This document shows positions 1 through 54,196 of a stretch of DNA of 54,196 nucleotides, piece after piece. The stretch covers positions 1 to 54,196 of the forward strand of contig PSPX01000007.1 in assembly GCA_004195715.1 (NCBI GenBank), written 5' to 3'. Each line of letters begins with the position of its first letter. Positions within the stretch are counted from its first letter, which is position 1. Source of the stretch: Methanobacteriota archaeon (lineage in GTDB: Archaea > Thermoplasmatota > Poseidoniia > Poseidoniales > Thalassarchaeaceae). A model generated the notes under the pieces. The model saw nothing but the letters and a program-made list of their open reading frames with translations, was not told the origin of the DNA and made no database searches. The position numbers were made by a program, and so were the translations under genes.

Positions 1-834
1 CCCGTCGCCACTCTTTCTACCGAGTTTTCCATCTTCTACCATGCTAATCAATAGCGGTGCGGGTGCGTACTTGTCGTCCCCGAAACCCTCGTGCAGGACA
101 TTCATGATGTGAAGAACAGTGTCCAGGCCGATAAGATCAGCCAGTGCGAGGGGGCCAATAGGATGATTCATCCCGAGTTTCATGATTCCATCAATGGCTT
201 CAGGCTCGGCCACGCCCTCCTGCAGAGCTAGGATTGCCTCGTTAATCATAGGGCACAGTATCCTGTTGCTCACAAAACCAGGCGAGTCATTACATGAAAG
301 CGCGGTCTTGCCCATCCTCTCTGCTGCAGCGACTACTGCCGAGTTAACTTCATCGGAGGTCTCGGAGCCGTTGATTATCTCGACCAGTTTCATTATTGGC
401 ACAGGATTCATGAAGTGCATGCCAATTACCCTGTCGGGCCTATTGGTTGATGCTGCAATCTCATCGATGCTGATGCTCGAGGTGTTGCTCGCTAGTATTG
501 CCTCCGGCTTACAAATACTGTCTAACTCAGAGAATATGGAGAACTTCAACTCGGGAATCTCGGGGATTGCCTCGACAACAAGATCGCAATCTGAGGCTTC
601 GCCCCTGTCTGTCGATATGCGCACGCGCGCGAGGGCGGCGTCGGCATCGGCTTGGCTCATCTTCTCCTTCAAGACAAGTTTTGCAAGAGACGTTTCAATC
701 GATGCCATGCCGCGATCGACGAAGGTCTGCTCAATGTCAATCATGGTCACATGGTAGCCCGCGCAAGCTGCTACTTGGGTGATGCCGTTACCCATCTGAC
801 CGGCACCCAACACGGCTATGCTGCCTATCTCCAC
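1..834 (-). CDS. 3-hydroxyacyl-CoA (3-hydroxybutyryl-CoA) dehydrogenase, C-terminus cut by window edge
   Basis: The minus strand is open from a GTG at 834 to the left edge (278 codons with no stop), nearly the usual length of about 285 residues, so only a few C-terminal residues are missing. The N-terminus begins VEIGSIAVLGAGQMGNGI, the NAD-binding GxGxMG Rossmann motif. Further on come the family's ASNTSS segment, the catalytic-His motif GMHFMNPVP, and SPGFVSNRI. The family oxidises L-3-hydroxyacyl-CoA to 3-ketoacyl-CoA with NAD, in beta-oxidation or butyrate metabolism, in the cytoplasm. GTG is chosen because it lies just before the Rossmann strand and no ATG is in frame nearby. It lies just downstream of the large protease gene on the same strand. 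An acyl-CoA dehydrogenase 6 kb away would supply the preceding step. Confidence 0.93.
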   Translation of the reverse strand, partial: MEIGSIAVLGAGQMGNGITQVAACAGYHVTMIDIEQTFVDRGMASIETSLAKLVLKEKMSQADADAALARVRISTDRGEASDCDLVVEAIPEIPELKFSIFSELDSICKPEAILASNTSSISIDEIAASTNRPDRVIGMHFMNPVPIMKLVEIINGSETSDEVNSAVVAAAERMGKTALSCNDSPGFVSNRILCPMINEAILALQEGVAEPEAIDGIMKLGMNHPIGPLALADLIGLDTVLHIMNVLHEGFGDDKYAPAPLLISMVEDGKLGRKSGDG

Positions 835-865
835 ACGTCGTCGTGCATACGGAAGGGCATGAGTC

Positions 866-3800
866 TTACTCAGCCAGTTCGTCTTCGGATTCGGCAATAG
901 GCAGTTCAGCAACCCCATCAATCTCAGACATGATGTCTTCAAGGTCGGGTCCGTTATTCTCAATCTCATCCCTTCGGGCGCGACGCCTGCGTAACAGGGT
1001 TGCTGGCACTGCTATGGCGAGCAATGCAACGATAACTGCAAGAGAGAACCACCACAGCATCGGGCCGGAGTTCCGGGCGTCCTCGATGGCCCAATCAATC
1101 CATTCTTGCTCCATCACCTCTATCGAAGATGTGTATTGGTTGTTGGCGGCGTCGACGGCAAGTCCGTTGATGATGTGAGTGCCTGGAGATTCGGGTATTG
1201 TGATGTGAATCTCGAACTGGTCACTCGAGTCACATACGAACTCCTTCGACTCGATCTCGGTCCACAACATCACCGTCGTGCCGTGCTCACAGATGCCGCC
1301 AACGACGCGGGTTGTAGCCAGAGGAGTGGTTCGGTTGGTTACCTCAAAGAAACTCAACACAGGAGGGGTGGTGTCCCTTACGATAGAGAGCGTGTAGTTG
1401 TCTACGTGGTCTAGGGCGTGGATTTCGATGAGGAACTTGTTCTCGCCCTCGATTAGATCGAATATGATGCTAACCACGCTTGCTCCGGGCTCAATCAGGT
1501 GCTCCCCTTCGACATCAGATCTGCTCCACCAAATCTCCTGGTCGGGCCCTCTCTGTAGGGTTGCCTCAACTTGGTCGATGGCCACAAGGCCACCGTCCCA
1601 GTCAGCAGCGACGTGAGTATTGTAGATTGAGGCATCAAGCAGGATGCTGCGACATTCGAGGAACCTGTTGTTATTTTCCTGAGGTTCTGTGAGGTCGATA
1701 GCCTCCAAGCATACCTCGTGTACCCCGGTGTGGTTCAGTTCAAACAAGGCCCCGCTGGTAATTGCAGTGCGCTCGCTGATGAGGACGCCGTCGATAGTAA
1801 AACGGACGTGGACTTCTTCGCTGGAAAGCCACGAGAGCCCCTGCCTATGGTCGAAGAATGAGTCTTCGGTGCCCGGGCTGATGGTCCACTCAACGAGAGG
1901 GGTGGTACGATCGAGAGCTAGGGGCCACTCCTCAGTGTCCGTGTTGTTGGCCCAGTCAATCATTTCGAGAGAAATGAGGTAGTCTCCGTCCGGCAGCTCA
2001 GTAGTGTCGATCTGATACTGAGTGACAATGCTCACTTGACCGGGGTCATCCTGCATTATGATTTGTGGAATCAATTGGTTGGTCTCGCACTGAACATACT
2101 GGTGGGGTGAATTCAGGGCAGTGATTCTCAAACACCAGTAGCGGATGTCAACTGGGATTGAGGCGGTGAGCACTCCTTCGCTCATGTTCACAGGTGTGGA
2201 AATCTGTGCCGGAGTGTAGTGATAACCGGCTTGGTCGGAGACATCGAGAAGGTCGGCGCTGGGCACATGGGGGTCATACACCACGACAAACTCTCTAGTG
2301 AATGAATTTCCAGCAGTATCGCTGACCACTATGTCGAAGATGCTGCTGCCATATACGTAATAGAAAGATGACCCGGAATTCGACCTAGCCTCGGCCTCTG
2401 CCAGTTGAATCGTGAGTTCTGCGTTACCGTTCTCGTCCAGTTCGACTGCGCTGCCTGAGTGAGTAACGCTCGCACCGGGTTCTGTCTGGATGATGTAAGT
2501 GAGATTCTGTTGGTTGGTAATCCAAGGTATGTTCGACAGGGCCAATGTGGGCGCTGTCACATCGTAAGCCACTGAGAGGTAGGCCTCAGCAGTGTTGTTC
2601 GAGATGTCTGTCAATGTGACCAGGTAATCATGCCACTGCTCGATTGCAGGTAGGGTGGCATTGACCCAGACCTCTCGGAAGGTAATGTTCTCGGGCATCG
2701 CGAAGTGATTGCCACTGTTCCATATCGAAGTCAGATTGTGGTGCACGCCGGCCGTGTCGATGGCTTCGACGAGGTCGGCTTCGGGAACGCTAGTGTCCTC
2801 GTCGACCGGTTCCCAGTCAAGGTCGTCGAGGCGGAAACCGATACCGGTGTCCAAGGCGTGCAGATGAATCGGCACTACTGAATTGGACTGCGTGAGGTTG
2901 GCCGGGATGTCAAAACTCACCTCGGGGTCGAGTTCGACCAACTCGTAGGTGTATGGTAGACGCAGACTGATGTCACCTTCAACGGTGATATCGATGAAAC
3001 CTGTCCAGATTCCAGCTGTCTCCGGCCTATCATAGGCGAGGTTGACTTGTAGTGCGGAAGATGGGACCTGTCCTGCGAGTGTATCGCTGCCGTTAGGCCA
3101 AATCGCATCTATCTCGCCCTCAGTCAGCGATAATTGATCGGTTATCACGAGTTCGTCACCGCCTACAATCTCGATGTCAATCCAGAACTGAACTGTCCCG
3201 CTCGGTACGGAGTAACCGTGTACTGCGACAGAATAGTTGCCGTCTTCAGGATCAACTATTCTGATAGTCTCTGCCGAAGAACCGGACCATGAGCGTGTTA
3301 TCTCCTCACCAGAGGAGAATGTTCCATCTCCATTTGAGTCACGGAACAGGAATAGGTCGAGATCTGCGTCCTCGTGAGCGTTCATCTTGATGTTCAACTC
3401 GGTGGAATTCTGGACTGTCATATTGTGCCACCATGATGCCGTCATCTTGTCGCCAGAGACGTCCTGGAAGGCTGTCTCGTTATCGAAGTGGACCGGCTGG
3501 CTCCAACCGTATGCAGACACCGAGTCAACGTTCAGGGGCACAGTCGAGACCACGTGAACTGCATCTACTCCACTGCCTTCGGCCCAATCAGTCACCACCT
3601 GCTCAAAGCCGGACTCCTCGGCAGCGATGTATCCTACTGAAATATTGAGTGGGTTGTCGTTGGTCGAGACGCCGTGCAGTGCGGTGTGCAGGACCATCTG
3701 GTGGACCCCTTGCTCGGCGGGGACGGCGAACATCTCGCGCGAGGTCCCGGTGAATGTACCCCAGTTGTGCGAGCCGCTGCCGGCGTGGTTGTTGATTGAG

Positions 3801-4492
3801 CGTGACTCGATGAAGAAGGTCGAGTCGCCATAGGCGTCAGGGTCGTCCTCGGCATATCCGTGCGGCATCTCTGAGAGCCATAGCACGTCGATGTCGGTGT
3901 ACGGGTTGTCCTCCCAGTCGACATCGAGGATGGCTGTTCCCCCGGTGTCCCACTCCTCGGGCCACTCGACGGAGAGGAAGCGCCAGTCGCCGCTCTCGGC
4001 CCTCCAGTCCCATCTGGTTGCCCCGCTTATCCACTCCTCATCGTACAGGGTCTGGTTCGACACGTTGCCGTCCAGCGGCCTCGCATCTAGTGAGAACGGG
4101 CCGCTCCAAGGCACATTGGTGACCACAGGGAGGGTCCAGTTCCTGTGCGGTATCGTCGAGGTCAAGTTGCCCCCCTGATCGAGTTCGAAGGACTCGATGA
4201 GAACGCCGTGCTGATGCAAACCGGAGTCGGCGTCGGCAGGGACCGAGACCGTCATCTGGGTTGATACAGATCCGTTGGCAGGGACCACGGTGGTGATTGG
4301 CAGAGTGATCCAGTCGTCGCCCGCGCTACCGAATGCGGTCCAGTCTATCTCGATCCTGACAGGGTCGTCAGACTGATGCCCGTTGTAGTTCCAGACCCCG
4401 AGGAAGAGTCCGTCTCTGGCATCCTCGAAGGGGAGTCCGACCCTGACCTCCACCAGTAGGTCACCTCTTCGAGCTCGCTCGACTCGGTCCAA
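866..4492 (-). CDS. C-terminal part of the large secreted subtilisin-like protease (frameshift-separated): Ig-like/beta-sandwich region and membrane anchor
   Basis: This is a long frame of about 1,200 codons with no ATG and no signal peptide at its start; the only start in the overlap is a TTG. It overlaps the end of the upstream protease frame by 148 bases, and the upstream frame degenerates to low-complexity Ser/Thr residues there. The likely junction is near 4440-4460, where the upstream LEEVTYWW can be joined to VEVRVGLPFEDARDG here by restoring one base. The body is Asn/Asp/Thr-rich, beta-type sequence with several Ig-like modules (phrases such as VVSDTAGNSFTREFVV and YDVTAPTLALS) and a pre-peptidase-like stretch (DADLDLFLFRDSNGDG). 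The C-terminus has one membrane segment (WWFSLAVIVALLAIAVPATLL), an Arg-rich stop-transfer and an acidic tail. That layout fits a cell-surface anchor with a cytoplasmic tail. I read it as the second half of one protein of about 2,000 residues. Confidence 0.8.
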   Translation of the reverse strand: MDRVERARRGDLLVEVRVGLPFEDARDGLFLGVWNYNGHQSDDPVRIEIDWTAFGSAGDDWITLPITTVVPANGSVSTQMTVSVPADADSGLHQHGVLIESFELDQGGNLTSTIPHRNWTLPVVTNVPWSGPFSLDARPLDGNVSNQTLYDEEWISGATRWDWRAESGDWRFLSVEWPEEWDTGGTAILDVDWEDNPYTDIDVLWLSEMPHGYAEDDPDAYGDSTFFIESRSINNHAGSGSHNWGTFTGTSREMFAVPAEQGVHQMVLHTALHGVSTNDNPLNISVGYIAAEESGFEQVVTDWAEGSGVDAVHVVSTVPLNVDSVSAYGWSQPVHFDNETAFQDVSGDKMTASWWHNMTVQNSTELNIKMNAHEDADLDLFLFRDSNGDGTFSSGEEITRSWSGSSAETIRIVDPEDGNYSVAVHGYSVPSGTVQFWIDIEIVGGDELVITDQLSLTEGEIDAIWPNGSDTLAGQVPSSALQVNLAYDRPETAGIWTGFIDITVEGDISLRLPYTYELVELDPEVSFDIPANLTQSNSVVPIHLHALDTGIGFRLDDLDWEPVDEDTSVPEADLVEAIDTAGVHHNLTSIWNSGNHFAMPENITFREVWVNATLPAIEQWHDYLVTLTDISNNTAEAYLSVAYDVTAPTLALSNIPWITNQQNLTYIIQTEPGASVTHSGSAVELDENGNAELTIQLAEAEARSNSGSSFYYVYGSSIFDIVVSDTAGNSFTREFVVVYDPHVPSADLLDVSDQAGYHYTPAQISTPVNMSEGVLTASIPVDIRYWCLRITALNSPHQYVQCETNQLIPQIIMQDDPGQVSIVTQYQIDTTELPDGDYLISLEMIDWANNTDTEEWPLALDRTTPLVEWTISPGTEDSFFDHRQGLSWLSSEEVHVRFTIDGVLISERTAITSGALFELNHTGVHEVCLEAIDLTEPQENNNRFLECRSILLDASIYNTHVAADWDGGLVAIDQVEATLQRGPDQEIWWSRSDVEGEHLIEPGASVVSIIFDLIEGENKFLIEIHALDHVDNYTLSIVRDTTPPVLSFFEVTNRTTPLATTRVVGGICEHGTTVMLWTEIESKEFVCDSSDQFEIHITIPESPGTHIINGLAVDAANNQYTSSIEVMEQEWIDWAIEDARNSGPMLWWFSLAVIVALLAIAVPATLLRRRRARRDEIENNGPDLEDIMSEIDGVAELPIAESEDELAE

Positions 4493-6933
4493 TCATCGGA
4501 GTCGACCATTGAGTCGTTATCGAAGTCCTCGACGTAGATGCCGTCTCCGTCATCGTCGCTCCAGCGGTATATCTGCAAGAACACCCGCTCCTCTGAGCTG
4601 CGGTCTTGATTCTCATCGAACGCGGAGTACTCGATGGTAGCTCTGGCTCTGAGTTGCAAGGTATCGATGGGTAACCTGTTTGCAGTGCTGTTTGTGACGT
4701 GCAGGGGGATCAGCAGATCAGGCCTGCTACTTTGGTGGCCGTCCCATGAATCGTTAAGCCCGTCCTCGCTGCCGTTGCCTAGGCTCTCCCACACCTGCAC
4801 AGTGTGCTCCAGAGGGGCGAAGACTGTCGGAGTGAATCTCAGGAGGACATCAGTGTCGCCATAATTGGCGAACTCTAGGTCAACGTCCTGCGACTCGCCT
4901 GGGCGCATGAGATTGATGTTGGCATCCCTGTGTTGCCCTTGGAATGTACCGCTGTTCCACTGCGCTGGACTGGCCCACCAAGTGCCGTTCTCGCCGTCCA
5001 AGGTAGCTGTCGCTCTGGAGGCATTGAACCAACCACCGCCTTGGACAAACGGCTCGTAACCCCTGTCATCGGATGTGGAGAGTACGAAATCCCTGAACTC
5101 TTGGGATCCAGGGTAGTAACCTAGGTTCTGCTGCCATGCCTGGGCAACTAGAGCCATCAGCCCAGCCGCTATCGGAGTTGCGAGACTTGTTCCTCCCCAT
5201 GTCCCCCAAGCGGAGTTGGCGTTGCTCCTCTGGTTTAGTGGGATATCGCCAGTGGCAGACCACCCCACAGAGACGATGTCCGGATCCATCCTGCCTACTA
5301 CGTTAGGACCTCGGTTGGACCACGGTGCGTTCTGGCCCCATGAATCGCTGGAACGACTGCTAAATGCGCCGACTGAGAAGATGCCATGAGCGGCCCCCGG
5401 TACCTTGGCGGTGCCGAAACCGTGGCCACCGTTGCCTATGGCCACAGCGTATGATGCGTTGTCGTTGTAGACCCGGGTGAGCCAGTCGAGGTACAAGGAG
5501 TAGCCGTCGGCGCCAGCCTCATCTATGGAAGAATAACCGAATGAAAACGAACCGATGTGAGGCTGGTCGCCCTGAGTTATGGTGATGCCGTCGTAGCCCT
5601 CGGCGATGAAACGCCACCCGTCGAGCGCGTGGCCACCTGAGTAGTGGTTGCCTATCGAGGATATGGTAGCGTTCGGTGCCATTCCTAGGACCTTGCCGTC
5701 GCTCACAATTCCCTGTGCAGCCACCGCGCTGGCGCAAAGTGTCCCATGGCTTCCTGATTCAATCATGAAAAGAGTCAGATTTCCTGATCCAGGAATCCGG
5801 TTTGCATAACCATGCCGAGCAGCGTAGGTGTCTGTGTAAGGCACTCCATTGGTACCATCGGCTACCCAGTAGACCAAGCCTCCGGAGATATCCCATAGAC
5901 CGTCTCCATCGGTATCTAGGCCGGCTGTCTCCTCTCCCGGGCGCATCGGAACATCATTGTAGAAATTACCATCTCGGTTAATGTCAGGGTAAACGGTCTC
6001 GTAAAGTCCGAATATCCTGTCATCGACCACTAAGATGGGGACATCTCCGCCTGCCTTGTCAATGAGCCTCCAGTCAGGGTGCTCCCCGAGGTGATAGGCC
6101 CCTGATAGCGAGGAATTTATGCCAGTAATATTGTAACCAGACGCGTCAAGCAGTCCGTCGGTGTTGTTGTCGTAATCAATCAGCGAAGTGTCAGCATACC
6201 AGGTACTCCTTGCAGGGTATGCATCACCGTACACCAGCCAGTAATACATGCTGTTGTGGTCGAACATCAACGGCCAGCCCTCGTAAGGCGACTTAGAATC
6301 AGTCACTCTAGCTTGAGTCCCGTTCAAATCGGGATGTCCGAAGTCCACTCCCGTGTCAGCTATGGCCACTACCATCCCTTCTCCAGCATACCCTCTCTGC
6401 CATGCTTCGTTAGCGCCGTGTATCTCACCGCTACGAACTGCCTCCGGCTCAAATTCAGGAGGTGCCTCGAATGGCATCGTGTCATACGGTTCGGGTGTCT
6501 TCTCGGCATCCAGCACAGCGATTACCGCCGGGACTCCGGTCAACTTGTGGAATATGCTAGCATCCATCCAAAAAGTCCTGTGATCCACCTGCCCATCAGT
6601 CGAATCAAGAGTGATTAGGGCCTCTCCATTCTTGGCCGGCTTTTGCTGCTCTATGGCGTCGTTGTCGTGCTGCCACTGGTCAAGGGTCACCAAGGAACGT
6701 GTGATGACGGTCACCCTTACTTGCTCGGCGCCCGAATCAACTCTCTCCCAAAGGCTCGAATCAACCCAGGGGGACCCGCTTTGGAATTCCTGAATTGGCT
6801 CTCTATTGATATTGTTATCAGCATCAATGATGCTGGAATTGTGTACGTGGGCGTGGTCTGCGGAAGCCATGCCAACCGAGAGAGAAGACAGTAGCAGTAG
6901 CAGTACTAATGCAGACGCTGTGCGCTGACGCAT
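4345..6933 (-). CDS. Secreted S8 (subtilisin-like) serine protease, catalytic part; frame broken near its 3' end
   Basis: The start ATG at 6933 is followed by a clear signal peptide (MRQRTASALVLLLLLSSLSVGMASA). An inhibitor-like propeptide region covers about residues 30-150, followed by the subtilase fold. The complete catalytic set is visible: Asp193 in VVAIADTGVDFGHPDL, His396 in SGSHGTLCAS, oxyanion Asn501 in AVAIGNGGHG, and Ser583 in GGTSLATPIAAG. About 200 residues between Asp and His hold an insertion with Asp-rich, calcium-loop-like motifs (DINRDGNFYND, LDTDGDGLWD). After the catalytic domain come beta-sandwich sequence and another Asp-rich loop (DDDGDGIYVEDFDNDS). The last ~35 residues are aberrant and point to a frameshift into the frame ending at 866. 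Protein degradation outside the cell is the likely role. The catalytic domain is intact, so it could be active even if truncated, but it would lack its anchor. Confidence 0.93.
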   Translation of the reverse strand: MRQRTASALVLLLLLSSLSVGMASADHAHVHNSSIIDADNNINREPIQEFQSGSPWVDSSLWERVDSGAEQVRVTVITRSLVTLDQWQHDNDAIEQQKPAKNGEALITLDSTDGQVDHRTFWMDASIFHKLTGVPAVIAVLDAEKTPEPYDTMPFEAPPEFEPEAVRSGEIHGANEAWQRGYAGEGMVVAIADTGVDFGHPDLNGTQARVTDSKSPYEGWPLMFDHNSMYYWLVYGDAYPARSTWYADTSLIDYDNNTDGLLDASGYNITGINSSLSGAYHLGEHPDWRLIDKAGGDVPILVVDDRIFGLYETVYPDINRDGNFYNDVPMRPGEETAGLDTDGDGLWDISGGLVYWVADGTNGVPYTDTYAARHGYANRIPGSGNLTLFMIESGSHGTLCASAVAAQGIVSDGKVLGMAPNATISSIGNHYSGGHALDGWRFIAEGYDGITITQGDQPHIGSFSFGYSSIDEAGADGYSLYLDWLTRVYNDNASYAVAIGNGGHGFGTAKVPGAAHGIFSVGAFSSRSSDSWGQNAPWSNRGPNVVGRMDPDIVSVGWSATGDIPLNQRSNANSAWGTWGGTSLATPIAAGLMALVAQAWQQNLGYYPGSQEFRDFVLSTSDDRGYEPFVQGGGWFNASRATATLDGENGTWWASPAQWNSGTFQGQHRDANINLMRPGESQDVDLEFANYGDTDVLLRFTPTVFAPLEHTVQVWESLGNGSEDGLNDSWDGHQSSRPDLLIPLHVTNSTANRLPIDTLQLRARATIEYSAFDENQDRSSEERVFLQIYRWSDDDGDGIYVEDFDNDSMVDSDDWTESSELEEVTYWWRSGSDSPSRMPETDSSSGSGTTTGISLTTLSGSR

Positions 6934-7019
6934 GTTCCAAGGGTACTCCGGGAACCTTTGATAGTGTCGGCTGGATGTCCTGTCAAATCAAAAGCAAGGA
7001 CTCGTCAGCATCGGCTTAG

Positions 7020-7092
7020 AGTCCCGTGGTGTAGTGGTCCATCATACCGGGTTTTGGTCCCGGTGACGGAGGTTCGAATCCTCCCGGGACTA
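7020..7092 (+). tRNA. tRNA-Gln (anticodon TTG)
   Basis: A full cloverleaf can be folded. Acceptor AGTCCCG pairs with CGGGACT, anticodon stem CCGGG/CCCGG encloses loop TTTTGGT (anticodon TTG), and T stem GGAGG/CCTCC encloses TTCGAAT. The A1-T72 start is typical of archaeal tRNA-Gln. CCA is encoded at 7093-7095 and directly abuts the stop codon of the convergent acyl-CoA dehydrogenase gene. Confidence 0.96.
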
Positions 7093-7095
7093 CCA

Positions 7096-8355
7096 CTATC
7101 TGTCTATTGCCTCGGGATCGTCAGCGAGGTCTCTAGTGATGTTCTTCTGATGTCCCTCGAGGGTGCCGCCCCCGATTTCGAGAAGTTTTGCGTCCCGCCA
7201 TAGTCTCTCGACGGTGTACTCGCCGACGTAGCCGTAGCCGCCCATAACCTGGATGGCCCTGTCTGCGATATTCTTGGCGGCGGACGTCCCGAACAGCTTG
7301 ACTCCATCCGAATCCAGCCTGTTACCCGCCTTCGAGAGGTCAATCTTGCGGGCGGTGTCGTAAACGTAGGCACGCATCGCCCTGTACTCGGCCCATGACT
7401 CGCCAATGTGGCGTTGAATCTGTCCGAACTCGCGAATCTGCTTACCGAAGGCTTCCCTCTCGCTTGCGTACCTATTCATCGCCATCAAACTGCGTCTGGC
7501 TATGCCCACTCCCATCGCTGCGAGGCCTAGCCTCTCCAGCTCGAGGTTTCTCATCATGTGAATCATTGATTCGCCTGGATTGCCAACGACATTTATTGCC
7601 GGGACGATGCAGTCGTCGAACACCAACTCGGCGGTGTTGCTGGATCTCATGCCTAGCTTGTCCTCAATCTTCTGACCGACCGAATAACCCGGCATGCCCC
7701 TCTCTACGATGAAGGTGGTTATCTCAGCCCGCCCCTTGGAATCGGTCCCAGTGCGAGCGTATAGCCAGACCACGTCAGCAGGCGTGCCTTCCTCGTCGAT
7801 CGAGCCGTTGGTAATCCACATCTTGCGGCCGTTGATTACCCAAGAACCATCCTCGCGCTGCTCGGCACCGGTCTGCATGCCGAGGACGTCTGTTCCGTAT
7901 CCGGGCTCACTCATCGCCATGCAGCCGATCCACTCACCGCTGCACAGTTTCGGCAGTATTCGCTGCTTCTGCTCTTCGCTGCCGTTGTGAGCGAGGTTGT
8001 TGGCGATAAGCTGGTCGTGAGCAAGGTATGCTAGACAGAGTCCAGGGTCGGAGTAGGAAATCTCCTCGTTGATGATGGCCACCGCAGTAGCGTCCATTCC
8101 TCCACCGCCGTACTCAAGAGGAACGGAGATCCCGAGAATCCCCTGCTCACCCAGTCTGCGGAACAGTTTGGAGTTGAACTTCTCATCACGGTCGTGCTCA
8201 AGAGCCTGAGGTTCGACCTCGTCGTAGACGAAGCTGCGCACCATCTCACGCAGCATCGCGTGCTCCTCAGTGGGATTCGCGATGTCCAGTTCGCGCCAGT
8301 CCTCTCCCATGGTCTCGCTAAGCGCCGCCTTCGTATGAGTGATTCGTAGAAGCAC
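7096..8355 (-). CDS. Acyl-CoA dehydrogenase, isovaleryl-CoA dehydrogenase-like
   Basis: This is a FAD-dependent acyl-CoA dehydrogenase of about 400 residues, normal for the family. Motifs in order: CMAMSEPGYGTD (FAD/substrate binding), WVINGRKMWITNG, REAFGKQIREFGQIQ, and the C-terminal MGGYGYVGEYTVERLWRDAK followed by EIGGGTLE. A glutamate in RNLELERLGLA (about residue 274) sits where isovaleryl-CoA dehydrogenase has its catalytic base. The usual catalytic Glu of medium/short-chain enzymes in the EIGGGT region is Gly here. That favours a branched-chain (leucine breakdown) or long-chain-type substrate. The first 15 codons may be extra: an internal ATG at 8310 (MGEDWREL) is an alternative start. 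Its stop codon touches the CCA of the opposite-strand tRNA-Gln. The asparaginyl-tRNA synthetase gene ends 2 bases upstream on the same strand. Confidence 0.93.
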   Translation of the reverse strand: MLLRITHTKAALSETMGEDWRELDIANPTEEHAMLREMVRSFVYDEVEPQALEHDRDEKFNSKLFRRLGEQGILGISVPLEYGGGGMDATAVAIINEEISYSDPGLCLAYLAHDQLIANNLAHNGSEEQKQRILPKLCSGEWIGCMAMSEPGYGTDVLGMQTGAEQREDGSWVINGRKMWITNGSIDEEGTPADVVWLYARTGTDSKGRAEITTFIVERGMPGYSVGQKIEDKLGMRSSNTAELVFDDCIVPAINVVGNPGESMIHMMRNLELERLGLAAMGVGIARRSLMAMNRYASEREAFGKQIREFGQIQRHIGESWAEYRAMRAYVYDTARKIDLSKAGNRLDSDGVKLFGTSAAKNIADRAIQVMGGYGYVGEYTVERLWRDAKLLEIGGGTLEGHQKNITRDLADDPEAIDR

Positions 8356-8357
8356 GC

Positions 8358-9686
8358 CTACGGCGTGACCCTTCTGCTATCTCTCGGGAATGGAATTACC
8401 TCGCGGATGTGGTCAGCTCCAGACAGCCACGCACAGACCCTATCGACGCCGAGGCCGAAGCCGCCATGAGGCACCCCTCCGTAGCGGCGGATGTCGATGT
8501 AGAACTCGTATGGCTCGCGCGGAGTGCCCTCCTCGTCAATGCGCTCGAGAATCTCCTTCTCAGACCAAGTCCGCTCGCCTCCACCAATAATCTCGCCGTA
8601 TCCCTCAGGAGCGAGTAGGTCATGGCAGAGAACATATTTCTCATCATCTGGGTCGGGGCGATGGTAAAACGGCTTGGCTATCCTTGGATAATGTGTCAAG
8701 AAATGGGGGACGTCAAAATCAGAAGTTAGTATCTTCTCCTTAGAGTAATCAAGGTCTTGGCCCCATTCGACAACCACTCCCTTACCTTGCAGAATCTCGA
8801 TGGCCTCGTCGTACCGCATCCTAGGATATTCGCTATCTGCATAGTTAGCGATTAAATCGAGGTCTCTTCCCAATTCAGTCAGTTCGTCCGACCTCTCGTC
8901 CAGTAGGGATTTAGCGATGTGTCTGACTACGCCCTCGCCATACTCCATAATCTCAGAGTTGCTCGCCCAAGCGACCTCCATTTCGGCGTGCCAGAACTCT
9001 GTGAGGTGTCGCCTAGTGCGGCTCTTCTCTGCCCGGAAGGAAGGGGCCATGGTATACAGGCGCTCGAGAGCGGGCATCGCCGCCTCAGCATATAGTTGCC
9101 AAGATTGGGTTAGGTAGACCTTGCGGTCGAAGTAGGGTACCTCGAACAGAGTACTACCGCCCTCTACTGCCCCGGCTACGAAATTCGGTGCTTGGTACTC
9201 AATGAAATCTCGGTCCCGGAAGTATGAGTGAATGGCTCCGAACACAGTCGAGCGCATCTTCAGCATCGTAGTCATTCGGCTGGTGCGCAGATACAAGTGT
9301 CGGTTATCCAACAGGAACTCGGTCTGACCTCCGTCTGCATCGGCCATGGCAGACTCGGTTATCGGGAAAGGTCGTTCGGGATTCACCGCACCAACGATCT
9401 TCCCGGAGCTGACCAGAACCTCATGACCGTGCTCCCTGTCGGTGGTTTTGACTATGCCGTGGATGATTACGCTGGACTCTATGAGGGCCGTACGGAGACC
9501 TTCGAATGTATCGTCACCGACGTCTTCGCGCTTGACTACGCACTGCACGACACCAGTCGAATCTCGAATTACTAGGAACCATATTTTGTTCGAGCCTCGG
9601 GACCTGTGTATCCAACCCTTCAGTTCGACCTCGGACCCGTCGTGGTCTCCGGCTCTTACGTCACCGATCCAGTGCTGCTTGCTCAT
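8358..9686 (-). CDS. asnS: Asparaginyl-tRNA synthetase (archaeal type)
   Basis: This class IIb aminoacyl-tRNA synthetase of 442 residues charges tRNA-Asn with asparagine in the cytoplasm. The N-terminal OB-fold anticodon-binding domain (about residues 15-110, ELKGWIHRSRGSNKIWFLV) is followed by the catalytic core. AsnRS signatures are EGGSTLFEVPYF and YLTQSWQLYAEAA, motif 2 (FRAEKSRTRRHLTEFWHAEM) and motif 3 (GGFGLGVDRVCAWLSG). The closing REVIPFPR also fits. The motif 2 sequence matches archaeal AsnRS better than AspRS, which normally has a different loop before the FRAE. The start is ATG at 9686 (MSKQHWIGDV). It lies just upstream of the acyl-CoA dehydrogenase gene on the same strand (2-base gap) and downstream of tRNA-Lys. 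Confidence 0.92.
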   Translation of the reverse strand: MSKQHWIGDVRAGDHDGSEVELKGWIHRSRGSNKIWFLVIRDSTGVVQCVVKREDVGDDTFEGLRTALIESSVIIHGIVKTTDREHGHEVLVSSGKIVGAVNPERPFPITESAMADADGGQTEFLLDNRHLYLRTSRMTTMLKMRSTVFGAIHSYFRDRDFIEYQAPNFVAGAVEGGSTLFEVPYFDRKVYLTQSWQLYAEAAMPALERLYTMAPSFRAEKSRTRRHLTEFWHAEMEVAWASNSEIMEYGEGVVRHIAKSLLDERSDELTELGRDLDLIANYADSEYPRMRYDEAIEILQGKGVVVEWGQDLDYSKEKILTSDFDVPHFLTHYPRIAKPFYHRPDPDDEKYVLCHDLLAPEGYGEIIGGGERTWSEKEILERIDEEGTPREPYEFYIDIRRYGGVPHGGFGLGVDRVCAWLSGADHIREVIPFPRDSRRVTP

Positions 9687-9758
9687 CGACTCACTTCCTA
9701 TCGGCTACTCGCTCGCTCATCGGTTAAGAAACCTCGATTCAAAGGTAGGTTCGGATGG

Positions 9759-9832
9759 CGAGTCTGACGGGGTTCGAACCCGCGACCGCCCGGTTAAGAG
9801 CCGGGTGCTCTACCTGACTAAGCTACAGACCC
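9759..9832 (-). tRNA. tRNA-Lys (anticodon CTT)
   Basis: Read on the minus strand, acceptor GGGTCTG pairs with CAGACTC (one G-T pair). Anticodon stem CCCGG/CCGGG encloses loop CTCTTAA (anticodon CTT, codon AAG). T stem CGGGG encloses the TTCGAAC loop. Discriminator is G, and CCA is encoded at 9758-9756. It sits between rpiA and asnS on the same strand. Confidence 0.96.
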
Positions 9833-9878
9833 GGCCCACCGACTTGGCGCCACTCTATAACCGCGACGGAGGGGTTGT

Positions 9879-10610
9879 TCAGTCAAGTCTGCCGCCTTGC
9901 TTAATCATAGTCAGCACTTCTGACGGCGTCGCCATCACGACCGCGTCGCACATACCGACGAATAGTCCCACCTCGACAACTCCGTCGACCGAAAGAATCA
10001 GCTCTTCCAGCTGACCCGGGTTTGTGATGGTGGGGCCGAATTCGCAATCGAGGATGTGGCCGCCATTGTCGGTAACATAGGATGTCTGACCGCCGCGCAG
10101 ATTCACCGGCCCGGGACATATTGAGTCTAATTCATCACGAATTCTCTCCCAGTCGCCGGTACCAACCTCGAGAGGTAGATCGAATCTACCGAGGACGGGT
10201 ACCTGCTTGCGGTCATCTGCCACCACAACCATGGCCTTCGATGCAGCGGCTACCCTCTTCTCTTGAGTGAGGGCCCCGCCACCACCCTTGATGAGTTGGA
10301 AATCCGGGTCGAACTCGTCCGCACCATCTATCGTCAGGTCGATCTCACCGGCCTGCTTGAGTGTGAGTAGTGGGATGCCGAGGCCCTCTGCTAGATATCT
10401 AGTCGCCTCGCTGGTCGGGACTCCTTTGACCTGTAGTCCCTCCTCGGCCATCCTGCGTCCAATCTCCAACACCGTGTAGCGGACTGTGGAGCCGGTTCCG
10501 AGGCCCAGTGTCATACCACTGTTGACGAATGAACAAGCAGCGATTCCGGCCTCGCGCTTCAGCGCCTCGACCTTGTCCACTATGCGCGCTGGAAGTGTAC
10601 TGCGCATCAT
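9879..10610 (-). CDS. rpiA: Ribose-5-phosphate isomerase A
   Basis: This enzyme interconverts ribose 5-phosphate and ribulose 5-phosphate (pentose phosphate and nucleotide synthesis). From ATG at 10610 it is 243 residues, close to the family's 220-235. Motifs: GLGTGST (phosphate loop, residues 36-42), TIDGADEFDPD (catalytic Asp region near 93-100), LIKGGGGALTQEKRVA (residues ~106-121) with the conserved Lys and Glu, and VVVADDRKQV. The open frame continues upstream to 10931, but that stretch lies antisense to RNase P RNA and has no rpiA-like sequence. The ATG ATG at 10610 is therefore taken as the start. It is divergent from the RNase P RNA gene, with about 80 bases between. Confidence 0.95.
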   Translation of the reverse strand: MMRSTLPARIVDKVEALKREAGIAACSFVNSGMTLGLGTGSTVRYTVLEIGRRMAEEGLQVKGVPTSEATRYLAEGLGIPLLTLKQAGEIDLTIDGADEFDPDFQLIKGGGGALTQEKRVAAASKAMVVVADDRKQVPVLGRFDLPLEVGTGDWERIRDELDSICPGPVNLRGGQTSYVTDNGGHILDCEFGPTITNPGQLEELILSVDGVVEVGLFVGMCDAVVMATPSEVLTMIKQGGRLD

Positions 10611-10689
10611 GGTTTCCACGTGTGTTTGTTGCTCAAGACTACGATTCGAGCAACCGAGGGGTTCATGCGAGGCACCTGCGCCCGTGGGT

Positions 10690-10989
10690 GCGAGGGAGCA
10701 GGAGGGTTGCTGACAGTGTACGACACTGAGGAAAGTCCCCTCTCCGTGATGCAGGTGGTCCGGCGCAAGTCGGAGGCCCGGGAGGGTCGGCTCTGCAACA
10801 GAAACGAACCGCGACAGGCGTACTATGAACCCGCAAGGGGGAGGTTTCCTGACCGCGGCTGGAACGAGCATCCCCACCGGAGCAAGTCCAAGCAGGTCTG
10901 CATGGCATCGACAGGACCGGGTAGGACGCATAGTTGAATGCGACCAGCCGAAAGGTGAACAGAAAGGGGCTTATTCCCTGCACCCTCGC
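10690..10989 (+). ncRNA. rnpB: RNase P RNA (archaeal type A)
   Basis: Both universal signatures are present in the right order and spacing. GAGGAAAGTCC (10728-10738) is conserved region I, and ACAGAAAGGGGCTTA (10959-10973) is the 3' conserved region. The GCAACAGAAAC segment at about 10794 fits region II. The ends pair as helix P1: CGAGGG-A-GCAGG (10691-10702) with CCTGC-A-CCCTCG (10977-10988). Length is about 300 nt, normal for archaea. It is the catalytic RNA that removes tRNA 5' leaders. Ends are placed from the P1 pairing and may be off by a few bases. Confidence 0.95.
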
Positions 10990-11013
10990 CCAACTGCATA
11001 GCGACAGCGTTCG

Positions 11014-14000
11014 CTATTCGATGACCGCCTCGAGCACAGCCTCTGCAGACAGCACCCCGCTCTGCTCGTAGTCGAGCCAAGACTCTCCTCGGGTGATTCG
11101 ATGACCGAACTCGTGGTATGCAACAATCATCGCCGGCAGCAGGATTGAGCTAGTCAACAGAGCTAGAATGAGCAGTAGCATCATCAGCACGAAGAAGTTC
11201 TGTAGCCCGGGGATAGCTACGAACAGCCCGGCTGAGAGACCGGCACAGGTCGTGGCAGTAGTCTCAAAGATGGTCTGGCCGGTCCTAGCCACGGACTTTA
11301 CGATGCCAGCAGGAGTCTCTCCCTCGTCTTTGATTCGATCAATGATGTGGATAGAATCGTCCACCCCTATGCCGAAGACAATTGTTCCTACCATGGCGGT
11401 GAAAAAGTTGACGTTGACGCCTCCACTGCGCATCAGCAGCGGCTGCCAAACCACCACAACCCCTACTGCAATCATAGTGAATAGAGCCAGACGAGGGGAG
11501 CGGAATAGAAAGGCCATGGCGATGAGCAGTATGAGCATCGTAGCTATGGTAGTCTCTGACTGAGCCTCGTGGACCCCATCATTGACGTCAATGGATACCG
11601 GCAGCCCCCCTGTCAAGAGCGAGTTGAAGGTCTGTTCCAACCCTAGGCCCTGACAGGTCCAGGCCGAGCCCCCGCATCCTACACCCGTCAGGAAGCTGTC
11701 TATGGCATCTCGTAGGGAGCCTGCGTCGGCCAAATTGAGATAGGGCTGGTTCACGTAAACCAAAGTCTTTGTCTCGCCTGAGCCCTGATCGGCATTCATC
11801 AGCATTGAGCGAATCTCTGGAGAGAGGGTGTCGAAAGCCACATTGACCATGTCCTCACGACTGGTCACAGCGTAAGCCCAGCAATCAGGGCGCAGGGGAT
11901 TAATCGACTCGTCCCAACACTCGTCGTGAAGGATTTCCCAAAGGCTCTCATCGTATAATTCCAAATTTCCAATCACGACATCTACATGTATTGATTTCAG
12001 AATGGTTACTAAACTGACGGTAGAGGTATTAGCCACTTGATCAATTTTGTTGACTTGCATGATATCTATGGCATCGAGTATAGGGAGGTCTCGAATCGGG
12101 GCTGTGCCATTCTGGGCCCCCCTCTGAGTGGCGTCTACGATGAACATGTTAGTCTGCCCGCCATCGAAGACGTAGCTGTATTCCCTGAGGGTCTCATACG
12201 ATTCTAAACCCGGCGGGACCTCGTCAGCGGAACCGCTTATTCCCTGTCCGAATTGTTCTTCAAGAATACTGGCCCCTGAGAAAGTTAGGGCTAAGGTGAC
12301 TATCAGAACTATGACCGTGGCTTTGACTGGAATCTCTCCTATTGACTCCCACATCTTATCGAAGGCTTTTGAACGGCTCTTTCTGTACCTCAATAACTGA
12401 ACTAGCGCGGGGACCATTAGCATCGACAACACGAAAGTCGTCGAGATACCTATTAGGAGCGTTGTTCCGACAGTCCTCATAGGCTCTATCGGAACCAAAC
12501 TGGGCCACCTGAGTACGCTGAAACCGATGATAGTGGTCAACGCGGATAGGAATATGGCGTGGCCGGTGGTAAGTACTGCCCTGACTGTCGCTGTGAGGCT
12601 GATATGAGGATCCCACGGGTCAATATCCTCGGTCTGGAAGCCGTCCCTCTGGGCCGACCAAGCCATCTCGAGACGTTCCTCAATCAACTCAATTCTGTTC
12701 TCCTCTATCCTGTTGGTCAGATGCAGGGCGTAGTCCACCCCCAGTCCGACTAGTATGGGGCCAACCGAGATAATCATTGGAGTGAGCATGATGTCGGCAA
12801 TGACGGTAATGCCGAATGTTATCGCTAGACTCATCATAATAGGGGCGCCGCAGATAATAATGACCTTGGGGTTGCGGTGCAGCAGCAGCATAGTCAATGA
12901 GACTAGGACTATGCTGATGGGGAGCATCCTGTCAACAAGTTCGATGTAGATTGCATCGGAGATGTCGTGCACCACCGGAGTCAGTCCGGTAATAGTGATG
13001 GCCTTGCGGTTGTCAGTCGAGGTGAATTCGTCCATTGTCGAGGTAGGAGTATCGTATATTCTGTGACACAGTTGACAATCCACAGGATTTGATTCCTCGT
13101 AAATCAATTGTTGAGAGTGTTTAATGAAGGCCTTGTGGTCTCTCAATATTCCATCCGGATTCTCTTCAGTTGTGCCTTTTGGGTTCGGACGAGATGTGAT
13201 GTCCGTTTCCGACATATCGAACTTCAGCCCCATGATGACTACTCCAGTATCCCAGATGCCGTCGTTGTTGGTGTCACGAACGAAGTTAGATAGGAGCGGT
13301 TCAGCATCCTCGACGAACCTGTCTATTCTCTCCTGTGCTCCAGAGCCTTCTGGAATCGAGTACCCTTCGTAGGGATTGAGTGATGAGACCGCGCAGTTTT
13401 CGTTGTCTCCTGTCGGTAGCGCGTACTTTTCCATCGCGCAGTTAAAGCGGTAGTTAGACGAATTCGCCTCCTTGATAATCTGCGCAGGGGAGAGTACCCA
13501 AACGACGCCGTCAATTCCTCCTCTGTCCTCCTTGTTGTAGTCGAGTCCGGACTGGTAGCCACCTATCCCTCGGTTCTGATCGTCTCCCTCTATCCACGAG
13601 ATCTGTTTCAGTATCTCTACGCTGGTGATATTCTCTGTTCCTCTATGACTGGAATCATCGACAGCGTTGTTGGTCTGCACATACAGGATGAAAATGTCAG
13701 TTGACCACTGCTCCCTAACCTGCTGTAATAGGATACTGGAGTCGGCTCCATCGGGCAAGTATATCTCGACGTCTCCATTAATCTGATGCTCGAACTCCAT
13801 GGCGTCCCTACCGACCACCGTAGTTACCAGAAGAAGGAGGACTACGATGCTGGCCGGACTTCTGAGTATCGAGGAGTAGGTCAGCTCGATCGTCCTGCGA
13901 GTGGTGGCCTCGGCGGCATCGCTGACGTCATCGATTAGTTGGGCCATGGTGTCCAATCCTTCGCCGACAATACTGCCGGCGAAGCCCTTGCGAGCGCTGT

Positions 14001-14118
14001 CAAAGGACTCTTTGAGGGGCTTGAGTTTCTCAAAGAAGCCATCCCAAAAAGCGGCCTCGTCATCACGGCCTTCTCCATCTCCGATGGAGTACTTGTCCTC
14101 CGGCTCAACTCGCACCAC
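11014..14118 (-). CDS. RND/MMPL superfamily exporter (HAE3-like), first copy
   Basis: This large integral membrane protein of 1,034 residues has the twofold RND layout. Each half has one membrane segment, a large extracytoplasmic loop, then a block of five membrane segments. The first membrane segment is at about 85-102 (ASIVVLLLLVTTVVGRD). The two repeats carry the family's TM4 motif: VGLGVDYALHLTNRI in the first half and FGIGVDDSIHIIDRI in the second. Acidic residues there relay protons in RND pumps. Cys-containing loop segments suggest extracytoplasmic disulfides. An N-terminal soluble extension of about 80 residues is unusual for the family. Start is GTG GTG at 14118. Substrate cannot be told; related archaeal and bacterial proteins export lipids or hydrophobic compounds. 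A second copy lies at 20128-22725. It is divergent from the thioredoxin-like gene at 14291. Confidence 0.9.
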   Translation of the reverse strand: MVRVEPEDKYSIGDGEGRDDEAAFWDGFFEKLKPLKESFDSARKGFAGSIVGEGLDTMAQLIDDVSDAAEATTRRTIELTYSSILRSPASIVVLLLLVTTVVGRDAMEFEHQINGDVEIYLPDGADSSILLQQVREQWSTDIFILYVQTNNAVDDSSHRGTENITSVEILKQISWIEGDDQNRGIGGYQSGLDYNKEDRGGIDGVVWVLSPAQIIKEANSSNYRFNCAMEKYALPTGDNENCAVSSLNPYEGYSIPEGSGAQERIDRFVEDAEPLLSNFVRDTNNDGIWDTGVVIMGLKFDMSETDITSRPNPKGTTEENPDGILRDHKAFIKHSQQLIYEESNPVDCQLCHRIYDTPTSTMDEFTSTDNRKAITITGLTPVVHDISDAIYIELVDRMLPISIVLVSLTMLLLHRNPKVIIICGAPIMMSLAITFGITVIADIMLTPMIISVGPILVGLGVDYALHLTNRIEENRIELIEERLEMAWSAQRDGFQTEDIDPWDPHISLTATVRAVLTTGHAIFLSALTTIIGFSVLRWPSLVPIEPMRTVGTTLLIGISTTFVLSMLMVPALVQLLRYRKSRSKAFDKMWESIGEIPVKATVIVLIVTLALTFSGASILEEQFGQGISGSADEVPPGLESYETLREYSYVFDGGQTNMFIVDATQRGAQNGTAPIRDLPILDAIDIMQVNKIDQVANTSTVSLVTILKSIHVDVVIGNLELYDESLWEILHDECWDESINPLRPDCWAYAVTSREDMVNVAFDTLSPEIRSMLMNADQGSGETKTLVYVNQPYLNLADAGSLRDAIDSFLTGVGCGGSAWTCQGLGLEQTFNSLLTGGLPVSIDVNDGVHEAQSETTIATMLILLIAMAFLFRSPRLALFTMIAVGVVVVWQPLLMRSGGVNVNFFTAMVGTIVFGIGVDDSIHIIDRIKDEGETPAGIVKSVARTGQTIFETTATTCAGLSAGLFVAIPGLQNFFVLMMLLLILALLTSSILLPAMIVAYHEFGHRITRGESWLDYEQSGVLSAEAVLEAVIE

Positions 14119-14290
14119 GAGAGGGAGCCTTCACGGGAGCCAAATGAAGCGTTCGCATCGGCTCCGTGTGGGAGGCGTGTTACGGACGGGATTAGGAATT
14201 CTGGAACTTACTGACTGTATTACAGCTTCCTCGCCGTCAGTTAGAGACCATCGAATCCCTGAAAATGGATGAGCCACCCGACGGAGATGC

Positions 14291-14968
14291 ATGGCTAGGA
14301 GAAGGAGGGCGGCTGCCCCCAAGGGCAGGGATGACGATGTCAGGTTGATGGCGGCTCTGGTGACCTTCGGAGTTACTAGTATGATTCTGATGGCAGTAAT
14401 GCTTCTAGCACCTGTGGTCAAGGTCGGTCCTTCAGAGGGTGAGTTGGCTCCCGACTTCTCAGTCCAGGCTTACAGCGGCGGAGAATGGGGAGATTTTCGT
14501 CTGTCTGATTTGTTCAACAAAAGCTGGGCACCGGGTGGAGACGGCGATTGGATAGTGGTGCAGTACATCGATACTGACTGCCCGTACTGCTGGAACGAGG
14601 GCGAGTTGATGAGCCAGTTGCACTCGCAATGGAGTCAGGAAGTTACCTTCGTTACCGTCGTGGTTGAACTCGGAATCCAGGGTCACGACAGCAGCAGGGA
14701 CGAAGTGGAGGCTTTCAGGGACAAGACCCTTTACGACGGCTGTAAGACTAACTCGAACTGCGCAGACAGGCCCGGAAATCCGCACTCGTGGGTCTACCTC
14801 GACGACCTGAATTCGAGGACGAGTGGAGACTGGGAATTGCCCGGAACACCATTCGCCGCACTGCTACAGCCTGACGGGATAGTGGCTTGGAACCCTCAAC
14901 AGCCGGGTAACCACCCCGATGGGGAAGAGATGGAAGGCGCTCTGCAGCGCTTGGTGGGGGGTTCTTGA
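14291..14968 (+). CDS. Membrane-anchored thioredoxin-fold (TlpA/DsbA-like) protein with CPYC active site
   Basis: This is a 225-residue protein. A basic N-terminus (MARRRRAAAPKGR) precedes one membrane segment (about 20-41), then an extracytoplasmic thioredoxin/redoxin domain. The active site Cys97-Pro-Tyr-Cys100 follows a beta strand (WIVVQYIDTDCPYC), and the conserved cis-proline is probably in ELPGTPFAALL. Two further cysteines (DGCKTNSNCADR) may form a structural disulfide. It should be a thiol-disulfide oxidoreductase acting outside the membrane. Its stop codon overlaps the ATG of the VKOR-like gene (TGATG, 14966-14970), so the two are translationally coupled. VKOR proteins reoxidise exactly this kind of partner. 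A GGAG lies just upstream of the ATG. Confidence 0.88.
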   Translation: MARRRRAAAPKGRDDDVRLMAALVTFGVTSMILMAVMLLAPVVKVGPSEGELAPDFSVQAYSGGEWGDFRLSDLFNKSWAPGGDGDWIVVQYIDTDCPYCWNEGELMSQLHSQWSQEVTFVTVVVELGIQGHDSSRDEVEAFRDKTLYDGCKTNSNCADRPGNPHSWVYLDDLNSRTSGDWELPGTPFAALLQPDGIVAWNPQQPGNHPDGEEMEGALQRLVGGS

Positions 14969-15502
14969 TGGCTCTCGATGCCCCTCTGATGATATTCATC
15001 GCCGGACTGGCGATTGCCTCGGTCCTCGCCCTGCAAGCTAGGTCAAAGGATGGCGAAGACGGCACTAGGACGATGATCGATTCAGGATTGGCATTCTCAG
15101 TAGTCGGACTGATGTCATCGGGTTGCGGGCGAGAGCAGTATGTGCGCCTCCGAGGGGCTCGTCCAGTGTGGTTCGGTGATTGGTGATCCGGAATGGAATA
15201 ATCTCTTTGGCATCCCCTGGGGAATCACTGGTTTACTCTCTTTCAGCTTGCTGTTCTTCCTCTTCCTGTCACTGCGAATGGACATGCATGCGAAGTGGGC
15301 AGAGTCATTCACCACCTACTCGTTGCTGGCCGGGTTCGCCGGCCTGCCCTTCGTCGTCTTCCTGATTTTCGTTGAATTGACTCAGGTCGAAGGCGCCCCT
15401 CACATCTGCCCATTCTGCACGGTTGCTCACTTGTCCCTGATAGGCTTCCTCGCCGCTGCCCACGCACTGCGGGGGCGCAAACAGAGCGGCATGTGGGCCT
15501 GA
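14968..15502 (+). CDS. VKOR-like disulfide-forming membrane protein, frameshifted
   Basis: Two overlapping frames together make one protein of about 178 residues. Frame one (from ATG 14968) gives MALDAPLMIFIAGLAIASVL, a first membrane segment, and a second one ending in FSVVGLMSSG. It then runs into unrelated residues and stops at 15186. Frame two, open after a stop at 15110-15112, gives CASEGLVQC, the VKOR loop cysteine pair, then GDPEWNNLFGIPWGITGLL (the FGIP signature), more membrane segments, and CPFC, the catalytic CXXC. One surplus base in the GGGC run near 15127-15130 would explain the break. VKOR enzymes oxidise a thioredoxin-like partner using membrane quinone. The partner is the coupled upstream gene. 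The frame error could be a sequence error, as all key residues remain. Confidence 0.78.
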
Positions 15503-15557
15503 TTTGCCAGCGGCAGCAACCCGATGGACTCAAGGCTGACCCTAGGGTCGTGCAGCC

Positions 15558-16499
15558 ATGGAACTGGTTACTGGAGGCGCGGGGTTCATCGGTTCCCACC
15601 TAGTTGACTCTCTGGTCGCCAAGGGCAAGCGGGTGCGCGTACTCGACAACTTCAGCAGCGGACGCGAAGAGTTTCTCTCCCATCACGCTGGCTCGAACAT
15701 GGTGGAAGTCATAAGGGGAGATTTGCTCGATTTAGAGTCCGTGAGCTCGGCCATGGAGGGCGTGGACACGGTCCACCACATGGCAGCAAACCCTGACATC
15801 AGGCTAGGCACCTCTGTCACCGATACCGACCTCAGACAAGGCACGATAGCGACGTACAATGTACTAGAGTCCATGCGCAGGGAGGGAGTGAGTAAGATTT
15901 CATTCTCTTCGTCCTCGGCAGTGTACGGTGAGGCTTCCCAGATGCCGACGCCCGAGACATATGGTCCAATAAAACCAATTTCACTCTACGGGGCTTCCAA
16001 ACTTGCCTCGGAAGCCCTGATTACCGCTTGGTGCGGCACCTTTGGCGCCAAGTCATGGATACACAGGTTCGCCAACATCGTCGGCCCCAGAGGGACCCAT
16101 GGCGTCATCTACGACTTCGTGCACAAACTCAAGTCTGACCCTTCTCGATTGGAGGTCCTGGGAGACGGCAAGCAGGAGAAGTCGTACATGTCGGCCGGGG
16201 ACTGCGTCAGCGCCATGCTGCACCTAGTTGACGGCGTCGACGCTGATGTCAACCTGTACAACCTCGGGACCGGAGACACCTGTTCGGTTGGCAGAATCGC
16301 AGAGATTGTGGTCGAGGAGAGCGGGCTAGAAGGAGTCTCAATCGAATACACCGGAGGGGATCGGGGCTGGGCTGGCGATGTTCCGAAGACCTCCCTTGAT
16401 GTCGGGTTTCTGTTCTCCACCGGATTCTCACCCGGGATGCAGTCAGAGCAGGCCATCAGACATACTGCTCAGGCGCTGATAGACGAGATTGGCCTGTGA
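15558..16499 (+). CDS. NAD-dependent epimerase/dehydratase (UDP-glucose 4-epimerase-like)
   Basis: This is an extended short-chain dehydrogenase of 313 residues, normal for GalE-type nucleotide-sugar epimerases. The Rossmann motif GGAGFIG is at residues 6-12. DNFSSG follows the second strand, as in UDP-sugar epimerases. The catalytic serine is in SFSSSSAVYG (about 118-121), and the Tyr-Lys pair is Tyr144/Lys148 in LYGASKLASEA. The likely substrate is a nucleotide sugar for surface glycans or glycolipids; the exact sugar cannot be told. It follows the VKOR gene by 55 bases and precedes the rRNA methyltransferase. Confidence 0.9.
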   Translation: MELVTGGAGFIGSHLVDSLVAKGKRVRVLDNFSSGREEFLSHHAGSNMVEVIRGDLLDLESVSSAMEGVDTVHHMAANPDIRLGTSVTDTDLRQGTIATYNVLESMRREGVSKISFSSSSAVYGEASQMPTPETYGPIKPISLYGASKLASEALITAWCGTFGAKSWIHRFANIVGPRGTHGVIYDFVHKLKSDPSRLEVLGDGKQEKSYMSAGDCVSAMLHLVDGVDADVNLYNLGTGDTCSVGRIAEIVVEESGLEGVSIEYTGGDRGWAGDVPKTSLDVGFLFSTGFSPGMQSEQAIRHTAQALIDEIGL

Positions 16500-16549
16500 G
16501 CGCTTGCCCGGAAAGCCTCCTTCATAACCCCGTGGCCCGAGGACTCATT

Positions 16550-17299
16550 ATGAGCAAGCGCTGGTATCAAGACAGCAGACGCGACGCTTGGAAGAGGATA
16601 GCGCGCTCCAAGGGGTATCGTACGCGTTCGGCATACAAGCTCAAGCAGATCCAAGAGCGCTTCGGTGTCATCCGCAAGGGGGATGCGGTGCTCGATGTGG
16701 GATGCCATCCCGGAGGATGGACACAGGTAGCCGTCGAAGAGGCCGGAGAGGAAGGGCTAGTAATCGGAGTGGACTTGCTGGCGACATCTCCGGTCGACGG
16801 TGCTAGCATCATCATCGGCAACATCACTGAAGAGGATACGATTGCACGAATAAAACAGACTCTGGGTGAGCGTGAACTGAACGTCGTGGTCAGTGACATC
16901 TCTCCCAATCTGACTGGGCGATACGACACCGATCAGACAATCTCACTTGAGCTTTCTACCCTAGTCCTCGATGCGGCAATGGAGTTCATCCCTCATGGTG
17001 GCAGCTTCGTCACGAAGATCTTCCAGGGCACAGGTATCGAGGGCCTGATCGCCGCCGCTCGGGATCGCTTTTCCAACGTCCGGAGATACGCCCCCACGGC
17101 AAGTCGGAGTGCATCCTCTGAGACCTATCTAATCTGTCAGAACAGACTGCCTCGACCCCGGAGGAAAGCACAGGGGAAGAGTGCATTGGAGCAGGTGCAG
17201 AACCACTTGTCCGAACTGGGGATTGTCGTCGAGGAGGAGTCTGACGAGGTGGAGGCAAAGGTCGGTTTCAGACGCATTCAGAAGCGTGAGGAGGAGTGA
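16550..17299 (+). CDS. rlmE: 23S rRNA (uridine-2'-O-)methyltransferase, RlmE/FtsJ family
   Basis: From ATG 16550 (MSKRWYQDSRRDAWKRIARS) it is 249 residues. The SAM motif is VLDVGCHPGGWTQVA (about 47-61). The catalytic tetrad of the RlmE fold is visible: Lys30 (RSAYKL), Asp116 (SDISPN), Lys156 (VTKIFQG) and Glu191 (SSETYL). Family members methylate the ribose of a uridine in the A-loop of 23S rRNA. The C-terminal tail of about 50 residues is longer and more acidic than in the bacterial enzyme. The open frame extends upstream to 16496 inside the previous stop region, but sequence similarity begins at the chosen Met. Confidence 0.93.
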   Translation: MSKRWYQDSRRDAWKRIARSKGYRTRSAYKLKQIQERFGVIRKGDAVLDVGCHPGGWTQVAVEEAGEEGLVIGVDLLATSPVDGASIIIGNITEEDTIARIKQTLGERELNVVVSDISPNLTGRYDTDQTISLELSTLVLDAAMEFIPHGGSFVTKIFQGTGIEGLIAAARDRFSNVRRYAPTASRSASSETYLICQNRLPRPRRKAQGKSALEQVQNHLSELGIVVEEESDEVEAKVGFRRIQKREEE

Positions 17300-17305
17300 C
17301 TACAA

Positions 17306-17803
17306 TCACTCTGAATCCCGATCGTATGGCTCTATATTCTGCCACTCGGATGCGTCTGACCGGGAGACAACTGCGTGTACCCATTCGGAATCTGAACAGT
17401 TGAAAACCTCGTGTGGTAAACCCGGTTCAATGTAGAACATATCGCCCGCGCTGTGCACCACCGACTTCCTACAACCCGGTCCATACTCGTGACGAACACT
17501 ACCCTGTAAAAGATAGACCATAACATCGAAACCAACGTGGATATGAGCCTTGGCGACCCCTCCGGGAGGGATGTATGCACGATTCATCGACAGGCCGGTA
17601 GAGGGGGTGTTCTTGCCAGATAGACCGGGCGCGTACTCGATATTGTTCCAACCTCTAACTTTCTCCAATTGCCTGAGGCTCCATATCCCGCCTTCGTCAG
17701 TCACGTAGCGACTCAAATCCTCTTGCACTCCTGTCAGACCAATCTCCTCTTCGCCCATACTATCAAAGAACGGAGGGAGCCGTCTGATTTGAAATGTCCT
17801 CAA
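17306..17803 (-). CDS. Cupin-domain protein
   Basis: This single-domain cupin is 150-165 residues long. Motif 1 is GGVAKAHIHVGFDVMVYLLQ, with the metal ligands His-x-His but Asp where many cupins have Glu. Motif 2 is GDMFYIEPGLPHEVFN, with the third His. It ends in a short polar tail. ATG at 17758 (MGEEEIGL) is an alternative start that removes a poorly conserved leader. Cupins range from isomerases to dioxygenases and sugar or amino-acid binding proteins, and nothing here fixes the substrate. It converges on the rRNA methyltransferase with 6 bases between. Confidence 0.82.
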   Translation of the reverse strand: MRTFQIRRLPPFFDSMGEEEIGLTGVQEDLSRYVTDEGGIWSLRQLEKVRGWNNIEYAPGLSGKNTPSTGLSMNRAYIPPGGVAKAHIHVGFDVMVYLLQGSVRHEYGPGCRKSVVHSAGDMFYIEPGLPHEVFNCSDSEWVHAVVSRSDASEWQNIEPYDRDSE

Positions 17804-17897
17804 GACTCTAATCGGACCACTGCAAGGATGTTATTGCTGCTTCTCTCGGTCAACGCTAAAAGGGAGGTGCAGTTCGCCGCGTCACCGAGGAACGGCA

Positions 17898-18065
17898 ATG
17901 TCACGGAGAGCAGACTTCTGTGTATCATCCGGACTGCCCTTAGTTGACAAGAGGAGTACTACCTTCCCTTGCCCTGAGTGCGGTCACTCGATTGGTCGCA
18001 GCGAGCAGAGCAGGGTGCAGGCTGTCAAGTACGTATGTCCAGAGTGCAGGTTCGAAGGGCCCTGA
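17898..18065 (+). CDS. Small zinc-ribbon protein (COG2888-like, translation-associated)
   Basis: This is a 55-residue protein. Two CxxC knuckles, FPCPECGHSIG and YVCPECRFEGP, form a zinc ribbon. The ending CxxCxFEGP matches a small archaeal zinc-finger family usually encoded directly upstream of elongation factor 1-beta, as here (15 bases before its ATG). The family normally has a first CxxC near the N-terminus; here only one Cys remains (FCVSSG), so that knuckle appears lost. A GAGG lies about 7 bases before the ATG. RNA binding or a ribosome-linked role is inferred from the family. Confidence 0.85.
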   Translation: MSRRADFCVSSGLPLVDKRSTTFPCPECGHSIGRSEQSRVQAVKYVCPECRFEGP

Positions 18066-18080
18066 TTGAGAGGTGAGCAA

Positions 18081-18347
18081 ATGGGGCATGTCGTTGTGAA
18101 GTACAAGGTCACTATAGATCAGCCCGAAGACGGCACTCCTGACTACGACGGAATAGCCGAGCAAATAGACGGCTTTGAAGAGGTCCAAACTGTAGAGGTC
18201 AAGCCACTGGCCTTTGGAATGATGTTTATCGAGGTCCAAGTGGTCCTCGGAGAAGGCGAGGGCATCGTCGACGGCTTTGAGAATAGAGTCAGGGGAATCA
18301 ATCCGCTAGTGGGCCAGATAGAGGCTCTTGAAATGGGTCGCCTCTGA
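18081..18347 (+). CDS. ef1b: Translation elongation factor 1-beta (aEF-1B)
   Basis: This 88-residue protein is the archaeal nucleotide-exchange factor for EF-1alpha. It is the small ferredoxin-like domain with beta strands at the start (HVVVKYKVTI) and the conserved central KPLAFGMMFIEVQVVL, which matches the family's EPIAFGLKAL... region. The end (INPLVGQIEALEMGRL) carries the V-x-S/Q-VE-like strand. ATG 18081 is chosen because it has a good ribosome-binding sequence (GAGAGGTGAG) just upstream. It is paired with the zinc-ribbon gene, a common archaeal arrangement. It converges on truD with one base between stop codons. Confidence 0.93.
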   Translation: MGHVVVKYKVTIDQPEDGTPDYDGIAEQIDGFEEVQTVEVKPLAFGMMFIEVQVVLGEGEGIVDGFENRVRGINPLVGQIEALEMGRL

Positions 18348-18348
18348 T

Positions 18349-19746
18349 TCAGTAGTGGTCCAATGGGGACTTCATCAGTTCTCGCATGAGTACTGAAGCA
18401 TAGGTTCCCGGCGGTAATTCAAACCTCATCCTGAGGCTGGCGCCATCGGGGTGCCACAGGTCTGTCTCGCCCGGGCCCCTCACCCACTTCTCCGAAGCCG
18501 AGGAGTCTGAGAGTTCGGGGGCCTCCTCGACCGAGAACGAGCGGAAGGGTACTGCAAGCGGCCTGCGTGTCCCCGAGGAAGTCAGGCGAGGAATTCTCGA
18601 AACGTTCCAATCCGCATCCGCCAAGCCGGTGTCCTCAAGCGCTTGATACTCGATCTCTCCGGGCTGGCCTTGTGCGAAGATCGCACTCCCTCCGGGCAGC
18701 GGACCGGTCACCGCCAGTCTGCCCAGTTTGCAGTTGCGTCGGCACCTCTCAAGATTGGACTCACTAACTAAGGCCATCTTGGAAACGTCAATTCGGCCGT
18801 TTGACTGCATCGGGGCAACCAAGTCACCCAACTCAGGATCTACGAGTGAGAGTCCTGATGCCAGACGCCCGGATAGTGCGTGATTGAAGGTAAGCGACTG
18901 TAGAGAGTGTATGGTCAGAAGCTGTAAGGAGTGAGGTAGGCTCTTGTAAGCGCCGAGCCAGTTCTCAGGGTCTTTCATCAACCTCTCGAGTATGCCTCTC
19001 TCGTAGCCCAAGTAACGGGGTATAACCTCCAAGCAGTTCTGAGGGTCCTCGGTCTTGCGCCACATGGCCCTGAAAGCTGCCACATCTTCGGTCGCGTTGT
19101 GCCCTGCCATCCCTAGATACAAGTCGCAAGCCCTCTTGTAGTCGTCCTCGATTACCGCCCTCCCCACTTCTGGAGTGACTGGCCTAGTAGCGCCGAATCT
19201 CTGCGGGCCTATCCAATTGGGGAACGCGTCGGCCCCCATCCTCTCGGACATGCTCGACTGCATCACTCTGACTCTCCTCATAGCCTCCTTGCCATCAATC
19301 GGACTACCGTCCGAATTGCAGCATCCTCGGACGGTGATGGTGAATCTGTTTCCGTCGTGGTCGCTCATTCCTATCTTCTGGTGAGTCCTGCCGAGAATCT
19401 CGATTGTCGAGTCGGCAATACTAACCTGTTCTACTTTGGACTGGGGGGCGTCGATGACTAGGATTTGTGTTGTCACGGCTCGCTTGTCCTTCATTCCAGA
19501 GGAGAATACCCTCTTCCGACTGATTCTACAGGCCTTAGCCAGACGGTTGAGGTATCGATTGGTCTCCCAGTTGTTCAGAGTAACTCTCACGACCGTGAAC
19601 CTGCCCTTGGGATCGAGCGCTGGTATCTGAGAGATTTCTTCGACCCTGAAATCCTCCACCCTAACCTTCAGTAAGCCGCCAGTCCCCTCTCCTTCCGCAG
19701 ACCAGCCCGTCAGTCCCAGATGCTCCTCCACAGAGTCGGTGGTCAA
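18349..19746 (-). CDS. truD: tRNA pseudouridine synthase D
   Basis: This protein of 465 residues makes pseudouridine 13 in tRNAs. TruD motifs in order: VRVEDFRVEEI (motif I, about 28-38), the catalytic Asp87 in SSGMKDKRAVTTQ, the Asn/Arg region GNRFTITVRG, and WIGPQRFGATRPVT with the conserved RFG..RP. A C-terminal RRPLAVPF is also typical. The insertion between core strands is of archaeal/eukaryotic size. It lies on the same strand as rpoL, 15 bases downstream of it. Confidence 0.94.
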   Translation of the reverse strand: MTTDSVEEHLGLTGWSAEGEGTGGLLKVRVEDFRVEEISQIPALDPKGRFTVVRVTLNNWETNRYLNRLAKACRISRKRVFSSGMKDKRAVTTQILVIDAPQSKVEQVSIADSTIEILGRTHQKIGMSDHDGNRFTITVRGCCNSDGSPIDGKEAMRRVRVMQSSMSERMGADAFPNWIGPQRFGATRPVTPEVGRAVIEDDYKRACDLYLGMAGHNATEDVAAFRAMWRKTEDPQNCLEVIPRYLGYERGILERLMKDPENWLGAYKSLPHSLQLLTIHSLQSLTFNHALSGRLASGLSLVDPELGDLVAPMQSNGRIDVSKMALVSESNLERCRRNCKLGRLAVTGPLPGGSAIFAQGQPGEIEYQALEDTGLADADWNVSRIPRLTSSGTRRPLAVPFRSFSVEEAPELSDSSASEKWVRGPGETDLWHPDGASLRMRFELPPGTYASVLMRELMKSPLDHY

Positions 19747-19761
19747 ATCCTCACCGCGCCT

Positions 19762-20019
19762 TCACAGCTTGAGCTTAGAGAGATCCTTCAAGATACCGGA
19801 ACAGAGGCTCTTGAATACCTTCTCAGCATTCTTGCCCTTGACAGTCCTGAGATAGAGTTCCGGCTCATCGAGGTCAGGGTGGTTCAGGAAGTAGTTCGAG
19901 TACTCGACGTCCTTGCTGCTGTTGAGTCTGGAGCGGAACAACTGCAGGGTCGTGTGACTCTCTCCTACCATTCGTAGTCGTAGTTCGCGACCTTCATTCA
20001 TTAGTACCTTGATTGGCAT
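19762..20019 (-). CDS. rpoL: DNA-directed RNA polymerase subunit L (Rpb11-like)
   Basis: This 85-residue archaeal RNA polymerase subunit pairs with subunit D as the assembly platform. The alpha-like motif is GESHTTLQLFRSRL (about 19-32), matching GEDHTFANLLRxxL of the family. It is followed by EYSNYFLNHPDLDEPELYLR, matching the family's ASYxIDHPLLGxPxLxI. Start ATG is at 20019. It is divergent from the second RND exporter, with an inverted repeat and a TATA-like element in the 108-base spacer. Confidence 0.93.
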   Translation of the reverse strand: MPIKVLMNEGRELRLRMVGESHTTLQLFRSRLNSSKDVEYSNYFLNHPDLDEPELYLRTVKGKNAEKVFKSLCSGILKDLSKLKL

Positions 20020-20069
20020 GACAGCCGCCCGACCGGCCCTTCCCTTTTGAGGGCTTTCATACTCAGGTT

Positions 20070-20085
20070 GGACCCCCTAGGGTCC
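20070..20085. repeat. Inverted repeat GGACCC-N4-GGGTCC in the rpoL / RND exporter spacer
   Basis: The two 6-base arms are perfect, separated by CCTA. It lies 15 bases upstream of the TATA-like element for the exporter, so it could be a regulator site. No direct evidence of binding. Confidence 0.45.
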
Positions 20086-20099
20086 AAGCAGAGCCTAAG

Positions 20100-20107
20100 T
20101 TATACAT
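20100..20107 (+). promoter_or_regulatory. TATA-like element TTATACAT upstream of the second RND exporter
   Basis: Its centre lies about 24 bases before the ATG at 20128. For an archaeal promoter this puts the transcript start at or very near the start codon, so a leaderless mRNA is likely. This spacing also supports choosing ATG 20128. Confidence 0.5.
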
Positions 20108-20127
20108 GGGGTAGTTTTGGCCACGGT

Positions 20128-22725
20128 ATGGCGAATGGAGACTCGGTCCCAGAGCCTCTGGTAAGGGCATTTGAGAAATCCGCCCTTCCAATAGTGGTGC
20201 TGAGTGTCCTTTTCACAGCTGCAATGGCTCAGGTCCTGCTGGAGTTCCCCGGTTTCACTACAGACATAGCCTCATTCGCTCCCGAAACTGAGTCAGATGC
20301 CGCTGAGGACAGGATTGACGAGGTCATGCAGGCCTCGCCTCATCTAATATACATCAACGTCGAGCCTTATGACCAAACGGCTGACGGAACCAATTCGTGC
20401 GAGAACTCTCCCTGTAACGTCCTCGAGATAGTTGCGCTACAGCAGCTATCGAACGACCTAGATAGAATCGAGGAATTCTCGCAGACCAATAAAGGATTCA
20501 TTATAGCCCACATGAATGCCGCTGGAATGCTTGAGAGTGCCCTTGAAGAAAGGGATGAGCAAGGCCGCAGCCTCAGCGACTTCACCGATTGGGAGAATCT
20601 GCTCGGTGCGGTGAGTGAGGGCGAGAGGTGCTCTGATGCAATAGGGAACGAACAGGCCATCGCCTCGGCTTCTTTCGCTGCGTCGGCAATGCTCCACGAA
20701 GATCTGGACTACGCACCAGTCTGCGAATGGCTTGACAGCGGCGAGGGAGATCCCACGCCTTCTGCCTCGAGTACCATGTGGGTGATTGAGATTAGCGGAG
20801 ATATCAGCGATGACGAGAGACGCGAGAAGACATCTGCGATCAGGACCATGTTGACAGCAAAACACCCCCTAGGAGGGAGTTCATCACTTACCTACGGAGT
20901 CATCTCTGACGATTTGATTAGTCATGATATTAACCAGTCGACAATGGACAACCTAGTCTGGCTTCTTCTAATCGCTGTGATGGTGGTGGTGGCCCTCCTG
21001 GCTATCGCCTTCCGCTCCTTTATGATGGTGGCAGCGCCCCTTCTCGGACTGTCTGCCGCTTTGGTCTGGACCTACGGCATCGTGACTCTGCTGGGAATGC
21101 GGATGTCAGTTCTCGAGGTTGCGGTTGCTCCGGTCGTGCTAGGATTGGGTATTGATTACTCAATCCATTTGCAACGAGGCTACGAATTCGCCAAGAATCG
21201 CCCTATTAGCGCGGCCAAAGCCTGGGTTGAGTCGTTCTCCGTGTTGCGGCTCGCCCTGTCTTTGGCAGTAGTGACCACTGTATTCGCCTTCCTCGCCAAC
21301 ATGTCATCCGAACTTCCCCCGCTCAGGACCTTCGGATTCACCCTAGCCCTCGGAGTGATTTCGGCCTTCGTGGCCAGCACCATCACTGTAGGAGCGGTGC
21401 ACGTTGTTGTCGAGAATAGCGCGGGGGAGATGCATCATAGAGGCCTCCGAATGGACAGGGTAGCGGACTTAGCGACCCGATTTCAGAGAAGAAACACCGC
21501 GAGAGTTCTGCTGATAGTGGCGATGATAACCATGGGCTCTGTCATCGTGGCAATAAGGGAACTTGACACCAGTTTTGAGCTGACTGATTTCCTTTCTGAG
21601 GAGGGGATGGAAGTCATGGAAGTGAGAAACGACATCTACGACTCTTACAATGCTGCGGCTTGGAAGTCGGTGATCATACTCGTTGAGCCAGGATTTCAAG
21701 AAGGCGCCCTGTCAGGAGAGAGGGATCTGATGAAGGGACTGGGTTTCTTTGATGGCAGAATCTCCGGACTTCCAGAAGTTGTCAACCCGACCAATACTGG
21801 GACCCAGCGTCCATCCTATGACGGACTCTATCCCATTCTGAGGGATGCCATCGAGAACGACCCGGGACTGGGCGAGTCTTTCCACCTGGGTATCTTCGGG
21901 AGTCAATTGGGCGTCGCAGACGGATTCGAGGAAGGGGATCTGACTGCTGCCGTGACTTCTCTACTGAGCAATGACTCGGTGGGCGACGTCCTGAGGGGAC
22001 ACACTTGGGCTGAGAGGACTGCGATGCACGTGGCTCTGACAGAGGACGGGGAGTCAATCCGGTTCCTCAAGATGCGGGTTGACGTGTTGGTCAAGACCAG
22101 TGAGGAGGCCCAGGAAGTGGCAGAGGTCTTCGCGAAACAGGCCCAATTGCTGGAGGATGATGGGTTAGTCGGTGGCGAGGTCTACATCACAGGAGATGTC
22201 GTAGTCCTCAACAACGTGCTCTCAGGGCTAGTGATTTCACAAGTCGAAACGACGGCCATCAGCCTGTTCGTTTCGATGCTGGTGCTGATTCTGCTAACTA
22301 GGAGGCTGGGTCAGTCACTAGTCGTGATTCTGCCCGTTGGCCTCGCCGGGTCTTGGGTTGTCGGTGCGATGGCGATGATCGGAATCAACTGGAACGTCCT
22401 GACTATCATGATTACCGCCCTGACCATCGGACTCGGCATCGACTACTCAATTCACGTCTGGAGAAGGATAGAGGCGAATAGGAAATCGGGTATGGGGACG
22501 TGGGAGGCGATGCAGGACATGTACTCGACAACGGGAACTGCTCTCCTGCTCTCCGCTGGAACCACGATCTGTGGTTTCATGGTACTGCTGCTGTCGCCCA
22601 TCCCCGTCATCCAGGACTTCGGTATAGTGAGTTCGATATCTGTGCTGTTCTCGTTAGTGATGGCACTGCTTGTCCTGCCTGGCCTGCTTGCCGCCGAGTT
22701 CCGCACCTCTAACGACTACGCCTGA
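20128..22725 (+). CDS. RND/MMPL superfamily exporter (HAE3-like), second copy
   Basis: The protein is 865 residues from ATG 20128 (MANGDSVPEPL). First membrane segment is about residues 20-36 (LPIVVLSVLFTAAMAQV). A large extracytoplasmic loop with two Cys pairs follows, then five membrane segments with GLGIDYSIHLQRGYEF. The second half repeats the layout and carries GLGIDYSIHVWRRIEANR. Both TM4 motifs have the expected Asp, here as GIDYSIH in both halves, more uniform than in the copy at 11014-14118. It is a proton-driven exporter by family; cargo unknown. The frame is open upstream to 20047, but the TATA-like element at 20100 argues for the internal ATG. The stop abuts the stop of the convergent DUF2240-like gene with no gap. 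Confidence 0.9.
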   Translation: MANGDSVPEPLVRAFEKSALPIVVLSVLFTAAMAQVLLEFPGFTTDIASFAPETESDAAEDRIDEVMQASPHLIYINVEPYDQTADGTNSCENSPCNVLEIVALQQLSNDLDRIEEFSQTNKGFIIAHMNAAGMLESALEERDEQGRSLSDFTDWENLLGAVSEGERCSDAIGNEQAIASASFAASAMLHEDLDYAPVCEWLDSGEGDPTPSASSTMWVIEISGDISDDERREKTSAIRTMLTAKHPLGGSSSLTYGVISDDLISHDINQSTMDNLVWLLLIAVMVVVALLAIAFRSFMMVAAPLLGLSAALVWTYGIVTLLGMRMSVLEVAVAPVVLGLGIDYSIHLQRGYEFAKNRPISAAKAWVESFSVLRLALSLAVVTTVFAFLANMSSELPPLRTFGFTLALGVISAFVASTITVGAVHVVVENSAGEMHHRGLRMDRVADLATRFQRRNTARVLLIVAMITMGSVIVAIRELDTSFELTDFLSEEGMEVMEVRNDIYDSYNAAAWKSVIILVEPGFQEGALSGERDLMKGLGFFDGRISGLPEVVNPTNTGTQRPSYDGLYPILRDAIENDPGLGESFHLGIFGSQLGVADGFEEGDLTAAVTSLLSNDSVGDVLRGHTWAERTAMHVALTEDGESIRFLKMRVDVLVKTSEEAQEVAEVFAKQAQLLEDDGLVGGEVYITGDVVVLNNVLSGLVISQVETTAISLFVSMLVLILLTRRLGQSLVVILPVGLAGSWVVGAMAMIGINWNVLTIMITALTIGLGIDYSIHVWRRIEANRKSGMGTWEAMQDMYSTTGTALLLSAGTTICGFMVLLLSPIPVIQDFGIVSSISVLFSLVMALLVLPGLLAAEFRTSNDYA

Positions 22726-23316
22726 TTAAGCCTCGATTGCCGTAGTCACATCGTGCATGTCGAGACCCTGTTCTTTAGCCACCAGCGCCAATGCCATCCA
22801 CAGAGTAACGGGACCCAGGGCGCGGCGCTTCCTCTGAGCCCTTCGCATCACCTCCTTGTTCTCAAGGGCTGATTTATCTGCTATCATCCCAATCAGTTGC
22901 GGTATCGAACCCTCGGCCCGATCTGGAGGTAGGGCACTAGGAGTCGGGTCAGAGACCTTTGGCATAGGCTTAGACTCAGCCACGGCCTTCGCCACCTCTG
23001 GGACGGAAGCGGGTTGAGTTGGTGGCATCTGCTGGAACTGAGGAAGTTCCAGTAACCTACGGGGAGTCGGGCGCCAGCCTAGTGGAGGCCGCGAGAGCAC
23101 GAGATTGGAGGAAGGGGATAGTTTGGATTCTGATTCGGTCAGCCATCCTCTCTTAACCAAGACCGCCACTATCTCATCTGCATCCTCGGGGGTGAACCAC
23201 TGCAATTCTAGGGACCAGATGCGCGACAGTTCGTCACTGGTCGTCGTGCCTCCCGACAACCCCTCTAAACTGATGTGTAACAGGTGGCAGACATCCTGCT
23301 GATGACCCTTATCCAT
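22726..23316 (-). CDS. DUF2240-like protein
   Basis: This is a 196-residue soluble protein. Its N-terminal half looks like a winged-helix-type module: SLEGLSGGTTTSDELSRIWS, then LQWFTPEDADEIVAVLVKRG. The WFTPEDA...LVKRGWL segment followed by a FxP-like stretch resembles the archaeal DUF2240 family (COG3612). The middle is Pro/Ser-rich and probably disordered. The C-terminus (IPQLIGMIADKSALENKEV and VTLWMALALVAKEQGLDM) matches the family's helical end. No enzymatic motif is seen. DUF2240 has no known function. Assignment is by remembered pattern, so moderate. Confidence 0.65.
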   Translation of the reverse strand: MDKGHQQDVCHLLHISLEGLSGGTTTSDELSRIWSLELQWFTPEDADEIVAVLVKRGWLTESESKLSPSSNLVLSRPPLGWRPTPRRLLELPQFQQMPPTQPASVPEVAKAVAESKPMPKVSDPTPSALPPDRAEGSIPQLIGMIADKSALENKEVMRRAQRKRRALGPVTLWMALALVAKEQGLDMHDVTTAIEA

Positions 23317-23430
23317 GCTCCCTCCGGGGACTCATCGGGATGAGGGAGATGCTTGATACTTACCTCTCTCGGGGCGAACAGAAAAACAGTCAATTCAAGT
23401 GAGGTGGCGGTATGCGCGGGCCGAAGCAGT

Positions 23431-24642
23431 ATGGCGAGGGAATACATTGCACGGAACCCGCGCACTGGGAAAGTGATTAGTCGCCGGGGTCCTGTTGCGG
23501 ATGTAAATATCCGAGAGATGTTGCCTCGGGAGGGCATATGGCTGAGGATTCCTGTGCATGAGATACTACCTCTGGCACGTGGCGACTCGGATGGGTTGCA
23601 GCTCTCTCGCAGCCTAGGAGGGGGTTTCGCCAGGAGGACCGATGCCCTCCAGGCCTTGCATCGTGTGATGGAGAGTCAAATCAATGATGCTCACGAAGTT
23701 CTGCTTGATGCGCTGGACGATGATGATGGCGGTAACAGAATAGCTGCACTTAGTGCCCTCCCCTCCTTCGCTCTGAAAAGGCATGATGGTCTGCTACAGT
23801 GCCTGTCTGACAGATTGCTAGACGAAGATCCACGAGTGGAAGATGCAGCACGCGACTGCCTGCTGAAGGTCGCACCAGTATTCCCTTCGGGTTGCGAGGA
23901 GATATTGAGGCGAGAGTTGCGCAATCAAAAGCAGGATTGTAGGGCCAACGCCTTCGAAGCGCTTCGCCTGACAGCAGAGAATTGGCCGGAGGCAGGCTGC
24001 CTGCACCTCGATGAACTGATTCGCGAGGAGGACAAGGACCTACGTAGACGTGGCTCAAAGATTCTACGTACCATTGCTTCCAAGGCGGGAGCCACCGGAT
24101 GGGACTTGATAGGTTGGTCACTGGAAGACGAGGACGCTCTAGTAAGGAGATATGCTTCTAACACGCTCATAACCCTAGCCAACAAGGAACCAGCGATAGC
24201 TACTATTTTCATCGAATCGGCGATGCTAGATGATGACGATGGAGTCAGGAAGTCGGTCATCAGGGCGCTCAAGAAGCTGGACATGCAGAACCCGCGTGTC
24301 AACAAGATGGTGATTGATGGCGCCAGAAGCAGGGACTACAATCTGCGCAAGGCCTGCATTGAGCACCTCCCGATAATCATGAGCGGTGGGGCGTTGAGAG
24401 ACGCGGCTACCGAGTTGCTCAAACAGGAAACTCGCCCGGATCTGCGGAAGAAACTAACCGCTTTTTCCAGAGACTTGGAAATAGAGGGGACTGAGGAGGA
24501 GAAGAATCGCTTCCTAGCCCCACTAGAGAGGGTCGACCCCCCATTTGAGGAAATGGACGCACCGCGTAGCGGTGATTCACCCCCTGAGGGTGAATATGAT
24601 AAACAGAAGTCAGGTCGGCCGCACAGCGAGGACCAAGCATGA
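23431..24642 (+). CDS. HEAT-repeat protein
   Basis: This is a 403-residue soluble protein from ATG 23431 (MAREYIARNPRTGKVISRRG). After an N-terminal segment of about 80 residues, the rest is a tandem of helical pairs with the HEAT pattern of D/N-x-x-V/L-R at turns. Examples are LLDEDPRVEDAARDCLLKVA, LEDEDALVRRYASNTLITLA and LDDDDGVRKSVIRALKKL. At least seven repeats can be picked out. The C-terminal 60 residues are charged and disordered. HEAT arrays bind proteins or nucleic acids. Its last codon overlaps the ATG of the next small gene (ATGA), followed by a DEAD-box helicase, so an RNA-related complex is possible but not shown. The frame is open further upstream to 23353; the Met is preferred because similarity-like sequence starts there. 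Confidence 0.8.
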   Translation: MAREYIARNPRTGKVISRRGPVADVNIREMLPREGIWLRIPVHEILPLARGDSDGLQLSRSLGGGFARRTDALQALHRVMESQINDAHEVLLDALDDDDGGNRIAALSALPSFALKRHDGLLQCLSDRLLDEDPRVEDAARDCLLKVAPVFPSGCEEILRRELRNQKQDCRANAFEALRLTAENWPEAGCLHLDELIREEDKDLRRRGSKILRTIASKAGATGWDLIGWSLEDEDALVRRYASNTLITLANKEPAIATIFIESAMLDDDDGVRKSVIRALKKLDMQNPRVNKMVIDGARSRDYNLRKACIEHLPIIMSGGALRDAATELLKQETRPDLRKKLTAFSRDLEIEGTEEEKNRFLAPLERVDPPFEEMDAPRSGDSPPEGEYDKQKSGRPHSEDQA

Positions 24643-24923
24643 GCGATGAGTTCGATGACAAGCTTGAGCGATTCGAGCGCCTTTGGGACGGTGTGGTGCC
24701 CAAAGGCATTAATCGAAGCAAGTCGATAAAGTTCAGACAGTACATGCGACAGCACGTCCTGCAGAAGTTCCACAAGAAACAGAAGAGCCAGTGGGCGTCT
24801 GCCGACAAGGGGCATTTCAACCACAGTTTCTCAAGTAAGGATCAGTTTCTCACGAAGGAAAACTGCCGCAAGTACTGGATGGGCGAACTGCAGAAGGAAA
24901 TCCGCGATTCGGAAACCTTCTGA
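24639..24923 (+). CDS. Small basic protein of unknown function, coupled to the HEAT-repeat gene
   Basis: The 94-residue protein starts with an acidic MSDEFDDKLERFERLW and continues as a Lys/Arg/His/Gln-rich helix (IKFRQYMRQHVLQKFHKKQK). It has no membrane segment and no known motif. The ATG overlaps the preceding TGA (ATGA at 24639-24642), so translation is coupled to the HEAT-repeat protein. The helicase gene follows after 9 bases. The basic helices would suit RNA or ribosome binding; this is a guess. Confidence 0.75.
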   Translation: MSDEFDDKLERFERLWDGVVPKGINRSKSIKFRQYMRQHVLQKFHKKQKSQWASADKGHFNHSFSSKDQFLTKENCRKYWMGELQKEIRDSETF

Positions 24924-24932
24924 GGCGATACC

Positions 24933-26357
24933 ATGAATTCAGCGATAGCCAACTTCTCGTCTTGGGACCTACAGGTCCCGATTGCGAAAGCTATCGAGGC
25001 TAACGGTTGGACTGAGCCGACTGAGATTCAGCGCGAGGCTATTCCTCTGGCCAGACAGGGCTTGAATGTAGTTGGCCAGGCCCGTACCGGTTCGGGCAAA
25101 ACCGGAGCTTTTGGCATACCAATCCTAGAGAAATGCACGCCTCGGGGAGAACCACAGGCAATCGTGCTCTGCCCGACTAGGGAGTTGGCCGTGCAGGTAG
25201 CAGAGGAGATGGATTTGCTACAGGGAGACAAGGGGCTGTCAATACAGACCGTTTATGGGGGCACCGATCTTGAGAAGCAGGCAAAGAGACTCAATCAGGG
25301 CGCTGATATAGTGGTCGGAACTCCCGGTCGTGTCATCGACATGACCAAGCGAGGGCACCTCAATCTTAAGGGAATAAGCTTGTTTTGCCTCGATGAAGCC
25401 GATCGGATGCTGGACATGGGATTCTTTCCCGACGTCCTCTGGATATTCGAGCAGACTACTAACAGAGAGCAGACCCTGATGTTCAGTGCGACCTTTCCGC
25501 AGGAGGTGCTGGACGCGGCGGACGAGTTCATGTCGGACGCTATCCACGTGATGAGCGAAGACATGGAGGTCGAGATACCTGAGATCGATCAGTACGCAAT
25601 CAAGATCGGCAGGGCGAACAAGCTCTGGGCGCTCGGTCGTATCATATGCCGAATGAACGAGGGCGACCAGATGCTCGTATTCGCTAATACTAAGCGAATG
25701 GTCGATATTCTCTCAGAGAGGCTTGGCAAATTCAGGATCAGGGCCATCGGGCTTCACGGTGACCTCGCACAAAGCAAGAGAGAGAAGATAATCGGGTCTT
25801 TCAAGGAAGGTCGGGAGAGCATAGTCATCGCTACAGATGTAGCGGCACGCGGGCTGGATGTGGATGGCATCACCCATGTCGTGAACTACGATCTCCCTGA
25901 TGACACGGAATCCTATGTACACAGGATAGGCCGTACTGGCAGGATGGGCAGGAAAGGTGAAGCTTGGAGTTTCGTAACTCGTGAGGACGAGCCTCAGATT
26001 GCAAAAATATCTTCAACTTGGAACATGGCTATTCCTTTCGTCGACGCACCTTCACTTCCAGAGGGTGTCGAAAGAGACCCCATTGGAAAGAGAGAGGACT
26101 GGGACGAGGTATCTGACATCTTTGGTATGGTGAAAATTCGGCTCTCAATAGGCAAGTCAGATTCCACCAAGCGGGCGCTAGCCGACTGGATAACCAATCA
26201 GGCACGAATTCCCGACATTGTAATTGGAGAGATTTCCCAGAGCGACGATGAGACTGAGGTCGAGATACACGTCGAGAAGGTCGCCTACGTCATCGGCGTA
26301 ATCAAGGCCAGAGAATTCAACGGCAGGTCTCTGTCCCCAATCATCGTGGAAGCCTAG
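24933..26357 (+). CDS. DEAD-box RNA helicase
   Basis: This 474-residue ATP-dependent RNA helicase has all core motifs. The Q motif is in NFSSWDLQV...PTEIQREAIP. Walker A is ARTGSGKTGAF (about 50-60). Motif Ia is PTRELAVQV, TPGR follows, motif II is DEADRMLDMGF and motif III is SATFP. Motif V is VATDVAARGLDVDG and motif VI is YVHRIGRTGRMGRKGEA. After the core, a C-terminal domain of about 80 residues (MVKIRLSIGKSD ... EIHVEKVAYVIGVIKAREFN) resembles the RRM-like RNA-binding domain of DbpA/CsdA-type helicases, which targets structured rRNA. A ribosome-assembly or RNA-unwinding role is likely. It follows the small coupled gene by 9 bases. Confidence 0.93.
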   Translation: MNSAIANFSSWDLQVPIAKAIEANGWTEPTEIQREAIPLARQGLNVVGQARTGSGKTGAFGIPILEKCTPRGEPQAIVLCPTRELAVQVAEEMDLLQGDKGLSIQTVYGGTDLEKQAKRLNQGADIVVGTPGRVIDMTKRGHLNLKGISLFCLDEADRMLDMGFFPDVLWIFEQTTNREQTLMFSATFPQEVLDAADEFMSDAIHVMSEDMEVEIPEIDQYAIKIGRANKLWALGRIICRMNEGDQMLVFANTKRMVDILSERLGKFRIRAIGLHGDLAQSKREKIIGSFKEGRESIVIATDVAARGLDVDGITHVVNYDLPDDTESYVHRIGRTGRMGRKGEAWSFVTREDEPQIAKISSTWNMAIPFVDAPSLPEGVERDPIGKREDWDEVSDIFGMVKIRLSIGKSDSTKRALADWITNQARIPDIVIGEISQSDDETEVEIHVEKVAYVIGVIKAREFNGRSLSPIIVEA

Positions 26358-26365
26358 GTGGAATC

Positions 26366-26599
26366 ATGGTCGGCGAGGGCATAGTCGCTCTCAACCTAAT
26401 CGGATTCCTCTGTCCAGTGCCCATGCACGAGACTCGCAAGGCGATTGAGAAAGCGGCCCATGGCACGCTTTTTGAGGTCCTGTGTGATGACCCTGAAACG
26501 CTTCATGACATACCTGCCCTTTGCGATCGGATGGGACTTGTCCTGCTAGGTGTGAGTGAGGATGCGGGGGAGTACACTTTCCGTATCGAGAAGCGGTAG
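26366..26599 (+). CDS. TusA-family (SirA-like) sulfur-carrier protein
   Basis: This 77-residue protein has the TusA fold. The N-terminal strand ends in GFLCPVPMHETRKAIEKA, with the CPxP motif whose Cys16 carries the persulfide. It is followed by VLCDDPETLHDIPALCDRMG and a last strand YTFRIEKR. Family members relay sulfur for tRNA thiolation, cofactor synthesis or redox. The gene follows the helicase by 8 bases and its end overlaps the open frame of ribA, so the three are probably co-transcribed. Confidence 0.88.
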   Translation: MVGEGIVALNLIGFLCPVPMHETRKAIEKAAHGTLFEVLCDDPETLHDIPALCDRMGLVLLGVSEDAGEYTFRIEKR

Positions 26600-26636
26600 G
26601 CTGCTTGGATACTGTTCAAAGGGGGCGTTCTTCTCG

Positions 26637-27296
26637 GTGGTCACCGTGCCCGACCAATACAACGTCAACGAACTCGGGGAGGTTCCGGCAGATGCCCGCC
26701 TCCCGACGTCGTATGGAGACTTCCGCATCAGGGTGTTCCACGAGGAGAACACGGGCCTGGACCACGTGGCACTTACCCTAGGCGACATGAGTGGGCCGGA
26801 CCCGGTGCTAGTCAGGGTGCATTCTGAATGTCTGACCGGAGATGCCTTCGGCAGCCTCAGGTGTGACTGTGGTGCCCAGTTGGATGCAGCGATGAGACAG
26901 ATCCACGATATTGGATGGGGGTGCATCGTCTATCTGAGACAAGAGGGGCGCGGCATAGGCCTGCATGCCAAGATACAGGCGTACAACTTGCAGGACCATG
27001 GCGCTGACACTTTGGATGCAAACCTACTACTGGGCCATCCCGCAGATGCAAGGGACTACGGAATCGCCTCAACAATACTGAGTGCTATTGGAATCAAGAG
27101 TGTGTGCTTGCTCACAAACAATCCTGACAAGGTAATGCAACTGATTCAAAATGGTATCAACATAGTTGAGAGGATGCCCTTAGTCGTCGGAGTGGGGGAA
27201 CTGAATATCCAATACTTGACGACCAAGATAGATAGGATGGGGCACGAGATCGAAGACGAGCACCTCGGCGGTCACGAGCAGAAAATGGGGCCGTGA
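26637..27296 (+). CDS. ribA: GTP cyclohydrolase II (riboflavin synthesis)
   Basis: This enzyme converts GTP to the pyrimidine precursor of riboflavin. The zinc ligands are in SECLTGDAFGSLRCDCGAQL (three Cys). The catalytic and GTP-binding segment is YLRQEGRGIGLHAKIQAYNL, and LLTNNPDKVMQL matches the conserved TNNPxK motif. It is about 219 residues. GTG 26637 is chosen: a GGGGGCG lies about 10 bases before it and the conserved strand follows soon after. The open frame runs back into the TusA gene. Most archaea use a different enzyme (GTP cyclohydrolase III) for this step, so a bacterial-type RibA suggests transfer. The last codons lie under the 3' end of tRNA-His on the other strand. Confidence 0.92.
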   Translation: MVTVPDQYNVNELGEVPADARLPTSYGDFRIRVFHEENTGLDHVALTLGDMSGPDPVLVRVHSECLTGDAFGSLRCDCGAQLDAAMRQIHDIGWGCIVYLRQEGRGIGLHAKIQAYNLQDHGADTLDANLLLGHPADARDYGIASTILSAIGIKSVCLLTNNPDKVMQLIQNGINIVERMPLVVGVGELNIQYLTTKIDRMGHEIEDEHLGGHEQKMGP

Positions 27297-27361
27297 CCGG
27301 GACTTGAACCCGGGCCGGCGGGACCACAACCCACCGTGCTAACCGCTACACCATCACAGCC
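27289..27361 (-). tRNA. tRNA-His (anticodon GTG) with encoded G-1
   Basis: On the minus strand, an extra G at -1 is followed by acceptor GCTGTGA pairing with TCACGGC. Anticodon stem GTGGG/CCCGC encloses loop TTGTGGT (anticodon GTG). T stem CCGGG/CCCGG encloses TTCAAGT. The discriminator is C73, which pairs with G-1, the identity pair of histidine tRNA. CCA is encoded at 27288-27286. The 3' end overlaps the last codons and stop of ribA on the plus strand. Confidence 0.96.
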
Positions 27362-27468
27362 GTATTGACAACTTGGACTCAATGCCTGTTTATCAACCGT
27401 TACGCGTCCGAGACACGAAGCACCTGAGACCAACGGATTGAAGCCCTGCTCTCTCCCGTTGCTATGCC

Positions 27469-29844
27469 ATGAGGACTCGTTCGGGAGTCGTGCTCGTCAT
27501 CTTTCTTGTGGCCGGCTTAGCACCTCTGGTGCCATTTGCCACGGCCGACACTGTGATTGGGGCCGAAGGTGCAGAGCTGCTGGAGGCTGGTGATTTCTCC
27601 GACTCAGAGGAGTGGGAGATATCCAGCACTGCCGGATTCTCCAGCGATGCCGCCGATTACTCGTTGGGCATGGTGGCCGACGGAGAACTGTCTTTCACTC
27701 ACGATAGACCGGACAATTTCCAGTATTCTACCTCATGGGCCTCAAACAGCATCACCAACTCCAATGCGACTCTGGGGGAGCCGGATTCGTACTACACTTG
27801 GTCGAAAGGACCTAACATCACGATGACAGGTTACGATTTCAGTGGACTGCATGGGATGCTGGTCGCTAATGTCTCTCTAGTGCTACACTTCTCGGTTCCA
27901 GATGCCTTGAATCAGGACTCGGTCAGGGTTATCCTGCAGAACCACGGCTCGGATAAATTGGTCGTTACCTACGCTCGAACATTCGGGCCGATATACAGAA
28001 TGACCAATCCGATGATCCTATCTCTCGACGGGCTGGCCCTTGCCGACTGGTCCTCCTTGGAGAATACTCAGTTCACCATCGATTACGTATCCACCGGAAC
28101 CACCGATGACTCCGAAGTCAGGGTAGATGCAGCGGGCCTCCGGGTGAAGTACCATCAGCCTTGGTACTCTTTCGAAACTGTCAAGGCCACCAACACGATC
28201 AACGATGTTGACTCCCCTGTAATTGACATCAGCCCATATGATGGGACGATCTCTGGGCTCTCTCAGGAGTCATGTGGGCTCGCCCCTGAAGGACCTTTAA
28301 CTGGTGAGTGGTCTTTCGACGTGGAAGTGCCACCACTACAACAGCTGGGTAGGATACACGTATTCGGCACCGGTAACCACACAATATGGGCGCTTCCTGA
28401 TGATGTAGATGGGGACTACATCGAGATGCAATCGGGGGAATTACTGGACATATCTGATTCCCTCCAGCACATTAGGATAGAAATCGAGGATGGATGCATC
28501 TTAGGTGCTCGGATTGATGTCAACGACCCTCATCTGGTGATTCAAGGATATGTCTCAGGGGCACTTGGCGGCTTAGCGGACACCAGTTACATCAGATTCG
28601 CCATCGGCAAAAGTCTGGTAGACAGCATACCACTCCAGTACGGTGCTTTCTCAGTAAACGTGCCTGTGGGTCACGCACTGCCAGTACAGGGGAACGATAT
28701 GTCGGTAGGTGTCGCTTCAAGGTTCCAATGGTCATCGAACGGGACGGCCGAATCCACTGTTGTTCACATCCAATCTATGATCATAACCGGTGGTTATTCC
28801 GTGCATTGGGACTATGACCCCGAATGCCTCGGGCTTGAGGACATGTCGTTCAATGAGGACGATGCCGGAGTCCACCTCCCTATGGATGTCAGATGCAGCG
28901 ACGACCTTACTGCTCCAGAGAATCTTGCCCTCAGTGCGGTGAGCTCCGATTCAGGGATTATCGAAGCAAGTGTGGTCGGCCAGTACATCAGGATACAGCC
29001 GGTCCGGGATGCTTGGGGCGAAGCCAGTATCGAAGTTGTTGTCAGCGATGCACTTGGGAACTCCTGGTCCGATTCGATGTTAGTAACAGTCACTCCAGTT
29101 GAAGATCCTCCTGTGCTTGATGGTCTGCCACTGACCGTCTACATAGAACTGGGGCAGACTATGGTAGTCGATCTGACAATCACTGACCCGGACACTGAAT
29201 CACTGGTACTGGAGGCCAGCAGATCGTGGGCAACCTTCGACGCAGCAGGAGACTTGGTGCTGACTCCCGTCGATTCCGGATCGCACTCAGTGACGATTTC
29301 GATAAGCGACGGTACTAATGAGATTTCTCAAAACATAGAGGTCATCGTGACCGCGAAACCTGACCTGCTGGTTGAGATGGTAGACGTGAGGAGAGATGGC
29401 GTCAGCGTGTCAAATCTAGTCGATGGTGACATCATCGAGATTCACGCATACATCAGGAACGAGGGTCGCGGAGGCGCTGATGCTGTTGACGTCAAGTGCA
29501 GAGTGGACGGAATCTTAGTGGGCGCTATAATGATTGATCATATTGAGCCCGGGGGACTCGGCGCAGCCGTCTGTGACGCACAGGTAGTGAGAGATGGCGA
29601 GACTCTGACTATCGAGGTGTCAGCGGACGGAACGGGGTCGATAGCAGAAACCTCAGAGAGCAATAACGACCGTACTGTCATTCTGGACGTGTCTGAAAGC
29701 GAAGACGGAGGGGGGGGCATCATAGACTCCCTAGACAGAGGTTCAGCTTTGGCCTTCATCTCCGTAGGAGTGGTACTAATCTCGCTCACAGCCCTGTATT
29801 TCAGCCCGAACAGAGTACGCAAGCCCTTCAATCACAAGAAGTAG
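27469..29844 (+). CDS. Secreted, C-terminally anchored surface protein with CARDB-like domain
   Basis: The protein is 791 residues. Signal peptide is MRTRSGVVLVIFLVAGLAPL and on, with cleavage probably after PFATA. The body is Asp/Ser/Thr-rich beta sequence. A cadherin/Ig-like module lies around residues 500-630 (VTPVEDPPVLDGLPLTVYI). A CARDB-like domain follows (PDLLVEMVDVRRDG ... SIAETSESNNDRTVILDV). A C-terminal membrane segment (ALAFISVGVVLISLTALYF) and short basic tail close the protein. Cysteines at DPECLGLED and DVRCSDDL may pair. No catalytic motif was recognised, so adhesion, cell-envelope or binding roles are equally possible. A T-rich run just after the stop could end transcription. 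Confidence 0.82.
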   Translation: MRTRSGVVLVIFLVAGLAPLVPFATADTVIGAEGAELLEAGDFSDSEEWEISSTAGFSSDAADYSLGMVADGELSFTHDRPDNFQYSTSWASNSITNSNATLGEPDSYYTWSKGPNITMTGYDFSGLHGMLVANVSLVLHFSVPDALNQDSVRVILQNHGSDKLVVTYARTFGPIYRMTNPMILSLDGLALADWSSLENTQFTIDYVSTGTTDDSEVRVDAAGLRVKYHQPWYSFETVKATNTINDVDSPVIDISPYDGTISGLSQESCGLAPEGPLTGEWSFDVEVPPLQQLGRIHVFGTGNHTIWALPDDVDGDYIEMQSGELLDISDSLQHIRIEIEDGCILGARIDVNDPHLVIQGYVSGALGGLADTSYIRFAIGKSLVDSIPLQYGAFSVNVPVGHALPVQGNDMSVGVASRFQWSSNGTAESTVVHIQSMIITGGYSVHWDYDPECLGLEDMSFNEDDAGVHLPMDVRCSDDLTAPENLALSAVSSDSGIIEASVVGQYIRIQPVRDAWGEASIEVVVSDALGNSWSDSMLVTVTPVEDPPVLDGLPLTVYIELGQTMVVDLTITDPDTESLVLEASRSWATFDAAGDLVLTPVDSGSHSVTISISDGTNEISQNIEVIVTAKPDLLVEMVDVRRDGVSVSNLVDGDIIEIHAYIRNEGRGGADAVDVKCRVDGILVGAIMIDHIEPGGLGAAVCDAQVVRDGETLTIEVSADGTGSIAETSESNNDRTVILDVSESEDGGGGIIDSLDRGSALAFISVGVVLISLTALYFSPNRVRKPFNHKK

Positions 29845-29857
29845 CCCAGTGGCCCGG

Positions 29858-29863
29858 TTTTTT
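29858..29863 (+). terminator. T-run downstream of the surface-protein gene
   Basis: Six T residues after a GC-rich stretch, 14 bases past the stop at 29844. Archaeal transcription ends at such runs without needing a hairpin. Short, so only suggestive. Confidence 0.4.
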
Positions 29864-29885
29864 GCATCTCCGACCCCCTTTCCGG

Positions 29886-29896
29886 CCGATAATCGG
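29886..29896. repeat. Palindrome CCGATAATCGG
   Basis: Perfect 5-base arms around a central A, about 18 bases upstream of the TATA-like element at 29914. Possible operator for the small gene at 29941. Confidence 0.35.
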
Positions 29897-29913
29897 TGAT
29901 TTTCAGGGAATGG

Positions 29914-29920
29914 TTATACC
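29914..29920 (+). promoter_or_regulatory. TATA-like element TTATACC before the small gene
   Basis: Centred about 25 bases before ATG 29941, the spacing expected for a leaderless archaeal transcript. The same core (GGTTATACC) occurs on the minus strand at 35203-35195. Confidence 0.45.
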
Positions 29921-29940
29921 ATACGCGAATCCGAAGAGGG

Positions 29941-30057
29941 ATGCCGCGCAAGGGTGCTTCATGGTGTTTGAGCCGGTGGTGTGTGACTGAGATGATGAAA
30001 CTGAAAATTCGTTTGGAGACAGAAGAGTGGGTCTACGAAGAGCATGAGATGGCCTGA
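29941..30057 (+). CDS. Possible 38-residue protein, unknown
   Basis: The frame ATG 29941 to TGA 30057 encodes 38 residues: MPRKGASWCLSRWCVTEMMK, then an acidic helix with LETEEWVYEEHEMA. The two Cys-containing stretches, SWCLSRWCV, are unusual. It is supported by a TATA-like element at the right distance, and it fits exactly between the terminator of the upstream gene and the end of the convergent cbf5. It is too short to identify and could be chance. A conserved frame in related genomes would settle it. Confidence 0.4.
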   Translation: MPRKGASWCLSRWCVTEMMKLKIRLETEEWVYEEHEMA

Positions 30058-30061
30058 GCCA

Positions 30062-31039
30062 TTATTCTTTGGACCAACTCTGCGGGTACGTACCCGGCTC
30101 CATCATTACAGCATGAGCAATTGCGACTTCTCCAGACCTCATTTTAGGAAGAGAATCGGTGTCAACTGTTAATTTAGCTACGGATACGGCTTCGCCCTTG
30201 ATGGTCTGCACGAGTACATTGGAACCTTCCGGCACTCCCTTCTGTGCTCTGACGACACCCGGACTCGCCAGAGGTGCCCCGTGTGAGAGAGCTGCTGCTG
30301 CGCCATCTTTTACAGTGAGGGAGGGCAGACTCGAAAGCAAGACCTCGACCGGAGAGATGAGCTTCACTAAGGCGCTGTCATCACCATGCTCCCTGTGCAG
30401 AAATGCCGCATCTGCAAGTTGCTGCATGGTGCAAGCCATAGTCTGGTCGAATGGGCCTGTCCTGTCTCGATGCAGTTCAGTCAGCTCACATTTCGTGTCC
30501 AGCATCAGTCCGATGTCCTTGGCGAGGGTCCTGATGTATGTCCCGGCGCTACACGAGACTTCGAAGGCAGCGATGCGCGAGTCAGTGTCAGATTCCAGCA
30601 TCCTCAGAGAGTGGATAGTGCGGGTCCGGACTTGTATCTTGACAGCGGACTCGAGAGGAGGGACATTGTAGATCACGCCGTTGAGCAGAGATAGGGTAGA
30701 TTCGAATTCGTCGTCTGAGACATCCCTGCCAAATCGTAACACTCCGACGTATCTCTTGTCGCCCTTGAGGACTATTTCAGTGAGTCTAGTGGCCTTGCCA
30801 CACAGTATAGTCAGAAGTCCTGTTGCAAACGGATCAAGGGTACCACCGTGGCCCAGTTTCGTGATTCCCAATGTCTCCCTGGCCCAAGCCGCCAACTGGT
30901 GGCTTGAGGGACCTCTGGGCTTGTCCACTAGTACCACTCCTGCTGACAGTAGATCATCGAGCGAGCGCTCACTAGGAACGCATCCGAATCCGGGATTCGT
31001 GGAGGCCTCGGAGAGTTCCCAGAAGTTACTTTCATCCAT
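30062..31039 (-). CDS. cbf5: tRNA/rRNA pseudouridine synthase Cbf5 (archaeal TruB) with PUA domain
   Basis: The 325-residue protein has an N-terminal segment, then the TruB catalytic domain. VVLVDKPRGPSSHQLAAWA is followed by GHGGTLDPFATGLLTILCGKA, where Asp in TLDP is the catalytic residue. Next comes KRYVGVLRFGRDVSDDE, then CSAGTYIRTLAKDIGL (Arg-Thr motif). The C-terminal PUA domain (from about 245) has AAALSHGAPLASPGV and SGEVAIAHAVMM. In archaea it works with Nop10, Gar1, L7Ae and H/ACA guide RNAs on rRNA, and also on tRNA position 55. It is downstream of cmk on the same strand, as in the conserved archaeal cluster. Confidence 0.94.
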   Translation of the reverse strand: MDESNFWELSEASTNPGFGCVPSERSLDDLLSAGVVLVDKPRGPSSHQLAAWARETLGITKLGHGGTLDPFATGLLTILCGKATRLTEIVLKGDKRYVGVLRFGRDVSDDEFESTLSLLNGVIYNVPPLESAVKIQVRTRTIHSLRMLESDTDSRIAAFEVSCSAGTYIRTLAKDIGLMLDTKCELTELHRDRTGPFDQTMACTMQQLADAAFLHREHGDDSALVKLISPVEVLLSSLPSLTVKDGAAAALSHGAPLASPGVVRAQKGVPEGSNVLVQTIKGEAVSVAKLTVDTDSLPKMRSGEVAIAHAVMMEPGTYPQSWSKE

Positions 31040-31047
31040 TCTACCAC

Positions 31048-31569
31048 TTACTCCAATGCTGTGCTGACGACTCCGAAGACCTCGTTAGCATCCAATTCGT
31101 CAGCATCTACTACGAGATTGTACGGACTCATGTCATCCAGATCGATGTCGTACAGTTCACGGTACCTCCCCATGTCATTGCTCTGACGCTGCTTGGAGAG
31201 CTCCAAACAGGTTTGGTAGTCCCCCCCCTCTCGGTTCTGAATCCTTCTGGCTCTTTCTTCGTTTGAAACCGCGACCCATACTCTGAGGCACTGCAGGCCG
31301 AGTTCGTGGGCCCACCAGCCGCAGAGTCTGCTCTCAATCACCTCGGGACCTTTTGGATCACTCATTGCGTGCCTCAGAATCGTGTCCAAAGAACGGTCCA
31401 CATCCAAATCCTGTTTACACAGAGCGCTGAACTCAACCACAGTGAGGCCTCGGTTCGACGCCTCCTCTCGGAATATGTCGCCACCGTTGACAGAGGACCA
31501 GTTACGGTCCTCGCACAACTTTCCGACCAGCGTCGAAGTGCCACTTCCGGGAGGTCCGCTGACGGTCAT
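31048..31569 (-). CDS. cmk: Cytidylate kinase (archaeal type)
   Basis: The protein is 173 residues, typical for archaeal CMP kinases. The Walker A loop is MTVSGPPGSGTSTLVGKL; archaeal enzymes often have this GPPGSGTST form. The NMP-binding region is VNGGDIFREEA, and DLDVDRSLDTILRHA is also family-typical. The lid region is SNEERARRIQNREGG. It phosphorylates CMP/dCMP. ATG 31569 is chosen: it starts the Walker strand and GGAGGTGAG lies about 12 bases upstream. The frame continues upstream through the DUF106 gene but without similarity. The cbf5 gene follows after 8 bases. Confidence 0.93.
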   Translation of the reverse strand: MTVSGPPGSGTSTLVGKLCEDRNWSSVNGGDIFREEASNRGLTVVEFSALCKQDLDVDRSLDTILRHAMSDPKGPEVIESRLCGWWAHELGLQCLRVWVAVSNEERARRIQNREGGDYQTCLELSKQRQSNDMGRYRELYDIDLDDMSPYNLVVDADELDANEVFGVVSTALE

Positions 31570-31582
31570 TCTAAGTATTCGC

Positions 31583-32509
31583 TCACCTCCATTCGTTGCG
31601 GCACACATCGCACCTGAGTCTTCCCTTGGAGGTCCTCGTGACCATGTCCGAGTTACAGGAAGGACATACCGTCCCTGACTTGGGTGGGGCTGCGGAGACG
31701 TTGCCCTTCTTCCTCTGAGAGGGGGCCATTGCCTGCCCTCCTGTCTTTCTGGGCCCGTCCCTCCTTCGCTGCGCCCGGCGAGTCCTTGAATCGTCACTCG
31801 TCTTGACCTTCTGCTCGCCCAGGAGGTGAATAAGGGGCTCGGGAATAGGGTCGCCAGAGAGAACCAGAGGATGGCTCCTGTAACGGCGAATCTTGATGTG
31901 GCGGTCGATGATCCTGCCCAGAGGGGCACTCATCGTGATGTATGTGGCAATCCAAGCAGGGAATATCCACATCACCCTTTCATTGAACGACCACATTGGT
32001 GCCCAAGGCAGACTGACGAAGGCGACTCTAAACGACTCCACCTCGCTAGCCATCCAACTGAAGATAGCGATGATGAATACCATTGTGAACATCATCGGCC
32101 TCATCATAGCGGCCTGCATAGCCATCTGTTCAGGCTGCATTGACATCTGCATCTTCTGCATCTTCTCGGTTCTGGCAGTGTCACGGGCCATCTGGGCCTC
32201 TCTGAGTTGCTTGCCAATCTGACGTTGACGATGACTGATATGAGCCTGGGTCAACGGATCTGTGAACAATGCGCGAATGATGGTGTTGACGACCATGATG
32301 CTGGAGCCCACGATGAAGACAGTAGGGACGAAGTAGGCTGTGTGGAACGGCAGCAGCGGTTCGATGGCGTAGCCGGCGCCATCTGCCAGAAGGATACGGA
32401 GACTGGGATTCAACATCAGCACTACCATCATCAGCATGAGGAACAGCATGGGCATCATCATCGATGACATCGACTCGGCCTGTGGGTCACCACCTCCTGC
32501 GGAAGCCAT
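31583..32509 (-). CDS. DUF106 (EMC3/TMCO1-like, Oxa1 superfamily) membrane insertase with C-terminal zinc ribbon
   Basis: About 308 residues from ATG 32509 (MASAGGGDPQAE); an ATG at 32566 is an alternative. Membrane segments: MMMPMLFLMLMMVVLMLNP, then AYFVPTVFIVGSSIMVV. A cytoplasmic coiled coil of about 60 residues follows, ending in a Met-rich stretch (EKMQKMQMSMQPEQMAMQAA). Two more segments are MFTMVFIIAIFSWMA and FPAWIATYITMSAP. After a basic, Arg-rich linker, the C-terminus is a CxxC...CxxC zinc ribbon (TVCPSCNSDMVTRT ... LRCDVCRNEWR). Archaeal DUF106 proteins are Oxa1/YidC/EMC3 relatives that insert membrane proteins. The gene sits upstream of cmk and cbf5, its usual partners. The zinc ribbon is not part of the core family as I know it. 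Confidence 0.85.
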   Translation of the reverse strand: MASAGGGDPQAESMSSMMMPMLFLMLMMVVLMLNPSLRILLADGAGYAIEPLLPFHTAYFVPTVFIVGSSIMVVNTIIRALFTDPLTQAHISHRQRQIGKQLREAQMARDTARTEKMQKMQMSMQPEQMAMQAAMMRPMMFTMVFIIAIFSWMASEVESFRVAFVSLPWAPMWSFNERVMWIFPAWIATYITMSAPLGRIIDRHIKIRRYRSHPLVLSGDPIPEPLIHLLGEQKVKTSDDSRTRRAQRRRDGPRKTGGQAMAPSQRKKGNVSAAPPKSGTVCPSCNSDMVTRTSKGRLRCDVCRNEWR

Positions 32510-32577
32510 GGGCACGCGTTCGGACCGAGTAGGAAGAACGCTTCGGTGGACGCCATAGGCGTCCAAGTCGATTCACT

Positions 32578-35151
32578 TCAAAACGAATAGCTGCAGACGG
32601 TGCAAACAGAGGCGCCTATCTGAGCTTCAGAACCGCAGATGGGGCATACCTCGCCCTCGGGCTCCGGTTCTGGCTCCGGTTCTGGCTCCGGTTCTGGCTC
32701 CGGCTCCGGTTCTGGCTCTGGCTCTGGCTCCGGTTCTGGCTCTGGCTCTGGGTCGGGCGGGTTCTGCTCCTCAAGCCATTCAGGCACATTGGGCTCCTCG
32801 TCGACCTCATCGCCGAAGGTGGCACCGTGGAAATCTTGCGCATCAGAGACCTTGTATTCCGACTCAGTATCGCCCTGTATCTCGTAGGTCACCTCAATCC
32901 TCTCTCCTTGCTTGATCCTCCCAACCTTCCACTCCACATGAGTCCCCTCCGGAGCCGACTCCTTGTCCATCTTTGTGTCGCACTCGCCGTCAACCGAGGA
33001 GCGGACAGTCGACTTCTCGATGGAGAATGTCCCCGGGACTACATCGTGCAGGACGAGATCGTCGAGAGCGCTATCAGAGTTGTTAATGAACATCAGCAGC
33101 ACCTCGTACCTGCCTGCGCTTCCTGCCGGGAAGACTTCCTTGCCAGTGCTGATGTTGCGGCGGCGGTGCACCACTCTCAACTGCGGCGGCCTCACAACCG
33201 CTCTAGTTGCTACAGGTCCAAACTTCTCAGAGCCAAAATCAGCCCTAATTGGTGCTGCCAGAAGGCCATTACTAGGAGAGGGATCAGGGGCGTGCAGCGG
33301 ATACCGCAGAACCATCGTCTTACCGGGCTGTAAACCCAACGGCGCCGAGGTCCCGACTGTAATTCTCAGACTGTTACCACTGCTGTCCGGTGACACCAAT
33401 CTCTCTTCTAACTGGATGCCCTCTATGACCTCAATGAGGTATTGCTCCTCATTCAGTTCGGTACCTTCTATCTCGATGCTCACATCGGACTCGGCCGGGG
33501 GCTCGAAGACGCCGGGTACGTCGTCGAGTAGTCGCATCACGTTGATTGGAGCTGAGCCGGTATTCTCGATTGAGATCGTGACTTCCAAGTCCGACGATAC
33601 GAAGGACTTGATTCTAGATTTATCGTACTGCTTGAGCAACCTAGCATCGAGCACTGTCAGCTTCTGCTCCTTGAGGCCTATTGAGCCGGTCGAAGCGACC
33701 GAGACTCTAGGGAGGATGGATGACCGGAACTCGTGCGTGAAACTCGGCGTGTCTGCCTCTACTCTCTTCTCCATAGAGCTCCAGCTGCCTTCGGGCGGGA
33801 CGTCCCGCCTGAGGTCAGATACATCTAGAATGGGATTATCCCTGCCCGATAGCCAAACGGTGACCCCCGATAGAGTGACCACGAAAGAGGAGCGGTTCTC
33901 GAAGACCGATTTGCAGTGCCAGATTCCTGGGCGGTCATCCTCCACCTTGTCTACCCTCATCATGTGCAGCGTCGAACCAGATACACGGTCGAAGTCGACT
34001 CCCGAAACCGCAGCTTCGGCCGAGAAGTTAGCCGAAGCTACTCCAGCAGATATCCTCTCTACTCCTTTGGTGGTGACCATTGGGGAAAGGGAAAGGGTCC
34101 TGCTCTCACCCACATTCAGTCTGCCTATCTCCCATGAAATCGACGATTCGAAGACGCTGTAATCTTGACCGTCGGGGATGTCGAAGTTCTCTGGAAAGTC
34201 TCTGCTAACCTCTACCTCAAACAGAGGTACTGGAGAGACGTTCTGGACCTCGATATGCATCTCAATCTCCTGAGGCTCTGCGGAGTAAATCAGCGACAGA
34301 CTATCCTCTTGGTCCCTCTCGGGATTGGTGTCCATTACCTCCTTGAGGACTAGCATCCTCGTCCCACTGGCCGAATACGGAATCACTGTTTCCTCAGTAG
34401 CTTCAAGTTCACGTACCGAGATTGAACGGCCTCCGATGTCCGTAGAGTCAGTAGAGGAAAGCAGGACCTCAATATCCCATGCCCTGTGCTTCTTGCTTGA
34501 GTTCCTCAATATCAGCTCCCCTTCTATCGACTGCCGCCTGACCGATCCGTCCGAGTTAAGCGTTGACGTCTCAATCTCACTCAGAGTCGCGTGCAGCTTG
34601 TCCCCCGGTATCGCGTCCACCTCAGTTGCTGACCTCAAGTGAGGATGGGTTGCTGCTGCGACAACAGGCTTCGACAGAGCCTCGGCTATGTCTTTGGATG
34701 AGTCGACAATCTCGCTGGAAACTTCCACAATTCCTTCAACGGCTGAGTCTACAGCACTACTGACCGAGCCGATAGCGAGTTCTCCAACAACTTCAGAGCC
34801 GGCCTCAAAGACTTCCTCCGCGACATCTTCGACGGCACCCTTCAGAGCAGCAAGTGAATCTTGCAAGGAGGTTGTCTCATCTGGCTCACCTTCTGGTTCG
34901 GACTCGTTCGACTCGTCAAAGCCCAGCGGAAGGGGCGGCGGGGAATCGAATCCAGGAGGCGGCGGAGGTACTTCGAGACTTGATTCAGATTCTGGGACAA
35001 TCTCCCTGTCTTCGAGTTCCATCATGCCGGGAGGAGGAGGCGGGGGCTGTGGAATCTGTTCTTCCTCGGAGTCCTCATCGTCTTCCTCCTTGAAGCCGAG
35101 AGGAGGAGGAGGAGGGAATCCAGGAGGTAGGGGAGGAGGGTCTTCTGACAT
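32578..35151 (-). CDS. Large proline-rich protein with DUF11-like repeats, Glu-Pro linker and zinc ribbon; no signal peptide
   Basis: From ATG 35151 it is 857 residues. Residues 1-90 are acidic and proline-rich with repeated PPPPPG/PPPLP patches, followed by an acidic/Ala helix region. The middle has repeated beta domains whose pattern matches DUF11-like domains, for example ISWEIGRLNVGESRTLSL, NTGSAPINVMRLLDDVPGVF and NNSDSALDDLVLHDVVPGTF followed by VEWKVGRIKQGERIEVTYE. Then comes a run of about 16 Glu-Pro pairs, then a zinc ribbon CPICGSEAQ ... CTVCSYSF at the end. There is no signal peptide and no membrane segment, so it appears cytoplasmic or secreted by another way. It precedes the DUF106 gene by 68 bases (11 if DUF106 starts at its upstream ATG). 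A GGGGTG ribosome site lies before the ATG. Function unknown; scaffold or adaptor is a guess. Confidence 0.85.
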   Translation of the reverse strand: MSEDPPPLPPGFPPPPPLGFKEEDDEDSEEEQIPQPPPPPPGMMELEDREIVPESESSLEVPPPPPGFDSPPPLPLGFDESNESEPEGEPDETTSLQDSLAALKGAVEDVAEEVFEAGSEVVGELAIGSVSSAVDSAVEGIVEVSSEIVDSSKDIAEALSKPVVAAATHPHLRSATEVDAIPGDKLHATLSEIETSTLNSDGSVRRQSIEGELILRNSSKKHRAWDIEVLLSSTDSTDIGGRSISVRELEATEETVIPYSASGTRMLVLKEVMDTNPERDQEDSLSLIYSAEPQEIEMHIEVQNVSPVPLFEVEVSRDFPENFDIPDGQDYSVFESSISWEIGRLNVGESRTLSLSPMVTTKGVERISAGVASANFSAEAAVSGVDFDRVSGSTLHMMRVDKVEDDRPGIWHCKSVFENRSSFVVTLSGVTVWLSGRDNPILDVSDLRRDVPPEGSWSSMEKRVEADTPSFTHEFRSSILPRVSVASTGSIGLKEQKLTVLDARLLKQYDKSRIKSFVSSDLEVTISIENTGSAPINVMRLLDDVPGVFEPPAESDVSIEIEGTELNEEQYLIEVIEGIQLEERLVSPDSSGNSLRITVGTSAPLGLQPGKTMVLRYPLHAPDPSPSNGLLAAPIRADFGSEKFGPVATRAVVRPPQLRVVHRRRNISTGKEVFPAGSAGRYEVLLMFINNSDSALDDLVLHDVVPGTFSIEKSTVRSSVDGECDTKMDKESAPEGTHVEWKVGRIKQGERIEVTYEIQGDTESEYKVSDAQDFHGATFGDEVDEEPNVPEWLEEQNPPDPEPEPEPEPEPEPEPEPEPEPEPEPEPEPEPEGEVCPICGSEAQIGASVCTVCSYSF
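32656..32757. repeat. Low-complexity hexanucleotide tract coding for Glu-Pro repeats
   Basis: On the plus strand this is a run of near-identical GGCTCCGGTTCT / GGCTCTGGCTCT units. On the minus strand it encodes the Glu-Pro linker of the large DUF11-like protein. The units differ at third positions, which suggests selection on the protein as well as slippage. Length may vary between strains. Confidence 0.8.
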
Positions 35152-35194
35152 GGCACGGTCACCCCGATGGGTGGTCGTGGACAGCGCTTGGATT

Positions 35195-35203
35195 GGTATA
35201 ACC
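35195..35203. promoter_or_regulatory. Near-symmetric TATA-like element between two divergent genes
   Basis: GGTATAACC on the plus strand, GGTTATACC on the minus strand. It lies almost exactly midway between ATG 35151 (minus) and ATG 35244 (plus), about 45-48 bases from each. One core could serve both directions. Confidence 0.4.
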
Positions 35204-35243
35204 ATTGCTTGTCAGACTTCGAGTCAAATCTGGGGCTTCACGA

Positions 35244-36122
35244 ATGGTTGAAGTTCTCTCGCCCTCGGGCGGGGACGTGAGTAGTCAAGACGGTACGGCC
35301 CCTCCAGTGCTATTCGTAGTAGGCACCGCTGGTGCAGGCAAGAGTTCTCTCGTCACCGCTTTCCAGAGATGGGCTAGATTCCTCGAGGTCGATGCTCTCG
35401 CTATCAACCTCGACCCTGGTGCTGAGAAAGTGGATTACGACACGGAGTTTGATGTCAGGGATCTGGTTTCTCTGTCCGATGTAATGATTGAGTACGAACT
35501 TGGCCCCAACGGAGCACAGATTCTAGCTGCCGACTTAGTGGCATCTCGGGCTGACGAAGTCTTCGATGAGATTGAAGGGTTGTCATGCGACATACTAATT
35601 GTAGATACTCCAGGGCAGGTGGAGTTGTTCGCCTTCAGAGAGGCCTCCAGCCATCTCGTGAGCGTCATAGGGCAGGGCAGGGCCTGTTTGATCTTCCTCT
35701 TCGACCCGATGCTCTCACAGACACCCAGTGGCTTCGTTTCGCAGATGCTGCTATCGTCGATAGTCCACTTCAGACTTGGGTTGCCGACCGCCAACTTCCT
35801 CTCTAAGTCCGATCTGCTGGAGCCTGAAGCCCTCGAGAGAGTACTGGATTGGGGTGAGAATCTCGACATTCTCGAGGCCGCCTTGTATGAAGAGTCGGCT
35901 CAGCAGGCCCTGGACGTGCACTCAGGGAGTCAGAGAGCAGAGTTTGCGATAGGTCAGTTGAGGATGATGCAGCACGCCTCGATACAACCGGGATTGATTC
36001 CTCTCTCCAGCGAGAACGAGGAGGGGCTTGCTGATGTGCTGACCTTTGCCCAGACCATATTCGGAGGCATGGCAGATACGAGAGACGGATACGCGGGAGA
36101 CATTGAGCATGAACGAGGCTGA
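35244..36122 (+). CDS. GPN-loop GTPase
   Basis: The 292-residue protein starts at ATG 35244 (MVEVLSPSGGDV). Walker A is VVGTAGAGKSSLV. The family's GPN tripeptide is in YELGPNGAQ, preceded by NLDPGAEKVDYDTEFDVRD (the DPG/DPA...YxxxxDIRD region). Switch II is VDTPGQVELF and the NKxD-like motif is FLSKSDLL, where Ser-Lys-Ser-Asp replaces the usual Asn-Lys-x-Asp. GPN GTPases are archaeal-eukaryotic dimers; eukaryotic ones assist RNA polymerase II assembly and nuclear import, while the archaeal role is unsettled. The open frame goes back to 35205. The gene overlaps argF by 14 bases. Its upstream region is shared with the divergent large DUF11-like gene. Confidence 0.91.
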   Translation: MVEVLSPSGGDVSSQDGTAPPVLFVVGTAGAGKSSLVTAFQRWARFLEVDALAINLDPGAEKVDYDTEFDVRDLVSLSDVMIEYELGPNGAQILAADLVASRADEVFDEIEGLSCDILIVDTPGQVELFAFREASSHLVSVIGQGRACLIFLFDPMLSQTPSGFVSQMLLSSIVHFRLGLPTANFLSKSDLLEPEALERVLDWGENLDILEAALYEESAQQALDVHSGSQRAEFAIGQLRMMQHASIQPGLIPLSSENEEGLADVLTFAQTIFGGMADTRDGYAGDIEHERG

Positions 36123-37068
36123 GGCGAAGAGTGACCTGATAGCCATAGATGATGTCAGTGACAAGTTATCTGAGATTATCGATTGGGCAATAGCATTCAA
36201 GCACGGCGGCGACTTCAACTTTGACTTCAAACCTCTTGAGGGAATGTCTATCGGCTCAATTTACGAGAAGCCTTCGACCAGAACTAGGGTGTCCTTTGAA
36301 GTGGGAGTCAGCAGACTTGGGGGGCAGCCACTGACACTGCTTTCCAATGACATCCAACTGGGCAAGAGCGAGTCGATCGCCGACACTGCAGCGGTGCTGT
36401 CGCGCTTCCTAGATGGGATCACATACAGGTGCTTCGATCACGCCGACGTCGTAGAACTGGCCAAACATGCAACGGTACCTGTAATCAACGCCCTCTCTGA
36501 CCTACATCACCCATGCCAAGCAGCAGCCGATCTGATGACGATAGTTGAACACGGAGACAGTGTGAACGGCCACATAGCCTGGGTAGGAGATGGTAACAAC
36601 GTGTTCCACGATCTGTTACTCGCTGGCGTCACACTGGGACACGATGTGCACTACGCAACTCCCGTGGGCTTCGAGCCTGACGAATCAGTGATGGGGAAGG
36701 CTCGCGATATAGCCACGCGGACAGGCGCGATGATTCTTGGCTCTAACGATCCCGTTGAAGCGGTCCGCGGCGCTGGAGTAATCTATACAGACATCTTCGT
36801 ATCGATGGGAGAGGAGCACATGGAGGGCAAGACAGATGCTTTCGAGGATTTTCAGATCAACGAAGAGTTGGTCGCCCATGCCGACCCCGACTACCTGTTC
36901 ATGCACTGCCTCCCTGCTCACCGTGGCGAAGAGGTGACTGACGCGGTCATAGACTCCTCCAACAGTGTAGTCTTCGACCAAGCTGAGAACAGGATGTGGG
37001 CCCAGATGTCTCTGCTAACCTACCTATGCAACAATGATGCTTGGCACGCATACAAGGAACTTGAGTGA
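36109..37068 (+). CDS. argF: Ornithine carbamoyltransferase
   Basis: This 319-residue enzyme makes citrulline from ornithine and carbamoyl phosphate (arginine synthesis). The carbamoyl-phosphate loop is STRTR (in YEKPSTRTRVSFEVG), then the HPCQ motif (LHHPCQAAADLMT). Ornithine binding is probably by NNVFHDLL and SMGEE, and the HCLPAHRGEEV motif holds the reactive Cys. ATG 36109 (MNEAEAKSD) lies inside the end of the GPN GTPase gene (14-base overlap), so translation may be coupled. The window shows no other arginine-pathway genes. Confidence 0.95.
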   Translation: MNEAEAKSDLIAIDDVSDKLSEIIDWAIAFKHGGDFNFDFKPLEGMSIGSIYEKPSTRTRVSFEVGVSRLGGQPLTLLSNDIQLGKSESIADTAAVLSRFLDGITYRCFDHADVVELAKHATVPVINALSDLHHPCQAAADLMTIVEHGDSVNGHIAWVGDGNNVFHDLLLAGVTLGHDVHYATPVGFEPDESVMGKARDIATRTGAMILGSNDPVEAVRGAGVIYTDIFVSMGEEHMEGKTDAFEDFQINEELVAHADPDYLFMHCLPAHRGEEVTDAVIDSSNSVVFDQAENRMWAQMSLLTYLCNNDAWHAYKELE

Positions 37069-37986
37069 CTACGCCAGAAGCGAACTGCCAAGGAAGGCTG
37101 CGAGGGTTAAATACATCGATTTCTTGATTAATTGCTGAGCTGCATGATCCTCAGAAGTCATAAGTTTGCCCTTTACCATGAGTAGGAGCATGACTGCAGG
37201 GATTATCCCTACCAAGTGCAGTTGGGGGAAGACTCCAATGCCGAAGGGAACGAGTAACGATACCAGTGTCAACAAGAGGAGACCCCATGCCACCGCCCGG
37301 GCCTTCTCTGGACCGACTCGCATGGCGTATGTATTCCTGCCTTCGTCACCCTCCATGTCCTCGATGTCCTTGACAATCTCTCTCGCTAAGTTGTACAACA
37401 CCCCCACGGTGAACACCGTCCAAGCGCGCTCATTGAACGGCTCAAATACACCAGCGGCCCCAAACAGGACGACCATTCCCACTGAGAAGCTGATAGCGAT
37501 GTTGCCCAGAAGCCCCCTCTCCTTGAGTCGTAGACTGTATGAGCCAGTTGATTCATAATTAGTCAGCAAGAAAAGCGCCCCTAACCATATCACGAGGGCC
37601 GGGTACCACCCTTCGACTCCTCCTTCCGTATCTCCAGCGATACTCATAGCACTGATGATTGAGGCTAGTGAAACTGCCATCATCAAGGCTATCCCTCTCT
37701 TGGCCGATACCTCCGAAATTGCTCCTGACGGGAGTGGCCTGCTGGGACGATTGACTAGATCGATTTCAATATCAAGGTAGTCGTTGAGAGCGTTCCAAGA
37801 ACACATAAACGACCAGACTGAGATGGCCTGTAGTGTCGTAATCCATGCAAGTTGGCCCTCGGGCAGGCCTCCGAGTGCGAGCATGGAGCCGAGGAATACA
37901 CCGAGAAGACCTGTGGTCGAGTTTCCAGCCCTGAAAAGGACCCACCACGAAGCCATCGCACCGCTACTGCTCACGGCCTGACTCAC
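37069..37986 (-). CDS. UbiA-family prenyltransferase, probable digeranylgeranylglyceryl phosphate synthase
   Basis: This 305-residue membrane protein has about eight hydrophobic segments. The first Asp-rich motif is NDYLDIEIDLVNRPSRPLPS (residues about 67-86), and the second is REIVKDIEDMEGDEGRNTYA. Both forms match the archaeal enzyme that adds the second geranylgeranyl chain to geranylgeranylglyceryl phosphate, the second prenyl-ether step of archaeal lipids. Other UbiA members (menaquinone, heme O) have different motif wording. Start is ATG 37986; the C-terminus is the last membrane helix. It converges on argF with no gap (argF ends 37068). The winged-helix pair lies just upstream on the same strand. 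Confidence 0.9.
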   Translation of the reverse strand: MSQAVSSSGAMASWWVLFRAGNSTTGLLGVFLGSMLALGGLPEGQLAWITTLQAISVWSFMCSWNALNDYLDIEIDLVNRPSRPLPSGAISEVSAKRGIALMMAVSLASIISAMSIAGDTEGGVEGWYPALVIWLGALFLLTNYESTGSYSLRLKERGLLGNIAISFSVGMVVLFGAAGVFEPFNERAWTVFTVGVLYNLAREIVKDIEDMEGDEGRNTYAMRVGPEKARAVAWGLLLLTLVSLLVPFGIGVFPQLHLVGIIPAVMLLLMVKGKLMTSEDHAAQQLIKKSMYLTLAAFLGSSLLA

Positions 37987-38015
37987 GGCCCCTCTGCCTT
38001 GATTGCTTCCCTCGG

Positions 38016-38270
38016 TCAGGAAGTAGCTTGTACGGCTTGTCGAGCGAGGCCCCAGATACAGACGGTGTACGTACTCCCTCTGAACAGCCCACGCACATGC
38101 CCGACCTTGGAGAATCGGATGTCCTTGGCCATGATGTTACCGACCTGATTCATGGTGGCGCCCCAGCGGAACCTGCCGTTGAGGTGGTCGAATATCTCGA
38201 CGGTGTTCGCGGTGTCATTCTCCTCGAGGTAAATCCGCACCTCTTCGCGAAGTCGTTGTGTCCTAGACAT
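38016..38270 (-). CDS. Small winged-helix protein
   Basis: This 84-residue protein fits a winged helix-turn-helix: SRTQRLREEVRIYLEENDTA, a recognition-type stretch TVEIFDHLNGRFRWGATMNQ, then VGNIMAKDIRFSKVG and a beta wing. The FDHLN...TMNQVGNIMAKD wording resembles small archaeal regulator-like proteins, but I cannot name the family. Its ATG overlaps the TGA of the upstream gene (TGATG, 38272-38268), so the two are coupled. A DNA-binding regulator role is inferred. Confidence 0.75.
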   Translation of the reverse strand: MSRTQRLREEVRIYLEENDTANTVEIFDHLNGRFRWGATMNQVGNIMAKDIRFSKVGHVRGLFRGSTYTVCIWGLARQAVQATS

Positions 38271-38545
38271 CAGGCCACCACCACAGGTGTGGCCTGACTT
38301 GCGCGTAGCCTGTCGTGCAGGCCCTGCCAGCTGGAGGGACTCACATTGATCTGTGCGACTAGGTGTGGCATAGGCCTCCAGGAGTCGTGGTCAGAGACCA
38401 CTCCGGATGCGCTGACAAGTGCCGGGTCTAGTGACCCGAGTGCGGCTGCGTTCGTTCTTCGCAGGGTTGCTAGTGAGACTACCCTGCATGGCTCTGGACG
38501 CTTCCTGTAGAGGAGCGTCGATGTGTCGTCTTGTTGTCCGTTCAT
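38270..38545 (-). CDS. Small protein of unknown function, coupled to the winged-helix gene
   Basis: The 91-residue protein begins MNGQQDDTSTLLYRKRPEPC. It has a mixed composition with one Cys, a central VSASGVVSDHDSWRPMPHLV and a final QINVSPSSWQGLHDRLRASQ. No membrane segment or recognised motif. The last TGA overlaps the ATG of the winged-helix gene. Three AGTGAA repeats lie 50-67 bases upstream. A partner or sensor for the regulator is possible but only a guess. Confidence 0.65.
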   Translation of the reverse strand: MNGQQDDTSTLLYRKRPEPCRVVSLATLRRTNAAALGSLDPALVSASGVVSDHDSWRPMPHLVAQINVSPSSWQGLHDRLRASQATPVVVA

Positions 38546-38594
38546 GGAGGTATGTCATGGCTTCCACATATCAAGCAGGGCAATAGTCCCGGAG

Positions 38595-38612
38595 AGTGAA
38601 AGTGAAAGTGAA
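38595..38612. repeat. Three tandem AGTGAA units
   Basis: AGTGAA repeated three times without interruption. Upstream of both the minus-strand small gene (start 38545) and the plus-strand tRNA-Glu (38679). A binding site for the winged-helix product would be one reading; a chance run is another. Confidence 0.45.
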
Positions 38613-38678
38613 GGAAATCGTAAATCAGGCTCTCAACCCATTGTTTTCTTAAGCGAACAGCCAGTCGCTGAGAACCGC

Positions 38679-38753
38679 GCTCGTGTAGTGTAGTTCGGTC
38701 CATCATGATGGACTCTCGATCCGTCGACCCGGGTTCAAATCCCGGCACGAGCA
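38679..38753 (+). tRNA. tRNA-Glu (anticodon CTC)
   Basis: Acceptor GCTCGTG pairs with CACGAGC. Anticodon stem ATGGA/TCCGT (one T-G pair) encloses loop CTCTCGA, anticodon CTC. T stem CCGGG/CCCGG encloses TTCAAAT. Discriminator A, CCA encoded at 38754-38756. Confidence 0.95.
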
Positions 38754-38811
38754 CCACTTTAGTGACTCATAACGGTCTTAAACGGACCTTCGTTGGCGTA
38801 GTAAGGTCTCG

Positions 38812-39864
38812 ATGCGCGTAGAGCACGATGTGAAGTTGACCTTTGACGATGTTCTGATTCGACCTAAGCGCAGTACACTGGTTTCGAGGTCGGATGTCAA
38901 CCTGTCGAGGGACTTTGAGTTCTGTCATTCCAAGGACGCTTGGAGTGGTGTGCCCATAGTAGCTGCCAACATGGACACTACTGGCCTGTTCTCCATTGCG
39001 AAGGTGCTGCAGGGTCACAGCATGATAACCTGCATACAGAAATTCTACTCAACTAAAGAGTGTGCGCGGGCTTGGGATGACGGGATCGATCCAAGCTTCG
39101 TCGCAGTAACCTGCGGCTCGACCGAGGAGAGTTTTCAGTTGCTACAGCGCAAGTTGGCAACCAACGACGGAATCAGGATGATCTGCATAGACGTCGCCAA
39201 TGGATATCGGGAGGTCTTCCTCGATTTCGTACGACGTGTGAGGAGAGAGTTTTCCGACAAGATCGTCATCGCGGGCAATGTCGCTACTCGGGAGATGACG
39301 GAGGCGCTGATACTGGCGGGAGCGGACATAGTGAAGGTCGGCATAGGGCCGGGTTCGGTGTGTACCACCCGTAAGGTGGCAGGTGTTGGCTATCCACAAT
39401 TGTCAGCCATCGCCGAATGCGCCGATGCAGCTCACGGACTACTCGGCCATGTGATGGCCGACGGAGGTTGTTCGTCGCCGGGAGATGTGTCCAAGGCTTT
39501 CGCAGCAGGAGCGGATTTTGTTATGCTGGGGGGCATGTTCGCCGGCCACGACGAGTCGGGCGGAGAACTGATCGAGAATGATGACGGGAAGATGTACAAG
39601 TCGTTCTACGGCATGTCCTCGTCCAAGGCGATGGAGTCGCACTATGGAGAGGTGGCCAAGCACCGGGCTCCGGAAGGCAAAGAGGTCAGGGTGCCTTACA
39701 GAGGGACACTGGAAACGACCGTGCAATCAGTTCTCGGAGGAGTCCGTTCGGCCTGCTCATATGTTGGAGCTAGGCGCATCAAGGATCTACCAAAGTGCGC
39801 CACCTTCATCCGAGTCACCCAGACCACCAATGAGGTCTACCAGCGATTCGATGTCCAGGAATAG
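38812..39864 (+). CDS. guaC: GMP reductase
   Basis: This 350-residue enzyme reduces GMP to IMP with NADPH (purine salvage). It is an IMP dehydrogenase-type TIM barrel without CBS domains, which marks GMP reductase. The start [14 protein letters not shown] and the phosphate/catalytic loop [20 protein letters not shown] carry the active Cys. The close match continues in [48 protein letters not shown] and VPYRGTLE. Wording is close to the enterobacterial and animal enzyme, so a bacterial origin is likely. ATG 38812 begins 56 bases after tRNA-Glu. It converges on the archease gene. Confidence 0.95.
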
Positions 39865-39889
39865 TAAATGGCTAGTGCTGAGGCCTAGG

Positions 39890-40338
39890 TTAGATGTCGA
39901 AAACCACTTGGGCCATCCACCCGGGGCCCTCAAAAGATGGGATGTCGGAATCGACGCCGGGGATTATCTCACCTTCAGCGACCTCTATCAGGGCCAGTTC
40001 GTGCAGTGTGATTGCCTTGACCTCGACCTCGCGCTCGATCATGTCAGCGTCGACCCAGGACACCTGTGCGACTATCCTTCCGTCCGCTATGGCGAGTTCG
40101 GACTCACACAGCCACTGACCCTCCGCAGAACCGCGATAGAGGACTTCCTCGAGCCATCGAACCAACCCGCGTTCTAGGTCGCCGCCAGAGAATTCGACTG
40201 TCCACTCCTCGTCCGTCTTCGGCAGGGATGCCGCCGAGTCAGTTCCCCAATCGCGGCTTCGGACATAGCCCCCGAGGCGTCAGCACAAAACGCTCTCAGG
40301 CCGATGTCCGCGGTCGTGGGCAGTATCCACCAAGACAT
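39890..40338 (-). CDS. Archease (RtcB cofactor), broken by a frameshift
   Basis: Archease activates the RNA ligase RtcB. The N-terminal frame from ATG 40338 gives MSWWILPTTADIGLRAFCAD, with the family's TADIG metal/His-Asp region and SEAAIG, then turns to unrelated residues and stops at 40174. The C-terminal frame gives SLPKTDEEWTVEFSGGDLER, GLVRWLEEVLYRGSAEG, EVKAITLHELALIEV and ends WMAQVVFDI, the archease ending. Adding one G to the run of four (40245-40248) joins the two as AAIG-GTDSAASLPKTDEEW, a whole archease of about 150 residues. A homopolymer error is therefore likely. The RtcB gene is at 48857. Confidence 0.85.
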
Positions 40339-40385
40339 GTCATCCCCATACCGGCGAAAGGTGTGTCGCGCAAGAAATGAGAGGG

Positions 40386-43300
40386 TCAGTCGAACTCGCT
40401 ACAGAGCTCGCCCTGGCCGGGAAAGCTGATGGCAGATTTCGGATTGGTGTTCCACTTGTTCTCACACTTGTTCAGGTGGCCATCGCCATCGGAGTCGATG
40501 TTGGCATCGGCCGGATCGAAGGGGTCGAACCCGAAGTAGTACTCCCAACCGGACCACATGCCGTCGCCGTCCTGATCCTGGTGATACACCTCCGAGCCGT
40601 CGAACCACTGGTCTCCGTCAGTATCGGGATCGACAGGATTAGTGCCGTTCTGGTACTCTTCGAAGTTGGTGAAGTTCTCCAAGTCGTCGTAGAAGTCGTT
40701 ACCGGCTTCCGAGGTCGGATCTATGTGGCACTCGGAGTACTGGGGGTCGTTCCAGCCCGGGCAGTATCTGTTCAGCAGATGGGTTCGATTCAGTCCGTCG
40801 CCGTCGAAGTCCTCCTGCCCATCATCGATGCCATCGACATCGGAGTCAACCATTTTGGGGTCCATCGGACCGCGTGCACCAACGGCGCTGAGGGTGTTGT
40901 TATCAACCAACCCGAGACTTAGTGAAAGTTCGGAATAGTAGACCTCCCAGCCGTCGGGAAGCCTGTCTCCATCAGTGTCGTCATCCACTGGATTGGTGTC
41001 CCAGCGATTGGGAGCCTCGAGGGCGTTCATCAGAGTGTCGTTATCAATGTCGAAGGCCGAGTCAGGCAGAGATCCCCAAGCGGGATTGAGGGCCCATCTG
41101 CCGCTGGCAGGGATTGTGAAACCTGAGAGGTTCATCTCGTACAGGAAATACTTGGGGTCCATCTGGCCATCGCCGTCCCTATCTCCGGAGGTAGAGAAAC
41201 CGCCGAGATAGCTGCTCCATACCCAACCGCCCGGACCTAGTCCGCACTCAATCATCGATTCGCAACCCGGCGGCAGCCAATTTGTCACCGAAATCCACAG
41301 ACTATGACTCTTAGTGTTGTGCTGCACCGAGAAGACCTGCATCTCCCAACCATCAGGTTGGCCATCACCATCGGTGTCGTTGTTGAGCGGGTTCGTCGCG
41401 CCCTGCCAAGGGCGTGGGATGTTCAGTACCTCGCTGCCATCGAACAATCCGTCATCGTCACTGTCGGGGTTGTTGGCATGGGTGATGTACTGGTCTAGGC
41501 CGTCGGTGACCTCTTCCCCATCGGACAGACCATCGAGGTCGGTGTCGTGCGAAGACGCGTTGGTGTAGTATTTCGAGCCATTCCAAGTGAAGCCATCTAT
41601 CGCCTCGGTGAAGTCCTCAAGTCCGTCACTGTCGGTATCCTTGTCAGTCGCATTGGTAAAGAAATCGTAGTACTCGGCTGCGTCTGACAGTCCGTCCCTG
41701 TCGGTGTCGTAGGCTCCCGGGTCGCTGCGCACGTGGACATCCTTGACACCCTGATCGACTATTCGGATGGTCCAGCCAATGACTTCGATGCCATCGATGA
41801 GTCCGTCGTCGTCGGTGTCAGAGTCGAGTGGGTCGGTGGAGCGGCCGTCGACGAAGCCGTCGCCGTCACGATCCCTTGCATTGTACTCGTCGAGGTTGGT
41901 GAAGCGCTCGCTCTCTTCGACGACCATGGCGAGGTCCTGTATGCGACTAGTAACTTCATCACCTATCTCGACGTTAATCGCGTATATCCAACCTGCTGTC
42001 AGGGTCTTAATGGGGATGTTGATGTACTGACTAGACTGGACTGTCCGAACCCAAAGAACGGTACTGTTGACCTGAACGTAGTCGCCCACCTCGACCGAGA
42101 TGGCATGCACAGTGGTGATACCGACCAGTTCAGAGTACCGGACCCCTCCGTCACCATCGGCATCATAGCCGTCAAAATCGGGGTCTTCATCGGCGTTGCT
42201 GCCATCATTGGGATGGATGCCGCTCATGTGCTCCCAGCCGTCGGGCATGCCGTCGTTATCAGTATCGGCATCGAGTGGGCTGGTGAAGTTCTCGGGCCCC
42301 CACGTATAGGCGACCTCATACTCCTCAACATTGTTCAGACCGTCCTCGTCTGTGTCGCCATAGGCATCGGTGGCGTTGGCTGGATTGAGGAATCGGTTAC
42401 CCTCTAAATCCAACGCGTAGCAGTACTCGAAGCCATCTGGCATGCCGTCACCATCGGTGTCCCAGTCACCCGGTCCATTGAGGCGTCCGTCGTTGTCCAT
42501 GTCCTCCTCAAACCAAGTCCTGTCGCCGTGGCCGCTCATGTGCTCTGAGTAAGGTGATTGGAGAGTTAGGGTGCCGAACACCGGCACTCCGCAGTGCACT
42601 CCGAGTTGAATCTGACCGAAGGCAATCTCATAGCGGTCGGCAATCAGGTCGCCGTCGCTGTCCTCCTCGAGTGGGTTCGTGTCATATCTCTCTTCGACAT
42701 AGTTCCTCAGACTGTCGGGTTCGGGCTGCTCCAAGTCGAGTAATGCGTCACAGGAGTGGCCGAACTGACTCCCCATATCGTCCCACTCACTAGATCCGAT
42801 GTCATTCTCTATCTGTCCCTTGACCTCGGGAGTAAGCAAGTAGCAGTCCCAGTTCCCATCGAGGGGGTCCAAGAGGGTGACTTCGCCGGACGGAGTTTCA
42901 ACAACAAAGGTGTACTCAGACTCCCACCGGTCGTTCAAGCCATCACCATCGGTGTCTCTGAGATTAGGATTGGTGCCCAACTCCATCTCCTGAGTATTCG
43001 TCAGACCGTCTCTGTCGGGGTCGCCGAACGGACCGTTGTCAGGATTAGGAAAGGTCTCGTTCTGCTCTCCTGTCTCTTCTTCATTGTCAGTAGGATTGAA
43101 TGAAATCTCACTGGTAGCTGGCTCGCCATTGTCAAGTGGATCTAGGCCATTGGAAATCTCCCATCCGTCATCAAGTCCGTCGCCATCAGTGTCAGCGTTC
43201 CTCCAGTCGGTCCCATACAGAGTCTGCTCCATCCTGTCAGGCAGCCCGTCACCGTCGAAGTCCTCTCCGCCAATGTGGAATTCATCGTTGGCCTCAATAT

Positions 43301-43430
43301 CTCCGCTGGCCGCCTCAAAGCCTCCTGACTCAGTGGTCGAAAGACCGGCATCGATGATTGTGTAGAAGCCCGCTAGACACAGCGTCGCGGTGATTGCGAG
43401 AACAGCATATTGGTTGTGATTCAGGGCCAT
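40386..43430 (-). CDS. Secreted protein with about 25 thrombospondin type 3-like calcium-binding repeats
   Basis: From ATG 43430 (MALNHNQYAVLAITATLCLA) it is about 1,014 residues. An N-terminal hydrophobic segment serves as signal or anchor. Most of the rest is a chain of DxDxDG-type loops (e.g. DTDGDGLDDGWE, DSDDDGLFD, DTDNDGMPDGWE), each followed by spacers with NPLD/TNP, as in thrombospondin type 3-like repeats; about 25 by eye. Some spacers have Cys pairs. There is no C-terminal membrane segment, unlike the other surface proteins here. Calcium binding should make a stiff extracellular rod; stalk, adhesin or sheath are guesses. A promoter-like AT-rich element and a hairpin-like repeat lie upstream. 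Confidence 0.85.
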   Translation of the reverse strand: MALNHNQYAVLAITATLCLAGFYTIIDAGLSTTESGGFEAASGDIEANDEFHIGGEDFDGDGLPDRMEQTLYGTDWRNADTDGDGLDDGWEISNGLDPLDNGEPATSEISFNPTDNEEETGEQNETFPNPDNGPFGDPDRDGLTNTQEMELGTNPNLRDTDGDGLNDRWESEYTFVVETPSGEVTLLDPLDGNWDCYLLTPEVKGQIENDIGSSEWDDMGSQFGHSCDALLDLEQPEPDSLRNYVEERYDTNPLEEDSDGDLIADRYEIAFGQIQLGVHCGVPVFGTLTLQSPYSEHMSGHGDRTWFEEDMDNDGRLNGPGDWDTDGDGMPDGFEYCYALDLEGNRFLNPANATDAYGDTDEDGLNNVEEYEVAYTWGPENFTSPLDADTDNDGMPDGWEHMSGIHPNDGSNADEDPDFDGYDADGDGGVRYSELVGITTVHAISVEVGDYVQVNSTVLWVRTVQSSQYINIPIKTLTAGWIYAINVEIGDEVTSRIQDLAMVVEESERFTNLDEYNARDRDGDGFVDGRSTDPLDSDTDDDGLIDGIEVIGWTIRIVDQGVKDVHVRSDPGAYDTDRDGLSDAAEYYDFFTNATDKDTDSDGLEDFTEAIDGFTWNGSKYYTNASSHDTDLDGLSDGEEVTDGLDQYITHANNPDSDDDGLFDGSEVLNIPRPWQGATNPLNNDTDGDGQPDGWEMQVFSVQHNTKSHSLWISVTNWLPPGCESMIECGLGPGGWVWSSYLGGFSTSGDRDGDGQMDPKYFLYEMNLSGFTIPASGRWALNPAWGSLPDSAFDIDNDTLMNALEAPNRWDTNPVDDDTDGDRLPDGWEVYYSELSLSLGLVDNNTLSAVGARGPMDPKMVDSDVDGIDDGQEDFDGDGLNRTHLLNRYCPGWNDPQYSECHIDPTSEAGNDFYDDLENFTNFEEYQNGTNPVDPDTDGDQWFDGSEVYHQDQDGDGMWSGWEYYFGFDPFDPADANIDSDGDGHLNKCENKWNTNPKSAISFPGQGELCSEFD

Positions 43431-43440
43431 GGAGTACACC

Positions 43441-43457
43441 CGGCCCCAAGGGGGCCG
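43441..43457. repeat. Inverted repeat CGGCCCC-AAG-GGGGCCG before the repeat-protein gene
   Basis: Perfect 7-base arms with a 3-base loop. On the minus strand it ends 10 bases before ATG 43430. It would form a hairpin in the mRNA leader or be an operator. Confidence 0.55.
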
Positions 43458-43475
43458 TCAGATTGAAATTGGGCA

Positions 43476-43485
43476 CCAATATAAT
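43476..43485 (-). promoter_or_regulatory. TATA-like element before the repeat-protein gene
   Basis: ATTATATTGG on the minus strand. About 26 bases downstream would fall at the inverted repeat at 43457-43441, so the transcript would start in or at the hairpin. Confidence 0.45.
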
Positions 43486-43511
43486 GTTTCACGGCCACTG
43501 CGCAATCAGAG

Positions 43512-44624
43512 TCAGGCAGCTATCTCTCTCGATGAGAATAAATCAAGCGTTACTCTGCCTCCCTCAAAGCTGATTGAGGCACGGCCATTTCTGCCATAAG
43601 CCCGCTCCCAGCAGCCGAGTAGTACTCCACTTGCAATGGCTGGATGGAATACCGTGGAGAAACCAAGAGTCACTCCTCCATGATCATCTATCTGTTTCAT
43701 CGATTCAATTCCCCCGAGTCCGTGGTACGACAGGTGCCTGCGGGCGATGCTGGCCCAGTCGGAGGAATCGCGAACGAGAACGTGGTGGCCCTCTGCAACG
43801 AATCTTTCTCTGGCCGAGTCAGCTGCAGCCGTCCACCACGCAGAGCGCTTCTCATCGAGTCCTTCCCAAGCATAGTCTTCGACCCTGCCTTCAGGGATGC
43901 CGTCGAGATACGGGAGGCAGTATTCTTCGAAGCGTAGTATTAGGTCCCGGTGGAGGAACATTCTGCGCTCCCCCATTATCGACCATTGGCCGGGAGAGTC
44001 ACTCCGCAAATCCAACCACATCTCATCGTTCGAGTCGGACATCGCACCAGCGCCGGAACTTTGGTCATTCCAAGCCGGACTGAGGGGTTTGGGGCCGGGG
44101 ATTTGTGCAGCGTCCTGAGTCAGAGTGATGACCAGTCCCTCGCCTGCACTCTCAGACCAAAGGAAACGGTGCCGCTTGCTCGTAGCCCCCTCCCAAGCTG
44201 CGGTTATGAGTCCTGAACAGATGGGTCCCGATGCGGGTTGTTCGACCACTATCCTCGTCTCATCACCATCCTCAAGAATTCTGAACCTGCCGAGGCCGCT
44301 CGTCTCCCAGCGTAGGATGGTTCGTGACCATGAAGCGAGGTCCCGTCCGGAAGGAACGTCCCAACCTCCAGAACCCATCATGTATTCCTCGTGCTCCACA
44401 GCAGCGTGTGCGAGGCGGCGACCGAGACTCTGTCCTGTTCTCTGCTCGAGCCCCTGGAACCACGACTCAAACCAACCCTCTCCTACTCGCCAAGCAATCT
44501 CATCGTGGTCTCGAAACAAGTCCCTGTAGGTACCGTCATCGAAAGCCTTCCAGCGTTCCTTCACACCCTCCTCCGGGGATGACGGAGTGGAGAAATAATT
44601 CCTGATGGATTCCATGAGTCCCAT
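43512..44624 (-). CDS. Unknown protein with an internal duplication
   Basis: About 370 residues from ATG 44624; ATG 44615 is also possible. Cytoplasmic-looking, Trp-rich, with no signal or membrane segment. Two halves look related. DLASWSRTILRWETSGLGRF in the first matches DWASIARRHLSYHGLGGI in the second. GPICSGLITAAWEGATSKRH matches PAIASGVLLGCWERAYGRNG. Both halves end in F/ISF...GxxTL-type strands. I do not recognise a family. It directly follows the aminotransferase gene (stop codon to ATG is 3 bases), so the two are probably co-transcribed. Confidence 0.75.
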   Translation of the reverse strand: MGLMESIRNYFSTPSSPEEGVKERWKAFDDGTYRDLFRDHDEIAWRVGEGWFESWFQGLEQRTGQSLGRRLAHAAVEHEEYMMGSGGWDVPSGRDLASWSRTILRWETSGLGRFRILEDGDETRIVVEQPASGPICSGLITAAWEGATSKRHRFLWSESAGEGLVITLTQDAAQIPGPKPLSPAWNDQSSGAGAMSDSNDEMWLDLRSDSPGQWSIMGERRMFLHRDLILRFEEYCLPYLDGIPEGRVEDYAWEGLDEKRSAWWTAAADSARERFVAEGHHVLVRDSSDWASIARRHLSYHGLGGIESMKQIDDHGGVTLGFSTVFHPAIASGVLLGCWERAYGRNGRASISFEGGRVTLDLFSSREIAA

Positions 44625-44627
44625 CAA

Positions 44628-45830
44628 TCATCCACCTAGGAACGTCTCGATGCGATCGAGGACCTCGGCGAGGACCTCAACGGGAGGCAGACATACCATC
44701 CTGAAGTGACCGCTGCCGAACTCGGGTGAAAATCCCGAACCGTGGACCACCAGCACATGGTGCTGGTGCAGTAAATCGAGCACGAATGCCTTGTCATCGG
44801 TGGCCATCTCGGGATTGGTAATTCTCACGAACAAGTAAAACGCCCCCCCGGGAATCTCGCACTCAAGCCCATTGATAGAGGCGATTCTGTCCAAGCAGTA
44901 ATCCATTCTCCTTCTGATTTTGCCCCGATGTCCAGCCATCCATCCCGTGTCGTCTACAAGACCGGCTAGGAAGCCGTGCTGTGCTGGGGTCGAGGCGCAC
45001 AATCTGCTGCGGAGCAGACGCTCGACACCGTCGCGAACGACTCTAAGAGCGCCACTCGGGTCGTGCCAAGCCATGTAGCCGACCCTCCAACCGGGTGCGA
45101 AGTAGACCTTCGAGACTCCATTGAGGACGATGACTGGGGTGCTATCGGAACGTGAAGCCGCAGAGCACTGGTGTCCAGTGAAATCGAGCCCGTCGTAGAT
45201 TTCATCTGCAAGGATGGTGCACTTAGGCCACTGGCTCGCGATGTTGATGAGTGCGTCTACTTCGTCTGGTGTGGCAACATTTCCGGTAGGATTGTTTGGG
45301 TTAATCAGAACGAGTAGTCGGACGCTGTCGTTCATCTTGGAACGTATGTCTTCGAGGTCGATTCGCCATCCGTCGCCTGGGTCCGTCCGGTACTCTACGG
45401 TAGTGCCTCCGTACATCTGTGGGTAGGCCATGTACGGAGGGTAATGGGGGCCGGGGACGAGGATGGTGTCACCCTTCTCTAAGAATGCGGCGAAGATAAT
45501 CTGCAGTGCCTCAGTGACACCGTGCGTGACATATACATCATTAGGCGAGCAGTCCCATCCTTTCGCAGATTCTGCAGATGCTATGGCACTACGTAATTCT
45601 GGAATCCCGTAGGAAGGGCCGTAGCCGTTGTCCTGCCGGTCAAGCGCTGCTTTGAATGAGGTGACCATGTGCTCTGGAGTCGGCAGGCCCTCATAGGCCA
45701 GTGGATCGCCTATATTGAGACGGATGATCTCGTGTCCTTGGGCTTCGAGTTCGACGGCGGGAATCACGACGTCACGAATAGCGTACTCTATCGCAGCTGC
45801 GCGGGCTGAGACGTCGACTTGCTCTACCAC
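44628..45830 (-). CDS. Class I aminotransferase (AlaA-like, PLP-dependent)
   Basis: About 400 residues from GTG 45830 (VVEQVDVSARAAAIEYAIRD), the usual length. Fold type I motifs: NIGDPLAYEG, YGPSYGIPELRSAIA, the NPNNPTGNVATPDE loop, ADEIYDGLDF, the Schiff-base Lys in LNGVSKVYFAPGWRVGY, and the substrate Arg in GHFRMVCLPP. Wording is closest to the alanine transaminase AlaA group, which moves amino groups between alanine and 2-oxoglutarate; aspartate or other substrates remain possible. The open frame extends back into the alaS gene. No ATG is near, so GTG just after the alaS stop (45880) is preferred; an ATG at 45908 overlapping alaS by 29 bases is the alternative. Confidence 0.88.
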   Translation of the reverse strand: MVEQVDVSARAAAIEYAIRDVVIPAVELEAQGHEIIRLNIGDPLAYEGLPTPEHMVTSFKAALDRQDNGYGPSYGIPELRSAIASAESAKGWDCSPNDVYVTHGVTEALQIIFAAFLEKGDTILVPGPHYPPYMAYPQMYGGTTVEYRTDPGDGWRIDLEDIRSKMNDSVRLLVLINPNNPTGNVATPDEVDALINIASQWPKCTILADEIYDGLDFTGHQCSAASRSDSTPVIVLNGVSKVYFAPGWRVGYMAWHDPSGALRVVRDGVERLLRSRLCASTPAQHGFLAGLVDDTGWMAGHRGKIRRRMDYCLDRIASINGLECEIPGGAFYLFVRITNPEMATDDKAFVLDLLHQHHVLVVHGSGFSPEFGSGHFRMVCLPPVEVLAEVLDRIETFLGG

Positions 45831-45879
45831 GTGTGTGCGTGATGTAGTTCCGCCATCAAATCGACGGATTACAGATTGC

Positions 45880-48753
45880 TCAGATGCCCAGTAGGGAGCG
45901 CGCCTCATCGAGTGCGGCTGGGATCCCTTCGGGATTAGAGCCGCCACCTTGTGCGATGGTCGGCCTGCCGCCCCCTCCTCCGCCGATGTGACCTGCTATG
46001 GCATTGAGTATCTCGACCGCGTTGTGGCGCTCGGCTGCTATGCTGCCCTCGGTCGAAGCGACAATGAGTGTGCCGCCACCCTCGCGGCTTCCGAGTACCG
46101 CTAGAGTGGGTGTGGACGCATCGCGAGTCAACTCACCCAGCATTATCATCATCTGCTTGGAGTCCCCCTCTGATTCCATCACCACGTAGCGAACACCGTC
46201 CTTCTCGACTGCTGCATCCCCTCCTCCGCTGGTTCGCAATCTCACGATTTCGGCCTCCATTGATTCAATTCTCTTCTGCTGTGACTTCCACTCCTCGAAG
46301 AAGCGAGATACTGTGCGAGGTAGGTCGTCGGGTTGCACTCCGAGAATCTCCGAGGATTCGCTTAGCAGGCGCTCCTGGCGCCGTGCGTGCTCGCGTGCCG
46401 TCTCCCCTGCCACGATCTGCAGACGCTCCACCCCGTCTTGTACCTGACTCGACCTGATGATGCGCAACTCCCCAACTTTGCCCGCTTCATCATGGTGCGT
46501 ACCGCCACAGGCCTGGATGTCGTAGTCACCTATCCTGATGATTCGTATCTGACTGTGCTTAGGAGGGCCGCCCTGGTAGATGTCGAAGCCGAAGTTGGCA
46601 TCGGCCTCGGCCCTATCCAAGACCAGCTTCTCTATCCCGGGGTTCGATTCAACAATCTCGTTGGCTCTGTCTTCGATACTGTCCAGCTGCTCTCTCGTTA
46701 GCCTCGAGTAATGAGTGACGTCGAGTCTCGCGTAGCGCGCACCCTTGTTCGAGCCAGCCTGCCAGATGTGGGGGCCCAGCACTTCCCTGGCCGACCCTCC
46801 AACGATGTGCACCGCCGTGTGGTGATCCATCAACTGCTTCCTCCTGCCCCAGTCGATGACTCCTTTGGCCGGACCGCGGACCAACGGTGCGTCGGTCAAG
46901 TGGAGGATGACTTCGCCCTCGACTCTGGTGTCGAAGACGTTTGCTGACGAGCCGTTCTGCGATAGAGTCCCCTGGTCGCCGAGTTGCCCGCCGCCCTCTG
47001 GATAGAACAGGGTGCGGTCGAGGACGATGGCGTGCGTCGGCTCACCGATGACTTCGGAAGAGTAATTCATCGAGTCCGCAGTCCCCTTTGGAAGTGGGCT
47101 GCAGTGCAGCACTTCGGAGGTGAACTCAGTAGCCCTGGTGTCGTCGTAGTAGTCTTGCGAGGTAGCCGGCATAGAGCCCACATCGACTATGCTCTGTTTC
47201 TCTTGAGAATTGGCAGCGGCCTTGGTCATCTGGGCGTTGCGAGCAGCCATATCTGCCGCGAAACCGACTCTGACGGTCAACCGCTCCCAACCGAGCCCGT
47301 GCGCAATCGACACCGTCATCTCCGGGTTCAGCCCCCGCTCCTCGGCGAGACGGAACAGGGTCTCGTCGGGTATCTCGGCTGCGTCCTTTGGCAAGGACTT
47401 CAGTGCCGTGCGCACCGCAGCCTCGCCCTTCCTCAGCATCTGGTAGTATCGGGCCTCCTCGAGTTCGAGAATACTCAGAACTCCTTCTCTCGACTGAACG
47501 AAAGAAGACATGTCCAGATAGGTATCCATGTGGTGTGCTCCGAGATCGGAGAGGCTGACGGACGCGCCGATTCCGTCTTTCATCCTGCAGGCACGTCGAG
47601 CCAGCATCCTAGCGAGGTAGCCCGCCTTGGCGTTGCTCGGAACCAGTCCATCACCGAGCATATTGCAAAGCGCATGCATGTGATCGGGTATAGCGTAAAT
47701 CGAAGACAGCGGTTCAGTAACTCGCTTCAGCTCATCTACAGAGAGATTGATTCCTGTTTCAGAGAGTCTTTCCACCAGTTTCTCGTAAAGCGCCTGCACG
47801 TCGGTACCGACGTCTATGTTCAGGATTCCTGCTAGTCGTGAGAGTTCGCTGAGCAGGGCATCCATGTCCACCTCCATGCCCAGAGAAGATACCATCGAGT
47901 CGAAACCGCTCAGTTGCTTCAACCAAGTCACTGACTCCGGATAAATAGCCTCGTAGATAGTGGGAGTTCCGGCTGCGGCCCAACAGAACCTCTCGAGACC
48001 GTAGCCAGTGTCGATAATCTGTAGGTCCATCTCCTTGTAACGCAGCCCCTTAATTTCGATTTCACCATCGTCCGATTCCTCTAAGCTCATGAACACCAGG
48101 GTGGCCAACTCGAGCCCCCCTACAATGACCTCGAGGGCGGGGCCAGCGTTGCCGCCACCCGACCATGGGTTCTCGACGTAGGTCAGATCCTCGGGACTGA
48201 TGCCAAAAGAATCGACTAGCATCTCATCACAGTAGCGCACGCACTGGTCTATCCAGTAGACTACGTCACCGTCTTTGGGGCGGTTGAAAGCATGGTGAGC
48301 CATCATCTCAAAAGTGGATAGGTGTCGTCCGGAACGGCCTACTGCAGCCACGTCGGTCAGCCTGATGCAGGGCTGGCTGATGACTAGAGGGTTTGCCGGC
48401 GGAGGAACCTGTCCGCTCGTCACATGTGGCTGAAAGTCGGCTATGCTGGCTATGGTCAGGTGGATGTCGTCACGCCATCTAGCGATGATTGGATAGGGCT
48501 CCACGCGTGTGTGGCCACGCTTCTCAAAGAAGTCGAGGAAGGCTTCCCTCATTGCATCCTTGAGAGGCTTGCCCCGCTTCGGGAAGCCGCCTATCGTCGG
48601 GTTGCCGATGAAGGTATACGGGTCCTCAGTAGTATCGCCGCAGGTGGTACGACTACTGTCTCTGGTCCAGAAGCGTGCTCCAGTAACCCGGCAGGTCTTG
48701 CAGACGTGTCCTGATTCCTCCCAGTAGGGTATATGAATCTCTCCGAAAGCCAT
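45880..48753 (-). CDS. alaS: Alanyl-tRNA synthetase (archaeal type)
   Basis: The protein is 957 residues from ATG 48753 (MAFGEIHIPYWEESGHVCKT). The archaeal N-terminal zinc site is CKTCRVTGARFWTRDSSRTTCGD in pieces. The class II catalytic core has MREAFLDFFEKRGHTRVEPY, QPCIRLTDVAAVGRSGRHLS and PWSGGGNAGPALEVIVGG. The editing domain has the HxxxH zinc motif in MDHHTAVHIVGG and IQACGGTHHDEAG. The DHHA1-like C-terminus has GGGGGGRPTIAQGGG. It charges tRNA-Ala and removes mischarged Ser/Gly. AAGGTGTG serves as ribosome site. The region is divergent from rtcB. The frame is open upstream to 48999 over rtcB but without similarity. Confidence 0.95.
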   Translation of the reverse strand: MAFGEIHIPYWEESGHVCKTCRVTGARFWTRDSSRTTCGDTTEDPYTFIGNPTIGGFPKRGKPLKDAMREAFLDFFEKRGHTRVEPYPIIARWRDDIHLTIASIADFQPHVTSGQVPPPANPLVISQPCIRLTDVAAVGRSGRHLSTFEMMAHHAFNRPKDGDVVYWIDQCVRYCDEMLVDSFGISPEDLTYVENPWSGGGNAGPALEVIVGGLELATLVFMSLEESDDGEIEIKGLRYKEMDLQIIDTGYGLERFCWAAAGTPTIYEAIYPESVTWLKQLSGFDSMVSSLGMEVDMDALLSELSRLAGILNIDVGTDVQALYEKLVERLSETGINLSVDELKRVTEPLSSIYAIPDHMHALCNMLGDGLVPSNAKAGYLARMLARRACRMKDGIGASVSLSDLGAHHMDTYLDMSSFVQSREGVLSILELEEARYYQMLRKGEAAVRTALKSLPKDAAEIPDETLFRLAEERGLNPEMTVSIAHGLGWERLTVRVGFAADMAARNAQMTKAAANSQEKQSIVDVGSMPATSQDYYDDTRATEFTSEVLHCSPLPKGTADSMNYSSEVIGEPTHAIVLDRTLFYPEGGGQLGDQGTLSQNGSSANVFDTRVEGEVILHLTDAPLVRGPAKGVIDWGRRKQLMDHHTAVHIVGGSAREVLGPHIWQAGSNKGARYARLDVTHYSRLTREQLDSIEDRANEIVESNPGIEKLVLDRAEADANFGFDIYQGGPPKHSQIRIIRIGDYDIQACGGTHHDEAGKVGELRIIRSSQVQDGVERLQIVAGETAREHARRQERLLSESSEILGVQPDDLPRTVSRFFEEWKSQQKRIESMEAEIVRLRTSGGGDAAVEKDGVRYVVMESEGDSKQMMIMLGELTRDASTPTLAVLGSREGGGTLIVASTEGSIAAERHNAVEILNAIAGHIGGGGGGRPTIAQGGGSNPEGIPAALDEARSLLGI

Positions 48754-48856
48754 GCTATCACACCTTCCTGCGCTCCGTCCATCGGACTGGCGGTCTTGAA
48801 GGCGATTGTCGAGAGTTGCCCGTTGTGTTGAAAGCGGGGGTGCAGCAGGCTTGGTC

Positions 48857-50329
48857 ATGGCAGCCGAGTGGAGGGATTTTCTCGAGCCATCGGGCCCAGG
48901 CCGGATGCGCATCACGAAGCACGGCAGCATGCTCACCGACGCCATCCTGATAGCTGACGAGCAGCATATGGCGGAGCACTCTGACGACCGCTCTCCCACT
49001 CAACTTGTCAACACTGCCTGCCTGCCAGGAATCGTCGGTGAAGCCTGGGCAATGGCCGACTGGCACTTCGGCTACGGCTTCCCGATAGGAGGAGTAGTAG
49101 CGACCGACGTGAATTCTGGCGAGCAGGGCGGGGCGATATCTCCCGGAGGAGTCGGTTTCGACATCAATTGCGGAGTCAGGCTGTGCGCTACTGAGATGAC
49201 TCTGGAAGACGTTAATCCCAAGGCACTGGCCACGAGCCTTGCTAACTCGATTCCTGCCGGGGCCAGCCGCAAGGGAGGAGTCAGCCTGACTGCGAGCGAA
49301 ATCGAATCTGTTCTCTCGGACGGCGCAGGCGCCGCGGTCGACCTCGGATGGGGGGAGTCGCGGGATCTCGCAGCCATCGAGTCAAACGGTCGGTTAGAGA
49401 GCTCTGAGAGAGATGTCGGTGAACGCGCGCTCAAGCGGGGCTCGACAGCACTCGGTACCCTTGGGTCGGGCAACCACTTCGTCGAGCTACAGGTAGTAGA
49501 CAGGGTGGTCGACCAGAACGCTGCCTCTGCCTTCGGCCTCAGACAAGGACAGGTGACGGCCATGATTCACACCGGATCCAGAGGGCTCGGGCATCAGGTC
49601 TGCACCGAGCATGTGGCTGCGATAGAGTCGAATTATCGCAGAGATGGCGATGTCTGGCACTCGGAAGAATGGGGTATCAGCCTCGCGGACCGCCAGCTTG
49701 CAGCCGCCCCAATTCACAGCCGTGAGGGGGCGGCATACCTTGATGCAATGCAGGCTGCCGGTAACTACGCCTTCGCCAACCGCTCGGCTTTGACTCAGAG
49801 GTTGCGCGAGGTACTTCGCGAGCAGCACGGCCGGGATGGCGGGTTGGATGTCGTCTATGACGTGAGCCATAACATCGCCAAGATTGAGGAGCATCGCGTT
49901 CACGGTTCCTCCTGCACCTGCTGCGTGCATCGCAAGGGTGCCACCAGAGCGCTTGGGGGAGATCATCCCGAACTGGCTGCCGCATTCTCCGGAGTTGGAC
50001 AGCCAGTGCTGGTCCCAGGAGACATGGGGACTGCCTCATGGGTCCTTGCTGGGCCTACTTCAGGAGGCAATGACGCCTTCTCGTCTTCCTGTCACGGGGC
50101 AGGTCGCAGGCTCTCTCGCACTGCTGCGCGGAAGAGTGTCGACTCAAACGCCCTGATGGAATCGCTCGAGGCAAGCGGCATCCACGTTCGAGTCAAGACT
50201 CCGAACGTCCTATCCGAGGAGGCACCCGAGGCCTACAAGGACGTTGACGAAGTCATCCGCCTGACCAGTGAGGCTGGCCTAGCAAGGCCGGTGGCTCGAT
50301 TGAGGCCGATAGCGGTAATCAAGGGCTAA
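48857..50329 (+). CDS. rtcB: RNA-splicing ligase RtcB
   Basis: The protein is 490 residues from ATG 48857 (MAAEWRDFLEPSGPGRMRIT). It joins 2',3'-cyclic phosphate and 5'-OH ends, notably tRNA halves after intron removal. The metal-binding motif is GGVGFDINCGVRL (Cys, Mn ligand). GTLGSGNHFVELQ holds the Asn/His site, and MIHTGSRGLGHQV follows. The guanylylation site is VHRKGATRA (His, in CCVHRKGAT), next to PVLVPGDMGTASW. There is no intein. Archease, its activator, is encoded (frameshifted) at 39890-40338. The last four bases overlap the stop of the convergent gene. Confidence 0.95.
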   Translation: MAAEWRDFLEPSGPGRMRITKHGSMLTDAILIADEQHMAEHSDDRSPTQLVNTACLPGIVGEAWAMADWHFGYGFPIGGVVATDVNSGEQGGAISPGGVGFDINCGVRLCATEMTLEDVNPKALATSLANSIPAGASRKGGVSLTASEIESVLSDGAGAAVDLGWGESRDLAAIESNGRLESSERDVGERALKRGSTALGTLGSGNHFVELQVVDRVVDQNAASAFGLRQGQVTAMIHTGSRGLGHQVCTEHVAAIESNYRRDGDVWHSEEWGISLADRQLAAAPIHSREGAAYLDAMQAAGNYAFANRSALTQRLREVLREQHGRDGGLDVVYDVSHNIAKIEEHRVHGSSCTCCVHRKGATRALGGDHPELAAAFSGVGQPVLVPGDMGTASWVLAGPTSGGNDAFSSSCHGAGRRLSRTAARKSVDSNALMESLEASGIHVRVKTPNVLSEEAPEAYKDVDEVIRLTSEAGLARPVARLRPIAVIKG

Positions 50330-50823
50330 TCGGACTTGTCGCGGTAGTGAATCTCTATGATGTCGTTGTTGTGAATGACGCTGTTCTGGTACTCGTCATT
50401 CAACTCGCCATTCACGTACATCACCACCTCACTGTCCTCGTCGGCTACCTTGTAGAGTATCTGGTTCTCGTTAAAGGTCTCGCCCCAGATCTCAAAGAAG
50501 GCCCCAACGGGAGCATTCATCGGAGTTGGGGTCTCAATGTGGAGCTTGCCAGTCCCATCGTGGGTGTGGATTCCTCGCATGCCATCGCATTCGGAGTCGT
50601 CTATTCCTATGTTGGCTGCGATTGAGACCTCTGAGCCGTCGATGAATATACTCAGCGTTGCGTGGTCGTGCGAGACAATCTCGCTGTGGCCAGCTAGGCA
50701 GACATCGACAATCTCCCAGTCTGCGGGCTCATCGGTGAGAGTGCTTGGTGAGAATACAACTACTGCGACGAAGGCAGCGGTCATCAGTCCAGCACCTAGC
50801 AGGAGCATTGACTCCATATTCAT
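50326..50823 (-). CDS. Membrane-anchored protein with His-rich HDH / HTHD domain
   Basis: About 165 residues from ATG 50823 (MNMESMLLLGAGLMTAAFVA). One N-terminal membrane anchor (about 5-22) is followed by an extracytoplasmic domain. It has a Cys near the start (DVCLAGHSEIVSHDHATLSI) and a second in DDSECDGMRGIHTHDGTGKL, so a disulfide is possible. The HDH and HTHD motifs suggest a metal site. The pattern HTHD-G-T-G-K-LHIE-P with an upstream HDHxxLxI resembles a domain I know from bacterial membrane-anchored proteins, but it has no assigned function. The upstream Met at 50868 overlaps the glycosylase gene on the other strand. Confidence 0.7.
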   Translation of the reverse strand: MNMESMLLLGAGLMTAAFVAVVVFSPSTLTDEPADWEIVDVCLAGHSEIVSHDHATLSIFIDGSEVSIAANIGIDDSECDGMRGIHTHDGTGKLHIETPTPMNAPVGAFFEIWGETFNENQILYKVADEDSEVVMYVNGELNDEYQNSVIHNNDIIEIHYRDKSD

Positions 50824-50874
50824 GATACCCGGACATACGCATTCGTCTTGAACCATGAGGCTGTGCATCTCGGT

Positions 50875-51504
50875 ATGCAGAGGGTAGGAAAGGTTCCTGA
50901 GTACTGGAATGTTGCCAAGGTGGACCTGTCTGCCGCCGATTCAGTCCTAGCAGGGGTCATCGCGCGGAACGAAGAACCTGCCCTCTCCTCAAAGGAAGAT
51001 ATGTTCCTGACCCTAGTATCGTCCATCGTAAGCCAGCAGATTTCCACTGCCGCCGCGAAAACGGTCTGGAGCAGGTTCGAGGACCTAGTAGGAGATGTGA
51101 ATCCGAAGACGGTGCTGTCACACAGTCCCGCAGAGTTTCGCGGTTGCGGGCTGTCGGGGCGCAAGACGGAGTACATCCTCGGGATAGCCAAGGCTTGGCA
51201 GAGTGAGTACGCCGACAAGGACTGGGACGAGATGAGCGATGTTGAGGCGAAGGCGGCTCTGACTGGACTCAGAGGAGTAGGAGACTGGACAGCTGAGATG
51301 ATCCTGATCTTCACGTTGCTGAGGCCGGATGTCTTCCCGGTGGGCGACATAGGAGTGGTGCGGGCAGTTGAGCGGCTGTACGCGGAAGGTGGCAGCCTGA
51401 GTACTGATGAACTGCTCGCGAAGTCGCAGGACTGGAGACCATGGAGAACAGTAGCGACATGGTACCTGTGGCGTAGCATCGATCCCGAGCCGGTGCAGTA
51501 CTGA
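50875..51504 (+). CDS. DNA-3-methyladenine glycosylase-like protein (HhH-GPD, AlkA type)
   Basis: About 209 residues from ATG 50875 (MQRVGKVPEYWNVAKVDLSA); the open frame continues to a TTG at 50848. The helix-hairpin-helix is LTGLRGVGDWTAEMILIF. The catalytic Asp lies in VFPVGDIGVVRAV, and FLTLVSSIVSQQISTAAA is the typical first helix. The family excises alkylated bases from DNA in base-excision repair. No iron-sulfur cluster Cys motif, so not an endonuclease III/MutY type. It abuts the small coiled-coil gene on the other strand with no gap. Confidence 0.9.
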   Translation: MQRVGKVPEYWNVAKVDLSAADSVLAGVIARNEEPALSSKEDMFLTLVSSIVSQQISTAAAKTVWSRFEDLVGDVNPKTVLSHSPAEFRGCGLSGRKTEYILGIAKAWQSEYADKDWDEMSDVEAKAALTGLRGVGDWTAEMILIFTLLRPDVFPVGDIGVVRAVERLYAEGGSLSTDELLAKSQDWRPWRTVATWYLWRSIDPEPVQY

Positions 51505-51687
51505 CTACATGCAGTATCCGCGCTTCGGTTGATCAGGTATCGACGGGGCAGCCCCTGACTGAACTCCGTCCGCCTCTTCCATTATGATTGTGAGCAGTGT
51601 GTTGACGAGGGTCCTGAGCTCCTCGACCTCCTCTCTGAGATCATCGAAAGTACCGGCATCGCTGTCCTCAGGCATCGCGCATCCCAT
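51505..51687 (-). CDS. Small coiled-coil protein with repeat-flanked promoter
   Basis: About 60 residues from ATG 51687 (MGCAMPEDSDAGTFDDL). Heptad-like REEVEELRTLVNTLLTIIME forms one amphipathic coiled coil, and the C-terminus ends RGYCM. No other motif. ATG 51687 is preferred because it follows directly after an inverted repeat that sits where the transcript should begin (TATA at 51736-51731). The next Met (51675) is an alternative. The product might oligomerise and act on its own promoter, but this is a guess. Confidence 0.65.
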   Translation of the reverse strand: MGCAMPEDSDAGTFDDLREEVEELRTLVNTLLTIIMEEADGVQSGAAPSIPDQPKRGYCM

Positions 51688-51707
51688 CTGAGGAATCACT
51701 TCCTCAG
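51688..51707. repeat. Inverted repeat CTGAGGAA-TCAC-TTCCTCAG abutting the start codon
   Basis: Perfect 8-base arms with a 4-base spacer. It fills the space between the expected transcript start (about 51707) and ATG 51687. It could be an operator or a leader hairpin. Confidence 0.6.
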
Positions 51708-51722
51708 GCCGCGAACGGCGCA

Positions 51723-51751
51723 CTATGGCCTATAAACACGAGAGGCCATAG
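51723..51751. repeat. Inverted repeat CTATGGCCT ... AGGCCATAG around the TATA element
   Basis: Perfect 9-base arms (51723-51731 and 51743-51751) separated by 11 bases. The TATA element lies inside. It may instead be a hairpin after the surface-protein gene that stops at 51794, but it has no T-run. Confidence 0.65.
51731..51736 (-). promoter_or_regulatory. TATA element of the small coiled-coil gene
   Basis: TTTATA on the minus strand, centred about 26 bases from 51707. It lies inside the inverted repeat 51723-51751, so a protein on that repeat would block TBP. Confidence 0.5.
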
Positions 51752-51793
51752 ACTTGCAGCCGAGGCGGTTGGCGGAGTGAGATTGAATAGCCG

Positions 51794-54196
51794 TCACTCG
51801 GCTTTGTCATCCGCTTCTTCTTCCTCTCCTGGCTCCTCTTTCTCGTACTCCCACGCGTCTCCCTCGTAGTAGTTCTCGTCATCGTCCTCGTAGTAGTAGT
51901 CATCACTGTCGCGTCCTCTCAACATGGTCATGGCTATGCCTAGAACTACAACGACTAATACACCTCCAAGCAAGATCATCTGCGAGTCTTCGCCTCCTGA
52001 TTCGGTGGTAGGCGGTGGCTGTACGTTAATCCCTACAATCGCCTGATAGGGGTTGTCAAAGTCACCATCAATGATGAGATACAGGTTCGGTTGACCAGGT
52101 TGCCACGACTCCCATTGGAACTCGGCGTAGACGCTCGTGCTCTCAGCGGGCAATAGCAATACAATAGGCCCATCCCTAGCTGTGGAGAACGATTCTCTCC
52201 ACTGACCTCCATCGACCAGTTCGTAGAGTCCGACAGTGAACTCCCCATCTCTCTTTCCGGGATTCTCCCAGAATGTCTCGATAGAGAGAATCTCGCCCTG
52301 CACCGGAGTGTTGCCAGGGTTGATTACCGAGCGAGTATACTGCCCGAGGAACTCCATGATTCTCAGAGTGACCTGCCTCGGTGCTGACTCACTCCCTGAG
52401 CCGATAATCTGGTTACCAGACTTGTCCGTAGAGGTTATCCAGAACCAGAGATAGTCCCCGGATTCCACCTTCATGTCATTTAGCGGACTGAGATCCAGCG
52501 CCGACTGGTACACGTCGTTGGTGTCATCGTCGATAATCATGGTCATCTCACCGGTGGCCTCGGTCCCTGCAACTGGGGCGTTGGCTCTGACGTAGACCCA
52601 CGAAACCTGCAGCGGACCATCCATCATACCGATCTCGTCGACCATTGTCACGGTCACCGTGACATCTCCCAGCATGTCCGAATCCAATATCGTCAGAGAA
52701 GAATCTGGGTAATCTGCTATGTTGAACAGGGCCTGTGGTGCCTTGCTGTCGACTATAACGGAAGCATCGCTGTTGACTATAGACGAACCCAATCCTGGGA
52801 CGTTGAGGACACTAGTAGTGACTGTCATCTCGGGATTCAACGGCACCCTTGCAGGTAGGACCATGGATCCGGAGAAGGATCCGTCAGAATCCACTTCGAC
52901 CACAATGTCGACCTCCTGAGTGCCGTAGATGACTTCAATCTCGACTTGTAGGTCTTCGGGTATATCCGAAGCCTGTACCTGTGAGCCTGCGTAGTATATC
53001 GAGCCGTCCATCTGGAACTCATCCCCCTGTCGCAGGTACAGCGCATTACCGGTCGGCTCGATCTGAGGCGGAGTCAAATCGGACATGGTCTCCGGGACTG
53101 CCATGAACTTGTTATCGAGCTCCCATGTCAGTTCACCTATGTTGTTCTGGTAGGCGACAGTATTGAGGTCGTCCTCGATGCTGATACTCGGTTTGCATCC
53201 GAGTTGACCGTCCTCCCACGGGTAGTCCCACGAGAGTTCGAAGCCAAGACTGATCTGGGTGATGTCCGAAGTGATTTGAGATGATTGGGCACTAAGTGGT
53301 GAAACCATGCTGTCATCAGCGGTCCACAGTGTCCCTCTAGACGGGTCAAAGGTGAACTTGCCCAGATTGGACGGGCCGTCGCCGCACAGCATCACAGTGA
53401 TGTTATCGAGGGTGTGGATACCGTTGGCCTCTTCGACTTGGATAGTAAAGGTGTGCGGCTCCCCTGCGAGCAAGTAGCCAATCTCACGATCCAATTCGTA
53501 TCCAGATGAAATCAGGTTGGTCGGTTCGTCGGTGGCTACCACGACACTGGCCCATGCGTCAGCAGCACCGGGGCCCCCTCCGGTTCCTCCGTCCTGATAG
53601 GTGTGTCCAGCCCAGTCGGTGCCCTCGATGTAGAAGTGGACCATGCTGTTGAACGGCAGAGCGGAGAGGTCCAGCGAGGGGAACTGCACCTGCTGCTGGC
53701 CGGTCATCCCTGAGGTTAGAGGCATCTGCATAGACAAGTACTCGTCTTCATCGGCTACACCGTCCATATTCAGGTCGTCCACGGTCTCGCGCCAGTAGCG
53801 CAGCGTGATTATCTCGCCGCGGGCCTCTCCCTCGTCGATGGTGATGAATAATGCGAGTGGGTTGTCGGGTTCCCAAACCTTAGCGTGGGCCGGTTGCAGG
53901 CCGATATCGGTGTTGAGTTCCATAGGACCAGCGATGGGTGGGTTGGAATCGACTCTGACTATGACCTGAGGTGGAACCCCTGTCACATCCTCAACTCCTG
54001 TCGCCAATCCTGCTGGGCCAACAGAGAGCATCATCGGCGACAGGGATAACTCCGACAGCGATGCCGGAGGAGTAACAATTCCAGAGTACCCTCCTCCGTC
54101 TTCGGATGTCATTGCGAATAGGTTGCCCGATAGATTCAGGCCGACGGAATAGTCACCGGCGTCGGGGCGGGAACTGGTCGAGTCCTGGAAGCGGAC
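51794..54196 (-). CDS. Large anchored surface protein, N-terminus beyond window
   Basis: The frame is open from the right edge (801 codons in view, no stop) to TGA at 51794; the true start is outside. An internal Met at 54112 is not a convincing start, as sequence before it (DAGDYSVGLNLSGNL) reads as normal protein. The body is acidic beta-rich, with Ig-like segments (VTVTMVDEIGMMDGPLQVSW, WITSTDKSGNQIIGSG) and a CARDB-like domain near the end (INPGNTPVQGEILSIETFWE). A membrane segment (MILLGGVLVVVVLGIAMTML) is followed by a very acidic, Tyr-rich tail (YYYEDDDENYYEGD). No protease motif is in the visible part. Confidence 0.85.
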   Translation of the reverse strand, partial: VRFQDSTSSRPDAGDYSVGLNLSGNLFAMTSEDGGGYSGIVTPPASLSELSLSPMMLSVGPAGLATGVEDVTGVPPQVIVRVDSNPPIAGPMELNTDIGLQPAHAKVWEPDNPLALFITIDEGEARGEIITLRYWRETVDDLNMDGVADEDEYLSMQMPLTSGMTGQQQVQFPSLDLSALPFNSMVHFYIEGTDWAGHTYQDGGTGGGPGAADAWASVVVATDEPTNLISSGYELDREIGYLLAGEPHTFTIQVEEANGIHTLDNITVMLCGDGPSNLGKFTFDPSRGTLWTADDSMVSPLSAQSSQITSDITQISLGFELSWDYPWEDGQLGCKPSISIEDDLNTVAYQNNIGELTWELDNKFMAVPETMSDLTPPQIEPTGNALYLRQGDEFQMDGSIYYAGSQVQASDIPEDLQVEIEVIYGTQEVDIVVEVDSDGSFSGSMVLPARVPLNPEMTVTTSVLNVPGLGSSIVNSDASVIVDSKAPQALFNIADYPDSSLTILDSDMLGDVTVTVTMVDEIGMMDGPLQVSWVYVRANAPVAGTEATGEMTMIIDDDTNDVYQSALDLSPLNDMKVESGDYLWFWITSTDKSGNQIIGSGSESAPRQVTLRIMEFLGQYTRSVINPGNTPVQGEILSIETFWENPGKRDGEFTVGLYELVDGGQWRESFSTARDGPIVLLLPAESTSVYAEFQWESWQPGQPNLYLIIDGDFDNPYQAIVGINVQPPPTTESGGEDSQMILLGGVLVVVVLGIAMTMLRGRDSDDYYYEDDDENYYEGDAWEYEKEEPGEEEEADDKAE

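Follow-up and report, generated by a model that had tools for sequence, protein, structure and literature searches.

A signal-less DUF11 protein family encoded beside the EMC3 insertase gene in Poseidoniales

The window analysed here is a stretch of 54,196 nucleotides from a Poseidoniales genome. It encodes an 857-residue protein that contains a DUF11 domain, lacks a signal and a membrane segment, and ends in a putative four-cysteine zinc ribbon, and its gene directly precedes that of the EMC3/DUF106 membrane insertase. Proteins with DUF11 are generally taken to belong to the cell surface. The locus raises the question of where such a protein works and whether its position next to an insertase gene is meaningful. 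The first-pass annotation of this DNA suggested a cytoplasmic scaffold connected with membrane protein insertion.

Composition of the protein and its conserved core

The protein starts with MSEDPPPLPPGF. An alternative in-frame ATG lies upstream at 35205 and extends the product to 875 residues. The layout read from the sequence at first pass (proline-rich N-terminus, DUF11 domains, Glu-Pro linker and ribbon) was confirmed. PF01345 scores above its Pfam gathering cut-off, the linker is encoded by a 6-bp unit in 16 copies, and the four cysteines of the ribbon are invariant in 28 homologues; the ribbon profile itself (Zn_ribbon_3 / Zn_Ribbon_1) reaches 9.7 bits, where the cut-off is 27. The nearest named relatives of the gene show 72–95% identity, among them genomes of Candidatus Thalassarchaeum and of MED-G34 (Marine Group II). 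From these named relatives we assigned the window's family (f1) to Thalassarchaeaceae; the second family (f2) is taken as Poseidoniaceae, since the order has two named families. We found no description of the core-protein family in the literature, and no relatives of the protein were found on viral contigs or plasmids.

Table 1. Features of the locus in window coordinates.
Feature	Position	Strand	Remarks
ORF, signal-less DUF11 protein	32578..35151	-	857 aa, ATG at 35151
Proline-rich segment, residues 1-80	34912..35151	-	PPG-hydrophobic repeats (PPGF, PPGM, PPGF and PLGF variants)
Acidic helical segment, residues 84-168	34648..34902	-	common to the eS1 C-terminal tail of the same genus
Core of tandem beta-sandwich domains, residues 176-784	32800..34626	-	~609 aa
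DUF11 domain, residues 294-374	34030..34272	-	35 bits, cut-off 24.6; predicted beta-sandwich
Second DUF11-like domain, residues ~672-757	32881..33138	-	hhalign 93.8% to the first; predicted beta-sandwich
(Glu-Pro)n acidic linker	32656..32751	-	6-bp tandem repeat x 16
C-terminal four-cysteine putative zinc ribbon	32581..32655	-	C836, C839, C850, C853; CPICG-x9-CTVC
EMC3/DUF106 membrane insertase	31583..32566	-	PF01956 59.9 bits, cut-off 27.1; 11 bp downstream of the DUF11 protein gene
C-terminal zinc ribbon of EMC3	~31586-31687	-	
Archaeal (d)CMP kinase Cmk	31048..31611	-	TIGR02173 110.6 bits
Cbf5 pseudouridine synthase	30062..31039	-	330 bits
GPN-loop GTPase	35205..36122	+	divergent upstream neighbour; PF03029 178.5 bits

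The reading frame is intact in 125 of 145 Poseidoniales genomes from both families, which rules out a chance ORF. We checked 28 genomes of the order for absence, nearly all of which gave no hit or only fragments. In 12 of them EMC3 is missing as well, and in most of the others the contig stops no more than about 1 kb from EMC3; several keep the last residues of the protein. The missing gene in Poseidoniales is mostly an assembly artefact. The repeats within the gene (32656–32751 in the window) break many assemblies, and several Poseidoniales contigs end inside the gene, mimicking absence.

Among 28 aligned Poseidoniales homologues, the core has a nearly constant length (608–614 residues in all 28) and shares 32–85% identity with the window's protein, and DUF11 is matched in every one at an E-value of 0.01 or better. 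Profile-profile comparison relates residues ~672–757 to the DUF11 domain, and a third DUF11-like domain may be present at residues ~510–560. Weak matches to Alpha_adaptinC2, a cytosolic adaptor domain, were observed in three family members, and a profile search against solved structures gave only weak matches to ribbons or proline-rich segments. The AlphaFold2 models were built from only 10 close sequences and have low pLDDT values (45 for the core and 57 for the C-terminal half). The domain-wise structure prediction called for at first pass thus returned beta-sandwiches for the DUF11-like domains within models of low overall confidence. The modelled domains resemble integrin legs, alpha-2-macroglobulin, AP2 mu, TRAP and pilins. 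The scores of these matches differ from one another by no more than about two Z units, so the fold is generic and uninformative on function, and we based no functional assignment on it.

Neither a signal nor a transmembrane segment was found in 62 Poseidoniales and eight other homologous sequences, and the 875-residue form likewise has no signal. The most hydrophobic 19-residue stretch averages 1.57 in those 62 sequences, compared with 2.2–2.5 for the membrane and secreted proteins of the window. An N-terminal signal in homologues, which the first-pass annotation had named beforehand as evidence against its proposal, is absent from every homologue examined. Extracellular placement is usual but not defining for DUF11, and the lack of signal and membrane segments speaks against it for this family. 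Export without a classical signal, followed by a role at the cell surface like that of other DUF11 proteins, is highly improbable: most known DUF11 proteins are surface proteins, and integrin legs and pilins give the top structural matches, but the matching fold is also present in cytosolic AP2 mu, no homologue examined carries a signal or membrane segment, and the four-cysteine ribbon is invariant.

Flexible ends of the Poseidoniales proteins

The ends are variable in Poseidoniales, with ~16–385 residues before the core and 60–180 after it. PPG-hydrophobic motifs occur 115 times in the homologues, against 4.3 expected from shuffles (at most 11 in 1000 shuffles). Thalassarchaeaceae mostly have Phe or Leu at the last position of the motif, where Poseidoniaceae have mainly Met; the repeats are absent from genus g2. 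In the protein's own genome, no GYF domain (PF02213, PF14237) scores above the cut-off; a divergent GYF-type reader of the motifs is possible there. A BLAST search for other PPGF-tailed proteins returned only the original, and composition correction probably hides others.

The motif was also seen elsewhere in one genome (G009). The SRP receptor FtsY (L112:1342-2640, G009:C66) contains PPPPPPGF near its N-terminus, a feature confined to genus g3. In this genome FtsY seemed to tie the PPPGF motifs to the SRP pathway; we rejected such a tie on its confinement to one genus. A giant calcium-repeat surface protein (L107:2-3319, G009:C90) carries, past its C-terminal transmembrane helix, a presumably cytosolic tail in which PPAPPGF/PPPPPGF is repeated five times; the N-terminus of the 857-residue protein has this motif too. 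We treat both cases as lineage-specific hints.

The acidic segment aligns with the tail of a ribosomal protein that we called eS1 from its sequence rather than by profile (z = 17 against shuffles). This protein (L108:802-1821, G048:C36) has a homologous acidic helical C-terminal tail followed by a SAP-like end. As far as the alignment can tell, tails have been exchanged within one genus between eS1 and the DUF11 protein. Poseidoniaceae tails often contain an EF-hand-like motif, and one has a SAP domain. In the window's own genome, a membrane-anchored surface protein (L003:1399-3108, G000:C1) has a tail with a Glu-Pro run and the end LPEGWSQEQWVHYGQRWLDQQ, which may be a shared cytosolic signal.

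Gene neighbourhoods and a possible role in membrane-protein biogenesis

The gene had been placed in line with DUF106, Cmk and Cbf5, and all three do lie downstream on the same strand; the Cmk ORF as listed starts further upstream and overlaps EMC3. Of the 30 loci whose contigs reach far enough downstream, 29 have EMC3 immediately after the DUF11 protein gene in the same orientation. This adjacency is conserved in both Poseidoniales families, followed by Cmk and Cbf5, with the GPN GTPase divergent. A loss of the link to the DUF106 locus, which the first-pass annotation had also named as counting against its reading, was therefore not found. What is conserved is not the pair alone, because the whole block of RibA, surface protein, Cbf5, Cmk, EMC3, DUF11 protein, divergent GPN, OTC and UbiA is kept across the order, and at least one genome (G068) has the DUF11 protein gene and EMC3 on different contigs. 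The gap between the two genes is mostly 0–120 bp in Thalassarchaeaceae, and most members of that family have 76 bp or less. It measures 260–700 bp in f2 and more than 1 kb in genus g6. Gaps of 260–1815 bp, seen in Poseidoniaceae and some Thalassarchaeaceae, make co-transcription doubtful at those loci. In some genomes of genus g12 (L157, L158), another same-strand gene with QPVQPNYAQPPQ-type repeats lies upstream of EMC3. The surface protein that adjoins Cbf5 across the order (27469–29844 in the window) has a signal, a CARDB-like part and a C-terminal transmembrane segment.

A C-terminal zinc ribbon, noted at first pass on the DUF106 protein of the window, is present on every complete Poseidoniales EMC3 examined. 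In family f3, which we infer to be the sister order MGIII, no core homologue was found. The MGIII EMC3 is ~220 residues long, lacks the ribbon and is encoded in the ribosomal operon, behind SecY and a gene resembling adenylate kinase; this comparison bears out the displacement of EMC3 from the ribosomal/SecY operon in Poseidoniales. The core protein and the EMC3 ribbon both fall on one branch; the coincidence is suggestive, but it amounts to a single event.

A search of the phylum Thermoplasmatota with the core profile overturned the view that the family is confined to Poseidoniales. Full-length relatives with 22–26% identity (E-values down to 1e-86) occur in three other families, f11, f28 and f33. 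They have 660–680 residues and keep many invariant core residues, but have no signal, PPG repeats or ribbon. This core-only form is new here. The proline-rich end and the ribbon, prominent in the first description of the window's protein, are thus present but not family-defining; they are Poseidoniales additions within an old family.

The core-only genes have different neighbours. RqcH, which is not adjacent in Poseidoniales, is the divergent neighbour of the core gene at 9 of the 10 loci outside that order (eight in f11 and one in f28). Its assignment rests on RqcH_arch scores of 460–481 bits (cut-off 400) in three f11 loci and 195 bits for the truncated f28 copy, and on similarity for the others. 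On the other side, wherever the contig reaches, f11 and f28 have a convergent gene whose product is a membrane protein carrying motifs like those of signal peptidase I (VVQSGSM, IIHRAV, TKGDDN); it scores 27–29 bits, below the family cut-off of 51.85. The f33 homologue has neither RqcH nor the signal-peptidase-like gene adjacent on its visible side.

Judged solely from gene neighbours, the DUF11 protein may be soluble and cytoplasmic and serve as a scaffold or adaptor in the biogenesis of membrane proteins and the quality control of nascent chains. We favour this reading tentatively, at less than even confidence, because three separate neighbourhood links (EMC3, RqcH and the signal-peptidase-like gene) point to these processes. 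It also fits the missing signal and membrane segments, the constant core length, the invariant cysteines, the ribbon found on EMC3 in Poseidoniales but not in MGIII, the weak Alpha_adaptinC2 matches and the FtsY motif of one genus. The scaffold proposed at first pass is partly supported: the latter two neighbours strengthen the biogenesis role, whereas a tie specific to DUF106 gains nothing from them. Counting against an adaptor, different lineages have different genes next to the core, and the Poseidoniales block includes the unrelated housekeeping genes OTC, UbiA, RibA and Cbf5. The wide gaps to EMC3 at some loci, the separate contigs in G068, the f33 locus with neither neighbour, the loss of PPG repeats in genus g2, the confinement of the FtsY motif to one genus and the lack of a GYF domain above the cut-off in the genome weigh against it as well.

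The main rival is a cytoplasmic structural or scaffold protein unconnected to membrane insertion, which would lie next to EMC3 only as an inherited passenger of a housekeeping block that rearranges slowly. Conservation of everything from RibA to UbiA across the order is consistent with this, as is the persistence of the divergent GPN pair in G068 where EMC3 lies elsewhere, and we consider it a credible if uncertain explanation. Against it, the core gene adjoins RqcH and the signal-peptidase-like gene, of the same broad pathway, in two families whose synteny is otherwise wholly different.

It is also conceivable, if distinctly unlikely, that the protein acts on large secreted surface proteins of beta-sandwich type, as a holding chaperone or a binder of nascent chains, and keeps them unfolded or associated until they are exported. 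Beta-sandwich repeats in the cytosol that are akin to surface-protein domains, encoded near genes of export and quality control, would suit such a function. On the other hand, the protein has no homology to a known chaperone, and the core models (pLDDT 45–57) are too poor for judging a client-binding surface.

If the protein is a biogenesis adaptor, its core might form a rod that serves as spacer and platform and binds a ribosome-, translocon- or insertase-associated partner, and the DUF11 domains would act as cytosolic protein-binding modules, like adaptin appendages, instead of surface adhesion domains. The PPG-hydrophobic repeats of Poseidoniales could recruit a putative reader multivalently. 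The C-terminal ribbon would dock on an RNA or protein surface, ribosomal or insertase, and perhaps pairs with the ribbon on Poseidoniales EMC3. A broader proposal, in which an archaeal cytosolic factor not described before couples RqcH ribosome rescue, signal peptide processing and EMC3 insertion through intracellular DUF11 adaptors, and Poseidoniales gained the PPG recruitment tail and a ribbon matching one that EMC3 acquired, seems unlikely as a whole. Archaeal insertase partners are little known, and if the neighbourhood link is functional, the protein would be a candidate for an archaeal co-factor both of insertion by EMC3-type proteins and of quality control at the ribosome.

Comparison with known systems

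One core domain aligns to TRAP chains (Z ~10.5–10.9), but many unrelated sandwiches score just as well. The domains of TRAP are anchored in the membrane and face the lumen, whereas the 857-residue protein has no transmembrane segment. The protein shares the beta-sandwich with cytosolic adaptor appendages, and one domain matches AP2 mu over 122 residues (Z ~10.6, rmsd 2.5). Overall homology to AP2 mu or Alpha_adaptinC2 is absent, and the matches to integrin legs and alpha-2-macroglobulin are equally good, so the likeness is generic.

GYF domains in eukaryotes read PPG-hydrophobic motifs in ligands such as ZNF598 and TTP (both PPPPGF) or TNRC6A (PPGL) (PMC12249416). The archaeal protein has repeated motifs of the same form, but it is unrelated to these ligands in sequence, and its genome has no GYF domain above the cut-off. 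ZNF598 also acts in ribosome quality control.

With DUF11 (PF01345) proteins, the family shares a core domain above the curated cut-off and a second DUF11-like domain found by profile comparison. Unlike them, the protein described here has no signal, transmembrane segment or surface anchor; it carries PPG and zinc-ribbon ends and has biogenesis genes as neighbours. A conserved cytosolic DUF11 family should change the annotation of such genes.
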